From positions 1 through 64,000 of the forward strand of contig CALAHN010000135.1 in the NCBI GenBank assembly GCA_937891825.1: a stretch of 64,000 nt of DNA, in the 5' to 3' direction. The DNA comes from an uncultured Alphaproteobacteria bacterium (GTDB taxonomy: Bacteria > Pseudomonadota > Alphaproteobacteria > Bin95). The notes under the pieces are model-generated. The model worked only from the letters and a program-made list of their open reading frames with translations, was not told where the DNA came from and did no database searches. The translations under genes were made by a program, and so were the position numbers. Below, one piece after another: positions 1 through 64,000 of the stretch (position 1 is the first letter of the stretch; every line of letters begins with the position of its first letter).

Positions 1-368
1 AACCAGCTAACGCCGACCACGTCTCCCCTCTCTGTTATTCTCAATGTCCAAGAGCGCAAACGACGGCGCAGCGGCCGTCGAGAGAGCGGGTTTCTATAAG
101 CTCCCCGTCGGAGTGTCAACACGCATTTCAATTTTGTTTCAATAATTATCGCCGGCTCGGAACCGACCTGCCGTTAACCAAATTCTGGGAGCCGCCGTGC
201 TAGCTTCCGCCCAACATGACGATCGGTTGACAGACCCGCGGAACATCGGCATTTTTCGGCCTGGCCGGAGCGCTCGCGCCCATCGAGTTGGGCGCTCACG
301 CCGGGTCGCCGACATGCTGCGCCAGGCGAAATTGCGACTGAACCGCCGCGTGAGAGGGTTGAGAAGGG
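1..368. other. Non-coding leader region upstream of the M23 peptidase
   Basis: No convincing gene is seen in the first 368 bases. Open frames on both strands here are short and arginine-rich, as expected of random GC-rich sequence. The first about 180 bases are AT-richer than the surroundings, which suits an intergenic promoter region. The only site I can name is the promoter-like element at 227-255. Confidence 0.5.
227..255 (+). promoter_or_regulatory. Probable sigma-70 promoter of the M23 peptidase gene
   Basis: A perfect -35 TTGACA lies at 227-232, followed by a 17-base spacer and a weak -10 CATTTT at 250-255. This would give an untranslated leader of about 105 bases before the start at 369. 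Only the -35 is strong, so the call rests on spacing and position. Confidence 0.35.
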
Positions 369-1763
369 ATGGCACTATTGCTTCGGCGACAGCCGCGACT
401 CGGACGGCGGAACCGCAAGCGCAAGCTGACGGCGACGTTACGTCATCTGGCGCCGGCCTTTATTGTGCTGGGCCTGACCTGCGCCGGCGCCGGCGCCGCC
501 TATACCGCGGTCGCCCCGGCATTCAAGGCGAACGGCGGCCTGTTTCAGCCGCAGTCGCTGGTCGTCGCCATCGAACAGGCCCCGGAGCCGATGCTGCCGG
601 GCGTCGTCCGCCTCCCGTCCGATCCGCTCGTCGCGGGCGGGCCGATCGAGGCCGACGCCGAAGTGAGTTCGGGCGACACGCTCTCCGCCGTGCTGGCCCG
701 CGCCGGCGTCGCCTCCGAGGAAGCGGCGCGCTCGGTCCAGGCGCTCCGCGAGGTCTATGACCCCCGCACCCTCCGGGACGGCGACACCGTGTCGATCAGC
801 CTCGCCCCCGATATCGGCGAGGCGGCGCCCGGGCGCCTTCTCGGCATCCAACTGGTCAAGAGCTTCGACCGCATCGCCGGCGTCGGCCGGACGCTGGATG
901 GCGGCTTCGCTTCCTATGAAATCCTGAAGCCCCTGAAACTGGAGCGGGCGCGCGGCGCCGGGACTATCGCCTCCAGCCTCTTTGTCGATGGCGTGAACGC
1001 CGGGGTGCCGGTCCGGTCGATGGCTTCGTTCATCCGCCTGTTCAGCTTCGACGTCGACTTTCAGCGGGACGTCAAGGAAGGCGACAAGTTCGACATCGTC
1101 TACGATCGCTATGTCGATCGCGACGGCTCGGTCGTGCATTCGGGCGACATTCTGTTCGCATCCCTGGAAATCGGCGACCGCCGGATCACTCTGTACCGCC
1201 ATGAATATGCCGACGGCCAGGTCAAATATTTCAACGAGGACGGGCGCGGCAACAAGAAGGCGCTGCTGCGGACGCCGGTCGACGGCGCGCGGATATCCTC
1301 CGGCTTCGGCAAGCGCCGCCACCCGATCCTGCGCTATTCACGGATGCACAAGGGCATCGACTTCGCCGCCCCGAGCGGCACGCCGATCAAGGCGGCTGGC
1401 GACGGCGTCGTGAAGATGGCCGGCTGGAACGGCACGTTCGGGCGCTATATCCGGATCAAGCACGGCAATTCCTACGACACGGCCTATGCGCATCTGCGCC
1501 GCATCGCCGGCGGCGTCAAGCCAGGCGAGCGCGTGCGCCAGGGGCAGATCATCGGCTATGTCGGCACCAGCGGACGCTCCACCGGGCCGCATCTGCACTA
1601 TGAAATCCTCAAAGATAACAAGCAGGTCAACCCGCAGCAGGTGCGCTTCCAGAGCGCCGAAGCCCTGAGCGGCAAGGAACTGCAACGCTTCAAGCGCTTC
1701 AAGGACACGATCGACGCCGAACTGCGCAACGGCGCGCCGCAAAACCTGGCTTCGACGCGCTAA
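369..1763 (+). CDS. M23 family metallopeptidase (membrane-anchored murein endopeptidase)
   Basis: A 464-residue protein. After a basic N-terminus there is one membrane segment at about residues 24-48, so the protein is probably anchored in the inner membrane with the rest in the periplasm. A region near 98-140 (SGDTLSAVLARAG) resembles the LysM/OapA-like fold that often precedes the catalytic domain. The C-terminal M23 LytM domain (about 315-430) keeps the zinc ligands HKGID and HLHYE. The family cuts peptide cross-links in peptidoglycan; zinc residues are intact, so it is likely active rather than a degenerate activator such as EnvC. GAGAAGGG just upstream supports the start. It stands alone. 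Confidence 0.9.
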   Translation: MALLLRRQPRLGRRNRKRKLTATLRHLAPAFIVLGLTCAGAGAAYTAVAPAFKANGGLFQPQSLVVAIEQAPEPMLPGVVRLPSDPLVAGGPIEADAEVSSGDTLSAVLARAGVASEEAARSVQALREVYDPRTLRDGDTVSISLAPDIGEAAPGRLLGIQLVKSFDRIAGVGRTLDGGFASYEILKPLKLERARGAGTIASSLFVDGVNAGVPVRSMASFIRLFSFDVDFQRDVKEGDKFDIVYDRYVDRDGSVVHSGDILFASLEIGDRRITLYRHEYADGQVKYFNEDGRGNKKALLRTPVDGARISSGFGKRRHPILRYSRMHKGIDFAAPSGTPIKAAGDGVVKMAGWNGTFGRYIRIKHGNSYDTAYAHLRRIAGGVKPGERVRQGQIIGYVGTSGRSTGPHLHYEILKDNKQVNPQQVRFQSAEALSGKELQRFKRFKDTIDAELRNGAPQNLASTR

Positions 1764-2047
1764 GGCTGGGAGCGTTCCAGCGGCAGCGTCGGCGGGGAAA
1801 GCGCGTCCCGTCGAACCAGGTCATCGCCATTCCCATGAGACCGCAAAAGCGGCCCATGGCCAGGCGCCCCTGACAGGCGGCGCGGCCAGCGGTTCCGCTG
1901 GTTCCGCCCCCGGCGGCCGCATCTTCGGCTATTGCCGTCATGTTGCTCAATTTGCACAAAACTTGGGCGGAAACCCCGGTGTCCAGCATGTTTTTGCCGC
2001 CTTCGCCTCGCTTGTCATATTGCGCAAAATCTCTACCCTTGGCGGTC

Positions 2048-3475
2048 ATGTCAGACAGGCCAGATTTTTATGATGAGATGCGCGACGCGGACTTGACGCC
2101 GCATGCGCCCTATCAACGCTATCATGCCTGGATCACCAATGAGGACGAAAGCCGGCTGCGGGCGAAAGCCCAGGAAGCGGAGCGCATGTTCCGGCGCACC
2201 GGCATCACCTTCAACGTCTACGGCGACCCGGACGCGACCGACCGCCTGATCCCCTTCGATATCGTGCCGCGCATCATCGGCGCCACGGAATGGTCCCGCC
2301 TCACTCGGGGCATCGAGCAGCGGGTGCGCGCGATCAACGCCTTCCTGCACGACCTCTATCATCGACAGGAGATCATCAAGGCCGGCCGCGTGCCGCTGGA
2401 TCTGATCCGCCGCAATGTCGCTCTGCTGCCGCAGATGATCGGCGTTTCACCGCCCGGCGGCGTCTACACTCATATTGTCGGCGTCGATATCGTGCGCACC
2501 GGCCCCGGCGACTTCTTCGCGCTCGAGGACAATGTGCGCACGCCCTCCGGCGTCTCCTACATGCTCGAAAACCGGGAGACGATGCTGCAGATCTTCCCGG
2601 AATTGTTCGCGGCGATCCCGGTGCGCGAGGTCAGCCATTATCCGAAAGCGCTCCGGCGCTCGCTCGCCGCCTGCGCCCCGGCCGCGGCCCACGGCGAGCC
2701 GACTGTCGCGGTGCTGACGCCCGGCGTCTATAATTCCGCCTATTTCGAGCATGCTTTCCTCGCCGATCAGATGGGCGTCGAACTGGTCGAAGGCAGCGAT
2801 CTCCGGGTCGTCAATGGCCGCATCGCCATGCGCACGACCCGCGGCTATACGCCGATCGACGTGCTCTATCGCCGGATCGACGACGATTTCCTCGATCCCC
2901 TGACCTTCCGCCCGGACTCGATGCTGGGCGCCCCCGGCGCCATGGACATCTACCGCGCCGGCGGCATCACCCTGGCGAACGCGCCCGGCGCCGGCATCGC
3001 CGACGACAAGGCGATCTATTCCTATATGCCCGATATCGTGGAGTTCTATACCGGCGAGACGGCGATCCTGAAGAACGTGCCGACCTGGCGCTGCGCCGAG
3101 CCCGATGCGCTGCGCTATGTGCTGGCGCACCTGGCGGAAGTCGTCGTCAAGGAAGTCCATGGCTCCGGCGGCTACGGCATGCTGGTCGGCCCGGCCGCGA
3201 CCAAGCAGGAACGCGCCGACTTCGCCGAGAAGCTGAAGGCCAATCCCGAGGCTTATATCGCCCAACCGACCCTGGCGCTTTCGACCGTTCCGATCTTCAC
3301 GGAAGCTGGCCTCGCGCCGCGCCATGTCGACCTTCGGCCCTTCGTCCTGGTCTCGCCCGAGCGGATCGAGATCATTCCGGGCGGCTTGACCCGGGTCGCC
3401 ATGAAGGAAGGCTCGCTGGTGGTGAATTCCAGCCAGGGCGGCGGCACCAAGGACACCTGGGTGCTGGAGGAATAA
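2048..3475 (+). CDS. Circularly permuted ATP-grasp protein (DUF404/DUF407 type)
   Basis: A 475-residue protein of the circularly permuted ATP-grasp family. The family hallmarks EDNVRTPSGVSYMLENR near residues 159-175 and the ATP-binding VVKEVHGSGGYGML near 360-375 are present. ATP-grasp enzymes join a carboxylate to an amine through an acyl phosphate, so this one is presumed to make an amide bond. The frame is open from 1940, but the added N-terminus looks non-coding and I take the ATG at 2048. It is the first of four co-directional genes ending in the Anbu protease, a conserved set predicted in the literature to make or attach a peptide tag. Substrate unknown. Confidence 0.9.
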   Translation: MSDRPDFYDEMRDADLTPHAPYQRYHAWITNEDESRLRAKAQEAERMFRRTGITFNVYGDPDATDRLIPFDIVPRIIGATEWSRLTRGIEQRVRAINAFLHDLYHRQEIIKAGRVPLDLIRRNVALLPQMIGVSPPGGVYTHIVGVDIVRTGPGDFFALEDNVRTPSGVSYMLENRETMLQIFPELFAAIPVREVSHYPKALRRSLAACAPAAAHGEPTVAVLTPGVYNSAYFEHAFLADQMGVELVEGSDLRVVNGRIAMRTTRGYTPIDVLYRRIDDDFLDPLTFRPDSMLGAPGAMDIYRAGGITLANAPGAGIADDKAIYSYMPDIVEFYTGETAILKNVPTWRCAEPDALRYVLAHLAEVVVKEVHGSGGYGMLVGPAATKQERADFAEKLKANPEAYIAQPTLALSTVPIFTEAGLAPRHVDLRPFVLVSPERIEIIPGGLTRVAMKEGSLVVNSSQGGGTKDTWVLEE

Positions 3476-3479
3476 GCCG

Positions 3480-4421
3480 ATGCTCGGACGCACCGCTGGC
3501 GGCCTGTTCTGGATGTTTCGCTATCTGGAACGCTGCGAAAATACGTCCCGTCTCGTCGAAGCCGGGTTCCGCATCGCCTTGACCCGCAACACGGCGGCCG
3601 AGCAGGAATGGATGTCCGTGCTCGACACCGCTGATGTCCGCAAGGCCTACGATGATCGCTATTCGGGCTATAACGGCGAGAACGTCATCAACTTCCTGCT
3701 GCGCGACCGAAGCCATCCGGCCAGCGTCAACTCCATGGCCGAAGCCGCGCGGACCAACGCCCGCGCCGTGCGGACCGCGCTGACGCGCGAAGTCTTCGAG
3801 GCGGTCAACGAAAACTATCTGATCCTGCGGGACGCGCTGGCGCAACCTGTGCGCGACCGAGACCTGCCGGCAGTCCTGAACACGATCCGTCAGCAAAGCG
3901 CCCTGGTGCGCGGCGCGCTGCATGGCACGATGCTCCGGAACGACATCTACGATTTCGCCCGGCTCGGCACCTTCCTGGAGCGCGCGGACAACACGGCGCG
4001 CATTCTCGACGTCAAATATTATGTCCTGCTGCCCTCGGTCGCCCATGTCGGGGCGGCGCTCGATAATGTGCAGTGGGAGACCATCCTGCGGGCGCTTTCC
4101 AGCTTGCGCGCCTATCGCTGGCTCACCCAGGACAAGATGACGGCGCAGGGGATCGGCGAATTCCTCATTCTGGACAAGCGCTTGCCGCGTTCCCTGGCGT
4201 TCTGCTCGGCCGCGATCACCAGCAACCTCGGCGAGATCGCCAAAGAGTACGGGGAAGAAACGCCCTCCACCCAACTGGCCATCGAGAACGAGACGCGCCT
4301 GACATCGAAGCCGATCGAGAAGATCATGGAATTCGGCCTGCATGAAACTTTGGATGCGTTCATCCGTTCCAACAATACGCTGGCCGAGCAGATCGAACGG
4401 GATTACCGGTTCAATGAGTGA
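3480..4421 (+). CDS. Alpha-E domain protein (DUF403)
   Basis: A 313-residue, mostly helical protein. The start MLGRTAGGLFWMFRYLERCE matches the typical alpha-E opening of this family. No catalytic motif is known for it. It lies 4 bases after the ATP-grasp gene and overlaps the transglutaminase gene by 4 bases (GTGA), so the genes are almost certainly translated together. Alpha-E proteins are nearly always encoded beside a circularly permuted ATP-grasp and a transglutaminase, and are thought to be partners of the amide-forming enzyme. The exact role is not established. Confidence 0.88.
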   Translation: MLGRTAGGLFWMFRYLERCENTSRLVEAGFRIALTRNTAAEQEWMSVLDTADVRKAYDDRYSGYNGENVINFLLRDRSHPASVNSMAEAARTNARAVRTALTREVFEAVNENYLILRDALAQPVRDRDLPAVLNTIRQQSALVRGALHGTMLRNDIYDFARLGTFLERADNTARILDVKYYVLLPSVAHVGAALDNVQWETILRALSSLRAYRWLTQDKMTAQGIGEFLILDKRLPRSLAFCSAAITSNLGEIAKEYGEETPSTQLAIENETRLTSKPIEKIMEFGLHETLDAFIRSNNTLAEQIERDYRFNE

Positions 4422-5239
4422 GTCTTCGCCTCATGCGGCTTAAGATCGAGCACACGACGACCTATCGCTATGACGCGCCCATCCGGTTCGGCCTGCAGGA
4501 ACTGCGGATGACGCCGAAATCCCGCGCCGGCCAGACCGTGCTGCGCTGGAATGTCAGGGTCTCCGGCGGCGTAGTCGAGGCGCGCTTCGACGACCAGCAC
4601 AACAACCAGGTCATCCTGATCGGCATCCAGGAAAACGTCGACGCCATCAGCATCCATTGCGAAGGCGAGGTCGAAACGACCGACGCGGCCGGCGTCGTCG
4701 GCACCCATGGCGGCTTTGCGCCGCTCTGGTACTTCGAACGGTCGACGCCATTGACCAAACCGGGCGACGCCTTGCGCGCGCTTGCGGCGAGCGTCGGCGG
4801 GATCGGCGATCACGCCACGGATATCGCGCGCCTACATGCGCTCTCCGACAAGCTCGGCGAGAGCGTCGCCTATGAGGTCGGCGCCTCCGACGCCCTGGAC
4901 ACAGCCGAAGCGGCGCTCGTCGCCGGAAAGGGCGTCTGCCAGGACCATGCCCATATCTTCACGGCAGCGGCCCGGCTGATGGGCTACCCCGCCCGCTATG
5001 TCAGCGGCTACCTGCTTCTGGACGACACGGAAGACCAGGATGCCGGCCATGCCTGGGCCGAAGCTTACGTGCCGGGCCTCGGCTGGGTCGGCTTCGATGT
5101 CGCGAACAGCATCTGCCCCGACGACCGCTATGTCAGGGTCGCGACCGGCCTCGACGCCCGGGAAGCGGCGCCGATTTCGGGCTTGACGCGGGGAGCGGAT
5201 AGCGAGACGCTCGCTGTGCACATCCGCGTGGAACAATAG
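4418..5239 (+). CDS. Transglutaminase-like cysteine protease family protein
   Basis: A 273-residue protein with the bacterial transglutaminase N-terminal beta domain (about 8-110) and a transglutaminase core. The catalytic triad is visible: Cys174 in GVCQDHA, His211 in AGHAWAEAY and Asp227 in GFDVANS. Members of this group act as peptidases or transglutaminases in the cytoplasm. The start is a GTG inside the stop of the alpha-E gene (GTGA overlap); an ATG at 4433 is the alternative. In the Anbu operon it may trim or transfer the peptide made by the ATP-grasp enzyme, which is inference. Confidence 0.9.
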   Translation: MSLRLMRLKIEHTTTYRYDAPIRFGLQELRMTPKSRAGQTVLRWNVRVSGGVVEARFDDQHNNQVILIGIQENVDAISIHCEGEVETTDAAGVVGTHGGFAPLWYFERSTPLTKPGDALRALAASVGGIGDHATDIARLHALSDKLGESVAYEVGASDALDTAEAALVAGKGVCQDHAHIFTAAARLMGYPARYVSGYLLLDDTEDQDAGHAWAEAYVPGLGWVGFDVANSICPDDRYVRVATGLDAREAAPISGLTRGADSETLAVHIRVEQ

Positions 5240-5275
5240 CAACAAGGTGTGCCTTCACGGGCGGAAACCCAAGAC

Positions 5276-6022
5276 ATGACATACTGCGTCGGCCTGCGCA
5301 TGAACGCTGGCCTCGTTTTCCTCTCCGACACCCGCACCAATGCCGGCGTCGACAACATCTCCACCTTCCCGAAGATGAACACCTGGCACATACCGGGCGA
5401 GCGCATGGTCACAGTGCTGAGCGCCGGCAACCTGGCGACGACCCAGGCGGTGGTCAGCATCCTCGACGAGCGCGTCCGCTGTTCCGGCGGGACGCGGCCG
5501 TCGATCATGGAAGCCTCATCGATGTTCCAGATCGCCAACATGGTCGGCGAGACGCTGCAGTCGGTGATTCAGCAATCGGCCGCGCGCTCCAACCTCGTGG
5601 CGAGCGCGTTTGGAGCGACGATGATCGTCGGCGGGCAGATCATCGGCTCCGAGCCGCGGGTGTTTTTGATCTACCCGGAAGGCAACTTCATCGAGACGTC
5701 GGACGATACGCCGTTCTTCCAGATCGGCGAGACCAAGTACGGGCGCCCGATGCTGGTCCGCGCCTTCGACGCGCATATGTCCTTCGAAGAAGCGGTGAAA
5801 TTGCTGCTGGTCTCGTTCGATTCCACCGTGAAGGCCAATCTCTCGGTCGGCCTGCCGCTCGACATGCAGGTCTATGAGGCCGACAGCTTCGCCATCGGAA
5901 GGAAATTCCGGATGACCCAGGACGATCCCTATTACCAGGAAATTTCGTCCGGCTGGGGCAATTCCCTCCGCCAGGCCTTCGCCGATCTGACACCGTTCAC
6001 GTTCGACAAGGTGCAGGTATAA
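5276..6022 (+). CDS. Anbu: proteasome/HslV-like threonine protease
   Basis: A 248-residue Ntn-hydrolase of the Anbu (ancestral beta subunit) family. The frame opens at a GTG at 5249, but the ATG at 5276 gives MTYCVG, so that Met removal exposes the catalytic Thr. Counting from that Thr, Asp17 (SDTRTNAG) and Lys32 correspond to the proteasomal Asp17/Lys33 pair. Anbu assembles into open-ring or helical particles of beta-type subunits without a dedicated ATPase; no hslU-like gene is present here. It closes the ATP-grasp/alpha-E/transglutaminase operon and its substrate is unknown. It ends 7 bases before a convergent hydrolase gene. Confidence 0.92.
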   Translation: MTYCVGLRMNAGLVFLSDTRTNAGVDNISTFPKMNTWHIPGERMVTVLSAGNLATTQAVVSILDERVRCSGGTRPSIMEASSMFQIANMVGETLQSVIQQSAARSNLVASAFGATMIVGGQIIGSEPRVFLIYPEGNFIETSDDTPFFQIGETKYGRPMLVRAFDAHMSFEEAVKLLLVSFDSTVKANLSVGLPLDMQVYEADSFAIGRKFRMTQDDPYYQEISSGWGNSLRQAFADLTPFTFDKVQV

Positions 6023-6029
6023 CAGGCGC

Positions 6030-6887
6030 TCAGCCTAGGAACTCCGTCACCGCGTCGATGAAGACGTCGTTCTGATCGCCGGCCACCATGTGGCCCGCGG
6101 CGGCGACGTCGACGAAGCGGCCGTCGGGCGCCAGATCGACGAATTCGGCGGCGGTTTCCGGCGTCACCAGATCCGACTTGCCGCCCCGGACCAGCAGCGC
6201 CGGCATGGTGAGGCGCCGCGTCGCAGCTTTCATGCGGACGGGGTCGCGATCTTCCATGCGGACGTCGATATCTGTCATGAAACCGGGGTCCCAGTGCCAG
6301 TACCAGCGGCCGTCAGCCCGCAACCTCAGGTTTTTCTCAAGGCCCGCCGTCGATTTCGGCCGGGGCCGGTCCGGGAGGTACGAGGCGACATAGTCCGCCG
6401 CGTCATCAAGGTCCGCAAACCCGTCCAGCATGCGCTTCTGCATGAAGCCTACAATACGCTCGACGCCGGCGCGCATCACCGTCGGCGTGATATCGACCAG
6501 CACGACCGCGCTCGCGACGGCTTCCGGCTTCGGCGCTTCGCCGGCGCCCAGAAGCGTCGCGAGACCGCCGAGCGAGGCGCCGACCACAGCCGGCGGCGCC
6601 CTGAAAGTCGCCGCGACCGCGCGCATGTCGCGCGCAAAATGGTTGATCCGGTAGACGTGATCCGCCGCCCAGTCGCTCTCGCCGTGGCCGCGCTGATCGA
6701 TCGCCACCGCCCGCCAGCCCCGCGCCGCGAAGGTTCGCGCCGCGCCGCCCCAGGCATGGCGCGTCTGCCCGCCGCCATGCAGCAGCAAGGCCGGCCGCCC
6801 GGCCGGATCGCCATAGGCGTCGCCGCGGAGGACGACGCCGTCCGCCATCGTGAAGGCGACGGGCGCCGGGGCCGCGCCGCCGGTCAT
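6030..6887 (-). CDS. Alpha/beta fold hydrolase
   Basis: A 285-residue soluble hydrolase. The oxyanion-hole HGGGQTRHAW, the nucleophile elbow GASLGG (Ser), an acid in the GGKSDLVTPE segment and the C-terminal AAGHMVAGD (His) make a complete catalytic triad with a cap domain between. The family includes esterases, epoxide hydrolases and C-C hydrolases; the substrate cannot be told. It overlaps the upstream Ldh-type gene by 4 bases (ATGA), so the two are one operon and may act on successive intermediates. Confidence 0.88.
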   Translation of the reverse strand: MTGGAAPAPVAFTMADGVVLRGDAYGDPAGRPALLLHGGGQTRHAWGGAARTFAARGWRAVAIDQRGHGESDWAADHVYRINHFARDMRAVAATFRAPPAVVGASLGGLATLLGAGEAPKPEAVASAVVLVDITPTVMRAGVERIVGFMQKRMLDGFADLDDAADYVASYLPDRPRPKSTAGLEKNLRLRADGRWYWHWDPGFMTDIDVRMEDRDPVRMKAATRRLTMPALLVRGGKSDLVTPETAAEFVDLAPDGRFVDVAAAGHMVAGDQNDVFIDAVTEFLG

Positions 6888-7942
6888 GACCGGGGTTCCG
6901 GCAGGGCGACGCCAAGCTCGGCCGCGACCGGCGTCAGTGCCGGCAGGATGGAGGGATGCAGCGCGAGGCCATCGGCGAGCCCGGCGCGTTTGCGCGCCAG
7001 GGCGCTATCCCCCGGCATGCGGGCGCCCGCCGCCCCCGGCGCGGAGCGCGCGGCGCGGCAGGCGCGGGCGAGCCAGCCGGTCTCACGTTCGAAGGCCGCA
7101 CGCCCGCCAAACGCTTCCGGGTCGATGCATTGCACATAGACCGACGCGCCCCACTGGCTGGGGTCGTCGGCCCGGCCGAAACCGCCGAGTCCGGAGGTCA
7201 ACGCTTCCGCCATCAGGCCAAGGCCGAAGCCCTTGTGGCCCCGATCCAGCCCGCCGAGCGGCAGGAAGGCGCCCGGCGGATCGGCGAACAGCACGTCCGG
7301 ATCGTTCGTCGCCTTGCCGTCGGCGCCGATCAGCCAGTCGCCCGGCAGGCGCCCGCCTTCGCCTTTCGTGCGCATGGCGAGGCCCATGGTGGCGCCCGAG
7401 GTCGAGATGTCGATCAACACCGGATCGCCGTCGGTCGGGTAGCCGAAGGCGATCGGGTTCGGGGTGAACAACGGCTCGGTCGCGCCAAAGGGCGCGACGG
7501 CTTTCACCGACGGATCGGATGAGACCAGCATCACCGCAAGGCCCTGGTCCGTCGCGACCGGCAGGAAGGCCGCGAGGCAGGCAATATGGTGCGACCGCCG
7601 GATCGCGATGGCGGCAAGGCCATGCAGCTTCGCGCGCCGGGCCGCCTCATCGACCGCCTTCCACGCCAGCCAGACGCCGGAGCGATAGCCCCCGTCCCAG
7701 ACCGTCGCCACGGTCCGGTCGGAAATGACATCGACGTCGCCGTCGGCCGGCATGGTTCCAGCCTTTAGGTCCTTCAGATATCCGGCCGCCTGGGCGAGCC
7801 CGTGGGTGTCGTGGCCCATCAGGTCGGCTTCGACCAGATAGCGGGCGACGATCGCCGAGCGGTCGTGCGGCATGCCTGCTTCTACGAACAGCGCCGCCGC
7901 GAAGCATTCCAGCGTCGCGGCGTCATAGCGGACGTCAGACAT
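6884..7942 (-). CDS. Ldh family NAD(P)-dependent malate/lactate-type dehydrogenase
   Basis: A 352-residue member of the type-2 malate/L-lactate dehydrogenase family (also ureidoglycolate and delta1-piperideine-2-carboxylate reductases), which use NAD(P) in a non-Rossmann fold. Typical segments are DLMGHDTHGL, RRSHHIACLA, TPNPIAFGYP and HKGFGLGLMAEALTSGL. The frame extends to 8146 but the extra 68 residues overlap the divergent esterase gene and look non-coding; the ATG at 7942 begins MSDVRYDAATLE as expected. Substrate is probably a 2-oxo/2-hydroxy acid. It is co-transcribed with the alpha/beta hydrolase. Confidence 0.88.
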   Translation of the reverse strand: MSDVRYDAATLECFAAALFVEAGMPHDRSAIVARYLVEADLMGHDTHGLAQAAGYLKDLKAGTMPADGDVDVISDRTVATVWDGGYRSGVWLAWKAVDEAARRAKLHGLAAIAIRRSHHIACLAAFLPVATDQGLAVMLVSSDPSVKAVAPFGATEPLFTPNPIAFGYPTDGDPVLIDISTSGATMGLAMRTKGEGGRLPGDWLIGADGKATNDPDVLFADPPGAFLPLGGLDRGHKGFGLGLMAEALTSGLGGFGRADDPSQWGASVYVQCIDPEAFGGRAAFERETGWLARACRAARSAPGAAGARMPGDSALARKRAGLADGLALHPSILPALTPVAAELGVALPEPRS

Positions 7943-8096
7943 CGTTTCTTCGACCCTTCGCAATTGCTCGCCCCCTTTATGCCGCCATTCGCGGCCCCAA
8001 GCTACTGCGGGCGGCGGCCAGTTCGCCTCGCGGACTTGCATGCCGGGCGAGATGCGGGACATCCTTGGCCGGGACGGGAATTGGGGGGATCGATTC

Positions 8097-8747
8097 ATGC
8101 GACAGGTCAGAGTTGGGTTCATCGGCGACAGCATTACCCACGGCACGGGCGACGCCGCATTGCTTGGCTGGACGATCCGCCTCGGTCAGGCGGAGCGGCC
8201 GAAAGGCGTCGACCTGGTCGTCTATAACCTGGGAGTTCGGGCGGACACGACAGAGCTTGCGGACGCCCGCTGGGAGGCCGAAGCCATGGCCCGGCTTTCC
8301 CCCGCCTTCCCGACCGCGACCGTCTTCGCGCTCGGCATCAACGATACGGCGGTCGACAACAACGCGGCGACGCAAGCCAATCGCGTCCCGCTCGACGCCA
8401 GCCTTACGTTGATGGCGAAAATGGTCAATGCCGCCAGCCGCTTCGGCCGGACCTGTTGGGTCGGACCGACGCCGGTGATCGAGGCAATGATGCCTGTATC
8501 CCCCGTCCCGGCGCTTTCTTTCAGTTTCGATAACGCCACGATCGCCCGCTATAACGACGCCTACAAGGCGGCGGCGCGGCAGATGGGCCTCGCCTATCTC
8601 GACCTGTTCTCGTCGCTATCGACCGACGCGGAGTTTCTCGACAGCCTGAAAGCGTCCGACGGCCTGCATCCGGAAGGCCGCGGCTACGAGATCATGGCCG
8701 GCAGGATCGGCGCGTGGGACGGCTGGCGGACCTTGCTCAAGGCGTGA
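8097..8747 (+). CDS. SGNH/GDSL-type esterase or lipase
   Basis: A 216-residue hydrolase. Block I GDSITHG holds the nucleophilic Ser, the Gly/Asn oxyanion residues are in block II/III (GINDTAVDN), and DGLHPEGRGYE near the C-terminus carries the Asp-His pair. There is no signal peptide if translation starts at the ATG at 8097, which has a G-rich stretch 6-13 bases upstream; a longer start at 8040 is possible but adds a poor N-terminus. It converges with fumC and their ends overlap by 11 bases. The acyl substrate is unknown. Confidence 0.87.
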   Translation: MRQVRVGFIGDSITHGTGDAALLGWTIRLGQAERPKGVDLVVYNLGVRADTTELADARWEAEAMARLSPAFPTATVFALGINDTAVDNNAATQANRVPLDASLTLMAKMVNAASRFGRTCWVGPTPVIEAMMPVSPVPALSFSFDNATIARYNDAYKAAARQMGLAYLDLFSSLSTDAEFLDSLKASDGLHPEGRGYEIMAGRIGAWDGWRTLLKA

Positions 8748-10179
8748 TGGGACCGTCGGCGCGGAAGGTCGTTAAATCAGCTTCGCCCAGGCCAAGCGCC
8801 GTTTTCACGATCCGATCGTAGGCCTCGCCGGTCAGGAAGCCGAGTTGGATCGCAGCTTCCCGGGGACCGATATCGTCTTCCAGCGCCTTCGCCACGATCT
8901 TCGCCGCCTTGTCATAGCCAATCGCCGGATTGAGCGCCGTCGCCACCATCAGGTTGCCTGCGACATCTGAGGCGAGCGTCTTCCGGTCGGGCTCGATGCC
9001 TGCGACCAGGCCGTCGGCGAAGGCGGTCACAGCTTCCGCCATGAGCGCCGCCGATTGCAGGATGGCGTCGATGATGACGGGTTTCGCAACATTCAGTTCA
9101 AAATGCCCGGCCGCGCCCGCATGGGTCACGGTCACATGGTTGCCCATCACCCGATAGCAGACCTGGAGCAGGGTTTCGGCCAGGGTCGGATTGCGCTTGC
9201 CCGGCATGATCGACGAGGTCAGGCCGTCATGGGGCAGATGCAGTTCTGAGTGGCCGGCGCGCGGGCCGGCGCCGAGGAACTGAATGTCATTGGCGATCCG
9301 GGTCAGCGACGCCGCGACGGTATTCATTGCGCAGCTTGCCTCGACCAGCGCATCGTGGGCGCCCATGCCCTCGAACTTGTTGATATTGGCCGTGAAAGCG
9401 ATGCCGGTCATCTTGGCGATTTCGGCGGCGAACGCCTTGTCGAAGCCCGGCGGGGCGTTCAGGCCCGTGCCGGCCGCCGTGCCGCCTTGCGCCAGGGGCA
9501 GCAGCGCTTGAACCGCGGACGCGATGCGCCCCGCGCCAAGCTCGACCTGCCGCGCATAGCCGCCGAACGCCTGACCGAGCTTCATCGGCACGGCGTCCTG
9601 GAGATGCGTCCGCGCGACGCGATCTATGCCCGCAAACGCTTCCGCCTTCGCCTCCAGCCGGCTTTGCAAGCCTTGCAGCGCCGGGATCAGGCCGCGCTCC
9701 AGTTCAAACACGGCCGCGACATGCATGACCGTCGGGAAGCTGTCGTTCGAGGACTGGCTGCGGTTGACATGGTCGTTCGGGTGGACGGGGTCCTTGGCGC
9801 CCAGGGGCGAGCCCAGAATTTCGTTGGCGCGATTGGCGATCACCTCATTCGCGTTCATGTTGGTCGCGGTGCCCGACCCGACTTGCCACACGGGCAAGGG
9901 GAAATGCGCGTCGAACCGTCCCTCCGAGACTTCGAGGGCAGCTTGCTCGATCGCCGCGAACAGGCCTTCCGGCAGCGCGTCGAACCGGCGATTGGCCCTG
10001 GCGGCGGCGCATTTCTGCATGCCGAAGGCATGGATCAAGGCAGGCGGGAAGGTTTCGCGGCCGATCTTGTAGAGCCGCCGCGCTCGCTCGGTCTGCGCGC
10101 CCCAGTACTTGTCGGCCGCCACTTCGATTTCGCCGAACGCATCGCGCTCGGTCCGGGTCGCATCCTGGGTCGCAGTCAA
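8737..10179 (-). CDS. fumC: Class II fumarate hydratase
   Basis: A 480-residue member of the fumarase/aspartase superfamily that interconverts fumarate and L-malate in the TCA cycle. The signature SSIMPGKRNPTLAE is present, as are the N-terminal YWGAQTERA and the NDSFPTVMH segment. The best start is a TTG at 10179 (MTATQDATRTERD), preceded at 8 bases by a perfect AGGAGG; the ATG further upstream at 10260 gives an unrelated N-terminus. It has no operon partners. Class II fumarases are iron-free and oxygen-stable, which suits its place beside the peroxide-defence genes, though that may be chance. Confidence 0.93.
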   Translation of the reverse strand: MTATQDATRTERDAFGEIEVAADKYWGAQTERARRLYKIGRETFPPALIHAFGMQKCAAARANRRFDALPEGLFAAIEQAALEVSEGRFDAHFPLPVWQVGSGTATNMNANEVIANRANEILGSPLGAKDPVHPNDHVNRSQSSNDSFPTVMHVAAVFELERGLIPALQGLQSRLEAKAEAFAGIDRVARTHLQDAVPMKLGQAFGGYARQVELGAGRIASAVQALLPLAQGGTAAGTGLNAPPGFDKAFAAEIAKMTGIAFTANINKFEGMGAHDALVEASCAMNTVAASLTRIANDIQFLGAGPRAGHSELHLPHDGLTSSIMPGKRNPTLAETLLQVCYRVMGNHVTVTHAGAAGHFELNVAKPVIIDAILQSAALMAEAVTAFADGLVAGIEPDRKTLASDVAGNLMVATALNPAIGYDKAAKIVAKALEDDIGPREAAIQLGFLTGEAYDRIVKTALGLGEADLTTFRADGPITP

Positions 10180-10350
10180 ATATGCCTCCTGGCGCGCGGG
10201 CGCCGATTGCGGGCTGACAAGCAGGCCGATCGCTGGCCGGGGCCCGCCAGAGGCGCCCACGGCCAGCGCATCCCCCTCGCGGCGCCTTGCTTCACCTCAA
10301 TGCAGCCCTTGCATTGCCAACGGTTGAGTCGGGTCATTGTTCCAAACATA

Positions 10351-11253
10351 TCAGATCGCGGGCCGCCGCGCCGCCGCCGTGCGCACAATGTCCGATACCT
10401 CCTGCAGCCGCGGCGCGAGCGGGCTGGTCTTCCGCCAGATCATGCCGACGGTCCGCGACGGCTCTGGGCTCGGCAACCGGACGACCGACACCGCAGCCGA
10501 GCGGGTTTCGACCGCAACCGCCATTTCCGGGATCAAGGTGACGCCGATGCCGGCCCCTGTCATCTGCACCAGCGTCGAAAGCGAGCTGGCGTCCAGCGAG
10601 GCGCGCGGCTCGGCCCCATGCATGTTGCAGAAGGCCAGGGCCTGGTCGCGGAAACAGTGGCCTTCCTCCAGCAATAGCAGCGGCATCTTCCGAAGCGCCC
10701 AACGGTCGGGCGCGGGCTTCGCGGCGTCCGCCGCCGGGCGGACCAGCAGGAAGGCCTCGTCGAACAGCGCAACCTCGGTCAGCGCCGGCTCGGAAATCGG
10801 CAGGGCGACAATGGCGGCGTCGAGCTGGCCGTCCGCCAGTTCCTGGATCAGCCGCGAAGTCAGCGTTTCGCGGATCCGGAGGTCGATCCCAGGCAAGGCG
10901 TCCGTCAATCCGGCGACGAAGGCGGGCAGGAGATAAGGCGCGATCGTCGGAATCACGCCGATCCGGAGCTTTCCGACCAACTGGTCCCGTGAGGCCCGCG
11001 CCAGATCGCCCAGTTCATCGACTGCAAGCAGGATTTCGCGGGCGCGCTCGGCAAACGTCTGGCCAAACCCGGTCAGGCTGATAGAGCGCCCGCCCCGTTC
11101 GAACAATGGCGTCGCGAGCGCATCCTCCAACTCCTTGATCTGCATGGACAAGGCCGGCTGTGAAATTGCGCTGGCGGCCGCGGCGCGGCCGAAGTGGCGA
11201 TGGCGCGCTAACGCCGCAAAGTACCGAATCTGCTTCAGGGTCACATTGTTCAT
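10351..11253 (-). CDS. oxyR: OxyR, LysR-family hydrogen peroxide sensor
   Basis: A 300-residue LysR regulator with an N-terminal winged helix (about 4-63) and a periplasmic-binding-like sensor domain. The sensor has GHCFRDQALAFC, giving Cys200 and Cys209 in the same context and spacing as the redox cysteines 199 and 208 of E. coli OxyR, so it should form the peroxide-induced disulfide. It is divergent from katG, the classical OxyR target. An OxyR-like site overlaps its own start codon, which suggests autorepression together with katG activation. Confidence 0.93.
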   Translation of the reverse strand: MNNVTLKQIRYFAALARHRHFGRAAAASAISQPALSMQIKELEDALATPLFERGGRSISLTGFGQTFAERAREILLAVDELGDLARASRDQLVGKLRIGVIPTIAPYLLPAFVAGLTDALPGIDLRIRETLTSRLIQELADGQLDAAIVALPISEPALTEVALFDEAFLLVRPAADAAKPAPDRWALRKMPLLLLEEGHCFRDQALAFCNMHGAEPRASLDASSLSTLVQMTGAGIGVTLIPEMAVAVETRSAAVSVVRLPSPEPSRTVGMIWRKTSPLAPRLQEVSDIVRTAAARRPAI

Positions 11254-11288
11254 AGGTATTTCTTATCGAAGCCATCAGGATAAACAAT
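11252..11288. promoter_or_regulatory. Probable OxyR operator between oxyR and katG
   Basis: Four tetramers lie at exact 7-base spacing: ATAG (11252-11255), TTAT (11263-11266), ATCA (11274-11277), CAAT (11285-11288). The tetrameric OxyR consensus is ATAG-N7-CTAT-N7-ATAG-N7-CTAT, so 12 of 16 bases agree. The site covers the oxyR start codon and directly abuts the -35 of the proposed katG promoter, the arrangement expected for repression of oxyR and activation of katG. Confidence 0.45.
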
Positions 11289-13592
<2,304 letters not shown>

Positions 13593-13659
13593 TCGCACTG
13601 ACAGTTCGGCGCGAACAGGGCGCGCCTATTGCCCTGGATGCTGAGACTGTTTAGCAGAT

Positions 13660-13698
13660 CCGCCCACGCTTCTGGCGATTCCGCCGAAGCGTGGGCGG
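13660..13698. repeat. Palindromic element, copy 1 (katG-MFS intergenic)
   Basis: A near-perfect palindrome: a 12-base arm at 13660-13671 (CCGCCCACGCTT) is exactly complementary to 13687-13698, and the inner bases TGGC/GCCG extend the stem with one mismatch around the loop GATTCC. It may end katG transcription. The core GGCGATTCCGCC recurs in the palindrome at 25059-25088, which points to a dispersed small repeat. Confidence 0.6.
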
Positions 13699-13713
13699 AA
13701 GGCGATAGGACCA

Positions 13714-14931
13714 ATGCAAGCAGCTCGCGCGTCCAACGCGGCGTTGATGACGCTCATTGCCGCGGCGGTCATCCTGGCGATCGCTTTCGGCACGCGGCAA
13801 AGCTTTGGCCTGCTGATGCTGCCGATCACGACCGAGCTTGGCTGGGGGCGGGAAAGCCTGTCTCTTGTCTTCGCCGTCCAGGCCCTGCTGAACGGTTTCG
13901 CGGCCCCTTTCATGGGCGCCGTATCGGACCGATGGGGAACGGCGCGGACCGTCGCCATCGGTTGTCTGCTTTATGTCGCGGGCCTCGTCGCCATGGCAGA
14001 GGCCACGAACCCGCTCTCCATGTATCTCGGCGGCGGCGTACTGGTCGGCCTGGGCATCAGCGCCTGCGGCCTGCCGGTGATGCTGGGCGCCATCGGCCGC
14101 GCTGCGCCGGAGAACAAGCGCTCGCTATGGCTTGGGTTTGCGACGGCCGGCGGCACCGCCGGACAGATCCTGATCATTCCCGGGATGCAGGCCGTCATCG
14201 AAGCCGCGGATTGGCGCTTTGCGCTGCTGATCCTGGCGTCGATCTTCGCTCTGCTGATCCCGGTCACATTGTGCTTTCGCGCCGCAGACCGGGGGCGGAC
14301 GCCATCCGGCGTCGGCCAGAAACTTTCCGATGCGCTCCGGGAGGCAGGCGGCCATCGCGGTTATTGCCTTTTGGTCGCCGGGTTTTTCGTCTGCGGGTTT
14401 CAGGTGCAGTTCATCGTGACCCACCTGCCCGCCTATCTAACCGATGGCGGCCTCGGTCTCTATTTTGCGGGCTCGGCCCTCGCGGTCATCGCCTTTTTCA
14501 ACATGTTCAGGTCCTGGACCGCGGGCTATCTGGGCGGGCTGCATCGACAGAAGCACCTGTTGATCGGGATCTATCTCGCGCGCGCGGCGATCATTGCTGT
14601 GTTCATCAGCGTCCCCCTGACCGAGACGTCTGCGATGATCTTCGCGGGCATGATGGGCTTTATCTGGCTCGGCACCGTGCCGCTGACCAGCGGCATCGTC
14701 GCCAGGGTCTTCGGCCCCCGGTACATGGCGACCTTGTTCGGCGTCGTCTTCCTCAGCCACCAGCTCGGCAACTTCGCCGGCGCATGGATCGGCGGCCTCG
14801 TGTTCGACGCGACCGGGCGCTACGACGCCGTATGGTGGATGGCCATCGGCCTCAGCTTGGCGGCCGCAGCGCTGCACGCGCCCATCGACGACCGCCCAGT
14901 CGCACGGCTCGCAGCGGCGGTGGCCGCTTAG
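13714..14931 (+). CDS. MFS transporter
   Basis: A 405-residue major facilitator superfamily protein with about 12 hydrophobic segments. Motif A between helices 2 and 3 is seen as GAVSDRWGTAR, and the central loop is near residues 190-215. It resembles the oxalate/formate antiporter-like and monocarboxylate carrier group (MFS_1) rather than sugar porters, but the substrate cannot be assigned. It begins 16 bases after a strong palindrome and is followed by a hairpin at 15008-15048, so it is probably a single-gene unit. Confidence 0.88.
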   Translation: MQAARASNAALMTLIAAAVILAIAFGTRQSFGLLMLPITTELGWGRESLSLVFAVQALLNGFAAPFMGAVSDRWGTARTVAIGCLLYVAGLVAMAEATNPLSMYLGGGVLVGLGISACGLPVMLGAIGRAAPENKRSLWLGFATAGGTAGQILIIPGMQAVIEAADWRFALLILASIFALLIPVTLCFRAADRGRTPSGVGQKLSDALREAGGHRGYCLLVAGFFVCGFQVQFIVTHLPAYLTDGGLGLYFAGSALAVIAFFNMFRSWTAGYLGGLHRQKHLLIGIYLARAAIIAVFISVPLTETSAMIFAGMMGFIWLGTVPLTSGIVARVFGPRYMATLFGVVFLSHQLGNFAGAWIGGLVFDATGRYDAVWWMAIGLSLAAAALHAPIDDRPVARLAAAVAA

Positions 14932-15007
14932 AGCAACGCAGCCAGTGGCCGGACCGGCGCAGGCCGGGTTGATCGCTCGCCACAAGAATGAGCGGGCGAG
15001 GACCGCA

Positions 15008-15048
15008 CGCGCGCGGCGCTAACACTTTTTAGTATAGCGTCGCGCGCG
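15008..15048 (+). terminator. Hairpin downstream of the MFS gene
   Basis: Arms of 14 bases at 15008-15021 and 15035-15048 pair with one mismatch around a 13-base AT-rich loop. The stem is very GC-rich (alternating CG). It has no clear T-run, so it may be a structured spacer rather than a classic intrinsic terminator. Confidence 0.4.
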
Positions 15049-15118
15049 CGGTTGCAGATATGCTTCAGGGCATCGACAGCGCGGGGGCGCATCGGGGCGC
15101 TCGACAAGGGGAATCGCC

Positions 15119-15469
15119 ATGAATGAAATTCAGCAAGCCTCTTCTGCCGGAGGCGCCGAAACATCGCCGAAGGTTTTTTGCAGCGAATGCGGCGCGGGTA
15201 TGTCCGCAATGGCGCCGAATTGCCCGTCCTGCGGCGCGCCAAACCGCGCCGTCGGCGGCCCCGTATCGACAAAGAGCATGGTTCCAGCGGCGTTGCTCTG
15301 CTTTTTCCTCGGCACGTTCGGCATTCACCGGTTCTACGTCGGCAAAATCCTAACCGGCATTCTGATGATCCTGACCTTGGGCGGCTTCGGCATCTGGACC
15401 CTGATCGATCTGGTGATGATCATCGTCGGCAGCTTCAAAGACAAAGACGGCCTGCCGTTGCGCCGCTAA
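15119..15469 (+). CDS. TM2 domain protein with N-terminal zinc ribbon
   Basis: A 116-residue protein. Residues about 21-42 form a zinc ribbon (CSECGAG and CPSCGAPN, two CxxC pairs). A TM2 domain follows: two membrane helices around the family motif GTFGIHRFYVGK. The cytoplasmic zinc ribbon and TM2 pairing is common in bacteria but has no firm function. It is followed 75 bases later by a second protein of the same design, so the two probably form an operon. Confidence 0.85.
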   Translation: MNEIQQASSAGGAETSPKVFCSECGAGMSAMAPNCPSCGAPNRAVGGPVSTKSMVPAALLCFFLGTFGIHRFYVGKILTGILMILTLGGFGIWTLIDLVMIIVGSFKDKDGLPLRR

Positions 15470-15544
15470 CGGGGGCGCTAACCGACCCTAGCGACAACGG
15501 GCTCCGTAGGCTCTGCAAGGTTGATTCTGGAAAGGCTCGGAAGC

Positions 15545-15949
15545 ATGCCGTACTGCGTTCGATGCGGGAACCCGCTCGCGGCTGCCGCCGAAATATGCAT
15601 CGAATGCGGCCTTCCGACCATGCAAGCCAGGCCTCTGCCGGCCGATGAAATCAGCCCAAAGAGCTTTGGCGTCGCCGTCGCCCTCTGCGGCGTGTTTGGG
15701 ACGGTCGGCGTCCATCACTTCTATCTCGGGAACTTTCTGCACGGACTCTTCGATCTTGGACTGTTCATCGCATCGATGTATCTGCTGTTCGGCGTCAATC
15801 ATTCGACCGATTTCACCCTGGTGTTCATTGGCTTCGGCCTGCTCCTGCTCGATTTCGTGCACACAGGCATCGTGTTCTACAAATTGATCGTTGGAAAACA
15901 GAAGGATAGCTCAGACCGGCTTGTCACATATCCAGGCCAGCGCCTCTGA
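15545..15949 (+). CDS. TM2 domain protein with N-terminal zinc ribbon (second copy)
   Basis: A 134-residue protein starting MPYCVRCGNP. It has two CxxC pairs within the first about 25 residues (CVRCG, CIECG), then a TM2-type membrane pair with GTVGVHHFYLGN, and an extra hydrophobic segment near the C-terminus. The frame opens at 15521, but the ATG at 15545 begins the conserved ribbon directly. It differs strongly from the first copy outside the motifs, so the duplication is old. Function unknown; probable membrane protein. Confidence 0.83.
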   Translation: MPYCVRCGNPLAAAAEICIECGLPTMQARPLPADEISPKSFGVAVALCGVFGTVGVHHFYLGNFLHGLFDLGLFIASMYLLFGVNHSTDFTLVFIGFGLLLLDFVHTGIVFYKLIVGKQKDSSDRLVTYPGQRL

Positions 15950-16021
15950 TAGGCCGCATTCGAGCGGCCCTTGAAGACGGGGCTTGGTTAAAGGGTTTTT
16001 AGGGCCTGCTCGATAGCATTC

Positions 16022-16696
16022 ATGCTGCATCGAAACCTCAGCCGTGAGCGCAGCATCATGCCAGACCCGACCCTCGCCGCCGCTTTCCGAAGTGACGCGA
16101 GCGACGCGGCTCTGGGCTGGCATCCCTATGCCGCGCCTGAGGAGGCGGCGCTGGCGCGCGGGCCGAAGACGCTGGCGCCCTGGCCGTCCCATGCGGCGGC
16201 TTTCGACGCGGCCGAGGAAATCCTGTTCTACGATCATTCGGTCTGGGACGCGCATCTGCTGATCGGCGACCTGGCCCGCCCGGTGAACGTGGTCTGGCTG
16301 CATAATCGCGCGCATCCGCTGACCCAGATCGCGGACGTCCTGCGCCGCGGCAAGGCGCCGACGGCGCTGCATATCCTCGCCCACGGCGCGCCGGGCGCGA
16401 TCGACCTCGCCGGTCACAGGATCGACGCCCAGGCGCTCAAGGGCCGGCTCGACCTTCTGGGGGACATCGGCATGGCGCTTGGACCGAAGGGCGAGATTGC
16501 GCTCTGGGCCTGCAATGTCGCGGCTGGCGATGACGGGGCCGCCTTCGTGCATTTCCTGGAAGCCGCGACTGGCGTCCGCGTCTTTGCAAGCGACCATGTG
16601 ATCGGGGCGGCTTCAGCCGGCGGCGACTGGTCGATCGGCCGCCCTTCCCCCTTCGCGCCCGAAGCGGAAGCGGCCTACCCCTCGACCCTGGACTGA
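16022..16696 (+). CDS. Stand-alone DUF4347 domain protein
   Basis: A 224-residue protein that is essentially one DUF4347 domain. Family features are ILAHGAPGAIDL near residue 118 and ALWACNVAAGDDG near residue 160. DUF4347 usually sits at the N-terminus of very long secreted, repeat-rich adhesins; here the rest is absent and no signal peptide is seen. His121 and Cys164 have the spacing and context of a caspase-like His-Cys dyad, so a peptidase role is conceivable. Either 16022 or the ATG at 16058 could be the start. Upstream and downstream genes are unrelated. Confidence 0.75.
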   Translation: MLHRNLSRERSIMPDPTLAAAFRSDASDAALGWHPYAAPEEAALARGPKTLAPWPSHAAAFDAAEEILFYDHSVWDAHLLIGDLARPVNVVWLHNRAHPLTQIADVLRRGKAPTALHILAHGAPGAIDLAGHRIDAQALKGRLDLLGDIGMALGPKGEIALWACNVAAGDDGAAFVHFLEAATGVRVFASDHVIGAASAGGDWSIGRPSPFAPEAEAAYPSTLD

Positions 16697-16771
16697 GCAA
16701 ACGGTTGGCGGACCGGCGATTCCGGCGCGATGATGGCGCGTCCGTGAAACCTTGCGCGAGGGTCCGAACCC

Positions 16772-17188
16772 ATGCCCCATCAACGCTTCCGCACCTATAA
16801 CGCGAAGGACGCAAACCCTGGCCAGGCGGTCGATTACGACCTCGCCATGGCCGTCCGCGCCGGCGACCGCATCTGGCTGCGCGGCCAGACCGGCCTCGAC
16901 CTGGACGGCAATTTTGTCGGCGCCGGCGACGCCGCCGCCCAGGCGGAGAACGCCATGGCCTGCGTCAGGACGCTGCTTGAAGAAACCGGGTCGGACCTCA
17001 GCCACATCGTCAAGACGACGATCTACCTGACCCGCCGCGAAGACCGGGAAGCCGTCTATGCGGTCGCCGGGCGCTGGCTCAAGGGCGTCTTCCCGTGCCA
17101 GACCGGCTTGATCGTCGCCGGGCTCGCCAAGCCCGAAATGCTGATGGAGATCGACGTCGAAGCCGTCATCCCCACAGCCGCCGACTGA
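16772..17188 (+). CDS. RidA/YjgF family protein
   Basis: A 138-residue protein of the Rid family. Segments typical of the fold are RAGDRIWLRGQTGLD, QAENAMACVRTLLEETG and IVKTTIYLTRREDREAVY. RidA proteins form trimers and hydrolyse reactive enamine/imine intermediates made by PLP enzymes; other Rid clades have different or unknown roles, and I cannot assign the clade with confidence. It ends 10 bases from the convergent MDR gene. Confidence 0.85.
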   Translation: MPHQRFRTYNAKDANPGQAVDYDLAMAVRAGDRIWLRGQTGLDLDGNFVGAGDAAAQAENAMACVRTLLEETGSDLSHIVKTTIYLTRREDREAVYAVAGRWLKGVFPCQTGLIVAGLAKPEMLMEIDVEAVIPTAAD

Positions 17189-17198
17189 TCGCCTGCCC

Positions 17199-18173
17199 TC
17201 AATCGACCCGGAGCACGATCTTGCCGAAGTGCACGTTGGCCTTCATGTGCGCGAGCGCGTCAGCCGCCCGGTTCAGTTCGAAGACGCTGTCGATCGGCAG
17301 GGCGAGCGCGCCCGACGCCACATGGGCGCCGAGGTCCGCATAGGTTTTCCGCACGATTTCGCGCACCTGCTCGACCGTCCGGGTGCGGAAGGTCACGCCG
17401 ATATACTGAATGCGGCGGAGCGCATGCAGGTCGAAATCGAACTCGCCCTTGAAGCCGCCCAGGCGCCCGACATTGACGATGCGGCCCATCAATCTGGTCG
17501 CGCGCATGTTGTCGTTCGCGACATATCCCGAAAGCTGATCGACGATCAGATCGACGCCCGCCCCGTCGGTCGCCTGCAGCACCTGGTCGACCCATCCGGC
17601 ATCGCGCGAATCGACCGCGAGGTCGGCGCCGAAGTCCGTCAGCTTCGCCCGGCGGCCCGCATCGGTCGATGTGCCGATGACGAGCCCGGCGCCCAGAACC
17701 TTGGCGATCTTCATTGCCATCAGCCCGACGCCGGAACTGGCGCCCTGGATCAGCACTGCCTGACCGGCCTGCAACTGGCCGTTGGTCACGATGGCGTCGT
17801 GCATGGTCTGGAGCGCGACCGGCAAGGTCGCGGCTTGCTCGTAGGACACATTGGCGTCCGGAATGCGCGTCACGCGGCCCCAGTCGGCCACGGCATACTC
17901 CGCCCAGCCGGACCCGCCGGAGCACATCACCCGGTCGCCGACCGCGACGCCCTTGGCGTCGGCGCCGACTTCGACGACGTCGCCCGCGAATTCCAGACCG
18001 ATAATCGTGCCGGCCCCGCCGATGCGGCCGTGCGCATGGCCGCTCGCGACCAGCAGATCCGCCCGGTTCAAACCGCAGGCCCGCACCCGCACCTTCACTT
18101 CGTTCGTCTTGGGCGCAGGTTCGGGCGTCGACTGGATCTTGACCCCGGCTTCGGTCAGCATGGCGGCGCGCAT
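17199..18173 (-). CDS. Zinc-independent MDR oxidoreductase (NADPH:quinone reductase-like)
   Basis: A 324-residue medium-chain dehydrogenase/reductase. The N-terminal GroES-like domain (GLNRADLLVASG, GLEFAGDVVEVG) is followed by a Rossmann fold with GASSGVGLMAMKIAKVLGA. The zinc ligands of alcohol dehydrogenases are missing, which places it with the quinone oxidoreductase group. It likely reduces quinones or enones with NADPH in the cytoplasm. It is a single gene, divergent from the thiol dioxygenase gene. Confidence 0.88.
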   Translation of the reverse strand: MRAAMLTEAGVKIQSTPEPAPKTNEVKVRVRACGLNRADLLVASGHAHGRIGGAGTIIGLEFAGDVVEVGADAKGVAVGDRVMCSGGSGWAEYAVADWGRVTRIPDANVSYEQAATLPVALQTMHDAIVTNGQLQAGQAVLIQGASSGVGLMAMKIAKVLGAGLVIGTSTDAGRRAKLTDFGADLAVDSRDAGWVDQVLQATDGAGVDLIVDQLSGYVANDNMRATRLMGRIVNVGRLGGFKGEFDFDLHALRRIQYIGVTFRTRTVEQVREIVRKTYADLGAHVASGALALPIDSVFELNRAADALAHMKANVHFGKIVLRVD

Positions 18174-18317
18174 GGCGGTTCCTCCGATTGACGCGGCCGA
18201 TAGCGCCGTGAGACGCTAGGGCCGCTGTTTCAGGCTCTATCATAGTGCAAACGATCAACCGAGCCACAGACCGGCGATCCCGCCAGGCCTTCGGTCGATC
18301 GATCGAGGAGACATTCG

Positions 18318-18863
18318 ATGTTCGATCTGGACCGATTCGTCGAGGACTGTAAGCAAGCCGTCGCCGAAGACCCGACCCACCGGCTGGTCAAGGGCCTGGT
18401 CGAGCGCGCGGTTTCGGACCCCAACGGTCTGATGCAAAGCATCGGCGCGCCCGAGAAGGCCGGGGTCAACAAGCTCTATCATGCGCCGGACCTGACGATC
18501 CTCAATCTCGTCTGGGGCAAGCATATGACGGTGATGCCGCATAACCATCAGATGTGGGCCGTGATCGGGATTTATTCCGGCCGCGAGAACAACATCTTCT
18601 GGCGGAAGCTGCCCGCGGACGCGAAGACCGACATCGAAGCGGCTGGCGCGAAATCGCTTGGCGTCAGCGAGGTCGCGCCCCTGGGCGCGGACATCATCCA
18701 TTCGGTCACCAACCCGCTCGACCGGCTGACCGGCGCGATCCACGTCTATGGCGGCGATTTCTTCGGCGCCCATCGCAGCGAGTGGGACCCAGAAATATTG
18801 ACCGAAAAGCCCTACGACGTCGCCAAGAACATCGGCATGTTCGACGCCGCCAACAGGACCTGA
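18318..18863 (+). CDS. Thiol dioxygenase of the cysteine dioxygenase family
   Basis: A 181-residue cupin. The iron triad is visible as His75 and His77 in MPHNHQMW and His128 in DIIHSVTNP, and the family motif IHVYGGDFF follows at about 141. These enzymes oxidise a thiol such as cysteine or 3-mercaptopropionate to the sulfinic acid with O2. GAGGAGA lies 6 bases before the start. The TauD-type gene starts 8 bases after it, and a molybdoenzyme follows, so an organosulfur role is likely. Which thiol is used cannot be told. Confidence 0.82.
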   Translation: MFDLDRFVEDCKQAVAEDPTHRLVKGLVERAVSDPNGLMQSIGAPEKAGVNKLYHAPDLTILNLVWGKHMTVMPHNHQMWAVIGIYSGRENNIFWRKLPADAKTDIEAAGAKSLGVSEVAPLGADIIHSVTNPLDRLTGAIHVYGGDFFGAHRSEWDPEILTEKPYDVAKNIGMFDAANRT

Positions 18864-18871
18864 TCCAGCCC

Positions 18872-19705
18872 ATGCAGATTGCACCGATCTCCGGCGCGTT
18901 GGGCGCCGAAATCGCCGGCGTCGATGTCGCCAGCTTGTCGAATGAGGCGGCCGCGTCGATCCGCAACGCCTTCCTGGCGCACAAGGTGATTTTCTTCCGG
19001 GACCAATCGCTGACGCCGGTCGCGCAGAAGCGCTTCGCCAGCTTGTTTGGCGAGCCGGAAATCTATCCGTTCATCAAGGGCTTCGACGAAGCGCCAGAAG
19101 TGATCGAGATTCTGAAGACCGAGGCTGACGTCAAGAACTTCGGCGGCTCCTGGCACTCCGACACCTCCTACATGCCCGAGCCGGCGCTCGGCACCGTGCT
19201 CTATGCGCTGGAAACGCCCGACGCGGGCGGCGATACGATGTTCGCCAATACGTCCGCCGCCTATGAGGCGTTGTCGCCCGGCATGAAGCGCATGCTGGAC
19301 GGCCTGATCGCCGTCAATTCCTCCGAGAACGGCTATGCCGGCGGACGGGCCCGCAACATGGCGAAGCTCGACGGCATGGCCGGGACCTACAATCAGGCCG
19401 CCACGACCTTCGAGTCCGAGCATCCGGTCGTGCGGACGCATCCGGATACCGGGCTGAAGTCGCTTTATATCAACCGGTCGCATACGGCGCGGTTCAAGGA
19501 CATGACGGCGGAGGAAAGCAAGCCGCTGATCGACTATCTGACCGGCCACATGATCCGGCCGGAGTTCACCTGCCGCTTCCGCTGGCAACCCGGCTCCATC
19601 GCCGTATGGGACAATCGGGCGACGCTGCACTTCGCCATCAACGACTACCCTGGCAAGCGGCGGCGCATGCACCGCGTCGTCCTGAAAGGCGACCGCCCCC
19701 GGTGA
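18872..19705 (+). CDS. TauD/TfdA family 2-oxoglutarate-dependent dioxygenase
   Basis: A 277-residue Fe(II)/2-oxoglutarate dioxygenase. The facial triad is His95-x-Asp97 in GSWHSDTSY and His253 in WDNRATLHFA, with Arg268 in MHRVV to bind 2-oxoglutarate. TauD members hydroxylate taurine or alkylsulfonates to release sulfite; others act on 2,4-D or other acids. The ATG at 18872 lies 8 bases after the thiol dioxygenase stop, and the next gene starts within its stop codon. Context favours a sulfonate or sulfinate-derived substrate, which is inference. Confidence 0.85.
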   Translation: MQIAPISGALGAEIAGVDVASLSNEAAASIRNAFLAHKVIFFRDQSLTPVAQKRFASLFGEPEIYPFIKGFDEAPEVIEILKTEADVKNFGGSWHSDTSYMPEPALGTVLYALETPDAGGDTMFANTSAAYEALSPGMKRMLDGLIAVNSSENGYAGGRARNMAKLDGMAGTYNQAATTFESEHPVVRTHPDTGLKSLYINRSHTARFKDMTAEESKPLIDYLTGHMIRPEFTCRFRWQPGSIAVWDNRATLHFAINDYPGKRRRMHRVVLKGDRPR

Positions 19706-20481
19706 GGCGCGCTGACGGGGACCTTGCCAACAAGCGCCTGGCGGCGATCGTCGCGCTCGCCCTGACCGGCGGCGTTTTCCTGGCGATCCTGGCGCCCGCG
19801 CTGCCGGGGACCTGGGGCTTGGCCGGCGGGCCGCCGCTGCAAGCCGCCGCCACCCTTGGGGCCGTGCTGCTGCTCGGCTCCTTCGCGGCCGTGCTCGCCA
19901 AGCGGATCGGACGGTCGGGCAAGGCTGGCTTTCACGCCCATGTCTGGCTCGCGAGCCTGGGGGCGGCGCTGGTCTTCGCCCATGCGGCGGGCAATCTCGG
20001 TCGGCCGCCGGCGACGCTTTTGCTGCTGCTGCTCGCGCTGATCGGCCTCGGCGTCTGGTCGCGGACCGCCGGCGCCCGCTTGATGGCGGGAACCTTCGGC
20101 CAGAAGCGCGGCGCCTTCCGCCAGGCCGACCCAGCCGCCCGCGCCCGGATCGGCGCTGTCATTCAGGCGAAGCAGGCGATCCTCGCCGCCCTCGACGCCA
20201 GCGCCGAGGAAGGCACGTTCTCGCTTGGCCCGCGCCACTGGGCGACAGCGCCGCGGGCTGCCTTCGCCTATGCCCGGCTCGCCGCCGAAGAGGAGCGGCT
20301 GACCGGCGCTCGTACAGCCCTGCCGCCTGCCCAGGCGCGCTGGCGGCTGTTGCACCGGCTGCTGGCGTGGGCCTTCGTCGCCGGCCTGGTCGCGCACATT
20401 GTCATCGTGATGCTGTTCGCCGGTTATGTCGCCGACGGCCGCCCGATCTATTGGCTGCATTTCGCAGCATGGGATTTCTGA
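19702..20481 (+). CDS. Polytopic membrane protein, possible heme-b anchor of the molybdoenzyme
   Basis: A 259-residue membrane protein starting at a GTG in the TauD stop (GTGA). About four to five hydrophobic segments are seen, at roughly 12-33, 38-58, 72-98, 98-118 and 214-236. Histidines sit inside or at the edge of helices (HAHVWLASLG, FAHAAGN, LLHRLLAW, LVAHIVIV), in the manner of cytochrome-b-type quinol-binding anchors. A soluble stretch lies at about 120-210. It is 3 bases before the MopB gene. The role as electron carrier to the quinone pool is inferred; there is no match to NrfD or cytochrome b561 that I can name with certainty. Confidence 0.7.
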   Translation: MRRADGDLANKRLAAIVALALTGGVFLAILAPALPGTWGLAGGPPLQAAATLGAVLLLGSFAAVLAKRIGRSGKAGFHAHVWLASLGAALVFAHAAGNLGRPPATLLLLLLALIGLGVWSRTAGARLMAGTFGQKRGAFRQADPAARARIGAVIQAKQAILAALDASAEEGTFSLGPRHWATAPRAAFAYARLAAEEERLTGARTALPPAQARWRLLHRLLAWAFVAGLVAHIVIVMLFAGYVADGRPIYWLHFAAWDF

Positions 20482-20484
20482 AGC

Positions 20485-23418
20485 ATGTCGCGTCTCGCCC
20501 TGATGATCGACCTGGAACGCTGCACCGGCTGCAAGAGCTGCGAAGTCGCCTGCAAGGCCGAGCATGGCCTGGGGCCAGGGGAACGGCGGAACCGGGTGCT
20601 TTGGCTCGGCGGCGCGGATGTCGACGGGTGGCCGCAGCTCGACTTCCTGAAGCTCGCCTGCCAGCAATGCGAACGCCCAGCCTGCGTGCGCGCCTGTCCG
20701 GTGGCGCCTAAGGCGATTACGAAAGATCGCGACACCGGCGTCGTCCGCGTTCTGGAAGATCAGTGCGTCGGCTGCGGCGAGTGCGTCGCCGCCTGCCCCT
20801 ACGGCGCCATGGGCTTCGATGCCGAAGGGCACCACGCGGTCAAATGCGATCTCTGCCATGACCGCCGCGCCGCCGGCGCCGCAACGACGGCCTGCCAGTC
20901 CGTCTGCCCGACCCGGGCGATCCGCTTCGGCGAGCGGGACAGTCTCCTCTCCGCCGCCGCGGCCGAGGGTCGCCGCGCGCTCGATGCCGATCCATTCCTG
21001 ATGGCGCCCGCCACGGTCTATCTCGACAGGCTGATCGGCGAGGCCACGGCCTTCGACATGGATGCCCGGATGACCCCGGCCGTCGCCGACAGCGGCTCCC
21101 GCCAGCCGGAAGATGCGACCGCCTTTCCCTATCGGGCGCCGCGGGAGGACCGGACGCCGGACCGGGTCCAGCCAGGCGGCTGCAATATCTGCTTCAACGC
21201 CTGCACGACCAATTTCCATTTCAAGGGCGACAGGCTCGTGAAGGTGACGGGCAACGAGGCCGACCCGATCCTTCAGGGCCGCGTCTGCCCGAAGTCGCAG
21301 CTTTCCCTCCAGCTTTATGGCTCCAAGGACCGGCTGACCCAGCCCCTGAAACGCGTCGGCCAGCGCGGCGAGAACAAGTTCGAGCCGATCTCCTGGGATC
21401 AGGCGCTGGATGAGATCGCGGCCAAGCTGGGCGAAACCCGTGCGGCCTACGGCGCCGACGCGCTCGCGATCTTCACCGGCACCCGCACCGGCACCCTGAC
21501 GAACAAGGGTTATCTCCGGATGTTCGCCCAGATGTGGGGCACGCCGAACGTCGAAACGACGGAGCCCTATTGCTCCAGCGGCAAGAACATCGCCTACGGC
21601 ATGATCCAGGGCGTCGGCGGCAGCGGCAACAGCTACACTGAAGGCGACATGGGGTCAGCGGAGCTCTACGTCTATGTCGGCGACAATCAGGCGGAAACGC
21701 GGCCCGTCCATTTCGGCATGATCAACGACTGGCGCCTGAAACGGGGCGCGCGCATGGTCGTCGTCGACCCGCGCTTCACGGTGACGGCGTCGAAGGCGGA
21801 CAAGCATCTGGCGATCCGGCCCGGCGGCGACATGGCGCTGGCGCTGGCGCTCGCCCATCACATCCTCGCGAACGACCTGCATGACGAAGCGTTCTGCGAA
21901 GCCTGGGTGCTGGGCTGGCGCGACTGGCGGGACTTCATTCTGACAGCGGGCTATTCGCCGGAATGGGCGGCGCCGATCACGGACCTTGCCGCCGACGACA
22001 TCAAGGAACTCGCCGAGCAGATCGCGGCCGCGGACGGCTGCGTGATCTTCGGCAGCCGAGGCGTCAATCAGCACATGAATTCCGTGCAGTCGAACCGGGC
22101 GCTGATGTTCGTCGCCGCGATCACCGGGAATTGGGGCCGGCGGGGCGGTTGCTATTTCAACATGTCGGCCTCCGTCCCCGCGGCCGCCGACGCCCCGGCC
22201 CATCGCCGGCCGGCGATCCGGCGCCCGCGCGTCCGCACCAGCCCGACCGGTTGGACCGAAGCCATGTCGACCGGGCGGCCCTATCCCCTGAAGGCCCTGA
22301 TCGCCTGCAACAATCCCTTCGCCCTCTGGCCCGACCAGACCGAAAGCCGGAAGGCGCTCGCCGCGCTCGACCTGCTGGTGCACATCGACATTTTCCCGAA
22401 CGAAACCAGCGCCTGGGCCGATTATGTGCTGCCGGCCGCGACTGGCATCGAAAAAGGCGAGGTCGGCCGGGCATGCGAAGACCGCCGCGTCGTCTGGATC
22501 GACCGCATGATCCAGCCGCCGGGCGACGCCAGGCCGGACGGCTGGATCTGGATCGAGCTCGGCAAGCGCTTCGGCTTCGACGATGTCCTGAAAGAGGAAT
22601 GGAAGGACAGCGCCCGCTTCTGGGACGAGGCGATGATCGACAATGTGCAGATGCGCGGCGTCACTCAGAAGCGCCTGCACGAACGGCCCTATCGCTGGGT
22701 CCGCTTCCCGGTCGCGAGCGAGGACGCGGCAGAGCAGGATACGCTCTACCTCGAAGGCACGACGGCGGCCGGCGCGCCCGCAGGCCATCGCTTCCCCAGC
22801 CCCAGCGGCAAGCTGGAGTTCTGGACCGAGGCGATGGAGGGAAAATTCCAGGCTTACGGCCTGACCGCCCTGCCGCGCTTCTACAGCGAACGCGAGAGCC
22901 TGATCGACATGCCCTTCGTCGAATTGCTGGATAGCGACGGGGACCTGGGAGTCGAAAGTCCGTTCCTGAACAATGCCGCCTACGCGCCGCGCGGCCGCAT
23001 CGTCGAGCCTTCGGAAGCCCGGCCGGCGGCGGCCCTGCGGGCGCTGGGCTATGACATGGAACTCGTCACCGGACGGCCCCCCGCCCCGCATTTCCATAGC
23101 TGGACCCACTATGCCTGGCAGGCGCAGGAGATGTGGCCGGACCTTTACTGCCAGCTCCACCCGAAGGCCGCTGTGCGGCTGGGGGTCCGGGACGGGCAGA
23201 CCGTGCGCGTCGAAACGGCGCACGGCCATGTGGAGGCGCGCGCCTGGATCACATCGGGCGTGCGCGAAACCGCCGTGTTCCTGCCGATCGGCTGGGGCGA
23301 GCGCCAGCCCTTCAATCCCTGGCGCCCGGTCAATTTCCTGACCGACAAGACCCAGCGCTGCCCGATCTCGGAACAGACCAACCTGAAGTCCCTGCTCTGC
23401 CGGGTCAGCGCCGCCTGA
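20485..23418 (+). CDS. Molybdopterin oxidoreductase fused to a four-cluster ferredoxin subunit
   Basis: A 977-residue fusion. Residues 1-185 are an NrfC/PsrB-like electron-transfer module with sixteen cysteines in four groups (13-23, 59-71, 94-104, 121-141), enough for four [4Fe-4S] clusters. From about 225 a complete DMSO-reductase-family subunit follows, with its own cluster (Cys233, 236, 240, 268), Mo-bis-MGD binding regions and Cys364 in EPYCSSGKN as the likely molybdenum ligand. Usually these are two genes, as in PsrAB or SoeAB. No twin-arginine signal is present, so it is probably cytoplasmic like SoeA. With the preceding sulfur dioxygenases, sulfite oxidation is my preferred guess. Confidence 0.88.
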   Translation: MSRLALMIDLERCTGCKSCEVACKAEHGLGPGERRNRVLWLGGADVDGWPQLDFLKLACQQCERPACVRACPVAPKAITKDRDTGVVRVLEDQCVGCGECVAACPYGAMGFDAEGHHAVKCDLCHDRRAAGAATTACQSVCPTRAIRFGERDSLLSAAAAEGRRALDADPFLMAPATVYLDRLIGEATAFDMDARMTPAVADSGSRQPEDATAFPYRAPREDRTPDRVQPGGCNICFNACTTNFHFKGDRLVKVTGNEADPILQGRVCPKSQLSLQLYGSKDRLTQPLKRVGQRGENKFEPISWDQALDEIAAKLGETRAAYGADALAIFTGTRTGTLTNKGYLRMFAQMWGTPNVETTEPYCSSGKNIAYGMIQGVGGSGNSYTEGDMGSAELYVYVGDNQAETRPVHFGMINDWRLKRGARMVVVDPRFTVTASKADKHLAIRPGGDMALALALAHHILANDLHDEAFCEAWVLGWRDWRDFILTAGYSPEWAAPITDLAADDIKELAEQIAAADGCVIFGSRGVNQHMNSVQSNRALMFVAAITGNWGRRGGCYFNMSASVPAAADAPAHRRPAIRRPRVRTSPTGWTEAMSTGRPYPLKALIACNNPFALWPDQTESRKALAALDLLVHIDIFPNETSAWADYVLPAATGIEKGEVGRACEDRRVVWIDRMIQPPGDARPDGWIWIELGKRFGFDDVLKEEWKDSARFWDEAMIDNVQMRGVTQKRLHERPYRWVRFPVASEDAAEQDTLYLEGTTAAGAPAGHRFPSPSGKLEFWTEAMEGKFQAYGLTALPRFYSERESLIDMPFVELLDSDGDLGVESPFLNNAAYAPRGRIVEPSEARPAAALRALGYDMELVTGRPPAPHFHSWTHYAWQAQEMWPDLYCQLHPKAAVRLGVRDGQTVRVETAHGHVEARAWITSGVRETAVFLPIGWGERQPFNPWRPVNFLTDKTQRCPISEQTNLKSLLCRVSAA

Positions 23419-23425
23419 AGCTGGA

Positions 23426-24871
23426 TCAGCGCCGCCAGAAATCGGGCATGATCAGGACCGCCATGGTGATGATTTCCAGGCGCCCCAGGATCATACCGAG
23501 CGACAGCAGCAGTTTCGCGGCGTCCGGCAGGCTGGAGAAATTGCCGGCTGGCCCGATCGTGGGGCCAAGACCGGGGCCGACATTGGCGACGGCAGTCGCG
23601 GCGCCGGAAAGCGCCGTGATGAAATCCAGCCCAAGCAGCGACAGCGCCAGCCCAAGCCCGAGGATCGTCGCCAGATAGACGATGGAAAACATCGCAATCG
23701 CGGTGACGATCTCATAATTTATCGGCCGCCCATCGATCGCTGCGACCGACACGGCATGGGGGCGAATAATGCTCCGCATCGCCGTTCTGAAAACTCTGAT
23801 GAGAATGACGAATCGATACATCTTGAAGCCGCCGGATGTCGATACGGAACAACCGCCCACAAATGTCAGAACAAAGAAGGCAGTGATGGCAAAAGCGCCC
23901 CAGAGCGCGTAATCCTCACTGGCGTAACCAGTCGTCGTGACCACGGACGTCACATTGAACGCCGCAAGGCGGAAGGCCGTGGCGAATGGAATATCGGTCC
24001 TGACCGCAAGATAGGCCGCGAGCGCCATGCTTGCGCCGAACAGGACCAGAAGCATCAATCGAAGCTGCGCGTTCCTTATTGCTGCTGACCGCCGTCCGCG
24101 CAGCACATAGATATAAACGCCGAATGGCGCGGCGCCCCCGATCATGAATAGGATACAGAGCCATTGCGCCAGCGGCTCGGGATACTTCCCGAACGAGAGG
24201 TCGGACGTCGAGTAGCCGCCGGTCGATACGGTGGTCATGGCGTGATTGATGGCATCGAAGCCCGACATGCCCGCAAGCCAGTAACTCAAGACGCAAAGGA
24301 CCGTCAGCGCCGCGTAGATCGAAACCAGATAGGCCGAAAGCTGCCGCACCCTAGGCACGGCTTTCTCTGACTGGTCGGACGATTCCATCCGAAACACCTG
24401 CATTCCGCCGACTTTCAGAAACGGCAGAATGGCGATCCCCATGGCGACGATCCCGATGCCGCCCAGCCACTGCAGCATGGAGCGCCACAGCAGCAAGCTG
24501 GCGTCGGTCGTATCGAGGTTGACGAGCACGGTGGAGCCAGTCGTCGTCAAGCCGGAGACGCTCTCGAAAATGCCATCGACGACGCCGATATCGTAGTCGG
24601 ACCAGATCAGCGGCAAGGCGCCGAAAAGCGGCAGGATTGTCCATGTCAGGCTCGTCAGCAGAAAGCCTTGACGGCGGTCGATCTTCACGCGCTCCGGCCG
24701 CAAGCCCAGGATGAGCGTCCCGCCCACGAAAATGCTCGCGATCATCGCCGACAGGATCGGCGCCCATTCGCCGTCATCCAGGACGATCGACGCGCCGAGA
24801 GGAACCAGCATCGCCGCCGCCAGGGCAGAGATCAGGCAGCCAAGAATAAAGCCGACAGGCCGGATATCCAT
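23426..24871 (-). CDS. TrkH family potassium uptake channel subunit
   Basis: A 481-residue membrane protein with four M1-P-M2 repeats. The selectivity-filter segments are visible: GLTTTGSTVL, TVSTGGYSTSD, VTTTGYASED and NVGPGLGPT. TrkH/KtrB proteins admit K+ when gated by a TrkA/KtrA nucleotide-binding protein; no such gene is in the window. It stands alone, its 3' end 7 bases from the convergent molybdoenzyme. It is a typical complete length. Confidence 0.92.
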   Translation of the reverse strand: MDIRPVGFILGCLISALAAAMLVPLGASIVLDDGEWAPILSAMIASIFVGGTLILGLRPERVKIDRRQGFLLTSLTWTILPLFGALPLIWSDYDIGVVDGIFESVSGLTTTGSTVLVNLDTTDASLLLWRSMLQWLGGIGIVAMGIAILPFLKVGGMQVFRMESSDQSEKAVPRVRQLSAYLVSIYAALTVLCVLSYWLAGMSGFDAINHAMTTVSTGGYSTSDLSFGKYPEPLAQWLCILFMIGGAAPFGVYIYVLRGRRSAAIRNAQLRLMLLVLFGASMALAAYLAVRTDIPFATAFRLAAFNVTSVVTTTGYASEDYALWGAFAITAFFVLTFVGGCSVSTSGGFKMYRFVILIRVFRTAMRSIIRPHAVSVAAIDGRPINYEIVTAIAMFSIVYLATILGLGLALSLLGLDFITALSGAATAVANVGPGLGPTIGPAGNFSSLPDAAKLLLSLGMILGRLEIITMAVLIMPDFWRR

Positions 24872-24992
24872 CTCTGCCTCATAGGGCCAAGGCGCAAACG
24901 CCAGCGAGCGCGCCTCGCGCTGACTATATGATATCGTTCAAGGTATCTAGCCTTGGCCGATCCCTTGAGACTGACCGAATCTAGCTGGCTGC

Positions 24993-25034
24993 TAGAGCAC
25001 GGCGCGTTTAAGAGGACGCGCGGTCCATGCTCTA
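24993..25034. repeat. Two-part hairpin upstream of trkH
   Basis: TAGAGCA at 24993-24999 pairs with TGCTCTA at 25028-25034, and CGCGT at 25003-25007 pairs with ACGCG at 25016-25020, giving a nested interrupted hairpin. The arrangement AGAGCA-CGCG...CGCG-TGCTCT resembles short intergenic repeats seen in alphaproteobacterial genomes. It lies between two genes transcribed leftward. Confidence 0.5.
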
Positions 25035-25058
25035 TCTTATTGATAGCGTTCAACTTAT

Positions 25059-25088
25059 CCCGCTTTTGGCGATTCCGCCAAAAGCGGG
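25059..25088. repeat. Palindromic element, copy 2
   Basis: Perfect 12-base arms (CCCGCTTTTGGC at 25059-25070 and its complement at 25077-25088) flank the loop GATTCC. Loop and inner stem are the same as in copy 1 at 13660-13698, while the outer stem differs by compensated changes. It lies just after the VWA-like gene on the minus strand and may act as its terminator. Confidence 0.6.
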
Positions 25089-25094
25089 GTTGAT

Positions 25095-26690
25095 CTAGCG
25101 GCTGATCGCGCCGTCGTCGCCGTTCTCCTGACGCGCCATCAGGACCGGCAATGGCGCGGCTTTGGCGGCGTCCGCGACCAGGGACTGATCGTGGCCGAAC
25201 CTGACGGCGGCGAGGCAGCCTTCCCTGACCCAGGCCGTTGCGGAGACTTCGTTGCCGCCGGCCATGCCGACAACGGTGTACTCGCCCGGCGTCAGACGAT
25301 ACAGGCCGCGCGCGCCCGCCGGCAGTGAGACCGGGGTTCCGTTCTTGAGAATTCTGAGACGTTGCAGCCCCGCATGGTCCGCGACCCGGAGGAAGCCCGC
25401 CGGCAGGTTCAACGATGCGCGCGCCGTGCCGCCTGCCAGCACGTCGACGACCGAAGCGGATTCCGCGCCATCGACAGCGGCCAACACCCGGTAGCGGCCT
25501 GCAGGCAGCACGGCCATCGCCTGCCCGCGTCCCTGGATCGTCACCGGCGTCTGCGGCTTGTCGAGACGGTCGATCCTGAAGGCGACGCCATGGGTTATCT
25601 GGCGATTGGCGATCGCCGCGGTCAAGGTCAGGCGGCCCGCGTCGAGCACGATGCGGCGGTTCGAGATGCCATCCACGGGCACGACGACCGGCATATCCTT
25701 GCTGACTTCGCCGATAGCGACACGGGCGATATACCGACCCGGCGGCACGCCGAACAGCGGCGCGTCGGCCCGAAAGGTGCGGGCGACAAGGCGCATCACG
25801 CCGGCGTTGTCGGCGCGCAAGAGATCGTAGCGGGCGCCCGCGCTCAAGGTCCCGCTGCCGGCGGCGAGGCTCGCCGTGAGCCTGAGACCGCGCGGGTAGG
25901 CCAGTTCTGGGCCGGTCATATCGGCATATCGCGCGGACGCTTCGGCATCGTCGTCGGCGACGCCAGCATCGGATGCCGCCTGTTCCGGCAAGCTCGCCGC
26001 CGCAAGGATCGGCGCCGGCATCGCCGTCATGCCGTCCGAGGAGGGGCCGAGAGCCAGGGCCAGCGCAGTCGCGAGACCATTGTTATCCGCCCGGGAAAAC
26101 CGCCCGCCGGTGTTCGCGGCGACGCAATCCATGCGCCGGGCCTCATCGTCGCTCAGCCCGAAGCCGATGACATCGACGACCAGTTCCGGGCGGGCGGCTT
26201 TCAGTCGCATGGCATGGGCGCAGACCGCGGCGAGGCATTGATTGGGGCCGCCGACGATCGCGAGAATGCGGGCGCCGCCCTCCTCCGCCGGCAGTTCGGC
26301 CGCCGCGGCGTCCAGGGCGGCTGTAATATCCCGCCGGCCCATGGGGGCGATGCTCGCTTTCGCCGCCGCCTGCGCGACTGGCTGGCCATCGGCCAGCATC
26401 TGGAAACCGCCGCATGACGGTCCGCCGAAAACCGCCGCGCGCAAGGCGTCGTCGCCCCGACGGGCCGTCGCGGCGAGCGCCTGCAATTGCAAATCGAACT
26501 TGCCGCTACCTGCGCCCATATCGGCATTGGCGTCGACAAGGATCAGCGTCGACCCAGGGGAACGCGCCGGCTTGCCCGGCTGCAGCCCGGCCAGATCGTC
26601 GACAGCTTGCGCGGGCAGGGAAGCCGCGCTCAACGCGAGCGCCAACCCTACCGCAACAGACTGAATGCACTGGCGAACCGTGCCGATCAT
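25095..26690 (-). CDS. Secreted protein with a degenerate von Willebrand A-like domain
   Basis: A 531-residue protein. From the ATG at 26690 it has a clear signal peptide ending ASLPAQA (about residue 29). Residues about 40-210 resemble a VWA domain, ILVDANADMGAGSGKFD replacing the usual DxSxS metal site, followed by CGGF and LVVDVIGFGLSDDEARR, where the last resembles VWA strand segments. The C-terminal half has repeated beta-like segments (LPAGRYRVLAAVDG, TPGEYTVVGMAGG). It is probably periplasmic. I do not know its function. The frame runs to 26858, but that part lacks sense. The ParA gene is divergent. Confidence 0.75.
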   Translation of the reverse strand: MIGTVRQCIQSVAVGLALALSAASLPAQAVDDLAGLQPGKPARSPGSTLILVDANADMGAGSGKFDLQLQALAATARRGDDALRAAVFGGPSCGGFQMLADGQPVAQAAAKASIAPMGRRDITAALDAAAAELPAEEGGARILAIVGGPNQCLAAVCAHAMRLKAARPELVVDVIGFGLSDDEARRMDCVAANTGGRFSRADNNGLATALALALGPSSDGMTAMPAPILAAASLPEQAASDAGVADDDAEASARYADMTGPELAYPRGLRLTASLAAGSGTLSAGARYDLLRADNAGVMRLVARTFRADAPLFGVPPGRYIARVAIGEVSKDMPVVVPVDGISNRRIVLDAGRLTLTAAIANRQITHGVAFRIDRLDKPQTPVTIQGRGQAMAVLPAGRYRVLAAVDGAESASVVDVLAGGTARASLNLPAGFLRVADHAGLQRLRILKNGTPVSLPAGARGLYRLTPGEYTVVGMAGGNEVSATAWVREGCLAAVRFGHDQSLVADAAKAAPLPVLMARQENGDDGAISR

Positions 26691-26808
26691 TAATTTTACT
26701 TTTGCCCCCCCAGGCGGCGTTGTCCGCACTATAACCGTGCCTACGGGGGATGAGCAATCCAACCTGCCTGGGGATAGAATCTTCGGGCGGCTCTGAAGGA
26801 GCTGAAAC

Positions 26809-27459
26809 ATGCGTGGAAAGATTATCGCCGTCGCCCAGCAGAAGGGCGGCGCCGGCAAAACGACGCTGGCCGTCCATCTGGCCGTGGCCGCCGCCGAAGC
26901 CGGACATTCCGTCCTTTGCCTCGATATCGACCCTCAGGGCACGCTGTCCGCCTGGGGCGCTTTACGCGCCGCCAGGCAGCCTGCGCTCACGGTCGAAGTG
27001 GAGGCGGTCGCGGGACACCGGGTCCGCGACGCCGCGGAGCGCGGCCAGCGCGGGCACGATCTGGTGGTGATCGACGCCCCGCCGCACGACGATACGGAAA
27101 CCCGCCAGGCGATCCGCGCCGCCGAGATGATCATTCTGCCGATGCAGCCAAGCCCGCTCGATCTTTGGGCGACCAAGCCGGTGGTGGACGCAGCACTGGC
27201 GGCGGACCGTCCGCTCCGCATCGCCCTGAACCGCGTCCCACCGCGCTCCCGGCTGACGGACGCCTTGCTTGAGCAGGCCGAATCCCTTGGGGCGCCCGTC
27301 CTTGCGAACCGTCTCGGCGGCAGGGTCGCGATCCCGACGGCCATGGCGGAAGGGCTGACCGCGATCGAGACCGAGCCCAGGGGCCGCGCCGCGGAGGAAG
27401 TCCGCGCGCTCGCGGCCGAGATATTCGCCCTGATCGATCTGGGCAAGTCCTCTCGGTAA
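26809..27459 (+). CDS. ParA/MinD-type ATPase
   Basis: A 216-residue ATPase with a deviant Walker A QKGGAGKTT at about residues 11-19, the DPQGTLSAW switch and LVVIDAPPHDD (Walker B). It is shorter than chromosomal ParA (about 260) and has no N-terminal DNA-binding helix; no parB follows. Such orphan ParA proteins position cargo such as chemoreceptor arrays, carboxysomes or cellulose synthase. GAAGGAG lies upstream of the ATG. It converges with the histidine kinase gene. Cargo unknown. Confidence 0.88.
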   Translation: MRGKIIAVAQQKGGAGKTTLAVHLAVAAAEAGHSVLCLDIDPQGTLSAWGALRAARQPALTVEVEAVAGHRVRDAAERGQRGHDLVVIDAPPHDDTETRQAIRAAEMIILPMQPSPLDLWATKPVVDAALAADRPLRIALNRVPPRSRLTDALLEQAESLGAPVLANRLGGRVAIPTAMAEGLTAIETEPRGRAAEEVRALAAEIFALIDLGKSSR

Positions 27460-27489
27460 GGCGAACCTTGGATCGATTTGCGACGAGGC

Positions 27490-30400
27490 TCAGGCGGCGC
27501 CGGCTTCTGGCCGACCCGCGTCCGCGTCATCGTCGTCATCGTTGAGGATCGCGTCCAGATCCGCCGCCAGCAGGCCGAGCGCATCGGCATTGGCGTTGGA
27601 CGCGGCGTCAGATGAGGCATCAGACGGGACGTCGAGCGGTTGCGCCGTCAGCGGCTCCCGATCCTCGGAATAGTCCGTCGCCTCGCTTTCCTGCGCCGCG
27701 GCCGCGCTCGCAGCGCGCCCGCTCGGAACCCACTTCGCAATGGTGTCCGACAAACGGGCATGGTCGATGGGTTTGGACAGAAAATCATCCATGCCGGCTT
27801 CCATGCAAAGCCGGCGATGCTCGACCATGGCGTTCGCGGTCATCGCGATGATCGGCGTCGCGGCGGTCGCGCCGCCAAGCCCGCGGATTTCCCGCGTGGC
27901 GTCCAGGCCGTCCATCTGCGGCATCTGCATGTCCATGAGAATGACGTCATAGGACTTCCGCAGCACCGCAGCGATGGCCTCGAGGCCGTTCTCCGCGATG
28001 TCGATCCGGTGGCCGTCGATCTTCAACATCGCCGTGGCGACCATCTGATTGACCCGGTTGTCCTCGACGAGCAACACCTGCAGCGGCGTATCCTTCGCAA
28101 GTTCTTGCATGGCGTCGCTCTCATCCTCCGCTGTTTCCGTCGCCGCAGCCGCCATGCGCAACATTCGCCACGACCGCGGCGGCGCTGCCATGATGTTCAG
28201 GGAAGTCGGACCTGTCTGTAAACCTTTAAGCGCATTCGCATCCTCGTCGAGGAGGACAATCCGATCGACGCCGCCGCCAGCGCTTTCCAATGCCGCGAGG
28301 AATGCCTGCAACGCATCGGGATCGACAGGCCCGAGCAGGACAGCGACCGCGAATGCGTCGTCCGGCGTCAGCGCTGCGATCGCCGCAAGGGCGTCCTCGC
28401 AGGTCGCAGCCGCGACCGGCCGACCGCCGCTCTCTTGTACGGAATCGACCGCAGCATCTTGTACAAAGCCGGCAGCGCCGACAATCAGGCACTCGCGTCC
28501 GCTGAATTCCGGCGCGCCGGCCGCCTCGGCGACGCCGAACGGCGCTTCGATCCAGAAGCAGCTGCCGCCGCCAGGCTTGCTATCGACGCCGATCCGGCCG
28601 CCAAGCACTTCGATTAATTGCTTGGAAATCGTCAGACCCAATCCCGTGCCGCCATAGCGCCGCGTGGTGGAAGCGTCCGCCTGGGTGAACGGCTGGAACA
28701 GCCGCTGCAAGGCGGACGGCGCGATGCCGATGCCGGTATCCGTCACGGACAGACGAATGCTGACATTCTCGGGATCGGCGCGTTCGGTCACCTTGACGTC
28801 GATCCGAACGCCGCCGCGCTCCGTGAATTTCACGGCGTTCGACACAAGATTGAGCATGACCTGCCGCAGTCGGTTCGAATCGCCGATCAGCCGGGCCGGC
28901 ACGCCGCCGCCCAACACCGCAACAAGGTCCAGCTGCTTTTCCATGGCGCGCTGGCCTGCAATTTCCAGAACGGAATCCAGCAGCTCGTCCAGGCAGAATT
29001 CCTCCGCCTCGAGCTCCATCTTGCCAGCCTCGATCTTGGAAAGATCCAGCACGTCGTTGATCAGCGCCAGCAGCGCCTCGCCGGAGTTCTGGATCGTCCG
29101 CACTTGGGAGCGCTGCTCGGCGCCCATCTCGCCTTGCAACAGCACGGAAGCCATGCCGAGCACTGCGTTCATCGGGGTCCGAATTTCATGGCTGATGACG
29201 GCCAGAAATTCCGACTTCGCCTTGTTGGCCGCCTCGGCGGCTTCCCGCGCCTGGATCAGTTCGCTGACGTCGGTCCAGATGCCGACAATGCCGCCATCGG
29301 CGGTTCGCCGCTCCTCCGACTTGATCCAGGCATTGTTCTTGTTGCGGCGCGTCACCGGGCCGACATCGTTGAGATGCTCATGCATGCGCTGGGCAATATA
29401 GGCCTGCCGGACTTCGCCTTCCAGGCCCAGGGCATCAGCCGCCGCCTCCGGCAGAGCCGAGAACGGCTCGCCAATGCGAACGAAATCGCCGTCGTCCGCG
29501 GCCAGCGCAAGGAATGCGTCATTGCAGGCGACCAGACGATCGTCCGAATCGAACAGCGCGAAGCCGCTCAACTGCGCATCGATCGCATCTTCCAGCCGCC
29601 GCCCCGCTTCTGCCGCCTCACGGGCAAGCTCCGCCTGCCGCGCTTCCAGTTCCTTTTCGTAGTCAATGCTGAAGGCGGCGCCGCGGAAGCCGCTGAAGGC
29701 GCCGGTTTCATCGAAAAACGGCACGCCGCTGGTCCGTATCCATCGCGCTTCGCCGTCGGGCCCGACGCGCTGAAACTCAAAATCCTTGTAGGCGGTCTGA
29801 CGCCGTTCGAGCGCCTCGATCTGCGCGAGATTGTCCATGCCTTGTTGAACGCCCGCGTCCATCAACTGCCTGCGGGTCTTGCCGTAGTGCCATTCCGCGG
29901 GGACGCCGGCGACACGCTCGACGCTTTCCGTCATGAATACGAACTGGCCCTTGGCGTTGGTTTCCCACATCCAGCCCGTGATCGCCCGCGTCGTATCGTT
30001 CATCCGCTCGACGGCGAGGCTGCGCTCGCGCTCGATCAGCGCGCGGCTTTGCAGCAACTCGGCCTCATAGGCCTTGCGTTCCGAAATATCATGCCATTCG
30101 ACTAGGAATGCCGGGCGGCCGCGATAAGTGATGCGCGTGCCGATCACTTCCAGTTCCAAAGGCGTGCCGTCGAGGCTCAGGTGACGCCACTCCAGTCGAT
30201 CGGTCCCCATCTGACGGATCCGGTCGGAGAATGCTCTGAGATGCTCCAGGCTCAGGGAGCCATCCGGTTGGCGCTCGTCGGAGATTTCGCGGGGATGCAA
30301 TCCAACGACGTCTTCCTTCGACCTGGCTTTCAACATCCGGAGCGCCGCGGCGTTGCAGTCTGCGATCCGCCAGTCCTGGATGATCAGATGGCCGGTCGAG

Positions 30401-32409
30401 GAATGTTCGAACAAAGCTTCGAAGCGCGCGTTCGCTTCGAAGCTGTCCGTGATGTCCCTTATCATCCAGACCTCGCGCGCGCCCGCTCGGTAGCCAGCCC
30501 ACTCGACCTGACACAGCGTGCCATCCGGGCGGCGGATCGGGAACTGCAGCGTGCGGGGGAAGCCTGTCTCCGCTTCCTGGTCGTAGATCTGCCTGGCTTC
30601 TTCGGGCTCGATCGCGGGCGCAAGCCTGAACCAATCGTCCAGGGTGCATAATTCCTCCCGCGACCGGCCGGTGATCGCCTCCATCGCGGCATTGATCGTG
30701 ATCAGACCGTCTTCGACATAGACCGCGCCTGCCGGCAGCAATTCCACCAGATGCGCCAGGCGCCGTTCGGACTCCGCCAGTTGCTGTTCGGCTTTTCGCC
30801 GCTCCGTAATATCGTAGCCGACGCTGACGAGGCCGATACAATCGCCGTTCGCATCCAGTTGCGGGTATTTGATGATATGCAGGATGTAGCCGCCCGCGGC
30901 GCGCTCCAGTTCCATCGGCTGCTTGGTTTCCAGCACTAGTCTGTCGCGGGCGGCGATCGCGGCGCCGGCGCTGGTCGGCATCGCCTCGTCGATGGTTTTG
31001 CCATTGGCGGATTTTACATCCAGGTCGAAAATCTCGGCAAACTTCTTGTTGTAGATGATCAGCTTGCCGTCGGTGTCCTTGATGCTGACCGTTGACGGCA
31101 ACTGGTCGATCACGGCGCGGAAAATCTGTTCCGAGGCCGCGACTGCTTCCCGGGACGCCTGCAAGGCGCGCTTGGTCGCACGTTCGGCCTCAACGCTGAC
31201 AGCGATGCCGCGATAGCCCCGATAGACCCCGGCGCTATCGAAGATCGGGGTGGCCGCGACCCTGACGTGATGGACGCCAGTCGGCAATTGCAGCGCCCAG
31301 ACATAATCCCGAAAGGGCCGGCGCGCGGCGAAATCGGCAAGATTGACGGCCCAATCCGGGTCTTCATCCGGGACGGCGACTCCAGCTTTCTCCCAGGGCG
31401 TCCGGCCAAGGAAGTCATCGGCGAGATGCGACGGCACATGCTCGCCCGACGTCCTGACCGTTCGATACCGCAGGTTTTCGTCCAGTTCCCAGAATATGTC
31501 CGCGCTCACCCGCGCCCAATCCGTCAGCCGCGCTTCGCTTTCCCTGGCGCGGCCCAGGGTTTCGCTTTGTTCCTTCGCCAGGCCTGCCGCATGCAGCGCC
31601 ATAAGGAATGTGATCACCAGCAGCACGGCCGCCAAAGCCAGCGTCAGGGCAAGCTGCTCCGTCCAGAATTCACGCAAGGCGCCTTCATCGTGATTGATGG
31701 TTATGTGATACCCCAAATCCGGGTCGGTTTCCCAACCGAAATGGCCGTCGGCGGTTTCGCCGACAGCCGCGGCGCGCAAAGCGCCCGAGGCGCTTCCTGC
31801 ATTGCGAATGGCGTCGATCGCCGCGACATCGACCACGCCCTGGCCGCCGGCGACCACCTCGCCGTGCGAAAGCCGCAACCAGACTGCGCCCGTCGCATCG
31901 AGCATGGAGATCGTGGCGCGGCCAGCTGCAGATAGCTTGCTCCACGCCGAGAGGATCGGGTTGAGATCGACGACGGTGTAGTGAATCGGTTCCCCGATGC
32001 CGGCCTCGAACTGGCGCTCTTTGGCGATAATCGCCGCCCAGCCCGTCGCGGTCTGAAAGGGGTTGCTCAGTCCTGGCTGGCCGGATTGGGCGCGGCTGAG
32101 CGCTTCGGCGAGCGGCGCCACATGAGCCGGTTCGGCGGTAAGTATGGTCCGGATCATCCGGGCGAGCGCTGCATCGAGCCGGACGGTCTCCTCGATGGGC
32201 GACAACCGCCGCGCCGCCTCGCCGAGCACGACCGCGACCGGGATGGCCGCGTTGCGCACGTCCATTTCGATATGCCGGCGCATTTCCGCCTGCGACGCAT
32301 TGTAGGAGTGAAACGCCCAGAACGCTGTCCCGATAAGCATCGCGACCGCCAGGCCGGCGATGGCCAACCTGGACGATATGGATCGCGAGGACGCCGCTCG
32401 TTCTGTCAT
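27490..32409 (-). CDS. Hybrid sensor histidine kinase with about six PAS domains
   Basis: A 1639-residue inner-membrane kinase. Membrane helices at about 14-37 and 252-277 enclose a periplasmic sensor region. Then come about six PAS domains (starting near 320, 440, 570, 680, 820 and 945), a HisKA with ISHEIRTPMN (His about 1072), an HATPase with NLVSNAVKF and GTGLGL (about 1254), a degenerate receiver and a full receiver with MDMQMPQMDG (Asp about 1491). The C-terminus is acidic. I prefer the ATG at 32409 over a GTG at 32448. No response regulator is adjacent; phosphotransfer may go through an Hpt protein elsewhere. The signal is unknown. Confidence 0.92.
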   Translation of the reverse strand: MTERAASSRSISSRLAIAGLAVAMLIGTAFWAFHSYNASQAEMRRHIEMDVRNAAIPVAVVLGEAARRLSPIEETVRLDAALARMIRTILTAEPAHVAPLAEALSRAQSGQPGLSNPFQTATGWAAIIAKERQFEAGIGEPIHYTVVDLNPILSAWSKLSAAGRATISMLDATGAVWLRLSHGEVVAGGQGVVDVAAIDAIRNAGSASGALRAAAVGETADGHFGWETDPDLGYHITINHDEGALREFWTEQLALTLALAAVLLVITFLMALHAAGLAKEQSETLGRARESEARLTDWARVSADIFWELDENLRYRTVRTSGEHVPSHLADDFLGRTPWEKAGVAVPDEDPDWAVNLADFAARRPFRDYVWALQLPTGVHHVRVAATPIFDSAGVYRGYRGIAVSVEAERATKRALQASREAVAASEQIFRAVIDQLPSTVSIKDTDGKLIIYNKKFAEIFDLDVKSANGKTIDEAMPTSAGAAIAARDRLVLETKQPMELERAAGGYILHIIKYPQLDANGDCIGLVSVGYDITERRKAEQQLAESERRLAHLVELLPAGAVYVEDGLITINAAMEAITGRSREELCTLDDWFRLAPAIEPEEARQIYDQEAETGFPRTLQFPIRRPDGTLCQVEWAGYRAGAREVWMIRDITDSFEANARFEALFEHSSTGHLIIQDWRIADCNAAALRMLKARSKEDVVGLHPREISDERQPDGSLSLEHLRAFSDRIRQMGTDRLEWRHLSLDGTPLELEVIGTRITYRGRPAFLVEWHDISERKAYEAELLQSRALIERERSLAVERMNDTTRAITGWMWETNAKGQFVFMTESVERVAGVPAEWHYGKTRRQLMDAGVQQGMDNLAQIEALERRQTAYKDFEFQRVGPDGEARWIRTSGVPFFDETGAFSGFRGAAFSIDYEKELEARQAELAREAAEAGRRLEDAIDAQLSGFALFDSDDRLVACNDAFLALAADDGDFVRIGEPFSALPEAAADALGLEGEVRQAYIAQRMHEHLNDVGPVTRRNKNNAWIKSEERRTADGGIVGIWTDVSELIQAREAAEAANKAKSEFLAVISHEIRTPMNAVLGMASVLLQGEMGAEQRSQVRTIQNSGEALLALINDVLDLSKIEAGKMELEAEEFCLDELLDSVLEIAGQRAMEKQLDLVAVLGGGVPARLIGDSNRLRQVMLNLVSNAVKFTERGGVRIDVKVTERADPENVSIRLSVTDTGIGIAPSALQRLFQPFTQADASTTRRYGGTGLGLTISKQLIEVLGGRIGVDSKPGGGSCFWIEAPFGVAEAAGAPEFSGRECLIVGAAGFVQDAAVDSVQESGGRPVAAATCEDALAAIAALTPDDAFAVAVLLGPVDPDALQAFLAALESAGGGVDRIVLLDEDANALKGLQTGPTSLNIMAAPPRSWRMLRMAAAATETAEDESDAMQELAKDTPLQVLLVEDNRVNQMVATAMLKIDGHRIDIAENGLEAIAAVLRKSYDVILMDMQMPQMDGLDATREIRGLGGATAATPIIAMTANAMVEHRRLCMEAGMDDFLSKPIDHARLSDTIAKWVPSGRAASAAAAQESEATDYSEDREPLTAQPLDVPSDASSDAASNANADALGLLAADLDAILNDDDDDADAGRPEAGAA

Positions 32410-32557
32410 TCCGTTCAACCCTGAATTGGCCGCAAAGAGCAGGGCCACAGAAACAGATCGGGATTAAGATTACGTTGCACGCGCCAGGGCGGAACGCATG
32501 CCCCAGCTGCCGCCCATCAGGCGAGCGCCGGCCGCTCTGGACGCGACGCGACGGCGG

Positions 32558-33070
32558 TCAGCGGGGGAGGCCCGCGAGCCCGGCCGTGAATCCCCGGAGC
32601 GAAAGCTGCATGCGCACTTCTTCGTTCGCCAGGGTGCGGACAACGATGGCGGCGTCGCTGCCCGCCTGCATCGATCGGAGGAGTTCCGGCGACAATTCGG
32701 CCTCGGCATGGCAGCCTTTCAGGTCGCACGACTTGAACGCCATCCACCCATCGACGCCCCGATCGGTTTGGATCCGCACGCCTTCCGGCAGAAGCAGCAC
32801 GCCAAGCGGCAAAAGCGCCACCGCGACCGGCGCGCCCGGCCCATTCATGAATCCGACCGAGAAGTTCGCCGCCGGCCGCCCCTTGGACAGCAATTGCTGG
32901 AATATGAAGCAGATTTCCCGGCCGCCGGACACCGGCTCACACGCCTCCTGCCAATCCCGGTTGATCCGGCCGGTCTCCCGCACGGACTGGCCGGAGGCCG
33001 CGCCGCCATCGAGGAGGACGAGCATGAGCGCCAACCCGGCGACCGTCATGCCCCGCAGCCGACGCCGCAT
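32558..33070 (-). CDS. Invasion-associated locus B (IalB) family protein
   Basis: A 170-residue exported protein. The signal peptide MRRRLRGMTVAGLALMLVLL ends near ASGQS. The mature part has the IalB features INRDWQEACE, EICFIFQQ, LPLGVLLLPEGV and MAFKSCDLKGCHAE, including the conserved cysteines. IalB proteins were named in Bartonella but are widespread in alphaproteobacteria, where their role is not clear. The frame extends far upstream to 34033 through tadA on the other strand and has no meaning there. An ATG at 33139 is possible but masks the signal peptide. Confidence 0.8.
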   Translation of the reverse strand: MRRRLRGMTVAGLALMLVLLDGGAASGQSVRETGRINRDWQEACEPVSGGREICFIFQQLLSKGRPAANFSVGFMNGPGAPVAVALLPLGVLLLPEGVRIQTDRGVDGWMAFKSCDLKGCHAEAELSPELLRSMQAGSDAAIVVRTLANEEVRMQLSLRGFTAGLAGLPR

Positions 33071-33187
33071 GGCGCTGGCCGCGCCCTCCCCGGCGCCCGT
33101 GCAGATTTCGCGAACTTGACTGAACTGATCGGCTGGCATCGCGGGAGCGCTTCCTCTCCATGGTCCGGACGCTGTAGGTATCATGCC

Positions 33188-33652
33188 ATGACGACCTTGT
33201 CCCCCAATCCCGACCGCAACGCCATGGCGCTGGCCCTCGCCGCGGCGGCGGCCGGCGCCGACGCCGGCGAAACCCCGGTCGGGGCCGTGGTGGTCAGGGC
33301 GGGACGGGTGATCAGCGTCGCGCACAACCTGGTCGAAGCGACGCCGGACGCAACCGCCCATGCCGAGATTCTGGCGATCCGCGCCGCCGCCCGACGCCTG
33401 GGCGCGGCGCGGCTGCCGGAATGCACGCTGTTTGTGACGCTGGAGCCCTGCGCGATGTGCGCCGGCGCGATCGAGCACGCCCGGCTGAAGCGGGTGGTCT
33501 TCGGCGCCTATGACCCGAAAGGCGGCGGCGTCCAGCACGGCGCGCGGGTCTTCGAGCGCCTGACCTGCCGCCATCGCCCGGAAGTCGTCGGCGGCGTCGG
33601 CGAGGCCCAATCGGCCGCGATGCTGCGCGCCTTCTTCCAGACGCTGCGCTAA
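33188..33652 (+). CDS. tadA: tRNA-specific adenosine deaminase
   Basis: A 154-residue zinc-dependent deaminase that converts adenosine 34 to inosine in tRNA-Arg(ACG). The catalytic motif is His58-Ala-Glu60 in ATAHAEILA, with the zinc pair Cys88 and Cys91 in EPCAMCAGA. The segments MALALAAAAAGADAGETPVGAVVV and FGAYDPKGGGV are typical of TadA rather than cytosine or guanine deaminases. The start is the ATG at 33188; the frame runs further upstream without sense. It is essential in most bacteria. Confidence 0.93.
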   Translation: MTTLSPNPDRNAMALALAAAAAGADAGETPVGAVVVRAGRVISVAHNLVEATPDATAHAEILAIRAAARRLGAARLPECTLFVTLEPCAMCAGAIEHARLKRVVFGAYDPKGGGVQHGARVFERLTCRHRPEVVGGVGEAQSAAMLRAFFQTLR

Positions 33653-33666
33653 CAGATCTATGCCCG

Positions 33667-34479
33667 TCAGGCGCGGAAGCGGGCGTCCCGCCATGCGATC
33701 GCGGCTTTCAGGCCCTGCTCGTCCCGGATGCGCGCGAATTCGCGCTTCTCCGGCCCGCCGCCGACATTCAACAGCACGTCGATATCCAGACCGGCTTTCA
33801 GCGCGGCGTCGAGGCCCATGGCGGCATAGGTCTGATTGATCGCGCGCTTCGTCAGAGTGACTGACCGTTCCGACGCGCGCGCAATGCTGTGGGCCTTCGC
33901 CAGGGTCTGGGCCAAGACCTGATCCGGCGTCGCGACAGCGTTGACGATGCCCATGCGCAGCGCGTCCGCGGCGTCCAGCCGGTCTTCCCCAGTCAGCAGG
34001 ATTTCCTTGGCCTGCTTCGGGCCAGTCACCCATGGCAGCAGCATCGCGACGATGCCGGTCCCGAACCGGACCTCCGGCTCGCCAAGTTTCGTGCCTTCTG
34101 CTGCGACCGTGATGTCAGTGGCCAGCATCAACTCGAACGCGCCAGCCAGGCAGAAGCCCTGGATCGCCGAAAGGGTCGGCGTCCGCGCATGCCAGAACTG
34201 CATGATGAAATCGAACTGGAGCTGCATCTGCCGCTCCCAATCCTCGACGCCCGCCTTCGGGTTTTCCGCCGCCGCCTTGAGATCGAACCCGGCGGAGAAG
34301 GCCCGACCCGCGCCGGCGACGACGATGGCGCGGACGTCGGGATCGGCGTCCAGCGCGCGGACGGCGTCCAAGGTCTCGTGCATCAACGGATTGTGGAAAG
34401 CGTTCAGGCGTTCCGGGCGATTGAAGGTCAGGACGGCGACGGGGCCGTCCCGTTCGATCAGGATATGGTCATAGGCCAT
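33667..34479 (-). CDS. Enoyl-CoA hydratase/isomerase family protein
   Basis: A 270-residue crotonase-fold enzyme. Oxyanion-hole and active-site regions are seen as GAGRAFSAGFDLKAA and IQGFCLAGAFELMLATDI, with GEPEVRFG carrying a glutamate in the usual place. The family hydrates enoyl-CoA or does isomerase, lyase and dehalogenase reactions; the substrate cannot be set from sequence alone. It is a full-length, likely soluble enzyme. It converges with tadA and stands upstream of no partner of beta-oxidation. Confidence 0.87.
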   Translation of the reverse strand: MAYDHILIERDGPVAVLTFNRPERLNAFHNPLMHETLDAVRALDADPDVRAIVVAGAGRAFSAGFDLKAAAENPKAGVEDWERQMQLQFDFIMQFWHARTPTLSAIQGFCLAGAFELMLATDITVAAEGTKLGEPEVRFGTGIVAMLLPWVTGPKQAKEILLTGEDRLDAADALRMGIVNAVATPDQVLAQTLAKAHSIARASERSVTLTKRAINQTYAAMGLDAALKAGLDIDVLLNVGGGPEKREFARIRDEQGLKAAIAWRDARFRA

Positions 34480-34515
34480 GGTCGCAGTCCTCAGCCGCGG
34501 TCGCGCCGCGGCATG

Positions 34516-35187
34516 TCAGTTCAGGGTCGGCGGTTCGTCGTCATTGGCGGCGTCGGGCGCGACCGAAAGCTCGAACAAGGTCCGCAGCAGGGCGGCGCGG
34601 CCCGGGAGGTCGATCGCCTGGAGCAGCGCCTGCTTTTCCGCCGGCAGGAATGGGCAGGCCATGGCGAGCGCGTTTACCAGCGGCTCATCCGGCAGCTTGC
34701 CGATCGCGGTCCGGTCGGCGCTCAAGCCGCGCGCGTCGAGATATGAGGCCAGCGCCGCAAGCAAGGCCGTGCGGTCGACGCCCAGATCCGCGTCCTGCAA
34801 GGCCAGATCGTGCGGATATTCGGAATAGTCCGCCCGCGCCCGTCGATAGCCATCCTTCAGCGGCAATTCAGCGACGATCCGGAAACGGATCACGCCTTCG
34901 AGCGTCAGGTTCCAGCGGCCGTCCTCGAGGGCGGCCTGCTCGACGATGCGGCCAAGGCAGGCGACGGGGTAGACCGGGGCCGATGCGTCGCCTTGGTCGC
35001 TGTCGGGGCGCATGGGCTGCGCCATGGCGATCATGCCGTCGCCGTCCAGGGCGTCGGCCATCATCGCACGGTAGCGCGGCTCGAAGATGTGCAACGGCAA
35101 ACGCGCGCGCGGCAGCAGCAATACGCCTTCCAGCGGAAAAATCGGCACGATAGCCGGCAGCGCCACCGCCCGTTCGTCGTCGCTCAT
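34516..35187 (-). CDS. LON peptidase substrate-binding domain protein
   Basis: A 223-residue protein made of the N-terminal (substrate-binding) domain of Lon without ATPase or protease parts. The family start PIFPLEGVLLLPRARLPLHI and FEPRYRAMM is clear. Such stand-alone proteins are common beside the thioredoxin-like gene in alphaproteobacteria and may bind unfolded proteins. The ATG at 35187 removes 45 senseless residues of the longer frame and leaves 20 bases to the upstream trx-like gene, with which it is probably co-transcribed. Confidence 0.88.
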   Translation of the reverse strand: MSDDERAVALPAIVPIFPLEGVLLLPRARLPLHIFEPRYRAMMADALDGDGMIAMAQPMRPDSDQGDASAPVYPVACLGRIVEQAALEDGRWNLTLEGVIRFRIVAELPLKDGYRRARADYSEYPHDLALQDADLGVDRTALLAALASYLDARGLSADRTAIGKLPDEPLVNALAMACPFLPAEKQALLQAIDLPGRAALLRTLFELSVAPDAANDDEPPTLN

Positions 35188-35207
35188 GCCGTCCTCCGCC
35201 CCTTCTG

Positions 35208-36125
35208 CTAACTGAATAGTATGGATGACAGGCGCCGGCGCGCCGCCAGGGTGTCCGGGTCCGTCGGACCCCAGGCTTCGAAGAATTTCACCAATTGCTT
35301 GCGAGCCGCCTCTTCGTTCCATTGCCGGTCGGCGGCGACGATCTCAAGCAGGGCGGACGCGGCGTCGGCCTTGCGCTTCGCCGCGAACAACGCCATGGCG
35401 AGATCGAACCGCGCCTGATGGTCCTTCGGGTTGGCCGCGACCGCCGCCTCCAGCTCCGTCAGGGCGCCCGATCCGGCGCCGGCGGTCTGTTCCGCCAGAT
35501 CGACCGCCGAAACGGCGGCGGCGACAAAGGGATCGGCTTTCGCCTTCTCGGGAATCTGCGCGACGAAGGACTTGGCGTTCTCGAGATCCTCATCGGCGAG
35601 GGCGGCCTGCGCCAGGCCCGCCAAAGCCGCCGCGTTATCGGGCTCGTGTTGCAGGACCTGGGCGAAGATCGCCGCAGCGGTCGGCCAGTCGCCAGCTTCG
35701 CCGGCGGCCTTGGCTTCTGCCACGGCTTCCTCGACGGGACTTATGACCTCGCCGCCGACCAGCCGCTCGATGAAGCTTTTCACCTGGCTTTCCGGCACGG
35801 CGCCCTGAAAACCGTCGACCGGGCGGCCGCCCTTGAAGCCATAGACCATCGGGATCGACTGGATGCGCAATTGCTGCGCGATCTCGGGGTTCTCGTCGAT
35901 GTTGATCTTGACCAGCCGGACCTTGCCCTGCGCGGCCGTCACCACTTTTTCCAGGATCGGCGTGAGCTGCTTGCAGGGTCCGCACCAGGGCGCCCAGAAA
36001 TCGACGATCACCGGAACGTCCGATGACGCCTGGATCACGTCAGCCATGAAGGTCTCGACGCCGACATCCTTGATAAACGGGTTGGGGTTCGCGCTCGCGG
36101 CGGCGCCGCCTTGCATAATTTCCAT
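35208..36125 (-). CDS. Thioredoxin-TPR protein (CnoX/YbbN-like chaperedoxin)
   Basis: A 305-residue protein. Residues about 18-125 form a thioredoxin domain with the intact active site WCGPC near 44-48 and the cis-proline IPMVYGF. The remainder is tetratricopeptide-like helices (AAIFAQVLQHEPDNAAALAGLAQ and others) as in E. coli CnoX/YbbN. CnoX there lacks redox activity in some species, but this copy keeps both cysteines, so oxidoreductase function is plausible as well as holdase activity toward oxidised proteins. The start ATG at 36125 is chosen over the long frame to 36461. Confidence 0.9.
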   Translation of the reverse strand: MEIMQGGAAASANPNPFIKDVGVETFMADVIQASSDVPVIVDFWAPWCGPCKQLTPILEKVVTAAQGKVRLVKINIDENPEIAQQLRIQSIPMVYGFKGGRPVDGFQGAVPESQVKSFIERLVGGEVISPVEEAVAEAKAAGEAGDWPTAAAIFAQVLQHEPDNAAALAGLAQAALADEDLENAKSFVAQIPEKAKADPFVAAAVSAVDLAEQTAGAGSGALTELEAAVAANPKDHQARFDLAMALFAAKRKADAASALLEIVAADRQWNEEAARKQLVKFFEAWGPTDPDTLAARRRLSSILFS

Positions 36126-36267
36126 CGCTCGACACTTTCCGTCAAATTTCCGGCCGGACAGGTCCGGCGGCCATGATCCCAGGCAGAAGCGGCGGCAAGC
36201 GCCGCCGGATCGGCCAAGCCGGAACATGGGGGAGAGGACGCCCGCTGGCAAGCCGCAGTCTGCCTTG

Positions 36268-36294
36268 CATTTTGCAATGCGTTTTGCAATTTGC
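36268..36294. repeat. Direct repeats TTTTGCAAT/TTTGCAAT with a small palindrome
   Basis: TTTTGCAAT occurs twice, 11 bases apart (about one helical turn), in the run from 36268 to 36294, and GCATT/AATGC forms a small stem across the first copy. The AT-rich repeats stand out from the GC-rich surroundings and could bind a regulator of either flanking gene. Confidence 0.35.
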
Positions 36295-36432
36295 GACGCC
36301 GCAACCGGGACTTGAGCAGGCGTTCCGGTCCTGGAAACTGGCTGAAACCTTGATGCTCTCCGGGCGTAATCCCAAGGTAGCCCTAGGTTTATCGCAATTC
36401 GTGACGCTTTTTCGCCCGCCAATTTTCGCCTT

Positions 36433-36448
36433 TGGCATAACCCTTGCT
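36433..36448 (+). promoter_or_regulatory. Probable sigma-54 (-24/-12) promoter
   Basis: TGGCATAACCCTTGCT matches the sigma-54 consensus TGGCACG-N4-TTGCW: the GG and GC dinucleotides are 10 bases apart, as required. It is 38 bases before the LuxR-type gene start and in the same direction. No upstream activator gene is next to it. Confidence 0.5.
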
Positions 36449-36485
36449 CCTTCTGGCTCAATCCTTCCGTCCGACATTGGGGAGC

Positions 36486-37166
36486 ATGGGACAGATGCTA
36501 AATCAGAATTTCTTCAGCTCGACGCACGGCGCGATCAACAAAGCGGCCGACGCTGCGCCGCGCTTGACGGTCATCGGCGGCGACGCCCTGTTTCGCAATG
36601 GCCTGGAGCAGATGCTCGCGGCTTTCAGCTTCGACATCATCCGCGAAGACGATCAGCCGATCGACATGGCGCTCGTCATCGCCGACGGCCTGACGGCGCC
36701 GGCGTTGAGCCGCGTCGTCGATGAAATGCGCCGGTCCGGCGCCCGCTATGTGGCCGGCCTGCTGGCCGAGCCGGGCGCGGGCGACCTGTCCGCCGCGCTC
36801 CGCGCCGGCCTCGACGGCCTGATGTCTCGCAGCATGTCGCCGGAAGCGTTGCGCCGTTCGGTCGAACTGATCCTCCTCGGCGAGAATGTCTTCCCGACCC
36901 GCGTCGCCGAAGCCAGCCTGAAGATGGATGACGAGGACGAAATGGCCGAAGCCCTGGGCGTCAGCGTCCGGGACCTGTCGATGTTGCGGCTTCTGGCGAA
37001 AGGTCTCTCCAATCGTTCGATCGCCGGCGTCACGGGCCTGCCGGAGAGCACCGTGAAATCCCAGGTGCGGCAGGCGATCGCGCGCATCGGCGCCGACAAC
37101 CGGACCCAGGCGGCGCTCTGGGCGATCGAGCATGGCCTCGAGGATGAAGCCGGACGCGCGGCATGA
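36486..37166 (+). CDS. LuxR-family regulator with degenerate receiver (first of a pair)
   Basis: A 226-residue protein. Residues about 15-125 have the pattern of a response-regulator receiver but the acidic pair after strand 1 is VIGGDAL and the strand-5 lysine is replaced (LMSRSMS), so normal phosphorylation is unlikely. The C-terminal LuxR-type helix-turn-helix is seen as LRLLAKGLSNRSIAGVTGLPESTVKSQVRQAIARIG. GGGGAG precedes the ATG at 36486; an ATG at 36495 is also possible and matches the start of the next gene (MLNQ/MLGQ). It overlaps or nearly touches the second copy. Targets unknown. Confidence 0.82.
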   Translation: MGQMLNQNFFSSTHGAINKAADAAPRLTVIGGDALFRNGLEQMLAAFSFDIIREDDQPIDMALVIADGLTAPALSRVVDEMRRSGARYVAGLLAEPGAGDLSAALRAGLDGLMSRSMSPEALRRSVELILLGENVFPTRVAEASLKMDDEDEMAEALGVSVRDLSMLRLLAKGLSNRSIAGVTGLPESTVKSQVRQAIARIGADNRTQAALWAIEHGLEDEAGRAA

Positions 37167-37297
37167 GCGTCCGCATCGCCAAGCAGATCCGCCCGCCGGA
37201 CAAGAACGGCGGCGACGGAACCAAGAACACGCTCGCGCCGGCGCAAGCCGCCACGCCACGCAAAGAGAGCCCCGAGGGGCCGAAATTGGAGGTTATT

Positions 37298-38035
37298 ATG
37301 TTGGGTCAGACAGACAATCGCTCGCTGAAGGTCGAATCCCGTGCGGTCATCGCGGCTTCGGATGTTGAAGCTTCACGGGTGTTGATCGTCGGCGGCGACA
37401 TGCTCTTCCGCGAAGGCCTGAAGCGTCTCCTGCAGACCGCGCCTTTCGAGGTCGTCGGCGAAGCTGAGCGGCTTGCCGATCTGGAAGCCGCGAAGGCCGC
37501 CAATGTCGACCCCGACATCATCGTCGTCATCGACGCGCCGGCCGACCCGAAGGCCGAATGGGTCGGCGAAGTTCGCAACCTCTGGAACGATTGCCGGATC
37601 GTATCGCTCTCCAATGGCGCCGACGAAACCATGCTGACCGCGGCGCTCCGGGCCGGGGCGGACGGCTGCCTGTTCAAGGACATGTTGCCGGCGGCGCTGG
37701 TGCAGGCGATCAACCTGGTCGCGCTTGGCGAGAACGTCGCGCCGCTCCGCATGGCGCGGGCGCTGGCCGAAGGCGGACGCGGCCGTGCGGCGTCGGTCGG
37801 CGAAGCTCGGTTGACCCCCCGTGAAAAGGACATCCTCTATGGTCTGCTCGCCGGACATTCCAACAAGGTGATCGCCAACAATCTTGGCACGACGGACATG
37901 ACCGTGAAGGCGCAGCTCCGCCATCTGCTGCGCAAGATCGGCGCGACCAACCGGACGCAGGCGGCGCTTTGGGCGCGGGAAAACGGCATCGACCGCGATG
38001 ACGACACGGCCCTGCCGGTCCGCAACGCCCACTGA
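37298..38035 (+). CDS. LuxR-family regulator with degenerate receiver (second of a pair)
   Basis: A 245-residue paralogue of the preceding gene: the same GGD after strand 1 (VLIVGGDMLFREGL), but the strand-5 lysine is kept (GCLFKDM). The LuxR HTH is ILYGLLAGHSNKVIANNLGTTDMTVKAQLRHLLRKIG, and both proteins share the ending IGA-NRTQAALWA. The start ATG at 37298 has TTGGAGG upstream; a longer start at 37163 would overlap the first gene by 4 bases and add 45 residues. The two probably bind DNA together as a heterodimer, by inference. A strong terminator follows. Confidence 0.83.
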   Translation: MLGQTDNRSLKVESRAVIAASDVEASRVLIVGGDMLFREGLKRLLQTAPFEVVGEAERLADLEAAKAANVDPDIIVVIDAPADPKAEWVGEVRNLWNDCRIVSLSNGADETMLTAALRAGADGCLFKDMLPAALVQAINLVALGENVAPLRMARALAEGGRGRAASVGEARLTPREKDILYGLLAGHSNKVIANNLGTTDMTVKAQLRHLLRKIGATNRTQAALWARENGIDRDDDTALPVRNAH

Positions 38036-38086
38036 CCGAACGCGGGGAATGCTGGCTTTTCCCCGCAGCACGCGGAAAACATTGCG

Positions 38087-38122
38087 ACGGAGCGGGAAGT
38101 TTCCTTCCCGCTCCGTTGCTTT
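38087..38122 (+). terminator. Intrinsic terminator after the LuxR pair
   Basis: A perfect 13-base stem (38087-38099 with 38104-38116) encloses the loop TTTC and is followed by TGCTTT. It separates the LuxR pair from fur. Confidence 0.75.
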
Positions 38123-38166
38123 AACGCCCCCAATGCCCCATTAACGGGATTAGCAGGGGGCGCCAA

Positions 38167-38580
38167 ATGACAGGACTGACCAAGCTCGAGCAGCTCTGTG
38201 AAGACAAAGGTCTGAAGATGACCGACCAGCGTCGGGTGATCGCGCGCGTCATCTCGGACGCCGAGGACCATCCGGACGTTGAAACCGTCTACCGGCGCGC
38301 GACCGAGATCGACCCCCGCATTTCGATCGCGACGGTCTATCGCTCGCTCAAGCTCTTCGAGGATGCGAACGTTCTCGTCCGCCACGATTTCGGCGAAGGC
38401 CGGGCGCGCTACGAGGAAACCGGCCACCACCACGAACATCTGATCGACATCGAGACCGGGGAAGTGATCGAGTTCTTCAATCAGGAACTCGAGATCATGA
38501 AGGAGCGCGTCGCGCGCGAACTCGGCTACGACCTGATCGACCATCGGCTTGAGCTCTATGGCCGTAAACGCAAGGACTGA
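38167..38580 (+). CDS. fur: Fur family transcriptional regulator
   Basis: A 137-residue Fur-family repressor with a winged helix (about 1-80) and a dimerisation domain with HHHEHLIDIETGEVIEF. The regulatory metal-site histidines and glutamate are there, but the zinc-binding CxxC pairs of gamma-proteobacterial Fur are missing; this is the alphaproteobacterial Fur/Mur type, which may answer to Fe or Mn. Its end overlaps the start of the FbpB permease gene by 23-32 bases, so iron uptake and its regulator are translationally linked. Confidence 0.88.
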   Translation: MTGLTKLEQLCEDKGLKMTDQRRVIARVISDAEDHPDVETVYRRATEIDPRISIATVYRSLKLFEDANVLVRHDFGEGRARYEETGHHHEHLIDIETGEVIEFFNQELEIMKERVARELGYDLIDHRLELYGRKRKD

Positions 38581-40240
38581 GCGAACCGCGGCCGGCCCAC
38601 CCATCAAGCGACGCATCGTCCGGACGATCGGCGGATGGTCGGTGCTGGCCTGGGCGCTGGCGGCCCTGGCGATCTTTCCCCTGGCCGCGGTTTGCTGGAT
38701 CGCCGCGCAGCCTTCGGGCGACGTCTGGTCCCATCTCGCAAATACCGTGCTCGCCAAATATGTTCAGGTGACGCTGATGCTGAGCATCGGCGTCGGCGTG
38801 CTGGTCGCCGCGATCGGGGTCGGGGCGGGATGGCTGGTCGCCATGCGCGAGTTTCCCGGCAGGCGCATCTTCGAATGGGCTTTGCTGCTGCCGCTCGCGA
38901 TGCCAGCCTACATCATCGGCTATGTCTATGCGGAGATGCTGCAATATTCCGGCATCGTGCAGACGACGCTCAGGGGCGTCTTCGGCTGGACCCGCCCCCA
39001 GGACTACTGGTTCCCGGAAATCCGGTCGCTCGGCGGGGCGATCCTGTTGTTCGCCCTGGCGCTCTATCCCTATGTCTACGTGCTCGCCCGCTCGGCGTTT
39101 CTGGCCCAGGGCGCCGGGCCGCTGGAAGCGGCGCGCGCGCTTGGCGCAGGGCCGTGGCGGGCGTTCTATCGCGTCACCCTGCCGCTCGCCCGTCCGGCGA
39201 TCATCGCCGGGGCCGCGCTCGCGGTCATGGAGACGATGAACGATATCGCGATCCCCATGCATTTCGGCCTGCAGACCTTCAGCGTCGGCGTCTTCGACGC
39301 CTGGCTGAACATGGGCAGCGCCCCCGCCGCCGCGCAATTGGCGCTGGCGATGCTGGGCTGCGTCGTCCTGGCGCTCCTGGCGGAGCGCTTCGCCCGCCGG
39401 GGTCGGGGCATCGCCGAATCCGGGCGCGCCATGCGCCGGGCGCAGCGCCGCCGGTTGCGGGGCTGGCGCGGCTGGCTGGCGGCCTTCCTCTGCGCTGCGC
39501 CGATCCTCGCGGGCTTCGCCGCCCCCGCCGCGCATCTGGTCGACGCCGCCGTCGGGCAGGCGGACGCGCTCGCGCGGTTTCCGGACCTGGCGGCGAACAG
39601 CGTCATGGTCGCGGGCATCGCCGCAGTCGTCTCGCTGCTGGTCGCCCTCGGTCTCGCCTATTGCAAGCGCCTGCAGCCGACCCGTCCGCTCCGCGTCGCG
39701 GCACGGCTGGCGACGCTCTGCTACGGCGTTCCCGGCCCGGTGCTGGCGCTCGGCGTCCTCGTCCCGCTTGCGGCCTTCGACAACTGGCTGGACGCCCAGA
39801 TGCACGCGCTGCTGGGCTTCGGCTTCGGCCTGATGCTGACCGGCTCAGTCGCGGCCCTGTGTTTCGCCTATGCGGTGCGGTTTCTGGCCCTGGCTTACGG
39901 AAGCGTCGACGCCGGGCTGGAGCGGATCACCCCATCGATGGATAGCGCAGCCCGGACCCTGGGCAGCGGCCCATGGCGGGTGCTGGTCCGCGTGCACGCG
40001 CCGCTCCTGCGCAGCAGCATCGTCGCCGCGCTGATCCTGGTATTCGTCGACTGCATGAAGGAATTGCCGATGACGCTTCTACTTCGGCCCTTCGGCTTCG
40101 AAACGCTCGCGACCCACGTCTACCAATTCGCCTCGGCCGAGCAATTGGAGGCCAGCGCGCTCGCGGCGCTCGCAATCGTGGTCGTCGGCCTGGCCCCGGT
40201 CATCGTGCTCTCAAGGGTCATGGACCCGACGCGGCGCTAA
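38558..40240 (+). CDS. FbpB-like iron(III) ABC transporter permease
   Basis: A 560-residue fused permease with about 12 membrane helices and two copies of the binding-protein-dependent transport motif (EAARALGAGPWRAFYRVTLP and SAARTLGSGPWRVLVRVHAP). The double permease is typical of Fbp/Sfu ferric-iron importers. The binding protein (FbpA) and ATPase (FbpC) genes are not adjacent, so they must lie elsewhere. The ATG at 38558 is inside fur; a TTG at 38549 would be the only nearby alternative. Repression by Fur of its own operon is plausible. Confidence 0.88.
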   Translation: MAVNARTERTAAGPPIKRRIVRTIGGWSVLAWALAALAIFPLAAVCWIAAQPSGDVWSHLANTVLAKYVQVTLMLSIGVGVLVAAIGVGAGWLVAMREFPGRRIFEWALLLPLAMPAYIIGYVYAEMLQYSGIVQTTLRGVFGWTRPQDYWFPEIRSLGGAILLFALALYPYVYVLARSAFLAQGAGPLEAARALGAGPWRAFYRVTLPLARPAIIAGAALAVMETMNDIAIPMHFGLQTFSVGVFDAWLNMGSAPAAAQLALAMLGCVVLALLAERFARRGRGIAESGRAMRRAQRRRLRGWRGWLAAFLCAAPILAGFAAPAAHLVDAAVGQADALARFPDLAANSVMVAGIAAVVSLLVALGLAYCKRLQPTRPLRVAARLATLCYGVPGPVLALGVLVPLAAFDNWLDAQMHALLGFGFGLMLTGSVAALCFAYAVRFLALAYGSVDAGLERITPSMDSAARTLGSGPWRVLVRVHAPLLRSSIVAALILVFVDCMKELPMTLLLRPFGFETLATHVYQFASAEQLEASALAALAIVVVGLAPVIVLSRVMDPTRR

Positions 40241-40258
40241 TTGGCGGCGCCGATCGGC

Positions 40259-40615
40259 TCAGGGGAAGCGCTTGCGCCGGCTGTCGCGGAGTTCGTCGAG
40301 GCAGCGCCAGGTCTGGCGGAGGTCGGGGCGATATCGGGCGTCGCAGCGCTGAAAGGCATGGCGCGATCCGGGATAGGCGAAGCGTCCGCTTATGAGCCAT
40401 TCGTCGATGCGATGGCCCGCGCGCTGCTGATCGACCAGGCATCGGTCCGCCCGGTCGGCGTCGCCGTTCTGGCAGAAAGCGCGGGCCCGCTCCCAATCGA
40501 ATACGGATGGCGTGGCGGCGGCCGCGGCGGCGGCTGGAGCGGCGGCGAGCGCCGTCAGGACCGTGGCCGCAGCGAATGCGGCTCCGCGAAACGGGCCAGC
40601 GAGTTCTGAACGCAT
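40259..40615 (-). CDS. Small exported cysteine-containing protein
   Basis: A 118-residue protein with a signal peptide of about 33 residues (MRSELAGPFRGAAFAAATVL, ending in a run of alanines). The mature part has four cysteines (FCQNGD, RCLVDQ, RCDARY, WRCLDEL), likely two disulfides. I recognise no family. A strong AAGGAGG lies 9 bases before the ATG at 40615. An open frame on the opposite strand over the same bases is less credible because it has no signal or ribosome site. It ends 18 bases from the convergent permease. Confidence 0.6.
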   Translation of the reverse strand: MRSELAGPFRGAAFAAATVLTALAAAPAAAAAAATPSVFDWERARAFCQNGDADRADRCLVDQQRAGHRIDEWLISGRFAYPGSRHAFQRCDARYRPDLRQTWRCLDELRDSRRKRFP

Positions 40616-40695
40616 GACATCGGGCCTCCTTCATGGCGGCGACCCCGATAACATGGGGGCAAAGGGCCGAGCCGCCAAGCGGCGCCCGTCACGAA

Positions 40696-40726
40696 AACGG
40701 CCCGAAAGCTGTGCTTCCGGGCCGTT
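40696..40726 (-). terminator. Terminator downstream of the Bax-inhibitor-1 gene
   Basis: On the minus strand AACGGCCCG (40718-40726) pairs with CGGGCCGTT (40696-40704), loop of 13 bases, followed by TTTTCG. Placed 28 bases after the stop of the gene at 40755. Confidence 0.6.
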
Positions 40727-40754
40727 CGTTCGACGTCGCAGTCAGGCGTAGAGG

Positions 40755-41471
40755 CTACTGGCGATTGCCAAGCAGCGACAGCAGGAACTGGAACATGTTC
40801 ACGAAATCAAGGTAGAGCGAAACCGCGCCCATGATCGCGAGCTTGCCCGCGGTCTCATGGCCATGACCTTCGTGATAGGTCTCCTTGATCCGCTGGGTGT
40901 CCCAGGCGGTCAGGCCGGTGAAGATCAGCACGCCCAGGATCGAGATCGCGAACTGCATGGCGCTGCTCTGCATGAACATGTTCACGACCATGGCTATCAG
41001 CAGGCCGATCACGCCCATGATCAGGAACGAGCCCATCTTCGAAAGATCGCGCTTCGTCGTGTAGCCATAAAGGCTGGTCGCAGCGAACATGCCAGCGGTG
41101 ATGAAGAACACTTTCGCGATCGACTGGCCGGTGTAGACCAGGAAGATCGACGCCATCGAGACGCCCATGGCGGCCGCGAATGCCCAGAAGACCAACTGCA
41201 ATTTGGCGAAGCTCATCCGGTTGACGCCGAAGCTCAACACCAGGATGAAGGCCAGCGGCAGCAGGAACGCGACCCATTTCAGGGGCGTGCCGAAAATCAC
41301 CTGGATCGCGGCCGGCGAGTTCGCGATGCCGAAGGCGACGACGCCCGTCAGAATCAACGCGCCGGTCATGTAGTTGTAGACGCGCAGCATGTGGGCCCGG
41401 AGCCCGGCGTCATATTCTGCGGCTGCGGTCGTAGCGCCAGTGCGCATGTACTCGCGGTCTTGGAGAGCCAT
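40755..41471 (-). CDS. Bax inhibitor-1/YccA family membrane protein
   Basis: A 238-residue protein with seven hydrophobic segments and the BI-1 features LTGVVAFGIANSPA, ITAGMFAATSLYGYTTKRDL and TGLTAWDTQRIK near the C-terminus. In bacteria the family includes YccA, a modulator of FtsH, and pH-sensitive calcium-leak channels. The ATG at 41471 (MALQDREYMRTG) has GGGGAACAAGGG before it and drops a 48-residue non-coding prefix. Confidence 0.9.
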   Translation of the reverse strand: MALQDREYMRTGATTAAAEYDAGLRAHMLRVYNYMTGALILTGVVAFGIANSPAAIQVIFGTPLKWVAFLLPLAFILVLSFGVNRMSFAKLQLVFWAFAAAMGVSMASIFLVYTGQSIAKVFFITAGMFAATSLYGYTTKRDLSKMGSFLIMGVIGLLIAMVVNMFMQSSAMQFAISILGVLIFTGLTAWDTQRIKETYHEGHGHETAGKLAIMGAVSLYLDFVNMFQFLLSLLGNRQ

Positions 41472-41636
41472 CCCTTGTTCCCCTGTTTTATCGGTAAACC
41501 CTAGTCGCACGATCATAGCGGAAAAATCGCCGCCAGTCGCACACTTCTTCACATATTTGATCGGCCGTCCGGAATTCAAGACCGCGCGGGCCCGGCCAGA
41601 CTGGAATTTTTCCAATCAAGCTTTCCCGGTCGGGCG

Positions 41637-41918
41637 TCAGATCGTGCGCGAGCCCTTCGGATCGTCCTTCGCACCCGGCGCGCCGGGCGGCCGGGCGCCA
41701 GGATCGCGCCGCTTGCGCATGATGATGTCGCCGTTCGGCAGGACCTCCGGCGCTTCATATCCGGGAAAGCGGTCGATCAGCGCGTCCATCGCTTTCAGAG
41801 CGTCCTGGAGCGCGTCGTCGATACGGGCGCCGATGGACGGCTCGTCGGCGACGGCGGCGGGCCCAGCGAGCATTGCGGCCAGAACCGGGACGCAGGCCCA
41901 AGCATGAAGTCGCGGCAT
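41637..41918 (-). CDS. Small exported protein of unknown function
   Basis: A 93-residue protein with a signal peptide (cleavage near AAVADE) and an acidic helical stretch DDALQDALKAMDALIDRFPG. The C-terminus is basic and proline-rich. A perfect AGGAGGGATCC lies just before the ATG at 41918, which supports it as a real gene. I recognise no family. It lies between the BI-1 and dienelactone hydrolase genes. Confidence 0.65.
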   Translation of the reverse strand: MPRLHAWACVPVLAAMLAGPAAVADEPSIGARIDDALQDALKAMDALIDRFPGYEAPEVLPNGDIIMRKRRDPGARPPGAPGAKDDPKGSRTI

Positions 41919-41966
41919 TGGATCCCTCCTGTTTCGGCAGGCAGACGGCCCGGAAGCCGCCTGCCG

Positions 41967-42665
41967 TCAATCAAGGCCGAGCGTACGCTGAAAAAAGGCT
42001 TTTGTGCGGTCGTTAGCGAGGGCGCGCGCCGCTGGCACGTCGGCGCTGGCGCCTTCGCGGGCGAAGGCATGGCCGACGCCCTCATAGATATGGGCCTCGG
42101 CCCCGAGCGGCGCCAGGGCGGCGTCCAGCGCCCGGCGCACCGGCGCCGGCGTCCAGGCGTCGGTCCCGCCGATATGCAGCAGCAATGGCGCGCCAAGCGC
42201 CTCCGCTTCCTTCAGATAGCCCTCGATCCCGACGCCGTAATAGCTGACATTCGCATCGGCCGTGCCCCGGACGCCAGAGAGATAGGCCAGCAAGCCGCCA
42301 AGGCAGTAGCCGCTGGTCCCGATCTTGCCGGAACAGCCGTCCAGCGCCCGGAGATGCCGGACACAAGCTTCCACATCCTGCGCCGCCAGGTCGACGTTCA
42401 TGCCGCCCCGCGTCTTCAGCGCCTGGTCCCGATGGCCATCGGTCTCCGGATCGAGCTCGATGCCCGGACGAATGCGCCAGTAAAGGTCGGGCGCAAGGGC
42501 GATCAAGCCCTGCTCGGCCCAATGATCGGCGATGCGGCGGATGAAGCGGTTGACGCCGAAGACCTCCATCAGGATGACGACGGCCGGCGCCGGACCGGCG
42601 CCCTTCGGTCGGGCGATGTAGCCGCCCATCTCTCCGGCGTCAGTCTTGATGCTCGCATTGAACAT
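41967..42665 (-). CDS. Dienelactone hydrolase family protein
   Basis: A 232-residue alpha/beta hydrolase. The nucleophile is Cys in GTSGYCLGGLLAYL (G-x-C-x-G-G), with an Asp in GGTDAWTP and His in VGHAFAREG; ARPKGAGPAPAVVILMEVFG is the usual opening. Carboxymethylenebutenolidases of this family open dienelactones in chlorocatechol breakdown, but most genomic copies have no such context. It starts at the ATG at 42665 and is single. Confidence 0.88.
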   Translation of the reverse strand: MFNASIKTDAGEMGGYIARPKGAGPAPAVVILMEVFGVNRFIRRIADHWAEQGLIALAPDLYWRIRPGIELDPETDGHRDQALKTRGGMNVDLAAQDVEACVRHLRALDGCSGKIGTSGYCLGGLLAYLSGVRGTADANVSYYGVGIEGYLKEAEALGAPLLLHIGGTDAWTPAPVRRALDAALAPLGAEAHIYEGVGHAFAREGASADVPAARALANDRTKAFFQRTLGLD

Positions 42666-42866
42666 GACGTTTGGCTCCGATCGTTCCGAAATGGCTTGGG
42701 TCCAGAGCATAGCCGCCGACCGGGCGCGATTGGAAGTCCGCGCGCCAGGGCTTCAGTCGCCCGGCAGCTCAGCGCCCGCGGGCCTTTCGCCCTTGCCAAG
42801 GCGGCTGCCCTCCGCAATAAACGAATTTGACAGAAACCCTGGAAATGATCGGAGGACAGACGACCC

Positions 42867-43871
42867 ATGCGTAAGTTCCTGACAATCGCCGCGGCCGCGG
42901 GCGCGCTATTGACGGCCGGCGTCGCCAACGCCCAGACCCCAAGCTTCTTCCGCATCGTTTCCGGCAGCGCCGGCGGCAACTATTTCCCGATGGCCGGTCT
43001 GCTTGCCAATGCGATCTCGAATCCGCCGGGCTCGCGTCCGTGCGAGAAGGGCGGCAGTTGCGGCGTGCCCGGCCTGATCGCGATCGCCCAATCCGCGAAC
43101 GGGTCCGTCGCCAATGTGAACGCCATTCAGTCGGGCGCCTCGGAGTCCGGTCTGGTGCAGTCTGACGTCGCCTTCTGGGCCTATAACGGCACCGGCGTCT
43201 TCGAGGGCAAGGAGAAGCTGGACAAGCTGCGCGCCATCGCGACCCTGTATCCCGAGCATATCCACATCGTGCTGCCCAAGGATTCGAAGATCAAAACCTT
43301 CGAAGAAATGCGCGGGCGGCGCATTGGCGTCGGCCTCCCGGCTTCCGGCGCGCAGGTCGGCGCGCTGTTGATTCTGAACGCCGCCGGTCTTGAGAAGAAC
43401 AAGGACTTCACGGCTGAGGAACTGAATACGTCCCAATCCGCCGAGCGTCTGGCAGACGGCCAGCTCGACGCCTTCCTGACGGTCACGGGCGCGCCCTCCT
43501 CGGGCATCGCCCAGCTTGCGTCGACGGCTGGCCTGCAGTTGATGTCGATCCCCGAGGCGATCCAGAAGCAGGTGATCGCGGAAGCGCCGTTCTATTTCGG
43601 CTCGCCGATCAAGGCCGGCGTCTATGACGGCATGACCGAGGACGCCAATACGCTGGCGGTCGCAGCCCAGTGGCTGGTCTCGGCCGATCAGTCGGAAGAC
43701 TTGGTCTACGGCATCACCAAGGCGCTTTGGAACGAGAATACCCGCAAACTGCTGGATAGCGGCCACGCCAAGGGCAAGGACGTGCAGACCGCCACGGCGC
43801 TAGACGCGATCGGCATCCCGCTGCATCGCGGCGCCGAGCGTTTCTACAAGGAAGCCGGCCTCCTGAAATAA
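42867..43871 (+). CDS. TAXI-type TRAP transporter substrate-binding protein
   Basis: A 334-residue periplasmic protein with signal peptide ending VANAQ (about residue 22). The TAXI signature is present: FRIVSGSAGGNYFPMAGLLA and NVNAIQSGASESGLVQSDVA. A Cys-x8-Cys (RPCEKGGSCG) may form a disulfide. TAXI proteins bind carboxylates, such as glutamate or small organic acids, for a fused TRAP permease. GGAGGA precedes the ATG. It is followed by a terminator-like hairpin and then the permease gene. Confidence 0.92.
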   Translation: MRKFLTIAAAAGALLTAGVANAQTPSFFRIVSGSAGGNYFPMAGLLANAISNPPGSRPCEKGGSCGVPGLIAIAQSANGSVANVNAIQSGASESGLVQSDVAFWAYNGTGVFEGKEKLDKLRAIATLYPEHIHIVLPKDSKIKTFEEMRGRRIGVGLPASGAQVGALLILNAAGLEKNKDFTAEELNTSQSAERLADGQLDAFLTVTGAPSSGIAQLASTAGLQLMSIPEAIQKQVIAEAPFYFGSPIKAGVYDGMTEDANTLAVAAQWLVSADQSEDLVYGITKALWNENTRKLLDSGHAKGKDVQTATALDAIGIPLHRGAERFYKEAGLLK

Positions 43872-43897
43872 GGCGCGCCGCCTTCCGGTTCCCTATG

Positions 43898-43930
43898 GCC
43901 CGGCTGTTCGCAAGAGCAGCCGGGCTTTCC
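43898..43930 (+). terminator. Hairpin between TAXI binding protein and permease
   Basis: GCCCGGCTG (43898-43906) pairs perfectly with CAGCCGGGC (43917-43925), loop of 10, then TTTCC. It probably lets only some transcripts read on, giving more binding protein than permease. Confidence 0.65.
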
Positions 43931-43954
43931 ATTTGATCAGCGAATATTGACGCC

Positions 43955-46213
43955 ATGACTGAAACCCGACGCCCCGATGACGCAGAGGCCGCCCCGCTGA
44001 TCAGCGATGAGGAAGCGCGCCGGATCGAAGCGCTTGAGGCGCAGTACGACCCGGAAATGAACTTTCGCCCGGTCGCGCCCTGGCTCCAGAAAGGCATCGC
44101 CTGGTCCCTGGTCACGCTCGGCCTCTATCATTTCTACACGGCGGGCTTCGGCATACCGCGGGAGCAATGGCACAAGGGCATCCATCTGGGCGTCGTGCTG
44201 GCGCTCATCTTCATGAGCTTCGGGGCGAGCAAGCGCGCGAGCCGAACGCTCCGCCAACCGGGCGTGCTGGCGCCCGGCGGCGTGCCGGCGATCGATTGGC
44301 TGCTCGCCATCCTGGCCTTGATGGCGGCGCTTTACGTGCCGATGACGTTCACCGGCCTGACATGGCCGATCGCCCTGACCACCATGAATTTCCGCATCGG
44401 GTCGCCGACCCTGTCCGATCTTATCTTCGGCACGATCCTGATCGTCGTGGCGCTGGAAGCGGTCCGCCGGGCGATGGGCTGGGTGTTGCCGATCGTCGTG
44501 CTGTGTTTCCTTGGCTACGGCGCCTTCGGCTACATGGAAGCTTTCGGCGTCTTGATGATCCCGCCCTCCAAGTGGAGCGATCTCGTCAACCACCTCTATC
44601 TGACGACCGAGGGCCTTTATGGCGTGCCGGTCAAGGTGATCTCGACCATCGTCTTCCATTTCGTGCTGTTCGGCGTCATCGCCCAGAAGATGGGCCTCGG
44701 AAAATTCTTCATTGAACTCGCGCAAGTCGTGGCCGGGCGGTTGAGCGGCGGGCCGGCCAAGGTTTCGGTCCTGGCCTCCTCCCTGTTCGGCACGATTTCA
44801 GGCTCGTCCATCGCGAACACCGTGACGACCGGGTCGCTGACGATCCCGGCGATGAAGCGCATCGGCTATCCGGGGCATTTCGCCGGCGCGGTCGAAGCCG
44901 CATCCTCGACCGGCGGCCAGATCACCCCGCCGATCATGGGTGCCGCCGCCTTCCTGATGGTCGAGTTCCTTGAAATTCCCTACACCACGATCATCATCGC
45001 CGCCGCGACGCCTGCGCTGATGCACTACATCGCTGTGCTCGCGATGGTCCACTTCGAGGCCAAGCGCCTTGGCCTGAAAGGGCTTGAGCCCCACGAGGTG
45101 CCGAAGGCGCGCACAGTGCTCAAGAATGGCTGGCACACGGCGGCGCCATTGGTGATCCTGGTCTATGTGCTGTTCGCCGGATACACCCCCTATCTTGCGG
45201 CATTCTGGGGGATATCCAGCGCCATCGCGATCGGCTGGCCGCCGATTGCGGCCGCGACGGCCGTCCTCGCCATCGGCCTGACGCTGGCGGACGTGGTCGC
45301 GCTGAAGTTCGATCCGATCACCTTCTCGCTCTTCGGGCTGAGCCTCGCCATCGGCTTCGCGCGCTATTCGAGGCGCCTTGACCGTCAGTCGCTCACCGCC
45401 GCCTTCGCCATGGGATCGAAATATGCGCTCGCCGTCGGCGCCGCCGGCGCGGCCGTCGGCATTGTCGTCGGCATCATCACGCTGACCGGCGTCACCTTCC
45501 GCCTTGGCTACATGGTGACCCAGAGCGCGCTCGACGTCGTCGACTTCATGGCGGCGCTGACGGCTGCGTTGCCGATCGATATCGTCGGCGCCGGCGGCGA
45601 CAAGTTCGCGCTCTTCAGCGTCGACGCCGCGACGCTGTTCATTTCCCTGCTGTTCATCGCCGTCGCCTGCGTGATGATGGGCGCCGGCCTGCCGACGACG
45701 GCGCTCTACATCATGCTGCAGGCGATCGCGACGCCGGCCCTCGGCAATCTCGGGGTGCCGCCGATCGCGGCCCATCTCTTCGTGCTGTATTACGGGGTGC
45801 TTGCGGATTTGACCCCGCCGGTCTGCGTATCCGCCTATGCGGCGGGCGGCATCGCCGGCGCCAATCCGTTCAGGACCGGGACGACCGCGTTCCGGCTGGG
45901 CAACGCCAAGGTCATGGTGCCCTTCGTCTTTGTCTATGCGCCCACCATGCTGATCGTCGTCGGCGACTTCGACCTCTGGGAATATCTCTCCGTCGTCGGC
46001 ACATGCGTCGCCGGGATCATCCTTCTGGGCGCAGCCTTGACCGGTTACCTGACGGCGCCGCTTGGCATGGTCTGGCGGCTGTTGCTGGCCGTGTCGGCGG
46101 TGCTCTTCGTCGCCCCGAGTTGGGAATCCAACTGGATCGGCGCAGCGCTGCTGCTCCCAGTCGCGGCCCAGCAGCTTCTGGCCCGGCGGCAGGCGGCCCG
46201 CCCCGCGCCATGA
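43955..46213 (+). CDS. TRAP transporter fused permease (4TM+12TM)
   Basis: A 752-residue membrane protein with both TRAP permease subunits joined, as in the TAXI subfamily. The large-subunit signature SVLASSLFGTISGSSIANTV (about residues 270-290) and the repeat PTTALYIMLQAIATP are present. It moves a carboxylate inward with Na+ or H+ after delivery by the periplasmic binding protein. It overlaps the next gene by 4 bases (ATGA). Confidence 0.93.
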   Translation: MTETRRPDDAEAAPLISDEEARRIEALEAQYDPEMNFRPVAPWLQKGIAWSLVTLGLYHFYTAGFGIPREQWHKGIHLGVVLALIFMSFGASKRASRTLRQPGVLAPGGVPAIDWLLAILALMAALYVPMTFTGLTWPIALTTMNFRIGSPTLSDLIFGTILIVVALEAVRRAMGWVLPIVVLCFLGYGAFGYMEAFGVLMIPPSKWSDLVNHLYLTTEGLYGVPVKVISTIVFHFVLFGVIAQKMGLGKFFIELAQVVAGRLSGGPAKVSVLASSLFGTISGSSIANTVTTGSLTIPAMKRIGYPGHFAGAVEAASSTGGQITPPIMGAAAFLMVEFLEIPYTTIIIAAATPALMHYIAVLAMVHFEAKRLGLKGLEPHEVPKARTVLKNGWHTAAPLVILVYVLFAGYTPYLAAFWGISSAIAIGWPPIAAATAVLAIGLTLADVVALKFDPITFSLFGLSLAIGFARYSRRLDRQSLTAAFAMGSKYALAVGAAGAAVGIVVGIITLTGVTFRLGYMVTQSALDVVDFMAALTAALPIDIVGAGGDKFALFSVDAATLFISLLFIAVACVMMGAGLPTTALYIMLQAIATPALGNLGVPPIAAHLFVLYYGVLADLTPPVCVSAYAAGGIAGANPFRTGTTAFRLGNAKVMVPFVFVYAPTMLIVVGDFDLWEYLSVVGTCVAGIILLGAALTGYLTAPLGMVWRLLLAVSAVLFVAPSWESNWIGAALLLPVAAQQLLARRQAARPAP

Positions 46214-46677
46214 TCGCCATCACGGCCCTGCTCGCCCGCCTCGCTCCTGCGGCGCTCCTGGCGTCGGCGCCCTTGCTGGTCATGGGGTGGATCCTGCCGG
46301 TCCTCTCGGTCACGAGCTTCTGGGTCGCCCGGGTCGAGCATTCGATCGTCGGCAGCCTTGGCGTGCTGATCGGGGATGGCGAGTGGCTGCTGGTGCTGGC
46401 CATCGGCGGCTTCGCGGTCCTGTTCCCGGCGGCGAAGATACTCATCGGCGTCTGGGCCTGGCTCCGGCCGCGTTCGGCCGCCGGGGCGCTCAAGCTCGCG
46501 CATAGCGTGTCGAAATGGTCGATGTTGGATGTCTTCGTCATCGCGCTTGTGGTCATGACGGCGAAATCCTCCGTCGTCGCCGACGCCGCCGTGGGCGCGG
46601 GCGCCTGGTGCTTCGCGGGCGCCGCGATCGCATCGACGCTGGCGCTCGCCGGCCTCGCCAAAAGGCAGGAACTATGA
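46210..46677 (+). CDS. Paraquat-inducible protein A-like membrane protein
   Basis: A 155-residue protein with four membrane helices and the PqiA-type segments LPVLSVTSFWV, SIVGSLGVLIGDGEW and HSVSKWSMLDVFVIALVV. It corresponds to one PqiA domain; no MCE protein (PqiB/YebT) is next to it. It starts inside the TRAP permease stop and ends inside the next gene start, so three genes are translationally coupled. Role unknown; PqiA proteins serve lipid transfer with MCE proteins. Confidence 0.82.
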   Translation: MIAITALLARLAPAALLASAPLLVMGWILPVLSVTSFWVARVEHSIVGSLGVLIGDGEWLLVLAIGGFAVLFPAAKILIGVWAWLRPRSAAGALKLAHSVSKWSMLDVFVIALVVMTAKSSVVADAAVGAGAWCFAGAAIASTLALAGLAKRQEL

Positions 46678-47126
46678 GGCTCGATCCTGGCCGCGCGGCC
46701 CGTGAGGCGGCATGGATGCTGCCGCTTATCTGGGCCGGATGTCTGGTCGGCGCAGGCTTTATCGCCGTGCCTGCGGTCTTCGCGGGTCCGGAGGCCGGCC
46801 GCCTGTTCGCCTATGCCGCCGCCGCCCGTGTCTTCGAGCGTCTGGCGCTCGGCGAACAGGCGGCGGCGCTGCTGCTGTTGCTGACGCTTCTGGCGCTTGG
46901 TCTGCCACGCTGGCGGAGCATGCTCTTCGGCGCGCTCGCCGTCGCGCTGATCCTGCAGGCCGTCTGGCTGCGCCCGGAGCTTCTGGAACGCACGGCGATA
47001 CTGACCGCAGGCGGCGCGGTCGCGCCCTCGCCCGCGCACGCCGTCAATTCCGTTCTGGAATTGGCGAAGCTCGGCAGCCTCGGCTGGATCGCCTGGGCCA
47101 GCCGAAAAGGTCCGTCTCAGTCGTAG
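46674..47126 (+). CDS. DUF4149-like membrane protein
   Basis: A 150-residue membrane protein with about four helices. It resembles the DUF4149 family in GCLVGAGFIAVPAVF at the start and HAVNSVLELAKLGSLGWIAW at the end (the H-x-x-x-N motif with conserved spacing). It overlaps the PqiA-like gene by 4 bases and its last 10 bases overlap the end of the convergent cupin gene. Function unknown. Confidence 0.72.
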   Translation: MRLDPGRAAREAAWMLPLIWAGCLVGAGFIAVPAVFAGPEAGRLFAYAAAARVFERLALGEQAAALLLLLTLLALGLPRWRSMLFGALAVALILQAVWLRPELLERTAILTAGGAVAPSPAHAVNSVLELAKLGSLGWIAWASRKGPSQS

Positions 47127-47491
47127 AAGTGAATCTCCAGCAGCATGCAGCCGCCCTCCGACCTAAACGGCCCGTGGTAGGCGCCGGGCGGACGGCAGGC
47201 ATAGGTGTTGGCCTCGCACTTGCGGCCGCCTTTGCCATTTTCGTCATTGCCGACCCATAGGTCGCCCCGCAGCACATACACTTCTTCCCAGTGCTCATGC
47301 ACGAAAGGCACGGTCGTGAAGACGCCGGGATCGAAGCGCAGCAACCGAGTCCGGCTGCCGCTCTTGCCCTGCTCATCAAGCGCGCCGGCCAGGATCTTCT
47401 GCTTGATGCCGGCAGGATAGCCCGGCGGGGTTTCCCAGCCGGCGTCCATGTCGGGCACGACAAATTCCAGGTGCTCTTTCGCAATCGCCAT
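47117..47491 (-). CDS. Cupin domain protein
   Basis: A 124-residue single-domain cupin. Metal ligands appear in VHEHWEEVYVLRG (His, His, Glu) and a later His in PPGAYHGPF, as in ChrR-type cupins that bind zinc or iron. It may be a dioxygenase, isomerase or ligand-binding protein; the fold alone does not tell. It ends inside the end of the DUF4149-like gene. Confidence 0.85.
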   Translation of the reverse strand: MAIAKEHLEFVVPDMDAGWETPPGYPAGIKQKILAGALDEQGKSGSRTRLLRFDPGVFTTVPFVHEHWEEVYVLRGDLWVGNDENGKGGRKCEANTYACRPPGAYHGPFRSEGGCMLLEIHFYD

Positions 47492-47577
47492 GCGGCCAAA
47501 TCCTTCTTTCAGAACAAAAATCGATGCTCAAACCAGCGATGATCGAACCACGGCCCGCGGACGCTGTCGACCGGGGC

Positions 47578-48762
47578 TCAGCCCTTGCGGGGCAATGCCT
47601 GCTCGGCGATCTGCGCCCAATAGCTGGCGCCCCAGGGCAGGGCTGCGTCGTTGAAATTGTAACGGGGATTGTGGACGACCACGCTGCCCGCCCCGCCAGG
47701 CGCGCCGTTGCCCATGCGGATATAGCAGCCCGGCTTCTGCTGGAGCATGAAGGAGAAATCCTCCGACCCCATCACCGGACGCGCGTCGGTCGCGACATTG
47801 TCCGCTCCGGCGAGCGACCGCGCGACTTCGGCGCAGAAGTCGGTCTGCGCCGGGTCGTTCACCGTCGGCGGATAGCGGCGCTCATAGCGCACCTCGACGG
47901 TCGCGTCATAGGCGGCGGCGATGGCGGCGCATTGCTTGCGCATGCGCTCCTCCACCAGGTCCTGCATCTCCGGCTTGAAGCAGCGGACGGTGCCGCGCAG
48001 CGTCACCTGCTGCGGGATGACGTTCCAGGTATCGCCGCCATGCACCTGGGTGATCGAAAGCACGACGCTTTCGATGGCGTCGGTCTGGCGGGAGGCGATG
48101 GTCTGCAGCGACAGCACGATCTGCGCCTGCACGATCACCGGATCGACGCCCTGGTGCGGCCGGGCCGCGTGGGTGCCGTAGCCGTCAATCGTGATCTCGA
48201 AGATGTCGTACCCGGCCATCATCGGCCCCGGCCCCATGGAAATCTTGCCGACCGGCAGGCCCGGCGAGTTGTGCATGCCGTAGACGGCGCGCATCGGAAA
48301 CCGCTCGAACAACCCCTCCTCGACCATGACGCGGCCGCCGCCTTCGTTTTCTTCCGCCGGCTGGAAGATGAAATAGACCGTGCCGTCGAAGTTCCGGGTC
48401 TCGGCCATGTATTTGGCCGCGCCCAACAGCATCGCCGTGTGCCCGTCATGGCCGCAGGCATGCATCTTGCCAGGGTTCTGCGATTTGTAGGGAATATCGT
48501 TGAGTTCAATGATGTCGAGCGCATCGAAGTCCGCCCGGAGGCCGATGGCGTCGGTCGAGCCGCCCTGGCCCTTCAGGACGGCGACAATGCCGGTCTTGGC
48601 GATGCCGGTATGGATTTCGTCCATGCCGAAGGTTTCAAGCTGCTCCAGGATGAACTGGCTGGTCCACACTTCCTCGAACGCGGTTTCGGGATGCTTGTGC
48701 ATCTCGTGGCGCCATTCGGTCATCACGTCGGTCAGTTCGCCAATCCGGTTAATGATGGGCAT
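47578..48762 (-). CDS. M20 family amidohydrolase (hippurate/IAA-amino acid hydrolase type)
   Basis: A 394-residue zinc amidohydrolase. HACGHDGHTAMLLGAA and QPAEENEGGGRVMVEEGLF carry metal ligands and the catalytic glutamate, GMHNSPGLPVG is the usual third block, and the dimerisation domain lies between (about 190-300). The group removes acyl groups from N-acyl amino acids. The ATG at 48762 follows GGAGGAG and cuts off an arginine-rich extension. A 20-base perfect palindrome sits upstream at 48781. Confidence 0.92.
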   Translation of the reverse strand: MPIINRIGELTDVMTEWRHEMHKHPETAFEEVWTSQFILEQLETFGMDEIHTGIAKTGIVAVLKGQGGSTDAIGLRADFDALDIIELNDIPYKSQNPGKMHACGHDGHTAMLLGAAKYMAETRNFDGTVYFIFQPAEENEGGGRVMVEEGLFERFPMRAVYGMHNSPGLPVGKISMGPGPMMAGYDIFEITIDGYGTHAARPHQGVDPVIVQAQIVLSLQTIASRQTDAIESVVLSITQVHGGDTWNVIPQQVTLRGTVRCFKPEMQDLVEERMRKQCAAIAAAYDATVEVRYERRYPPTVNDPAQTDFCAEVARSLAGADNVATDARPVMGSEDFSFMLQQKPGCYIRMGNGAPGGAGSVVVHNPRYNFNDAALPWGASYWAQIAEQALPRKG

Positions 48763-48780
48763 GGGGTCATTCTCCTCCTG

Positions 48781-48800
48781 GCGGCCGCCGCGGCGGCCGC
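48781..48800. repeat. Perfect 20-base GC palindrome in the M20 leader
   Basis: GCGGCCGCCGCGGCGGCCGC is identical on both strands, with no loop. It lies 2-8 bases upstream of the M20 ribosome-binding site (48771-48778) and could bind a dimeric regulator or form a hairpin in the mRNA leader. Confidence 0.5.
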
Positions 48801-48872
48801 TGGCTTTGCGGCGTCGGCGAAGTATAGAAGCGCCGCCGCGTCGAACGCCAGCGATGCGCGCATCCCGCCGCA

Positions 48873-48901
48873 TTGATCCCTTGCCTTACCCGCGATATAG
48901 G
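48873..48901 (+). promoter_or_regulatory. Proposed fdxA promoter
   Basis: TTGATC (48873-48878) and TATAGG (48896-48901) are 17 bases apart and 40 bases before the fdxA start. Four of six bases match in each box. Confidence 0.4.
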
Positions 48902-48941
48902 CTCTGTCGTTTCGTCCCCATCACGCCCGGAAAGCTTGCCG

Positions 48942-49277
48942 ATGACCTATGTCGTCACCGAAGTTTGCATCAAGTGCAAATACATGGATTGCATCGAGGT
49001 TTGCCCCGTCGACTGTTTCTACGTCGGCGAGAATATGCTGGTGATCCACCCTGACGAATGCATCGACTGCGGCGTCTGCGAGCCCGAATGCCCGATTGAG
49101 GCGATCAAGCCGGATACCGAACCGGGGGCCGAGGAATGGGTCGAATTCAACCGGGAATATTCGAACGCATGGCCGAATATCACCCGCAAGGGCGAACCGC
49201 CGGCCGACGCCGACGACTGGGCGACGGTCGAGAACAAGTTCAAGGATCACTTCAGCCCCGAACCCGGCGAGCCCTAG
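48942..49277 (+). CDS. fdxA: 7Fe ferredoxin FdxA
   Basis: A 111-residue ferredoxin with one [3Fe-4S] and one [4Fe-4S] cluster: [19 protein letters not shown] and [16 protein letters not shown]. The long C-terminal tail (about residues 60-111) is typical of FdxA from alphaproteobacteria and differs from short clostridial ferredoxins. It shuttles low-potential electrons in the cytoplasm. The start ATG at 48942 is fixed by the conserved [10 protein letters not shown]; the frame opens earlier at 48873 without sense. It converges with the response-regulator gene. Confidence 0.93.
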
Positions 49278-49299
49278 GGCGCGCAACGTCGCCGATCGG

Positions 49300-49665
49300 T
49301 CAGAGAATGCCGGTTTCAACAAGCTTGGAATACATGATTTCCTGGTCGAACGGCTTCATGATGTATTCGTCGGCGCCCGCGTCCAATGCTTCGCAAATGT
49401 GGGCGATGTCGCGCTGGGTCGAGCACAGAACGATCTTCGGCTGACGCGGCAGCGGCTCGGCGCGGATCGTGCGCAGGAAGGTCAGTCCGTCCATGACCGG
49501 CATGTTCCAGTCAAGCAGGATCAGGTCGGGCATCCCGTCATTGCAGCGATCGAGCGCGACCCGGCCGTTCTCGGCCTCGCGCACGTCAAGCTGCAATTCC
49601 TCGAGGATGCGACGGGCGACGGCGCGCACGACACGCGAGTCGTCGACGATGAGACAAGATGCCAT
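49300..49665 (-). CDS. Single-domain response regulator (CheY-like)
   Basis: A 121-residue receiver with no output domain. The phospho-acceptor Asp is in LILLDWNMPVMDG, with the acidic pair in CLIVDDSRVV, and Lys in YIMKPFD. It acts on another protein when phosphorylated; no kinase gene is adjacent. The ATG at 49665 is preceded by GGAAAG; a longer frame to 49722 is less likely. A perfect FNR-type box lies 166 bases upstream on its promoter side. Confidence 0.88.
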   Translation of the reverse strand: MASCLIVDDSRVVRAVARRILEELQLDVREAENGRVALDRCNDGMPDLILLDWNMPVMDGLTFLRTIRAEPLPRQPKIVLCSTQRDIAHICEALDAGADEYIMKPFDQEIMYSKLVETGIL

Positions 49666-49830
49666 CCGTCGATGCTTTCCTCTTTTGGGGCGCCTTGGAG
49701 CAAGGCCAGGGACGCCTTTCATGCCAGTTACAACGTTAATGGCGGATAAAAACCGCCGATCTACGGCCCGCCGCGACCCGCTCCGACGCCCGGATCGAAC
49801 GCCTTTTAAGCGAAAGCGCCCGAGCGGGCT

Positions 49831-49844
49831 TTGATCTATATCAA
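49831..49844. promoter_or_regulatory. FNR/FixK-type binding site
   Basis: TTGATCTATATCAA is a perfect match to TTGAT-N4-ATCAA, the consensus of Fnr, FnrL and FixK. A minus-strand TTAAAA at 49804-49809 lies where the -10 of a class II promoter (site at -41.5) would be, driving the response regulator. On the plus strand dnaK is too far for such a role. Confidence 0.6.
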
Positions 49845-50102
49845 CAAGTTAGCAATTAAGCCGCATGATTGCGCCAGGCTGCGGCGCGGCGGTGATCGGG
49901 GCCGCCGTCCGAGCGCCACGAACAGGCTCTGGTCGACCCGACAGGCGGCGGCGCCACGGGGATCGCGGACAAACCCATGGCCCGCCGCCAGCCATTCCGG
50001 CGCCCAGTCGTCAAAGCAGGCCGGAATGGCGGTTCAGGCGCCGGCGAGACGATCTGGCGTCGATCTCCCCGGGTTTTGCGTCCGGGAATAGCGCCGCCCG
50101 TC

Positions 50103-50135
50103 CTTGCGGCCGCCGCCGGAGGTTCTTATATATCG
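50103..50135 (+). promoter_or_regulatory. Heat-shock (sigma-32) promoter of dnaK
   Basis: CTTG at 50103-50106, 18 bases, then CTTATATATC from 50125, close to the alphaproteobacterial RpoH consensus CTTG-N17/18-CYTATNTNNG. The leader to the dnaK start would be about 120 bases. Confidence 0.55.
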
Positions 50136-50261
50136 CCCATCGCCAGGGGACATAAGCGTCGCCGGCACGATCCGTTCAGTCCTTGAACATTGATTTGGGG
50201 GCCCCGACAGGCCGCGCCTTCACGGGCGGACATCAGTGGGCTTGCCGCAAAGGAGGTTACT

Positions 50262-52202
<1,941 letters not shown>

Positions 52203-52227
52203 TTCCTGACCATACTTAAAACTCTTT

Positions 52228-52256
52228 TGGGAGCCCGGGCTGAAGCCGGGCTCCCA
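52228..52256 (+). terminator. Hairpin in the dnaK-dnaJ spacer
   Basis: TGGGAGCCCGG (52228-52238) pairs perfectly with CCGGGCTCCCA (52246-52256), loop of 7 bases. No T-run follows. It may reduce read-through to dnaJ or protect the dnaK transcript's 3' end. Confidence 0.55.
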
Positions 52257-52290
52257 ATTGCGTTGATGACCCCGAGCGAGATCTCGAACG

Positions 52291-53427
52291 ATGGCCCAGG
52301 ACTACTATCAGACACTTGGCGTAACACGCGGCGCCAGCGACGCGGAGCTGAAATCCGCCTATCGCAAACTTGCGATGCAATATCATCCCGACCGCAATCC
52401 CGGCGACGCCGAGGCCGAGCAGAAGTTCAAGGAATTGAGCGCCGCGTATGAGGTGTTGAAAGACGCCGACAGCCGCGCCGCCTATGACCGCATGGGCCAT
52501 GACGCCTTCGCCCAGCGCCGCGCCGCCGGCGGCGCGGGCGGCGGGTTCGATTTCAATTTCAGCTCATCCTTCTCCGACATCTTCGACGAGGTGTTCGGCG
52601 ATATGAGCCGGCGCGGCGGCGGCGGCCGGCGCGGCCAGCGCGGCGCCGACCTCCGCTACAATATGGAAATCACCCTCGAAGACGCCTATGCCGGCAAGAA
52701 GGCGGATATCCGCGTGCCGACGCTGGCGGCCTGCGAAAGCTGCAACGGCTCGGGCGCCGAGGACGGGTCGGAGCCTGTGACCTGCAGCGCCTGCAACGGC
52801 ATCGGCCGCGTCCGCGCCAGCCAGGGCTTCTTCACCGTGGAGCGCACCTGTCCGAACTGCCATGGCCAGGGCCAGGTCATCTCCGACCCCTGCCGCGCTT
52901 GCGGCGGCCAGGGCCGCGTGCGCCGCGAACGCACGCTGCAGGTCAATATTCCGCCCGGCGTCGACGAAGGCACGCGCATTCGTTTGTCCGGCGAAGGCGA
53001 GGCCGGCATGCGCGGCGCGCCGCCAGGCGATCTCTATATCTTCCTTTCGATCCGCGCCCATAACCTGTTCGAACGGGACGGCGCCGACATCTATTGCCGC
53101 GCCCCGATTCCGATGACGACGGCCGCGCTCGGCGGGCAGATAGAATGCCCGACGGTCGACGGCTCCCGCACCCGGATCACGATCCCCATGGGCGCGCAGA
53201 CCGGCCGCCGCTTCCGCCTGCGCGGCAAGGGCATGTCGATCCTGAACCAGCGCGGCCGGGGCGACATGTATGTCGAGGCCCATGTGGAAACCCCGATCAA
53301 CCTGACCAAGCGGCAGGAAGAGCTGCTGAAAGAGTTCGAGGCCGAAAGCGAAGGCCGCAATAACAACCCCGAGGCTGACGGCTTCTTCGCCAAGGTCAAG
53401 GAATTCTGGGACGATCTTCGCGACTGA
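52291..53427 (+). CDS. dnaJ: Chaperone DnaJ (Hsp40)
   Basis: A 378-residue co-chaperone. The J domain has YHPDRNPGD with HPD. A Gly/Phe-rich stretch (about 70-105) follows, then four CxxCxGxG zinc-finger repeats ([32 protein letters not shown]) and the C-terminal substrate-binding domains. It activates DnaK ATPase and loads substrates. Complete and in standard gene order. Confidence 0.97.
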
Positions 53428-53504
53428 CCGGCCCCTCCTGTCTTTTGCGCCAATCAGGCTATGATGGCCCCTGACCGTTTCCGAACGCCAAAGGACGCCG
53501 CAGG

Positions 53505-55781
53505 ATGTCACAGCCGAAGGGCCGTATCGAAGACCAGAGGTTCATCACCGGCAAAGGCCGATTTACCGCCGATCTTGTCCGGCGCGGTCAGGCCCATGGC
53601 GTCGTCCTGCGTTCGCCCCATGCTCATGCGGATATCATCGGCATCGATGCCGATGACGCCCGCGCCGCGCCCGGCGTTCTCGCCGTCATCACGGCCGCCG
53701 ATCTGGCCAAGGCCGGCGTCGGCCCGATCCAGAACGTTTCGACCATTCCAAGCGACCCACCGCTGGTCCGTCCGCCCCGGCCGGTGCTTGCGGGCGAGCG
53801 TGTGCGCCACCAGGGCGAGCCGGTCGCCTTCATCGTCGCGGAAACCCTGGCGGCCGCCCGGGATGCGGCGGACCTCGTGCTGGTCGACTATCGGGAACGC
53901 CCGGCGCTGATCGACGCTGGCCTCGCCCAGGCGCCGGACGCGCCGCAGATCTGGGACCAGGCCCCCGGCAACCGGATGTGCGTTTTCCAGGCCGGCGACC
54001 GGGCTGCGGCGGAAGCCGCGCTCGCCGCGGCCGATCATGTGCTGGACCTGACCGTCGACAATCACCGGGTTTCCGCCCTGCCGCTCGAGCCGCGCGCCGC
54101 CATCGGCGAATGGGACGCAGAGACGGGCTATGCCCTGACGCTGACCGGCCAGGGCGTGCACGGCATCAAGAACGCCCTCCTCCCGACGCTCGGCGTCGAG
54201 AAGACCATGCTCCGCGTCCTCGCTCACGATGTCGGCGGCGGCTTCGGCGCCAAGAATTTCGCCTATCCGGAATGGGCGCTCGTGCTGCATGCGGCGAAGG
54301 CGCTTGGCCGCCCGGTCAAATGGGTCGCGGAACGGACCGAGGATGTGACCGGCGGCGCCCACGGCCGCGCCGTCAAATCCCGCGCCCGGCTGGGGCTGAC
54401 CAGGGACGGCCGCTTCACGGCGCTGCTCGCCGAAATGACCGCCGACCTGGGCGCCCACCTCTCGACCGGCGCGCCCGGCAGCGGCACGGTTTCCGTCACC
54501 CGCTCGATCCACGGCATTTATGCGATCCCTAATGTCTGCATGATCGCGACCGGCGTCTTCACCAACACCGCGCCCGTCGACGCCTACCGGGGCGCGGGCA
54601 AGCCCGAAGGCAATTACCTGATGGAGCGGCTGGTCGACGAAGCCGCTCGGCAGTTCGGCTTCGACCCGGTGGCGCTCCGCCTGCAGAACGCCATCGCCGA
54701 CTTCCCCTATAAGACTGCGCTTGGCTTCGTCGTCGACAGCGGCCAGATCGTCGAGACCATCAAGGCCGCCGACGCCCTGGCCGACCGGCCCGGCTTCGCG
54801 GAGCGGCGCGCCGCCTCCGCGGCCAGGGGCATGCTCCGCGGCCAGGGCATGGCCTGCTTCCTGGAAAGCGCCCGGGGCGCGGCTTCGGAAGGCGCCGAAA
54901 TCCGCTTCGCGGACGATGGCATGATCGAGGTCAGAACCGGCACCGAAAGCAACGGCCAGGGCCACGAGACGACCTTCTCCGACCTCGTCGCCGCAAGGCT
55001 CGGCGCGCCGCTCGGCGAGATCCGCTATATCCAGGCCGACACGGCCGAAACCCGCATGGGCCACGGCCATGGCGGGGCGCGGTCGATGCATATGGGCGGC
55101 ACCGCCATCGTCGGCGCGATCGACGCCGCCCTCGCCAAGGGCCAGGGCGTCGCCGCCCGGCTGCTGCAGGCCGCGCCCGAGACCGTGTCGTTCAAGGACG
55201 GAAGCTTCGTCGCCAGCGATGGACGGAGCGTCGCGCTATCGGATGTCGCGGCGGCCGCCCGCCAGCCGGAATTCGGCCTCGAAACCGGCCTCGACAGCTT
55301 CTGGCAATGGGACGATGCGCCGATCACCTGGCCCGCCGGCGCCCATGTCGCCGAGGTCGAAATCGACCCCGAGACCGGACATGTAGAGCTGCTCTCCTAT
55401 GCCGGCGTCGACGATTACGGCGCGATCCTGAACGGCCAGTTGATCGAGGGCCAGGTGCATGGCGGCCTTGCCCAGGGCATCGGCCAGGCCATGGGCGAAC
55501 AGATCGTCTATGACGGGAACGGCCAGTGCCTCTCTGCGACGCTGATGGACTATGCGGCGCCGCTTGCCCGCAGCCTGCCGAACTTCGACATCCGCTTCGA
55601 AGGCCAGCCGACCGCCGCCAACCCGCTTGGCGTCAAGGGCAGCGGCCAGGCCGGCGCCATCGCCGGCGCGCAGACCGTGATGAACGCCGTCCGGGACGCG
55701 CTCGCCTCGACCGGGGCCGGCGCCATCGACATGCCCGCGACGCCGGAAAAGGTCTGGCGCGCCTTGAACGCCGCACGCTAG
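53505..55781 (+). CDS. Stand-alone CoxL-like molybdopterin-binding subunit (xanthine dehydrogenase family)
   Basis: A 758-residue large subunit of the molybdenum hydroxylase family (CO dehydrogenase/aldehyde oxidase/xanthine dehydrogenase). Typical parts: RSPHAHADI, GGGFGAKNF, AYRGAGKPEGNYLMERL and NPLGVKGSGQAGAI near the C-terminus with the catalytic Glu region. The CO-dehydrogenase-specific VAYRCSFR loop is absent, so a purine, aldehyde or N-heterocycle hydroxylase is likelier. The FAD and [2Fe-2S] subunit genes are not adjacent, which is odd for this family. An LLM monooxygenase gene follows by 20 bases. Confidence 0.88.
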   Translation: MSQPKGRIEDQRFITGKGRFTADLVRRGQAHGVVLRSPHAHADIIGIDADDARAAPGVLAVITAADLAKAGVGPIQNVSTIPSDPPLVRPPRPVLAGERVRHQGEPVAFIVAETLAAARDAADLVLVDYRERPALIDAGLAQAPDAPQIWDQAPGNRMCVFQAGDRAAAEAALAAADHVLDLTVDNHRVSALPLEPRAAIGEWDAETGYALTLTGQGVHGIKNALLPTLGVEKTMLRVLAHDVGGGFGAKNFAYPEWALVLHAAKALGRPVKWVAERTEDVTGGAHGRAVKSRARLGLTRDGRFTALLAEMTADLGAHLSTGAPGSGTVSVTRSIHGIYAIPNVCMIATGVFTNTAPVDAYRGAGKPEGNYLMERLVDEAARQFGFDPVALRLQNAIADFPYKTALGFVVDSGQIVETIKAADALADRPGFAERRAASAARGMLRGQGMACFLESARGAASEGAEIRFADDGMIEVRTGTESNGQGHETTFSDLVAARLGAPLGEIRYIQADTAETRMGHGHGGARSMHMGGTAIVGAIDAALAKGQGVAARLLQAAPETVSFKDGSFVASDGRSVALSDVAAAARQPEFGLETGLDSFWQWDDAPITWPAGAHVAEVEIDPETGHVELLSYAGVDDYGAILNGQLIEGQVHGGLAQGIGQAMGEQIVYDGNGQCLSATLMDYAAPLARSLPNFDIRFEGQPTAANPLGVKGSGQAGAIAGAQTVMNAVRDALASTGAGAIDMPATPEKVWRALNAAR

Positions 55782-55801
55782 CATTCGGGGCAAGGGGCAT
55801 C

Positions 55802-57127
55802 ATGGCCAAGAAGCAACTCCGTCTCGGCGCGTTCATGCGGCCGGTGTCGATCCATACCGCCGCATGGCGCTATCCGGGCGGCACGCCGGACGCCAACTTC
55901 AATCTCCGGGCCCTGATCGCCTATGCGCAAAAGCTGGAGGAAGGCCTGTTCGACGCTTTCTTCATGGCAGACCATCTGGCGGTGCTGAACATGCCGATGG
56001 ATGCGCTGAAGCGCAGCGCGACTGCGACCAGCTTCGATCCGCTGACGCTGCTGCCGGCGCTGGCGATGCACACCCGGCATCTGGGCCTGATCGCGACGGC
56101 CTCCACCACGTTCGAGCCGCCCTACATGATCGCCCGGCGCTTCGCCTCGCTCGACCATATCTCGGGCGGGCGGGCGGGCTGGAACATCGTCACCACCTCC
56201 AACCCCGACGCCGCGCTGAATTTCGGCATGACCGATCACATGGATCACGCCGAGCGTTACCGCCGCGCCCGTGAGTTCTATGAGGTCGTGACCGGCCTCT
56301 GGGACAGTTGGGACGACGACGCCTTCATCCGGGACGTCGAGAGCGGCGTGTTCTTCGATCCCGCCAAGCTGCACGTGCTGGACCACAAGGGCGACTTCTT
56401 CCAGGTGCGCGGGCCGCTGAACATCGCCCGGCCGGTGCAGGGCTGGCCGCTGATCGTGCAGGCCGGCGCCTCCGACGACGGCCGCCAGCTCGCGGCCGAA
56501 ACCGCCGAGATGGTCTTCTCCTCCGGCCGCACGATCCAGGACGCCCAGGCGCTCTACGCCGATATCAAGGGCCGCGCCGCCAAGGCCGGGCGCAACCCGG
56601 ACCACATCAAGATCCTGCCGGGCGCCCTCGTCGTCGTCGGCCGGACGGACGCGGAGGCTCAAGAGAAGCGCGCCCTGCTCGACAGCCTCGTGCATTACGA
56701 CAGCGGCATCGCCTCGCTCTCGATCGCCCTTGGCTCCGACGCATCCGGCTTCGATCCCGACCAGCCCTTGCCCGCCGACATCCCCGACACCAACGCCAGC
56801 AAGAGCGGGCGCGAACGCGTCCTGAAGCTCGCGGCTGAAGAAAACCTGACGGTGCGCCAACTGGCCGGCCGCTTCGGCGGCTACGCCGGCCACGCCCTGG
56901 TCGGCACGGCAGAGGCTATCGCCGACGAGATGCAGGCCTGGCTCGACGGCGAGGCCTCCGACGGTTTCAACGTGATGTTCCCCTACCTCCCCGCCGGCAT
57001 CGACGATTTCGTCGATCAGGTCGTGCCCGCCCTCCAACGCCGCGGCATCTTCCGCACCCGCTACGAAGGTCAAACCCTCCGCGAAAACCTGGGCCTTCCG
57101 CGGCCGGAGAGCCGATATCGGGGGTAG
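55802..57127 (+). CDS. LLM-class flavin-dependent monooxygenase (NtaA/DszA/DmoA type)
   Basis: A 441-residue luciferase-like monooxygenase. The N-terminal LGAFMRPVSIHTAAWRYPGG and the segments FFMADHLAVL, TASTTFEPPYMIARRFASLDHISGGRAGWNIVTTS and QAGASDDGRQLAAETAEMVF are typical of the nitrilotriacetate/dibenzothiophene-sulfone/alkanesulfonate monooxygenase group, which uses FMNH2 from a partner reductase. Start ATG 55802 is 20 bases after the CoxL-like stop, so they form one unit. It lies just upstream of the TPP-riboswitch operon that carries LuxC- and LuxE-like genes. Substrate unknown. Confidence 0.88.
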   Translation: MAKKQLRLGAFMRPVSIHTAAWRYPGGTPDANFNLRALIAYAQKLEEGLFDAFFMADHLAVLNMPMDALKRSATATSFDPLTLLPALAMHTRHLGLIATASTTFEPPYMIARRFASLDHISGGRAGWNIVTTSNPDAALNFGMTDHMDHAERYRRAREFYEVVTGLWDSWDDDAFIRDVESGVFFDPAKLHVLDHKGDFFQVRGPLNIARPVQGWPLIVQAGASDDGRQLAAETAEMVFSSGRTIQDAQALYADIKGRAAKAGRNPDHIKILPGALVVVGRTDAEAQEKRALLDSLVHYDSGIASLSIALGSDASGFDPDQPLPADIPDTNASKSGRERVLKLAAEENLTVRQLAGRFGGYAGHALVGTAEAIADEMQAWLDGEASDGFNVMFPYLPAGIDDFVDQVVPALQRRGIFRTRYEGQTLRENLGLPRPESRYRG

Positions 57128-57158
57128 ATAATCCGCCCCCGCCAATACCACGTCTCCC

Positions 57159-57187
57159 TTGACGTGAGGGGCCGCAGACCCTAGCGT
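57159..57187 (+). promoter_or_regulatory. Proposed promoter of the TPP-riboswitch operon
   Basis: TTGACG (57159-57164), a 17-base spacer and TAGCGT (57182-57187); the start of transcription would be near 57194, just before the riboswitch. The -35 is strong, the -10 weak. It makes the downstream operon independent of the LLM gene. Confidence 0.45.
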
Positions 57188-57195
57188 CTGTGCGC

Positions 57196-57312
57196 TATCC
57201 ATAGGGGAGCCCTGCTTGAGGGGCTGAGATGTCGATTGGGGGCCGGGATGGCCGGCCCCGGCGCGACGACCCTTTGAACCTGAACCGGATCACGCCGGCG
57301 TAGGGAATGGGA
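57196..57312 (+). ncRNA. TPP riboswitch (THI element)
   Basis: Conserved TPP-aptamer parts are in order: GGGGAGCCC near 57204, GGCTGAGAT near 57222 (the pyrimidine-sensing CUGAGA), a long variable P3 extension with GC-rich stem, then ACCCTTTGAACCTGA and GATCACGCCGGCGTAGGGAA near 57269-57306. P1 closes with ATCC (57197-57200) and GGAT (57309-57312). It binds thiamine pyrophosphate and normally turns expression off. It is upstream of the LuxE-like gene and is the only recognised riboswitch in the window. Confidence 0.93.
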
Positions 57313-57321
57313 TGTGCTGGC

Positions 57322-57383
57322 GCTCCGAAAAAGCTCCGTTCCCCCCATCGCCGACGCCGCGCGCCGACCGGGCGCCGGAGCGG
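57322..57383 (+). promoter_or_regulatory. Likely expression platform: tandem anti-Shine-Dalgarno elements
   Basis: GCTCCG occurs twice (57322-57327 and 57333-57338). It is complementary to CGGAGC at 57376-57381, which is the ribosome-binding site of the next gene (start 57388). TPP binding could favour this pairing and block translation. No T-run is seen, so transcriptional termination is less likely. This is a prediction from base pairing alone. Confidence 0.4.
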
Positions 57384-57387
57384 ACCC

Positions 57388-58485
57388 ATGGACCAGGAGC
57401 ACATCATCGCCGAGCTTTTGGCCTTCATCGAGGCGGACCCGCCCAGCGACCCGGCCGCGGCCGACGCGGCGTTCGAAGCGCTCGCGCTCAAGGTCTTCGC
57501 CTATCAGTTCCAGCATAATGCCCCTTTCGCCAAGTTCGCCCGCGCGCGCGGCAAGACCCCGCGCACGGTGAAGCGCTGGGCCGATATCCCGGCTGTGCCG
57601 ATCAACGCCTTCAAGTCCCTCGACCTCACCTGCCGGCCGCCCGAGGACTGCGTCGCGACCTTCATGACCAGCGGCACCACCCTGGGCGGCGTCCGCGGCA
57701 AGAGCTATCACGCCACGCTTAGCGTCTATGACGCCTCGATGCGCCGGAACTTCGCCCAGCGCTTCATGGGCGGCCAGGAGCGGATGCCGCTCGGCGTGCT
57801 GTTCCCGACGCCGGCGCTTTTGCCGAATTCCTCCCTCGCCCATTATCTGGACCTCGCGCGCCAGCATTTCGGCAGCCCTGGCAGCCGCCACCTGATCGGG
57901 CCGGACGGGATCGACATCGATGGCCTTTGCCAGGACCTGGAACGGGCCGAAGCGTCAAGCGCGCCCTATGGTCTGATCGGCGCCAGCTTCAGCCTGGTCC
58001 ACGCCCTTGACGCGCTGGCGACGCGCGGGCGGCGCTTCCGCCTGCCCGAGGGCAGTCGCATCCTCGATACCGGCGGCTTCAAGGGCCAGTCGCGCGAGCT
58101 GGAGCCGGATGCCTTTTATGACGCGCTCGCCATGACCTTCGGCGTGCCCCGGCGCCGCTGCATCAATATGTACGGCATGACCGAACTCAGCACGCAGTTC
58201 TATGACGACGGCAACGCCGCATGCCCGTCGGTCAAGTCTGGCCCGCACTGGATCCGCGCCCGCGTCGTCGATCCCCTGACCGGCCAGTCAGTGCCGGACG
58301 GAGCGACCGGGGTGCTGGCGCACACCGATCTCGCCCATTTCAACATCGTCGCGACCATACTGACCGAGGATGCCGGCATCGCGGTCGACGGCGGCTTCCT
58401 GCTGCTTGGCCGGGCGGCGGGCGCGGCGGCGGCCGGATGTTCCATGGCGGTCGACGCCTTCCTGAAAGCCGCGAGCGCGGCGTGA
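57388..58485 (+). CDS. LuxE-like acyl-protein synthetase under TPP control
   Basis: A 365-residue member of the LuxE family (PF04443), related to ANL adenylating enzymes. ATP-binding TSGTT is at 94-98, and the YGMTE motif at 262-266. Near the C-terminus GCSMAVDAF holds Cys351, the position of the acyl-carrying cysteine in LuxE. LuxE activates a carboxylic acid as acyl-AMP and passes the acyl group through its Cys to LuxC. First gene of the TPP operon, start ATG 57388; an in-frame ATG at 57307 lies within the aptamer and is unlikely. GTGA overlap with the LuxC-like gene. Its acid is unknown; TPP control argues against fatty acids for luminescence. Confidence 0.88.
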   Translation: MDQEHIIAELLAFIEADPPSDPAAADAAFEALALKVFAYQFQHNAPFAKFARARGKTPRTVKRWADIPAVPINAFKSLDLTCRPPEDCVATFMTSGTTLGGVRGKSYHATLSVYDASMRRNFAQRFMGGQERMPLGVLFPTPALLPNSSLAHYLDLARQHFGSPGSRHLIGPDGIDIDGLCQDLERAEASSAPYGLIGASFSLVHALDALATRGRRFRLPEGSRILDTGGFKGQSRELEPDAFYDALAMTFGVPRRRCINMYGMTELSTQFYDDGNAACPSVKSGPHWIRARVVDPLTGQSVPDGATGVLAHTDLAHFNIVATILTEDAGIAVDGGFLLLGRAAGAAAAGCSMAVDAFLKAASAA

Positions 58486-59933
58486 CCGAGCACCCGATCC
58501 TCGCGGCACGCCTGCCCGGCATGAACGCCGATGCGCTTGGCCACGTGACCCAGACCTATGGACCGGCGGACGCGCCAGTGTCGATCGCGCTGCCCAAGCT
58601 GGACGCGGCGGCGATCGCGGCGGTCGCGGCGAGCGTCAAGACCGCGACGCGCCGAACTCTCAAGACCTATCCGGTCGCCCGAATTGTCGACACGCTCGAT
58701 GCGGCGATCGCCCGGCTGCTCGACCGCGCGCACCCGATCCGCCGCCAGATGGACCGGCTGCTGCCGCGCCTCACCGGCTATGACGCGGACATGGTCGGCC
58801 TGGGGTTGACGCGCTACCTCATGACCTTCCGCAAGCCCGAACTGCTGCGGTTCCTTGCCGAGGATTTCCCCAATCCCGCGATCCTCGACGGGTTCCAGCC
58901 GCTGCCCAAGGGCGGATACGGCCGGGCTTATGGCGCGGACCTGACGGCGCATATCTGGGCGGGCAACGTGCCTGGCCTGCCGCTCTGGAGCCTCGCCGCG
59001 GGGCTGCTCGCGAAATCCGGCGCCGTCGGCAAGGTCCCGACGGCGGAGCCGCTGTTCGCAGGCCTGTTCGTCGACGCCCTGGCGGAGGTCGACCCTGCGC
59101 TCGCCGAGTGCATCGCGGTCGTCTGGTGGCAAGGCGGCGAGGAAGCGCCCGAGCGCGCGCTGCTCGAGGCCGCCGAACTGGCGCTCGCCTACGGCGGCAA
59201 TGCGGCGCTGGCGGCGATCCGGGCGCGCACGCCGATCACGACGCGCTTCCTCGCCTACGGCCACAAGGTCAGCTTCGCCATGATCGGCCGGGAGGCCTTG
59301 GACGCCGCGAAGACCGCCGAAACCGCGCGGGCCGCCGCCTATGACGTGATGCGCTACGACCAGCAGGGCTGCTTCGCGCCCCACGTGATCTTCGTCGAGG
59401 CTGGCGGCCGCTCCAGCCCGGAACGCTTTGCCGGGCATCTTGCCCAGGAGTTGCAAGCGTTCGAGCGCACATATCCGCGCCGCGCCCTCAGCCTCGGCGA
59501 AGCGGCCGACGTCGCGGCCTGGCGGGCAGCGGCGGAGACCAGCCCGGGCGGCGCCGTGATCGGCGATCCGGCGGGCCTCTGGACGGTCGCCTTCGACGAT
59601 GGGACGGACGGGCAGTTCAGCCCAAGCAGCTTGAACCGCGCCATCCGGGTGGTCGCGGTCCAGCGCCTGGAAGATGTGGCGGCCAGGGTCGCGCCCTATC
59701 GCCGCCTGCTCCAGACGGCGGGCCTCGCATGCGCGCCGGACCGGCTGTTCGCCTTGAGCGCCGAGCTCGGGCTGGCGGGCGTGCGCCGGGTCGCCGCCCT
59801 CGGCGACATGACCGCGCCCGAGGCCGGATGGCACCATGACGGCCGCTTCAACATTCTCGATCTCGTGGAAATCACGGAGATCGACGGCCGCGCGCTGCCG
59901 ACGGCGGACAGGCTGGCGGCCTATGTCGACTGA
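58482..59933 (+). CDS. LuxC-like acyl reductase under TPP control
   Basis: A 483-residue protein of the LuxC family (acyl-CoA/acyl-protein reductase, aldehyde-dehydrogenase fold). HIWAGNVPGLPLWSL (about 157-171) is a family segment and Cys297 in DQQGCFAPH is the thioester-forming catalytic residue. LuxC reduces an acyl thioester to the aldehyde with NADPH. The GTG at 58482 overlaps the LuxE-like stop (GTGA). It overlaps the ABC ATPase gene by 11 bases. The LuxE-LuxC pair thus turns a carboxylate into an aldehyde; no luxAB or luxD is in the operon. Confidence 0.88.
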   Translation: MTEHPILAARLPGMNADALGHVTQTYGPADAPVSIALPKLDAAAIAAVAASVKTATRRTLKTYPVARIVDTLDAAIARLLDRAHPIRRQMDRLLPRLTGYDADMVGLGLTRYLMTFRKPELLRFLAEDFPNPAILDGFQPLPKGGYGRAYGADLTAHIWAGNVPGLPLWSLAAGLLAKSGAVGKVPTAEPLFAGLFVDALAEVDPALAECIAVVWWQGGEEAPERALLEAAELALAYGGNAALAAIRARTPITTRFLAYGHKVSFAMIGREALDAAKTAETARAAAYDVMRYDQQGCFAPHVIFVEAGGRSSPERFAGHLAQELQAFERTYPRRALSLGEAADVAAWRAAAETSPGGAVIGDPAGLWTVAFDDGTDGQFSPSSLNRAIRVVAVQRLEDVAARVAPYRRLLQTAGLACAPDRLFALSAELGLAGVRRVAALGDMTAPEAGWHHDGRFNILDLVEITEIDGRALPTADRLAAYVD

Positions 59934-60693
59934 CGCCCAGCCATTCCTGGACCTGGACGGCGTCGCCTATGCCTATGGCGACGACCCGCCGACCGTGACG
60001 GGCGTCGACCTCCGCGTGCCGGCGGGCGCCTTTCATTGCCTGGTCGGGCGGAGCGGCTCCGGCAAGACGACCCTGTTGAAGCTGGCGGCGGGCTTGTTGC
60101 GCCCAGGCGCCGGCGCCGCGCGCATCCAGGGCGCGCCGATCGACGGGCCGGCGCCCGCCGTCGGCTTCGTCTTTCAGACGCCGTCGCTGCTGGAATGGCG
60201 AACGGTCTTGGACAATGTGCTGCTGCCGATCTCCCTGAAGCGCCAGGTCACGGCGGCGGACCGCGCGGCCGCCCATGCGGCGCTGGAGCGGATCGGCATC
60301 GGCGGCCATGCCCAGCGCTATCCGGGGCAATTGTCCGGCGGCCAGCAAAGCCGGACGGCGCTGGCCCGGGCGCTGATCACCGAGCCGCCGGCGCTGTTGA
60401 TGGACGAGCCCTTCGCCGCGCTCGACGCGATCACCCGCGAGGGACTCCAGGACGATCTGCTGCGCCTCGCCGAAGACCGCCGGACCACCGTGCTGTTCGT
60501 CACCCACGACATCGCCGAGGCTGTCTACCTGGGCGACCATGTCTCCGTCATGGAGCGGGGCCGGATCGCGTTCGACATGCCTGTCGCGCTCGACCGGCCG
60601 CGCGCCGTGGACATCCGTTACGACCCAGGCTTCAACGCCCTTTGCCGCGACATCCGCCGCCAGATGGCCGCCGCCAGCCGGATGGCGGCATGA
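59923..60693 (+). CDS. ABC transporter ATP-binding protein (ThiZ/SsuB-like)
   Basis: A 256-residue ABC ATPase: Walker A GRSGSGKTT (42-50), signature LSGGQQSRTAL, Walker B LLMDEPFAALD and switch His in VTHDIAE. The protein belongs to the nitrate/taurine/thiamine-precursor import group (Tau/Ssu/ThiZ). Start ATG 59923 is within the LuxC-like end. It overlaps the permease by 4 bases (ATGA). TPP control points to thiamine-precursor uptake. Confidence 0.92.
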   Translation: MSTDAQPFLDLDGVAYAYGDDPPTVTGVDLRVPAGAFHCLVGRSGSGKTTLLKLAAGLLRPGAGAARIQGAPIDGPAPAVGFVFQTPSLLEWRTVLDNVLLPISLKRQVTAADRAAAHAALERIGIGGHAQRYPGQLSGGQQSRTALARALITEPPALLMDEPFAALDAITREGLQDDLLRLAEDRRTTVLFVTHDIAEAVYLGDHVSVMERGRIAFDMPVALDRPRAVDIRYDPGFNALCRDIRRQMAAASRMAA

Positions 60694-61451
60694 GCGGGAT
60701 GCGCCTCATATCGGTTCTGCTGTTCGTGCTGCTGATGCTGGCGTGGGAAGTCGGCGTCCGCCTGAGCGGCGCGTCGGCGATGGTGTTTCCGGCCCCCATG
60801 GCGATCGCGGCGACGCTTTGGGACGGGCTCGTCACAGGCTTCCTCTGGCCGCATATCTGGGTGACGGCTGCCGAAACCCTCGCCGGTTTCGCGCTTGGCT
60901 GCGTCATCGGGTTCGCGGCGGGCGTGCTGCTGGCGGAAGTCGAGGTCCTTCGGCGGCTGGTCTGGCCCTATGTGCTGGCGAGCCAGGTGGTGCCCAAGCT
61001 GGCGCTCGGGCCGATCTTCATCATCTGGTTCGGCTTCGGCATGACATCGACCATCGTCATTACCGCGCTGATCTGCTTCTTCCCGCTTCTGGAAAACACC
61101 CTGACCGGCCTCGCCGCCGCGACGCCGGAGAAGCGGGACCTGTTCCGGATGCTGCGGGCGAGCCGGATGCAGACGCTGCTTCGCCTGAAAATTCCCTCCG
61201 GCCTGCCTGTCATTCTGGCAGGCGTCCGGGTCGCGATCGTGTTGGCGCTGGTCGGCGCGGTCGTCGGCGAGTTCATCGGCGGCGACGCCGGTCTCGGCGC
61301 CAGCATCATCGCGGCCCAGGGCATGATGGACTCGACCCTGATGTTTGCGCTTTTCATCGTCATCACCCTGATGGGCATGGCCTTCTATCACTGCACGGTT
61401 GTACTGGAGCGCTGGCTGCTGCGCGGCTGGCATAAAGGAGATACCCAATGA
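60690..61451 (+). CDS. ABC transporter permease (ThiX/SsuC-like)
   Basis: A 253-residue inner-membrane permease with about six helices. The EAA-type segment coupling to the ATPase is seen in ATPEKRDLFRMLRASRMQTLLRLKIPSGLP. It overlaps both neighbours (ATGA at each end), so it forms the importer with the ATPase before and the binding protein after it. The family carries sulfonates, nitrate or HMP-type pyrimidines; TPP control favours the last. Confidence 0.9.
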   Translation: MSGMRLISVLLFVLLMLAWEVGVRLSGASAMVFPAPMAIAATLWDGLVTGFLWPHIWVTAAETLAGFALGCVIGFAAGVLLAEVEVLRRLVWPYVLASQVVPKLALGPIFIIWFGFGMTSTIVITALICFFPLLENTLTGLAAATPEKRDLFRMLRASRMQTLLRLKIPSGLPVILAGVRVAIVLALVGAVVGEFIGGDAGLGASIIAAQGMMDSTLMFALFIVITLMGMAFYHCTVVLERWLLRGWHKGDTQ

Positions 61452-62422
61452 TGCTCAAGGCTTTTACGACGCTCGCGGCGCTTCTGCTGACGGTTTCGAC
61501 GGCGGCGGCCGAGACGCTGGACAAGGTCGCGATCGCAGGCTGGAGCCAGCCGATCAGCGAGATCGCCAATCTGCTGGCCGAGCCGGACAAGGGCTTCTTC
61601 AAGGCCGAAGGCATCGACCTCGGCTATGTGCCAGGGGCAGGCGGCGGCTCCGCCATCGTCAACATGCTGTCGGGCGCGGCGGAGGTGGCGTTCTCCGACC
61701 CGGCCTCGCTGTATCAGGCGCTGGATCAGGGCGAGGATCTGGTCACGATCTACAACATCTATCCCCAGAACGTGTTCAATGTCGTCGCCCCCGTCGGGCG
61801 CGGCATCGCGAAGCCCGAGGACCTTAAGGGGAAGACCATCGGCGTCTACAGCTTGTCGAGCGGCACTCGCCAGAACCTGCAGGTCCTGCTGCATCAGGTG
61901 GGACTGACCGAGGCCGACGTCACGATCAAGGTGACCGGCCTCCTGAACTTCGCGCCGGTCATCCAGGGCCAGGTCGACGCCACGGCGGCGACCGACACCG
62001 GCCTCTTTGTCGGCAAGCTGAAGGGCCTCGGCGAGGTCAACGTCATCGAAGTCAAGGATAGCTTGAACGTGCCGAGCGACATGTTCATCGTCCGCCGCTC
62101 CTACTATGAAGCGAACAAGCCCCTGCTCCGCCGGTTCCTGAAAGCCTACCGGGATAGCGCCGCCTGGATGATCGCCGAACCGGAGGAAGCCGCGACGCTT
62201 GCCGTGACCCGGGCGATCAACGGCCGCGACGCGAGCATCAATCTGGGGATCATCAAGATCCGCAATGCTTCCGCCCAGTCGCCGACCACGGTCGCCAAGG
62301 GTCTCGGCCATTTCGACGTGGATCTTTTGCAGAAGGGCGCCGATACGTTCCTCGCCCTCGGCCTGATCAAGCACCCGCTCGACATGAACGCCGTCGTCAA
62401 ATCCGACCTGCTGCCGGAATAG
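61448..62422 (+). CDS. NMT1/THI5-like periplasmic binding protein (ThiY type)
   Basis: A 324-residue protein with signal peptide ending STAAAE (about residue 21). The NMT1/THI5 fold is seen in DKGFFKAEGIDLGYV, GAAEVAFSDPASLYQAL and LKGKTIGVYSLSSGT. THI5-type proteins bind pyrimidine precursors such as N-formyl-aminopyrimidine in thiamine salvage (ThiY). AAAGGAG precedes the ATG, which overlaps the permease stop by 4 bases. Ligand identity would decide what this operon does. Confidence 0.9.
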   Translation: MMLKAFTTLAALLLTVSTAAAETLDKVAIAGWSQPISEIANLLAEPDKGFFKAEGIDLGYVPGAGGGSAIVNMLSGAAEVAFSDPASLYQALDQGEDLVTIYNIYPQNVFNVVAPVGRGIAKPEDLKGKTIGVYSLSSGTRQNLQVLLHQVGLTEADVTIKVTGLLNFAPVIQGQVDATAATDTGLFVGKLKGLGEVNVIEVKDSLNVPSDMFIVRRSYYEANKPLLRRFLKAYRDSAAWMIAEPEEAATLAVTRAINGRDASINLGIIKIRNASAQSPTTVAKGLGHFDVDLLQKGADTFLALGLIKHPLDMNAVVKSDLLPE

Positions 62423-62431
62423 GCGAACGCC

Positions 62432-63199
62432 ATGGATTTCGCCGGGAAGACGGTTCTCGTAACAGGTGCGAGCCGCGGCATCGGCCGGGCGATCGCGACA
62501 GCCTTCGCCGGCGAAGGCGCGGGCGTCGTCGTCAACTATCTGGCCAATACCGAAGCTGCGGCCGAAACCGTCGCCGCCTGCGAGGCCGCCGGCGGCGACG
62601 CATTCCCCGTGCAGGCCGACGTGACGGACCTGGCCGCGGCGGCCCGGCTGGTCAAGGAGGCGCTCGATCAGTTCGGGCGGATCGATGTTCTGGTGAACAA
62701 CGCCTTCGGCCCCTATCGCTTCGATCCGGAGACGCGCAAACGCCATTGGGAACTGGACTGGAACGACTATCAACGCCAGATCGACGGCTCCGTCAAAGCC
62801 GCCCACGGCCTGATCCAGGCCGTGCTGCCGGGCATGCTGGCGCGGGCCGACGGCGCCATCGTCATGCTCGCGACCGACCTCGTGGCGCGGCCGAGCGTGC
62901 CCTATCATGACTACACGACCGCGAAAGCCGCGCTGATCGGCTATGCGCGCAATCTCGCGGCCGAGACCGGGCCGCTTGGGGTGCGGGTCAATACGGTCGC
63001 GCCCGGCCTGGTCTATCCGACCGACGCCAGCCGGGGCACCAAACAGGCGATGCGCGACGCTATCGCCAGCCAGACGCCCCTGCGGCGGGTCGCGACGCCA
63101 GCGGATATCGCCGGCCCCGTGCTGTTCCTGGCCTCGCCCTGGGCGCGCTTCATGACCGGGCAGACGCTCTATGTCGATGGCGGGCTGGTGATGGCCTGA
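62432..63199 (+). CDS. SDR family oxidoreductase (FabG-like)
   Basis: A 255-residue short-chain dehydrogenase. TGASRGIG binds the cofactor, NNAFG is the structural motif, and the catalytic pair is Tyr and Lys in DYTTAKAA. The residue 13 before the Tyr is Thr (LATDLVA), where most SDRs have Ser. The gene starts 9 bases after the binding protein and closes the TPP operon. In the scheme proposed it would reduce the aldehyde from the LuxC-like enzyme to the alcohol. Confidence 0.9.
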
Positions 63200-63209
63200 T
63201 CGCGGGCGT

Positions 63210-64000
63210 TCAGGCCGCCGCGTCCTTCAAGGCCATGTCGGCCGCCTTCTCGCCGATCATGATCGACGGCGCGTTGGTGTTGCCGGAGATCAACGTCGGC
63301 ATGATCGAGGCGTCGGCGACGCGCAACCCCTCGATGCCATGCACGCGCAGCCGCGAATCCACCACCGCCATCGGGTCCGAGCCCATCTTGCAGGTGCCGA
63401 CCGGGTGATAGGTGGTCTCGCCGACCGCGCGGACCCAGGCGAGCAGATCCTGATCGTTCCTGACCGCCTCGCCCGGCGCGATTTCGGTGATATCGAGACC
63501 CGCCATCGCCGGCGCATGCATCAGCGAGCGCGCGATCCGCACCGCCGCCAGCGTCACCTCGACGTCCAGGGGCGACGACAGGAAATTGAAGCGGATCGCC
63601 GGAGCCATCCCAGCGTCGGCGCTTCTGACATGGATGCTGCCCTTGCTTTCCGGCCGCATGGCGTGGGCATAGCAGGTGAAGCCGCTTTGCTTCGAGAGCT
63701 TGTAGCCCGGCTCATAGAGCATCGGGACCCAGCCGAGCAGCGCGTCCGGCGCGGCGAGGCCATCGCGGGTGCGGACGAAGGCGCGGATCGGGGCTGCCGG
63801 AATGCCCAGCATGCCCTTCCGCTGCGTCGCATAGCGGAGCGCCTGATAGACCAGGCCAAGCCCGCGCGCCTTGTCGTTATAGGTCATGCCCTTGGCGCCG
63901 ACGGCCCAGCGCGTCCTTGGCGCATAATGATCGCGCAGGTTCTCGCCGACGCCGGGCAAGGCATGGCGGACCGCGATGCCGGCCTTGACCAGCCGCTCGG
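63210..64000 (-). CDS. GMC family oxidoreductase, C-terminal part (5' end beyond the window)
   Basis: A partial gene: the frame is open to the window edge at 64000, so the FAD-binding N-terminus is missing. The visible 263 residues hold [36 protein letters not shown] (catalytic His) and the final [21 protein letters not shown], as in choline-dehydrogenase-like alcohol oxidoreductases. It converges with the SDR gene and is not part of the TPP operon. Substrate is an alcohol of unknown type. Confidence 0.92.

Follow-up and report, generated by a model that had tools for sequence, protein, structure and literature searches.

The DNA of an uncultured alphaproteobacterium carries a TPP-riboswitch operon that probably salvages the pyrimidine moiety of thiamine, by importing an oxidised form of it and reducing the acid to HMP. 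This reading rests on sequence comparison and structural models; the acid is most likely 4-amino-2-methylpyrimidine-5-carboxylate. The computational evidence establishes the operon, the TPP aptamer that precedes it, its linkage to thiD and thiE, and the intact catalytic residues of its enzymes.

The operon lies near one end of the window, the whole stretch of 64,000 nucleotides that was analysed. Six tightly packed genes follow the aptamer, encoding a LuxE-like protein, a LuxC-like protein, an ABC ATPase, a permease, an NMT1/THI5-type binding protein (SBP) and an SDR (Table 1). They overlap in order by 4, 11, 4 and 4 nt, and a gap of 9 nt precedes the SDR gene. The Rfam, open reading frame and Pfam results agree exactly with the layout given in the first-pass annotation.

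Table 1. Features of the operon and its leader in the window.
Feature	Position	Strand	Evidence
TPP riboswitch aptamer RF00059	57193..57323	+	Rfam full-length match
Candidate translational expression platform	57322..57381	+	complementary 6-mers
LuxE-like acyl-adenylating/acyl-transfer enzyme	57388..58485	+	PF04443 61.7 bits
LuxC-like acyl-enzyme reductase, NADPH-dependent (predicted)	58482..59933, GTG start	+	PF05893 282 bits
ABC transporter ATPase, SsuB/TauB/ThiZ-like	59923..60693	+	ABC_tran PF00005 99.5 bits
ABC transporter permease, SsuC/TauC/ThiX-like	60690..61451	+	BPD_transp_1 PF00528 87.8 bits
NMT1/THI5-type periplasmic binding protein (SBP), apparent signal peptide	61448..62422	+	NMT1 PF09084 150.1 bits
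SDR, proposed aldehyde to alcohol step	62432..63199	+	adh_short_C2 PF13561 199.4 bits

The aptamer, the sole Rfam match within the window, covers the whole model at 67.9 bits (gathering threshold 54.3; E = 3.4e-11), and its presence leads us to infer that TPP represses the operon. A script searching for exact 6-mers found two copies of GCTCCG (57322 and 57333) that can pair with the complementary CGGAGC (57376-57381); the latter holds the likely Shine-Dalgarno sequence of luxE. Pairing between them is a possible translational expression platform that might effect the switching. An intrinsic terminator was not found in the luxE leader, and overall folding of the leader was not significant (z −0.47); leader folding was therefore dropped as evidence of a switch.

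The arrangement is widespread in other genomes. Eighty relatives were retrieved (from Azospirillum, Bosea, Methylobacterium, Limnohabitans, Curvibacter, Polaromonas, Pantoea and others), most of which keep the six-gene order, and a covariance model placed a TPP aptamer just upstream of luxE in 77 of them; a simple regular expression proved insensitive, detecting it in only ∼50 of the 80 loci. Loci L009 and L035 have no aptamer. The position of the aptamer and the largely conserved gene order put the arrangement far beyond chance. An aptamer was also present at all 14 loci of a separately drawn set and at lactobacillus, Niallia and Priestia plasmid loci, and at none of seven loci of distant LuxE homologues. 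A search of viral contigs for the lactobacillus LuxE returned nothing. The first-pass annotation had proposed looking for the gene set beside TPP riboswitches elsewhere, and had held that its occurrence without thiamine control would speak against a role in thiamine synthesis; the aptamer accompanies the set in nearly all relatives and in Bacillota as well, and the proposal was not refuted on this count.

In the proposed pathway, the importer (an ABC transporter with an NMT1-type SBP, or an NCS2 permease) would take up the oxidised pyrimidine. The LuxE homologue would adenylate the acid in an ATP-dependent reaction and transfer it onto its own C-terminal cysteine; the LuxC homologue would accept the acyl group on its active-site cysteine and, using NAD(P)H, reduce it to the aldehyde, which the SDR would convert to HMP. 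ThiD would then turn HMP into HMP-PP, and ThiE would couple this to thiazole phosphate. The directions of these reactions are inferred.

Evidence from the importer favours a thiamine pyrimidine as ligand. The AlphaFold2 model of the SBP (pLDDT 91.2) had ThiY with bound FAMP as its top Foldseek match (3ix1, TM 0.86), followed by a thiamin-bound protein (4nmy, TM 0.84), and also matched THI5; fold comparison thus agrees with the Pfam score in assigning it the NMT1/THI5 fold. By pairwise and fold comparison only, the SBP is ∼25–28% identical to canonical ThiY (locus L136) and nearer in fold to ThiY than to SsuA/TauA. The ATPase scored 183.9 bits against the NCBIfam SsuB-type model, under its cut-off of 395. 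The NMT1-type ABC importer is found in most Pseudomonadota and in Priestia, and is replaced in other Bacillota (lactobacillus plasmids and Niallia) by an NCS2 purine/pyrimidine permease (PF00860, 243–256 bits; pbuX, 325 bits versus a cut-off of 414). The Niallia operon also carries thiW, which we take to encode a thiazole importer. In one genome, G027, the ABC importer stands alone behind a second TPP aptamer of its own, and luxE–luxC–SDR occur without an adjacent importer at about eight alphaproteobacterial loci and in Pantoea dispersa. That the transporter type varies around a constant reductase trio suggests that what is taken up is the substrate of the trio itself.

The importer-free loci, spread over several lineages, and the resemblance of the SBP to a FAMP binder would also suit damage repair, in which the importer takes HMP, AmMP or FAMP, and luxE–luxC–SDR rescue pyrimidine acid or aldehyde arising from stray intracellular oxidation. 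The chemistry would be the same and the source of the acid different. We consider this unlikely, since importer and reductase genes lie together at most loci, the importer split off in G027 has its own aptamer, and the trio stays constant while the transporter changes.

Linkage to thiamine genes also favours salvage of the pyrimidine acid. At locus L178 a single operon runs TPP aptamer–thiD–luxE–luxC–ABC–permease–SBP–SDR–thiE, in which thiD overlaps luxE by 4 nt. In Limnohabitans-type genomes without thiC, the operon adjoins thiD and thiO/S/G/E; thiD neighbours it in eight loci, and ThiD is full length in all carriers except for two fragments. ThiM is present in only 6 of 49 carriers and TPK in 1 of 50 genomes searched. 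Seventeen carriers have thiG without thiC, and none has thiC without thiG. Family searches of the window's genome found no thiC, thiG or thiM; with the last two absent, thiamine could be completed from HMP there only if thiazole came from some other source. A Thi4-type source was rejected, the matches being Rossmann-domain noise only. A role as a general replacement for thiC was likewise rejected: among 201 genomes of one family, thiC was kept in 13 of 17 carriers versus 118 of 184 non-carriers (Fisher p 0.43). Carriers in that family are not enriched for thiC loss, which suggests an optional salvage route.

The first-pass annotation had proposed that a carboxylated thiamine moiety is imported and then reduced in two steps to an alcohol, and both the TPP aptamers and the thiD/thiE linkage support this. 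The two substrates it gave as examples fared differently: the pyrimidine acid gains from that linkage, from the nucleobase permease and from the ThiY-like fold of the SBP, whereas the thiazole acid loses ground.

A further candidate, thiamine acetic acid, is thiamine with its hydroxyethyl group oxidised; it would be taken up intact and reduced to regenerate thiamine. Such a route would suit genomes devoid of thiC, thiG and thiM, the window's own for example, and among the fold matches to the SBP the thiamin-bound structure ranks second. It is nevertheless improbable: TPK, needed to phosphorylate free thiamine, is absent from 49 of the 50 genomes (other thiamine kinases are possible), and both the thiG kept by the 17 thiC-less carriers and the thiD and thiE within the L178 operon would be superfluous. 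Lower still we place the reduction of a thiazole acid, for example 4-methylthiazole-5-acetate, to HET. This could furnish the window's genome with thiazole if some other HET kinase existed; however, HET requires ThiM, missing from about 43 of the 49 carriers, the thiC-positive, thiG-negative combination does not occur, the Niallia operon already has thiW, and thiD forms part of the L178 operon.

The enzymes themselves are members of the LuxE and LuxC superfamilies, well above the Pfam gathering thresholds (24.9 and 21 bits, respectively), and in sequence the solved structures most similar to them are the subunits of the fatty acid reductase in PDB 7xc6 (LuxE versus chain E, E = 1.7e-27; LuxC versus chain A, E = 4e-32). 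The SGTT motif and Cys351 of the LuxE-like protein, the latter aligned to the KGCSL cysteine of LuxE, are invariant in 81 sequences, as is Cys297 of the LuxC YDQQGC motif, aligned to the YDQQAC cysteine of LuxC, in 79. The SDR has the classical Tyr-x-x-x-Lys plus Ser/Thr signature: Tyr161 and Lys165 are invariant in 77 sequences, and the catalytic serine position (148) is Ser in 48 and Thr in 29. An ordinary fatty-aldehyde or aryl-aldehyde pathway, placed under a TPP riboswitch by chance, would agree with these relatives and with the public annotation (long-chain fatty acid--CoA ligase and acyl-CoA reductase), but is scarcely credible given scores far under the NCBIfam luminescence equivalog cut-offs (LuxE, 65.7 versus 550 bits; LuxC, 83.4 versus 750 bits), an aptamer near-universal in the clade and absent from distant LuxE, and a LuxE model whose fold most resembles PaaK-type aryl-acid ligases.

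The proposed pathway for the pyrimidine acid resembles several known systems in part. Like ThiXYZ/ThiY import of FAMP with YlmB/TenA salvage, it combines an ABC transporter predicted to be TPP-regulated and an NMT1/THI5-type SBP with a product predicted to reach ThiD; the SBP is distant in sequence from canonical ThiY, and ATP-dependent carboxylate reduction would take the place of deformylation and deamination. With the LuxC–LuxE fatty acid reductase of bioluminescence it shares both homologous subunits, adjacent genes and the aligned catalytic cysteines. It differs in having luxE directly followed by luxC without luxD/AB, in its low equivalog scores, and in the TPP aptamer, the extra SDR and the proposed heteroaromatic substrate. 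In phenazine (griseoluteic acid) biosynthesis, the LuxE-like enzyme EhpF adenylates a heteroaromatic acid, and the fold matches to the LuxE model include two phenazine-biosynthesis structures, 3l2k and 3hgv. EhpG is the LuxC-like reductase partner of EhpF; the pair belongs to secondary metabolism and, to our knowledge, has neither TPP control nor an importer. The NCS2 nucleobase:cation symporters (UraA, PbuX) provide the importer family of the lactobacillus and Niallia versions, not of the window's version; in contrast to UraA and PbuX, these permeases are predicted to be TPP-regulated and lie within a luxE–luxC–SDR operon.

On balance, we favour the view that Pseudomonadota and Bacillota share an undescribed branch of B1 metabolism, in which TPP-controlled uptake and LuxE/LuxC/SDR reduction would convert 4-amino-2-methylpyrimidine-5-carboxylate to HMP, implying that this acid is a real environmental vitamer. 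The openly accessible papers that were searched yielded no description of LuxE/LuxC under a TPP riboswitch or of pyrimidine-acid salvage. HMP auxotrophy has been described as the commonest thiamine auxotrophy among aquatic bacteria (PMC11452348, PMC12637900). In the aquatic surveys consulted, the vitamers measured were thiamine, TMP, HMP, AmMP, FAMP, HET, cHET and bacimethrin, and the pyrimidine acid was not one of them (PMC10881298, PMC12637900). If the proposed route is real, it would add a vitamer so far unmeasured, help to explain how Limnohabitans and other organisms without thiC live, and assign a role to a clade of LuxE/LuxC proteins whose current annotation reads fatty acid ligase and reductase. 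The operon also offers an example of importer types exchanged around one enzyme trio, partly on plasmids.

The operon opens with a complete TPP aptamer, the single Rfam match of the whole window (67.9 bits against a gathering threshold of 54.3), which bears out the first-pass annotation of a full aptamer ahead of six genes. The proposed six-ORF layout was likewise exact: successive genes overlap by 4, 11, 4 and 4 nt, 9 nt separate the SBP and SDR genes, and all six gene assignments are backed by Pfam. The LuxE and LuxC homologues belong to their superfamilies, yet they are distant from the luminescence enzymes, scoring 65.7 and 83.4 bits against luminescence cut-offs of 550 and 750, respectively. 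In the leader, GCTCCG at 57322 and 57333 is complementary to CGGAGC at 57376-57381, which holds the likely Shine-Dalgarno sequence of luxE. No terminator was found in this leader, which folded no better than shuffled sequence; judged from these motifs, translational control of luxE is plausible. Genes on both flanks of the operon are listed in the table.

Scanning of 84,980 species genomes revealed 337 LuxE relatives, of which the best 80 were retrieved. The order luxE-luxC-ATPase-permease-SBP-SDR is kept in most of these 80, with hosts including Azospirillum, Bosea, Methylobacterium, Azorhizobium, Roseovarius, Curvibacter, Limnohabitans, Polaromonas, Comamonas, Alcaligenaceae, Pantoea and uncultured alphaproteobacteria. 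The first-pass annotation had suggested searching for the gene set beside TPP riboswitches elsewhere. A model trained on 21 Rfam-confirmed aptamers placed an aptamer directly ahead of luxE at 77 of these 80 loci, a count that includes one aptamer cut by a contig end (L027) and is not fully independent, because 8 or 9 training sites come from these loci. Independent checks agree with it: Rfam's own cut-off was reached in 5 of 9 loci missed by a first regular expression. A second set of 14 loci, drawn separately although with some overlap, had 9 that reach this cut-off, and the trained model finds the aptamer in all 14. The element is absent at two of the three loci without a match (L009 and L035), and the third (L061) is cut at a contig end. 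Two loci, one from a Comamonadaceae MAG and one from Niallia taxi, have tandem aptamers ahead of the operon.

Distant LuxE homologues (26-29% identity) had the aptamer in 0 of 7 cases. At five loci with distant homologues (L172, L174-L177), the open frames run to ∼820-830 aa, a LuxC-like gene lies close by and the TPP aptamer is lacking; these represent a different LuxE/LuxC-type system. The operon is uncommon: in an even draw of 398 Pseudomonadota genomes, 6 had it, counting the window's own genome. In the LuxE tree, all betaproteobacterial sequences form a single clade (100/99), and Pantoea lies inside the Azospirillum/Bosea group (99/90), a nesting that suggests transfer.

Seven lines of evidence point to a role of the operon in the pyrimidine half of thiamine. 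At one locus (L178), a single operon reads TPP aptamer-thiD-luxE-luxC-ATPase-permease-SBP-SDR-thiE; its thiD (TIGR00097, 314 bits versus 205) overlaps luxE by 4 nt, and the closing thiE scores 134 bits against thiamine phosphate synthase (PF02581). At eight Limnohabitans-type loci the operon is convergent on thiD, and most also extend to the thiG cluster; in Limnohabitans B9-3, thiO-thiS-thiG-thiE lies beyond thiD (thiO and thiS read from translations). thiC was found in neither of two Limnohabitans genomes searched, and Limnohabitans is described as a pyrimidine auxotroph without thiC (PMC12637900). The 49 distinct carrier genomes comprise 24 with both thiC and thiG, 17 with thiG only, 8 with neither and none with thiC only. 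ThiD is present in all carriers (as a fragment only in two). Use of free thiazole alcohol requires ThiM, which occurs in 6 of the 49, and use of free thiamine requires TPK, which was found in 1 of the 50 genomes searched for it; this rarity is counted among the seven lines.

A general substitution of the operon for thiC was rejected: within one family, thiC is kept in 13/17 carriers versus 118/184 non-carriers. Neither the window's genome, which is 99.97% complete, nor its congeners have thiC, thiG or thiM, but thiD and thiE are retained, and a thiazole source is therefore required. A second TPP site with a Liv-type importer, conserved in all five congeners (L133, L134, L135, L137, L138), could supply it, making this importer a candidate for thiazole or thiamine uptake. 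One congener without luxE (G011) has a TPP-TauD-ThiXY operon with a canonical ThiY, which looks as if one pyrimidine route had been exchanged for another.

Locations of the operon's aptamer, related cassettes and neighbouring features
Feature	Location	Strand	Description
TPP aptamer	window 57193-57323	+
Upstream flank	window 53505-57127		CoxL-like molybdenum hydroxylase (by inspection), NtaA/DmoA-type FMN monooxygenase
Downstream flank	window 63210-63998		GMC oxidoreductase gene, convergent to operon
Second TPP riboswitch of window's genus	L133:8713-8811 = G000:C28:38712-38810	-	ahead of Liv-type (Peripla_BP_6) ABC importer
G011 TPP operon	L136:4670-8263	-	TauD-family dioxygenase, ATPase, permease, canonical ThiY-type SBP
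G036 second TPP site and importer	L141:3155-10366	-	Liv-type importer, SDR, weak haem-oxygenase-like protein (PF14518, below cut-off)
TPP-NCS2-luxE-luxC-SDR cassette	L181 whole		L. plantarum plasmid, 10 kb
TPP-NCS2-luxE-luxC-SDR cassette	L182:2947-7878		L. brevis plasmid, 21 kb
Tandem aptamers, Comamonadaceae MAG	L039:7675-7775 and 7801-7903
Tandem aptamers, Niallia taxi	L184:6673-6781 and 6860-6969

The remaining two of the seven lines concern the importer. The SBP model (pLDDT 91.2) is closest in fold to ThiY with FAMP (TM 0.86) and a thiamin-bound SBP (TM 0.84); THI5 structures also match, ranked after several sulfonate binders, and sequence matches include THI5 and ThiY. An NCS2 nucleobase permease takes the place of the ABC importer in Bacillota. 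Plasmids of Lactiplantibacillus plantarum and L. brevis carry this version with identical protein accessions, so the cassette has moved between species. Niallia taxi has the order TPP-TPP-thiW-NCS2-luxE-luxC-SDR; ThiW carries the annotation of thiamine-precursor transporter and is generally assigned to thiazole, which leaves pyrimidine for the rest of that operon. Harder to fit are several lineages that have luxE-luxC-SDR without an adjacent importer: in G027 the importer stands alone behind a second TPP aptamer, and in G036 and G045 a second TPP site precedes an unrelated Liv-type importer. The haem-oxygenase-like protein encoded there in G036 is possibly TenA-like.

Profile alignment with the solved LuxC-LuxE complex (7xc6) gave counterparts for both its cysteines: Cys351 of the LuxE homologue aligns with the KGCSL cysteine and Cys297 of the LuxC homologue with the YDQQAC cysteine. 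Neither cysteine varies (81 LuxE and 79 LuxC sequences), and the LuxE SGTT motif, SDR Tyr161 and SDR Lys165 are likewise invariant; SDR position 148 is Ser or Thr. The catalytic residues are also kept in the lactobacillus proteins. The folds nearest to the LuxE model are PaaK-type aryl-acid ligases, and phenazine-biosynthesis adenylating enzymes, which we take to be EhpF, also matched. LuxE would convert an acid and ATP through acyl-AMP to acyl-S-LuxE, LuxC would take over the acyl group as acyl-S-LuxC and release the aldehyde, and a last reduction would give the alcohol. We infer substrate, direction and cofactors of these LuxE/LuxC/SDR reactions; the natural candidate for the acid would be 4-amino-2-methylpyrimidine-5-carboxylate, reportedly identified in rat urine as a thiamine metabolite by Neal and Pearson in 1964, whose two-step reduction would yield HMP, the substrate of ThiD.

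Public plasmid records name the genes long-chain fatty acid--CoA ligase and acyl-CoA reductase, and a large RNA-regulon study sorts TPP targets into genes for biosynthesis and for transport (PMC3766115). No description of LuxE/LuxC under a TPP riboswitch, or of pyrimidine-acid salvage, was found in the open papers searched; prior annotation, for instance in RegPrecise or in subscription papers, is possible. Salvage of the thiamine pyrimidine is itself known; what would be new is a chemistry for which the papers searched gave no earlier link to such salvage.
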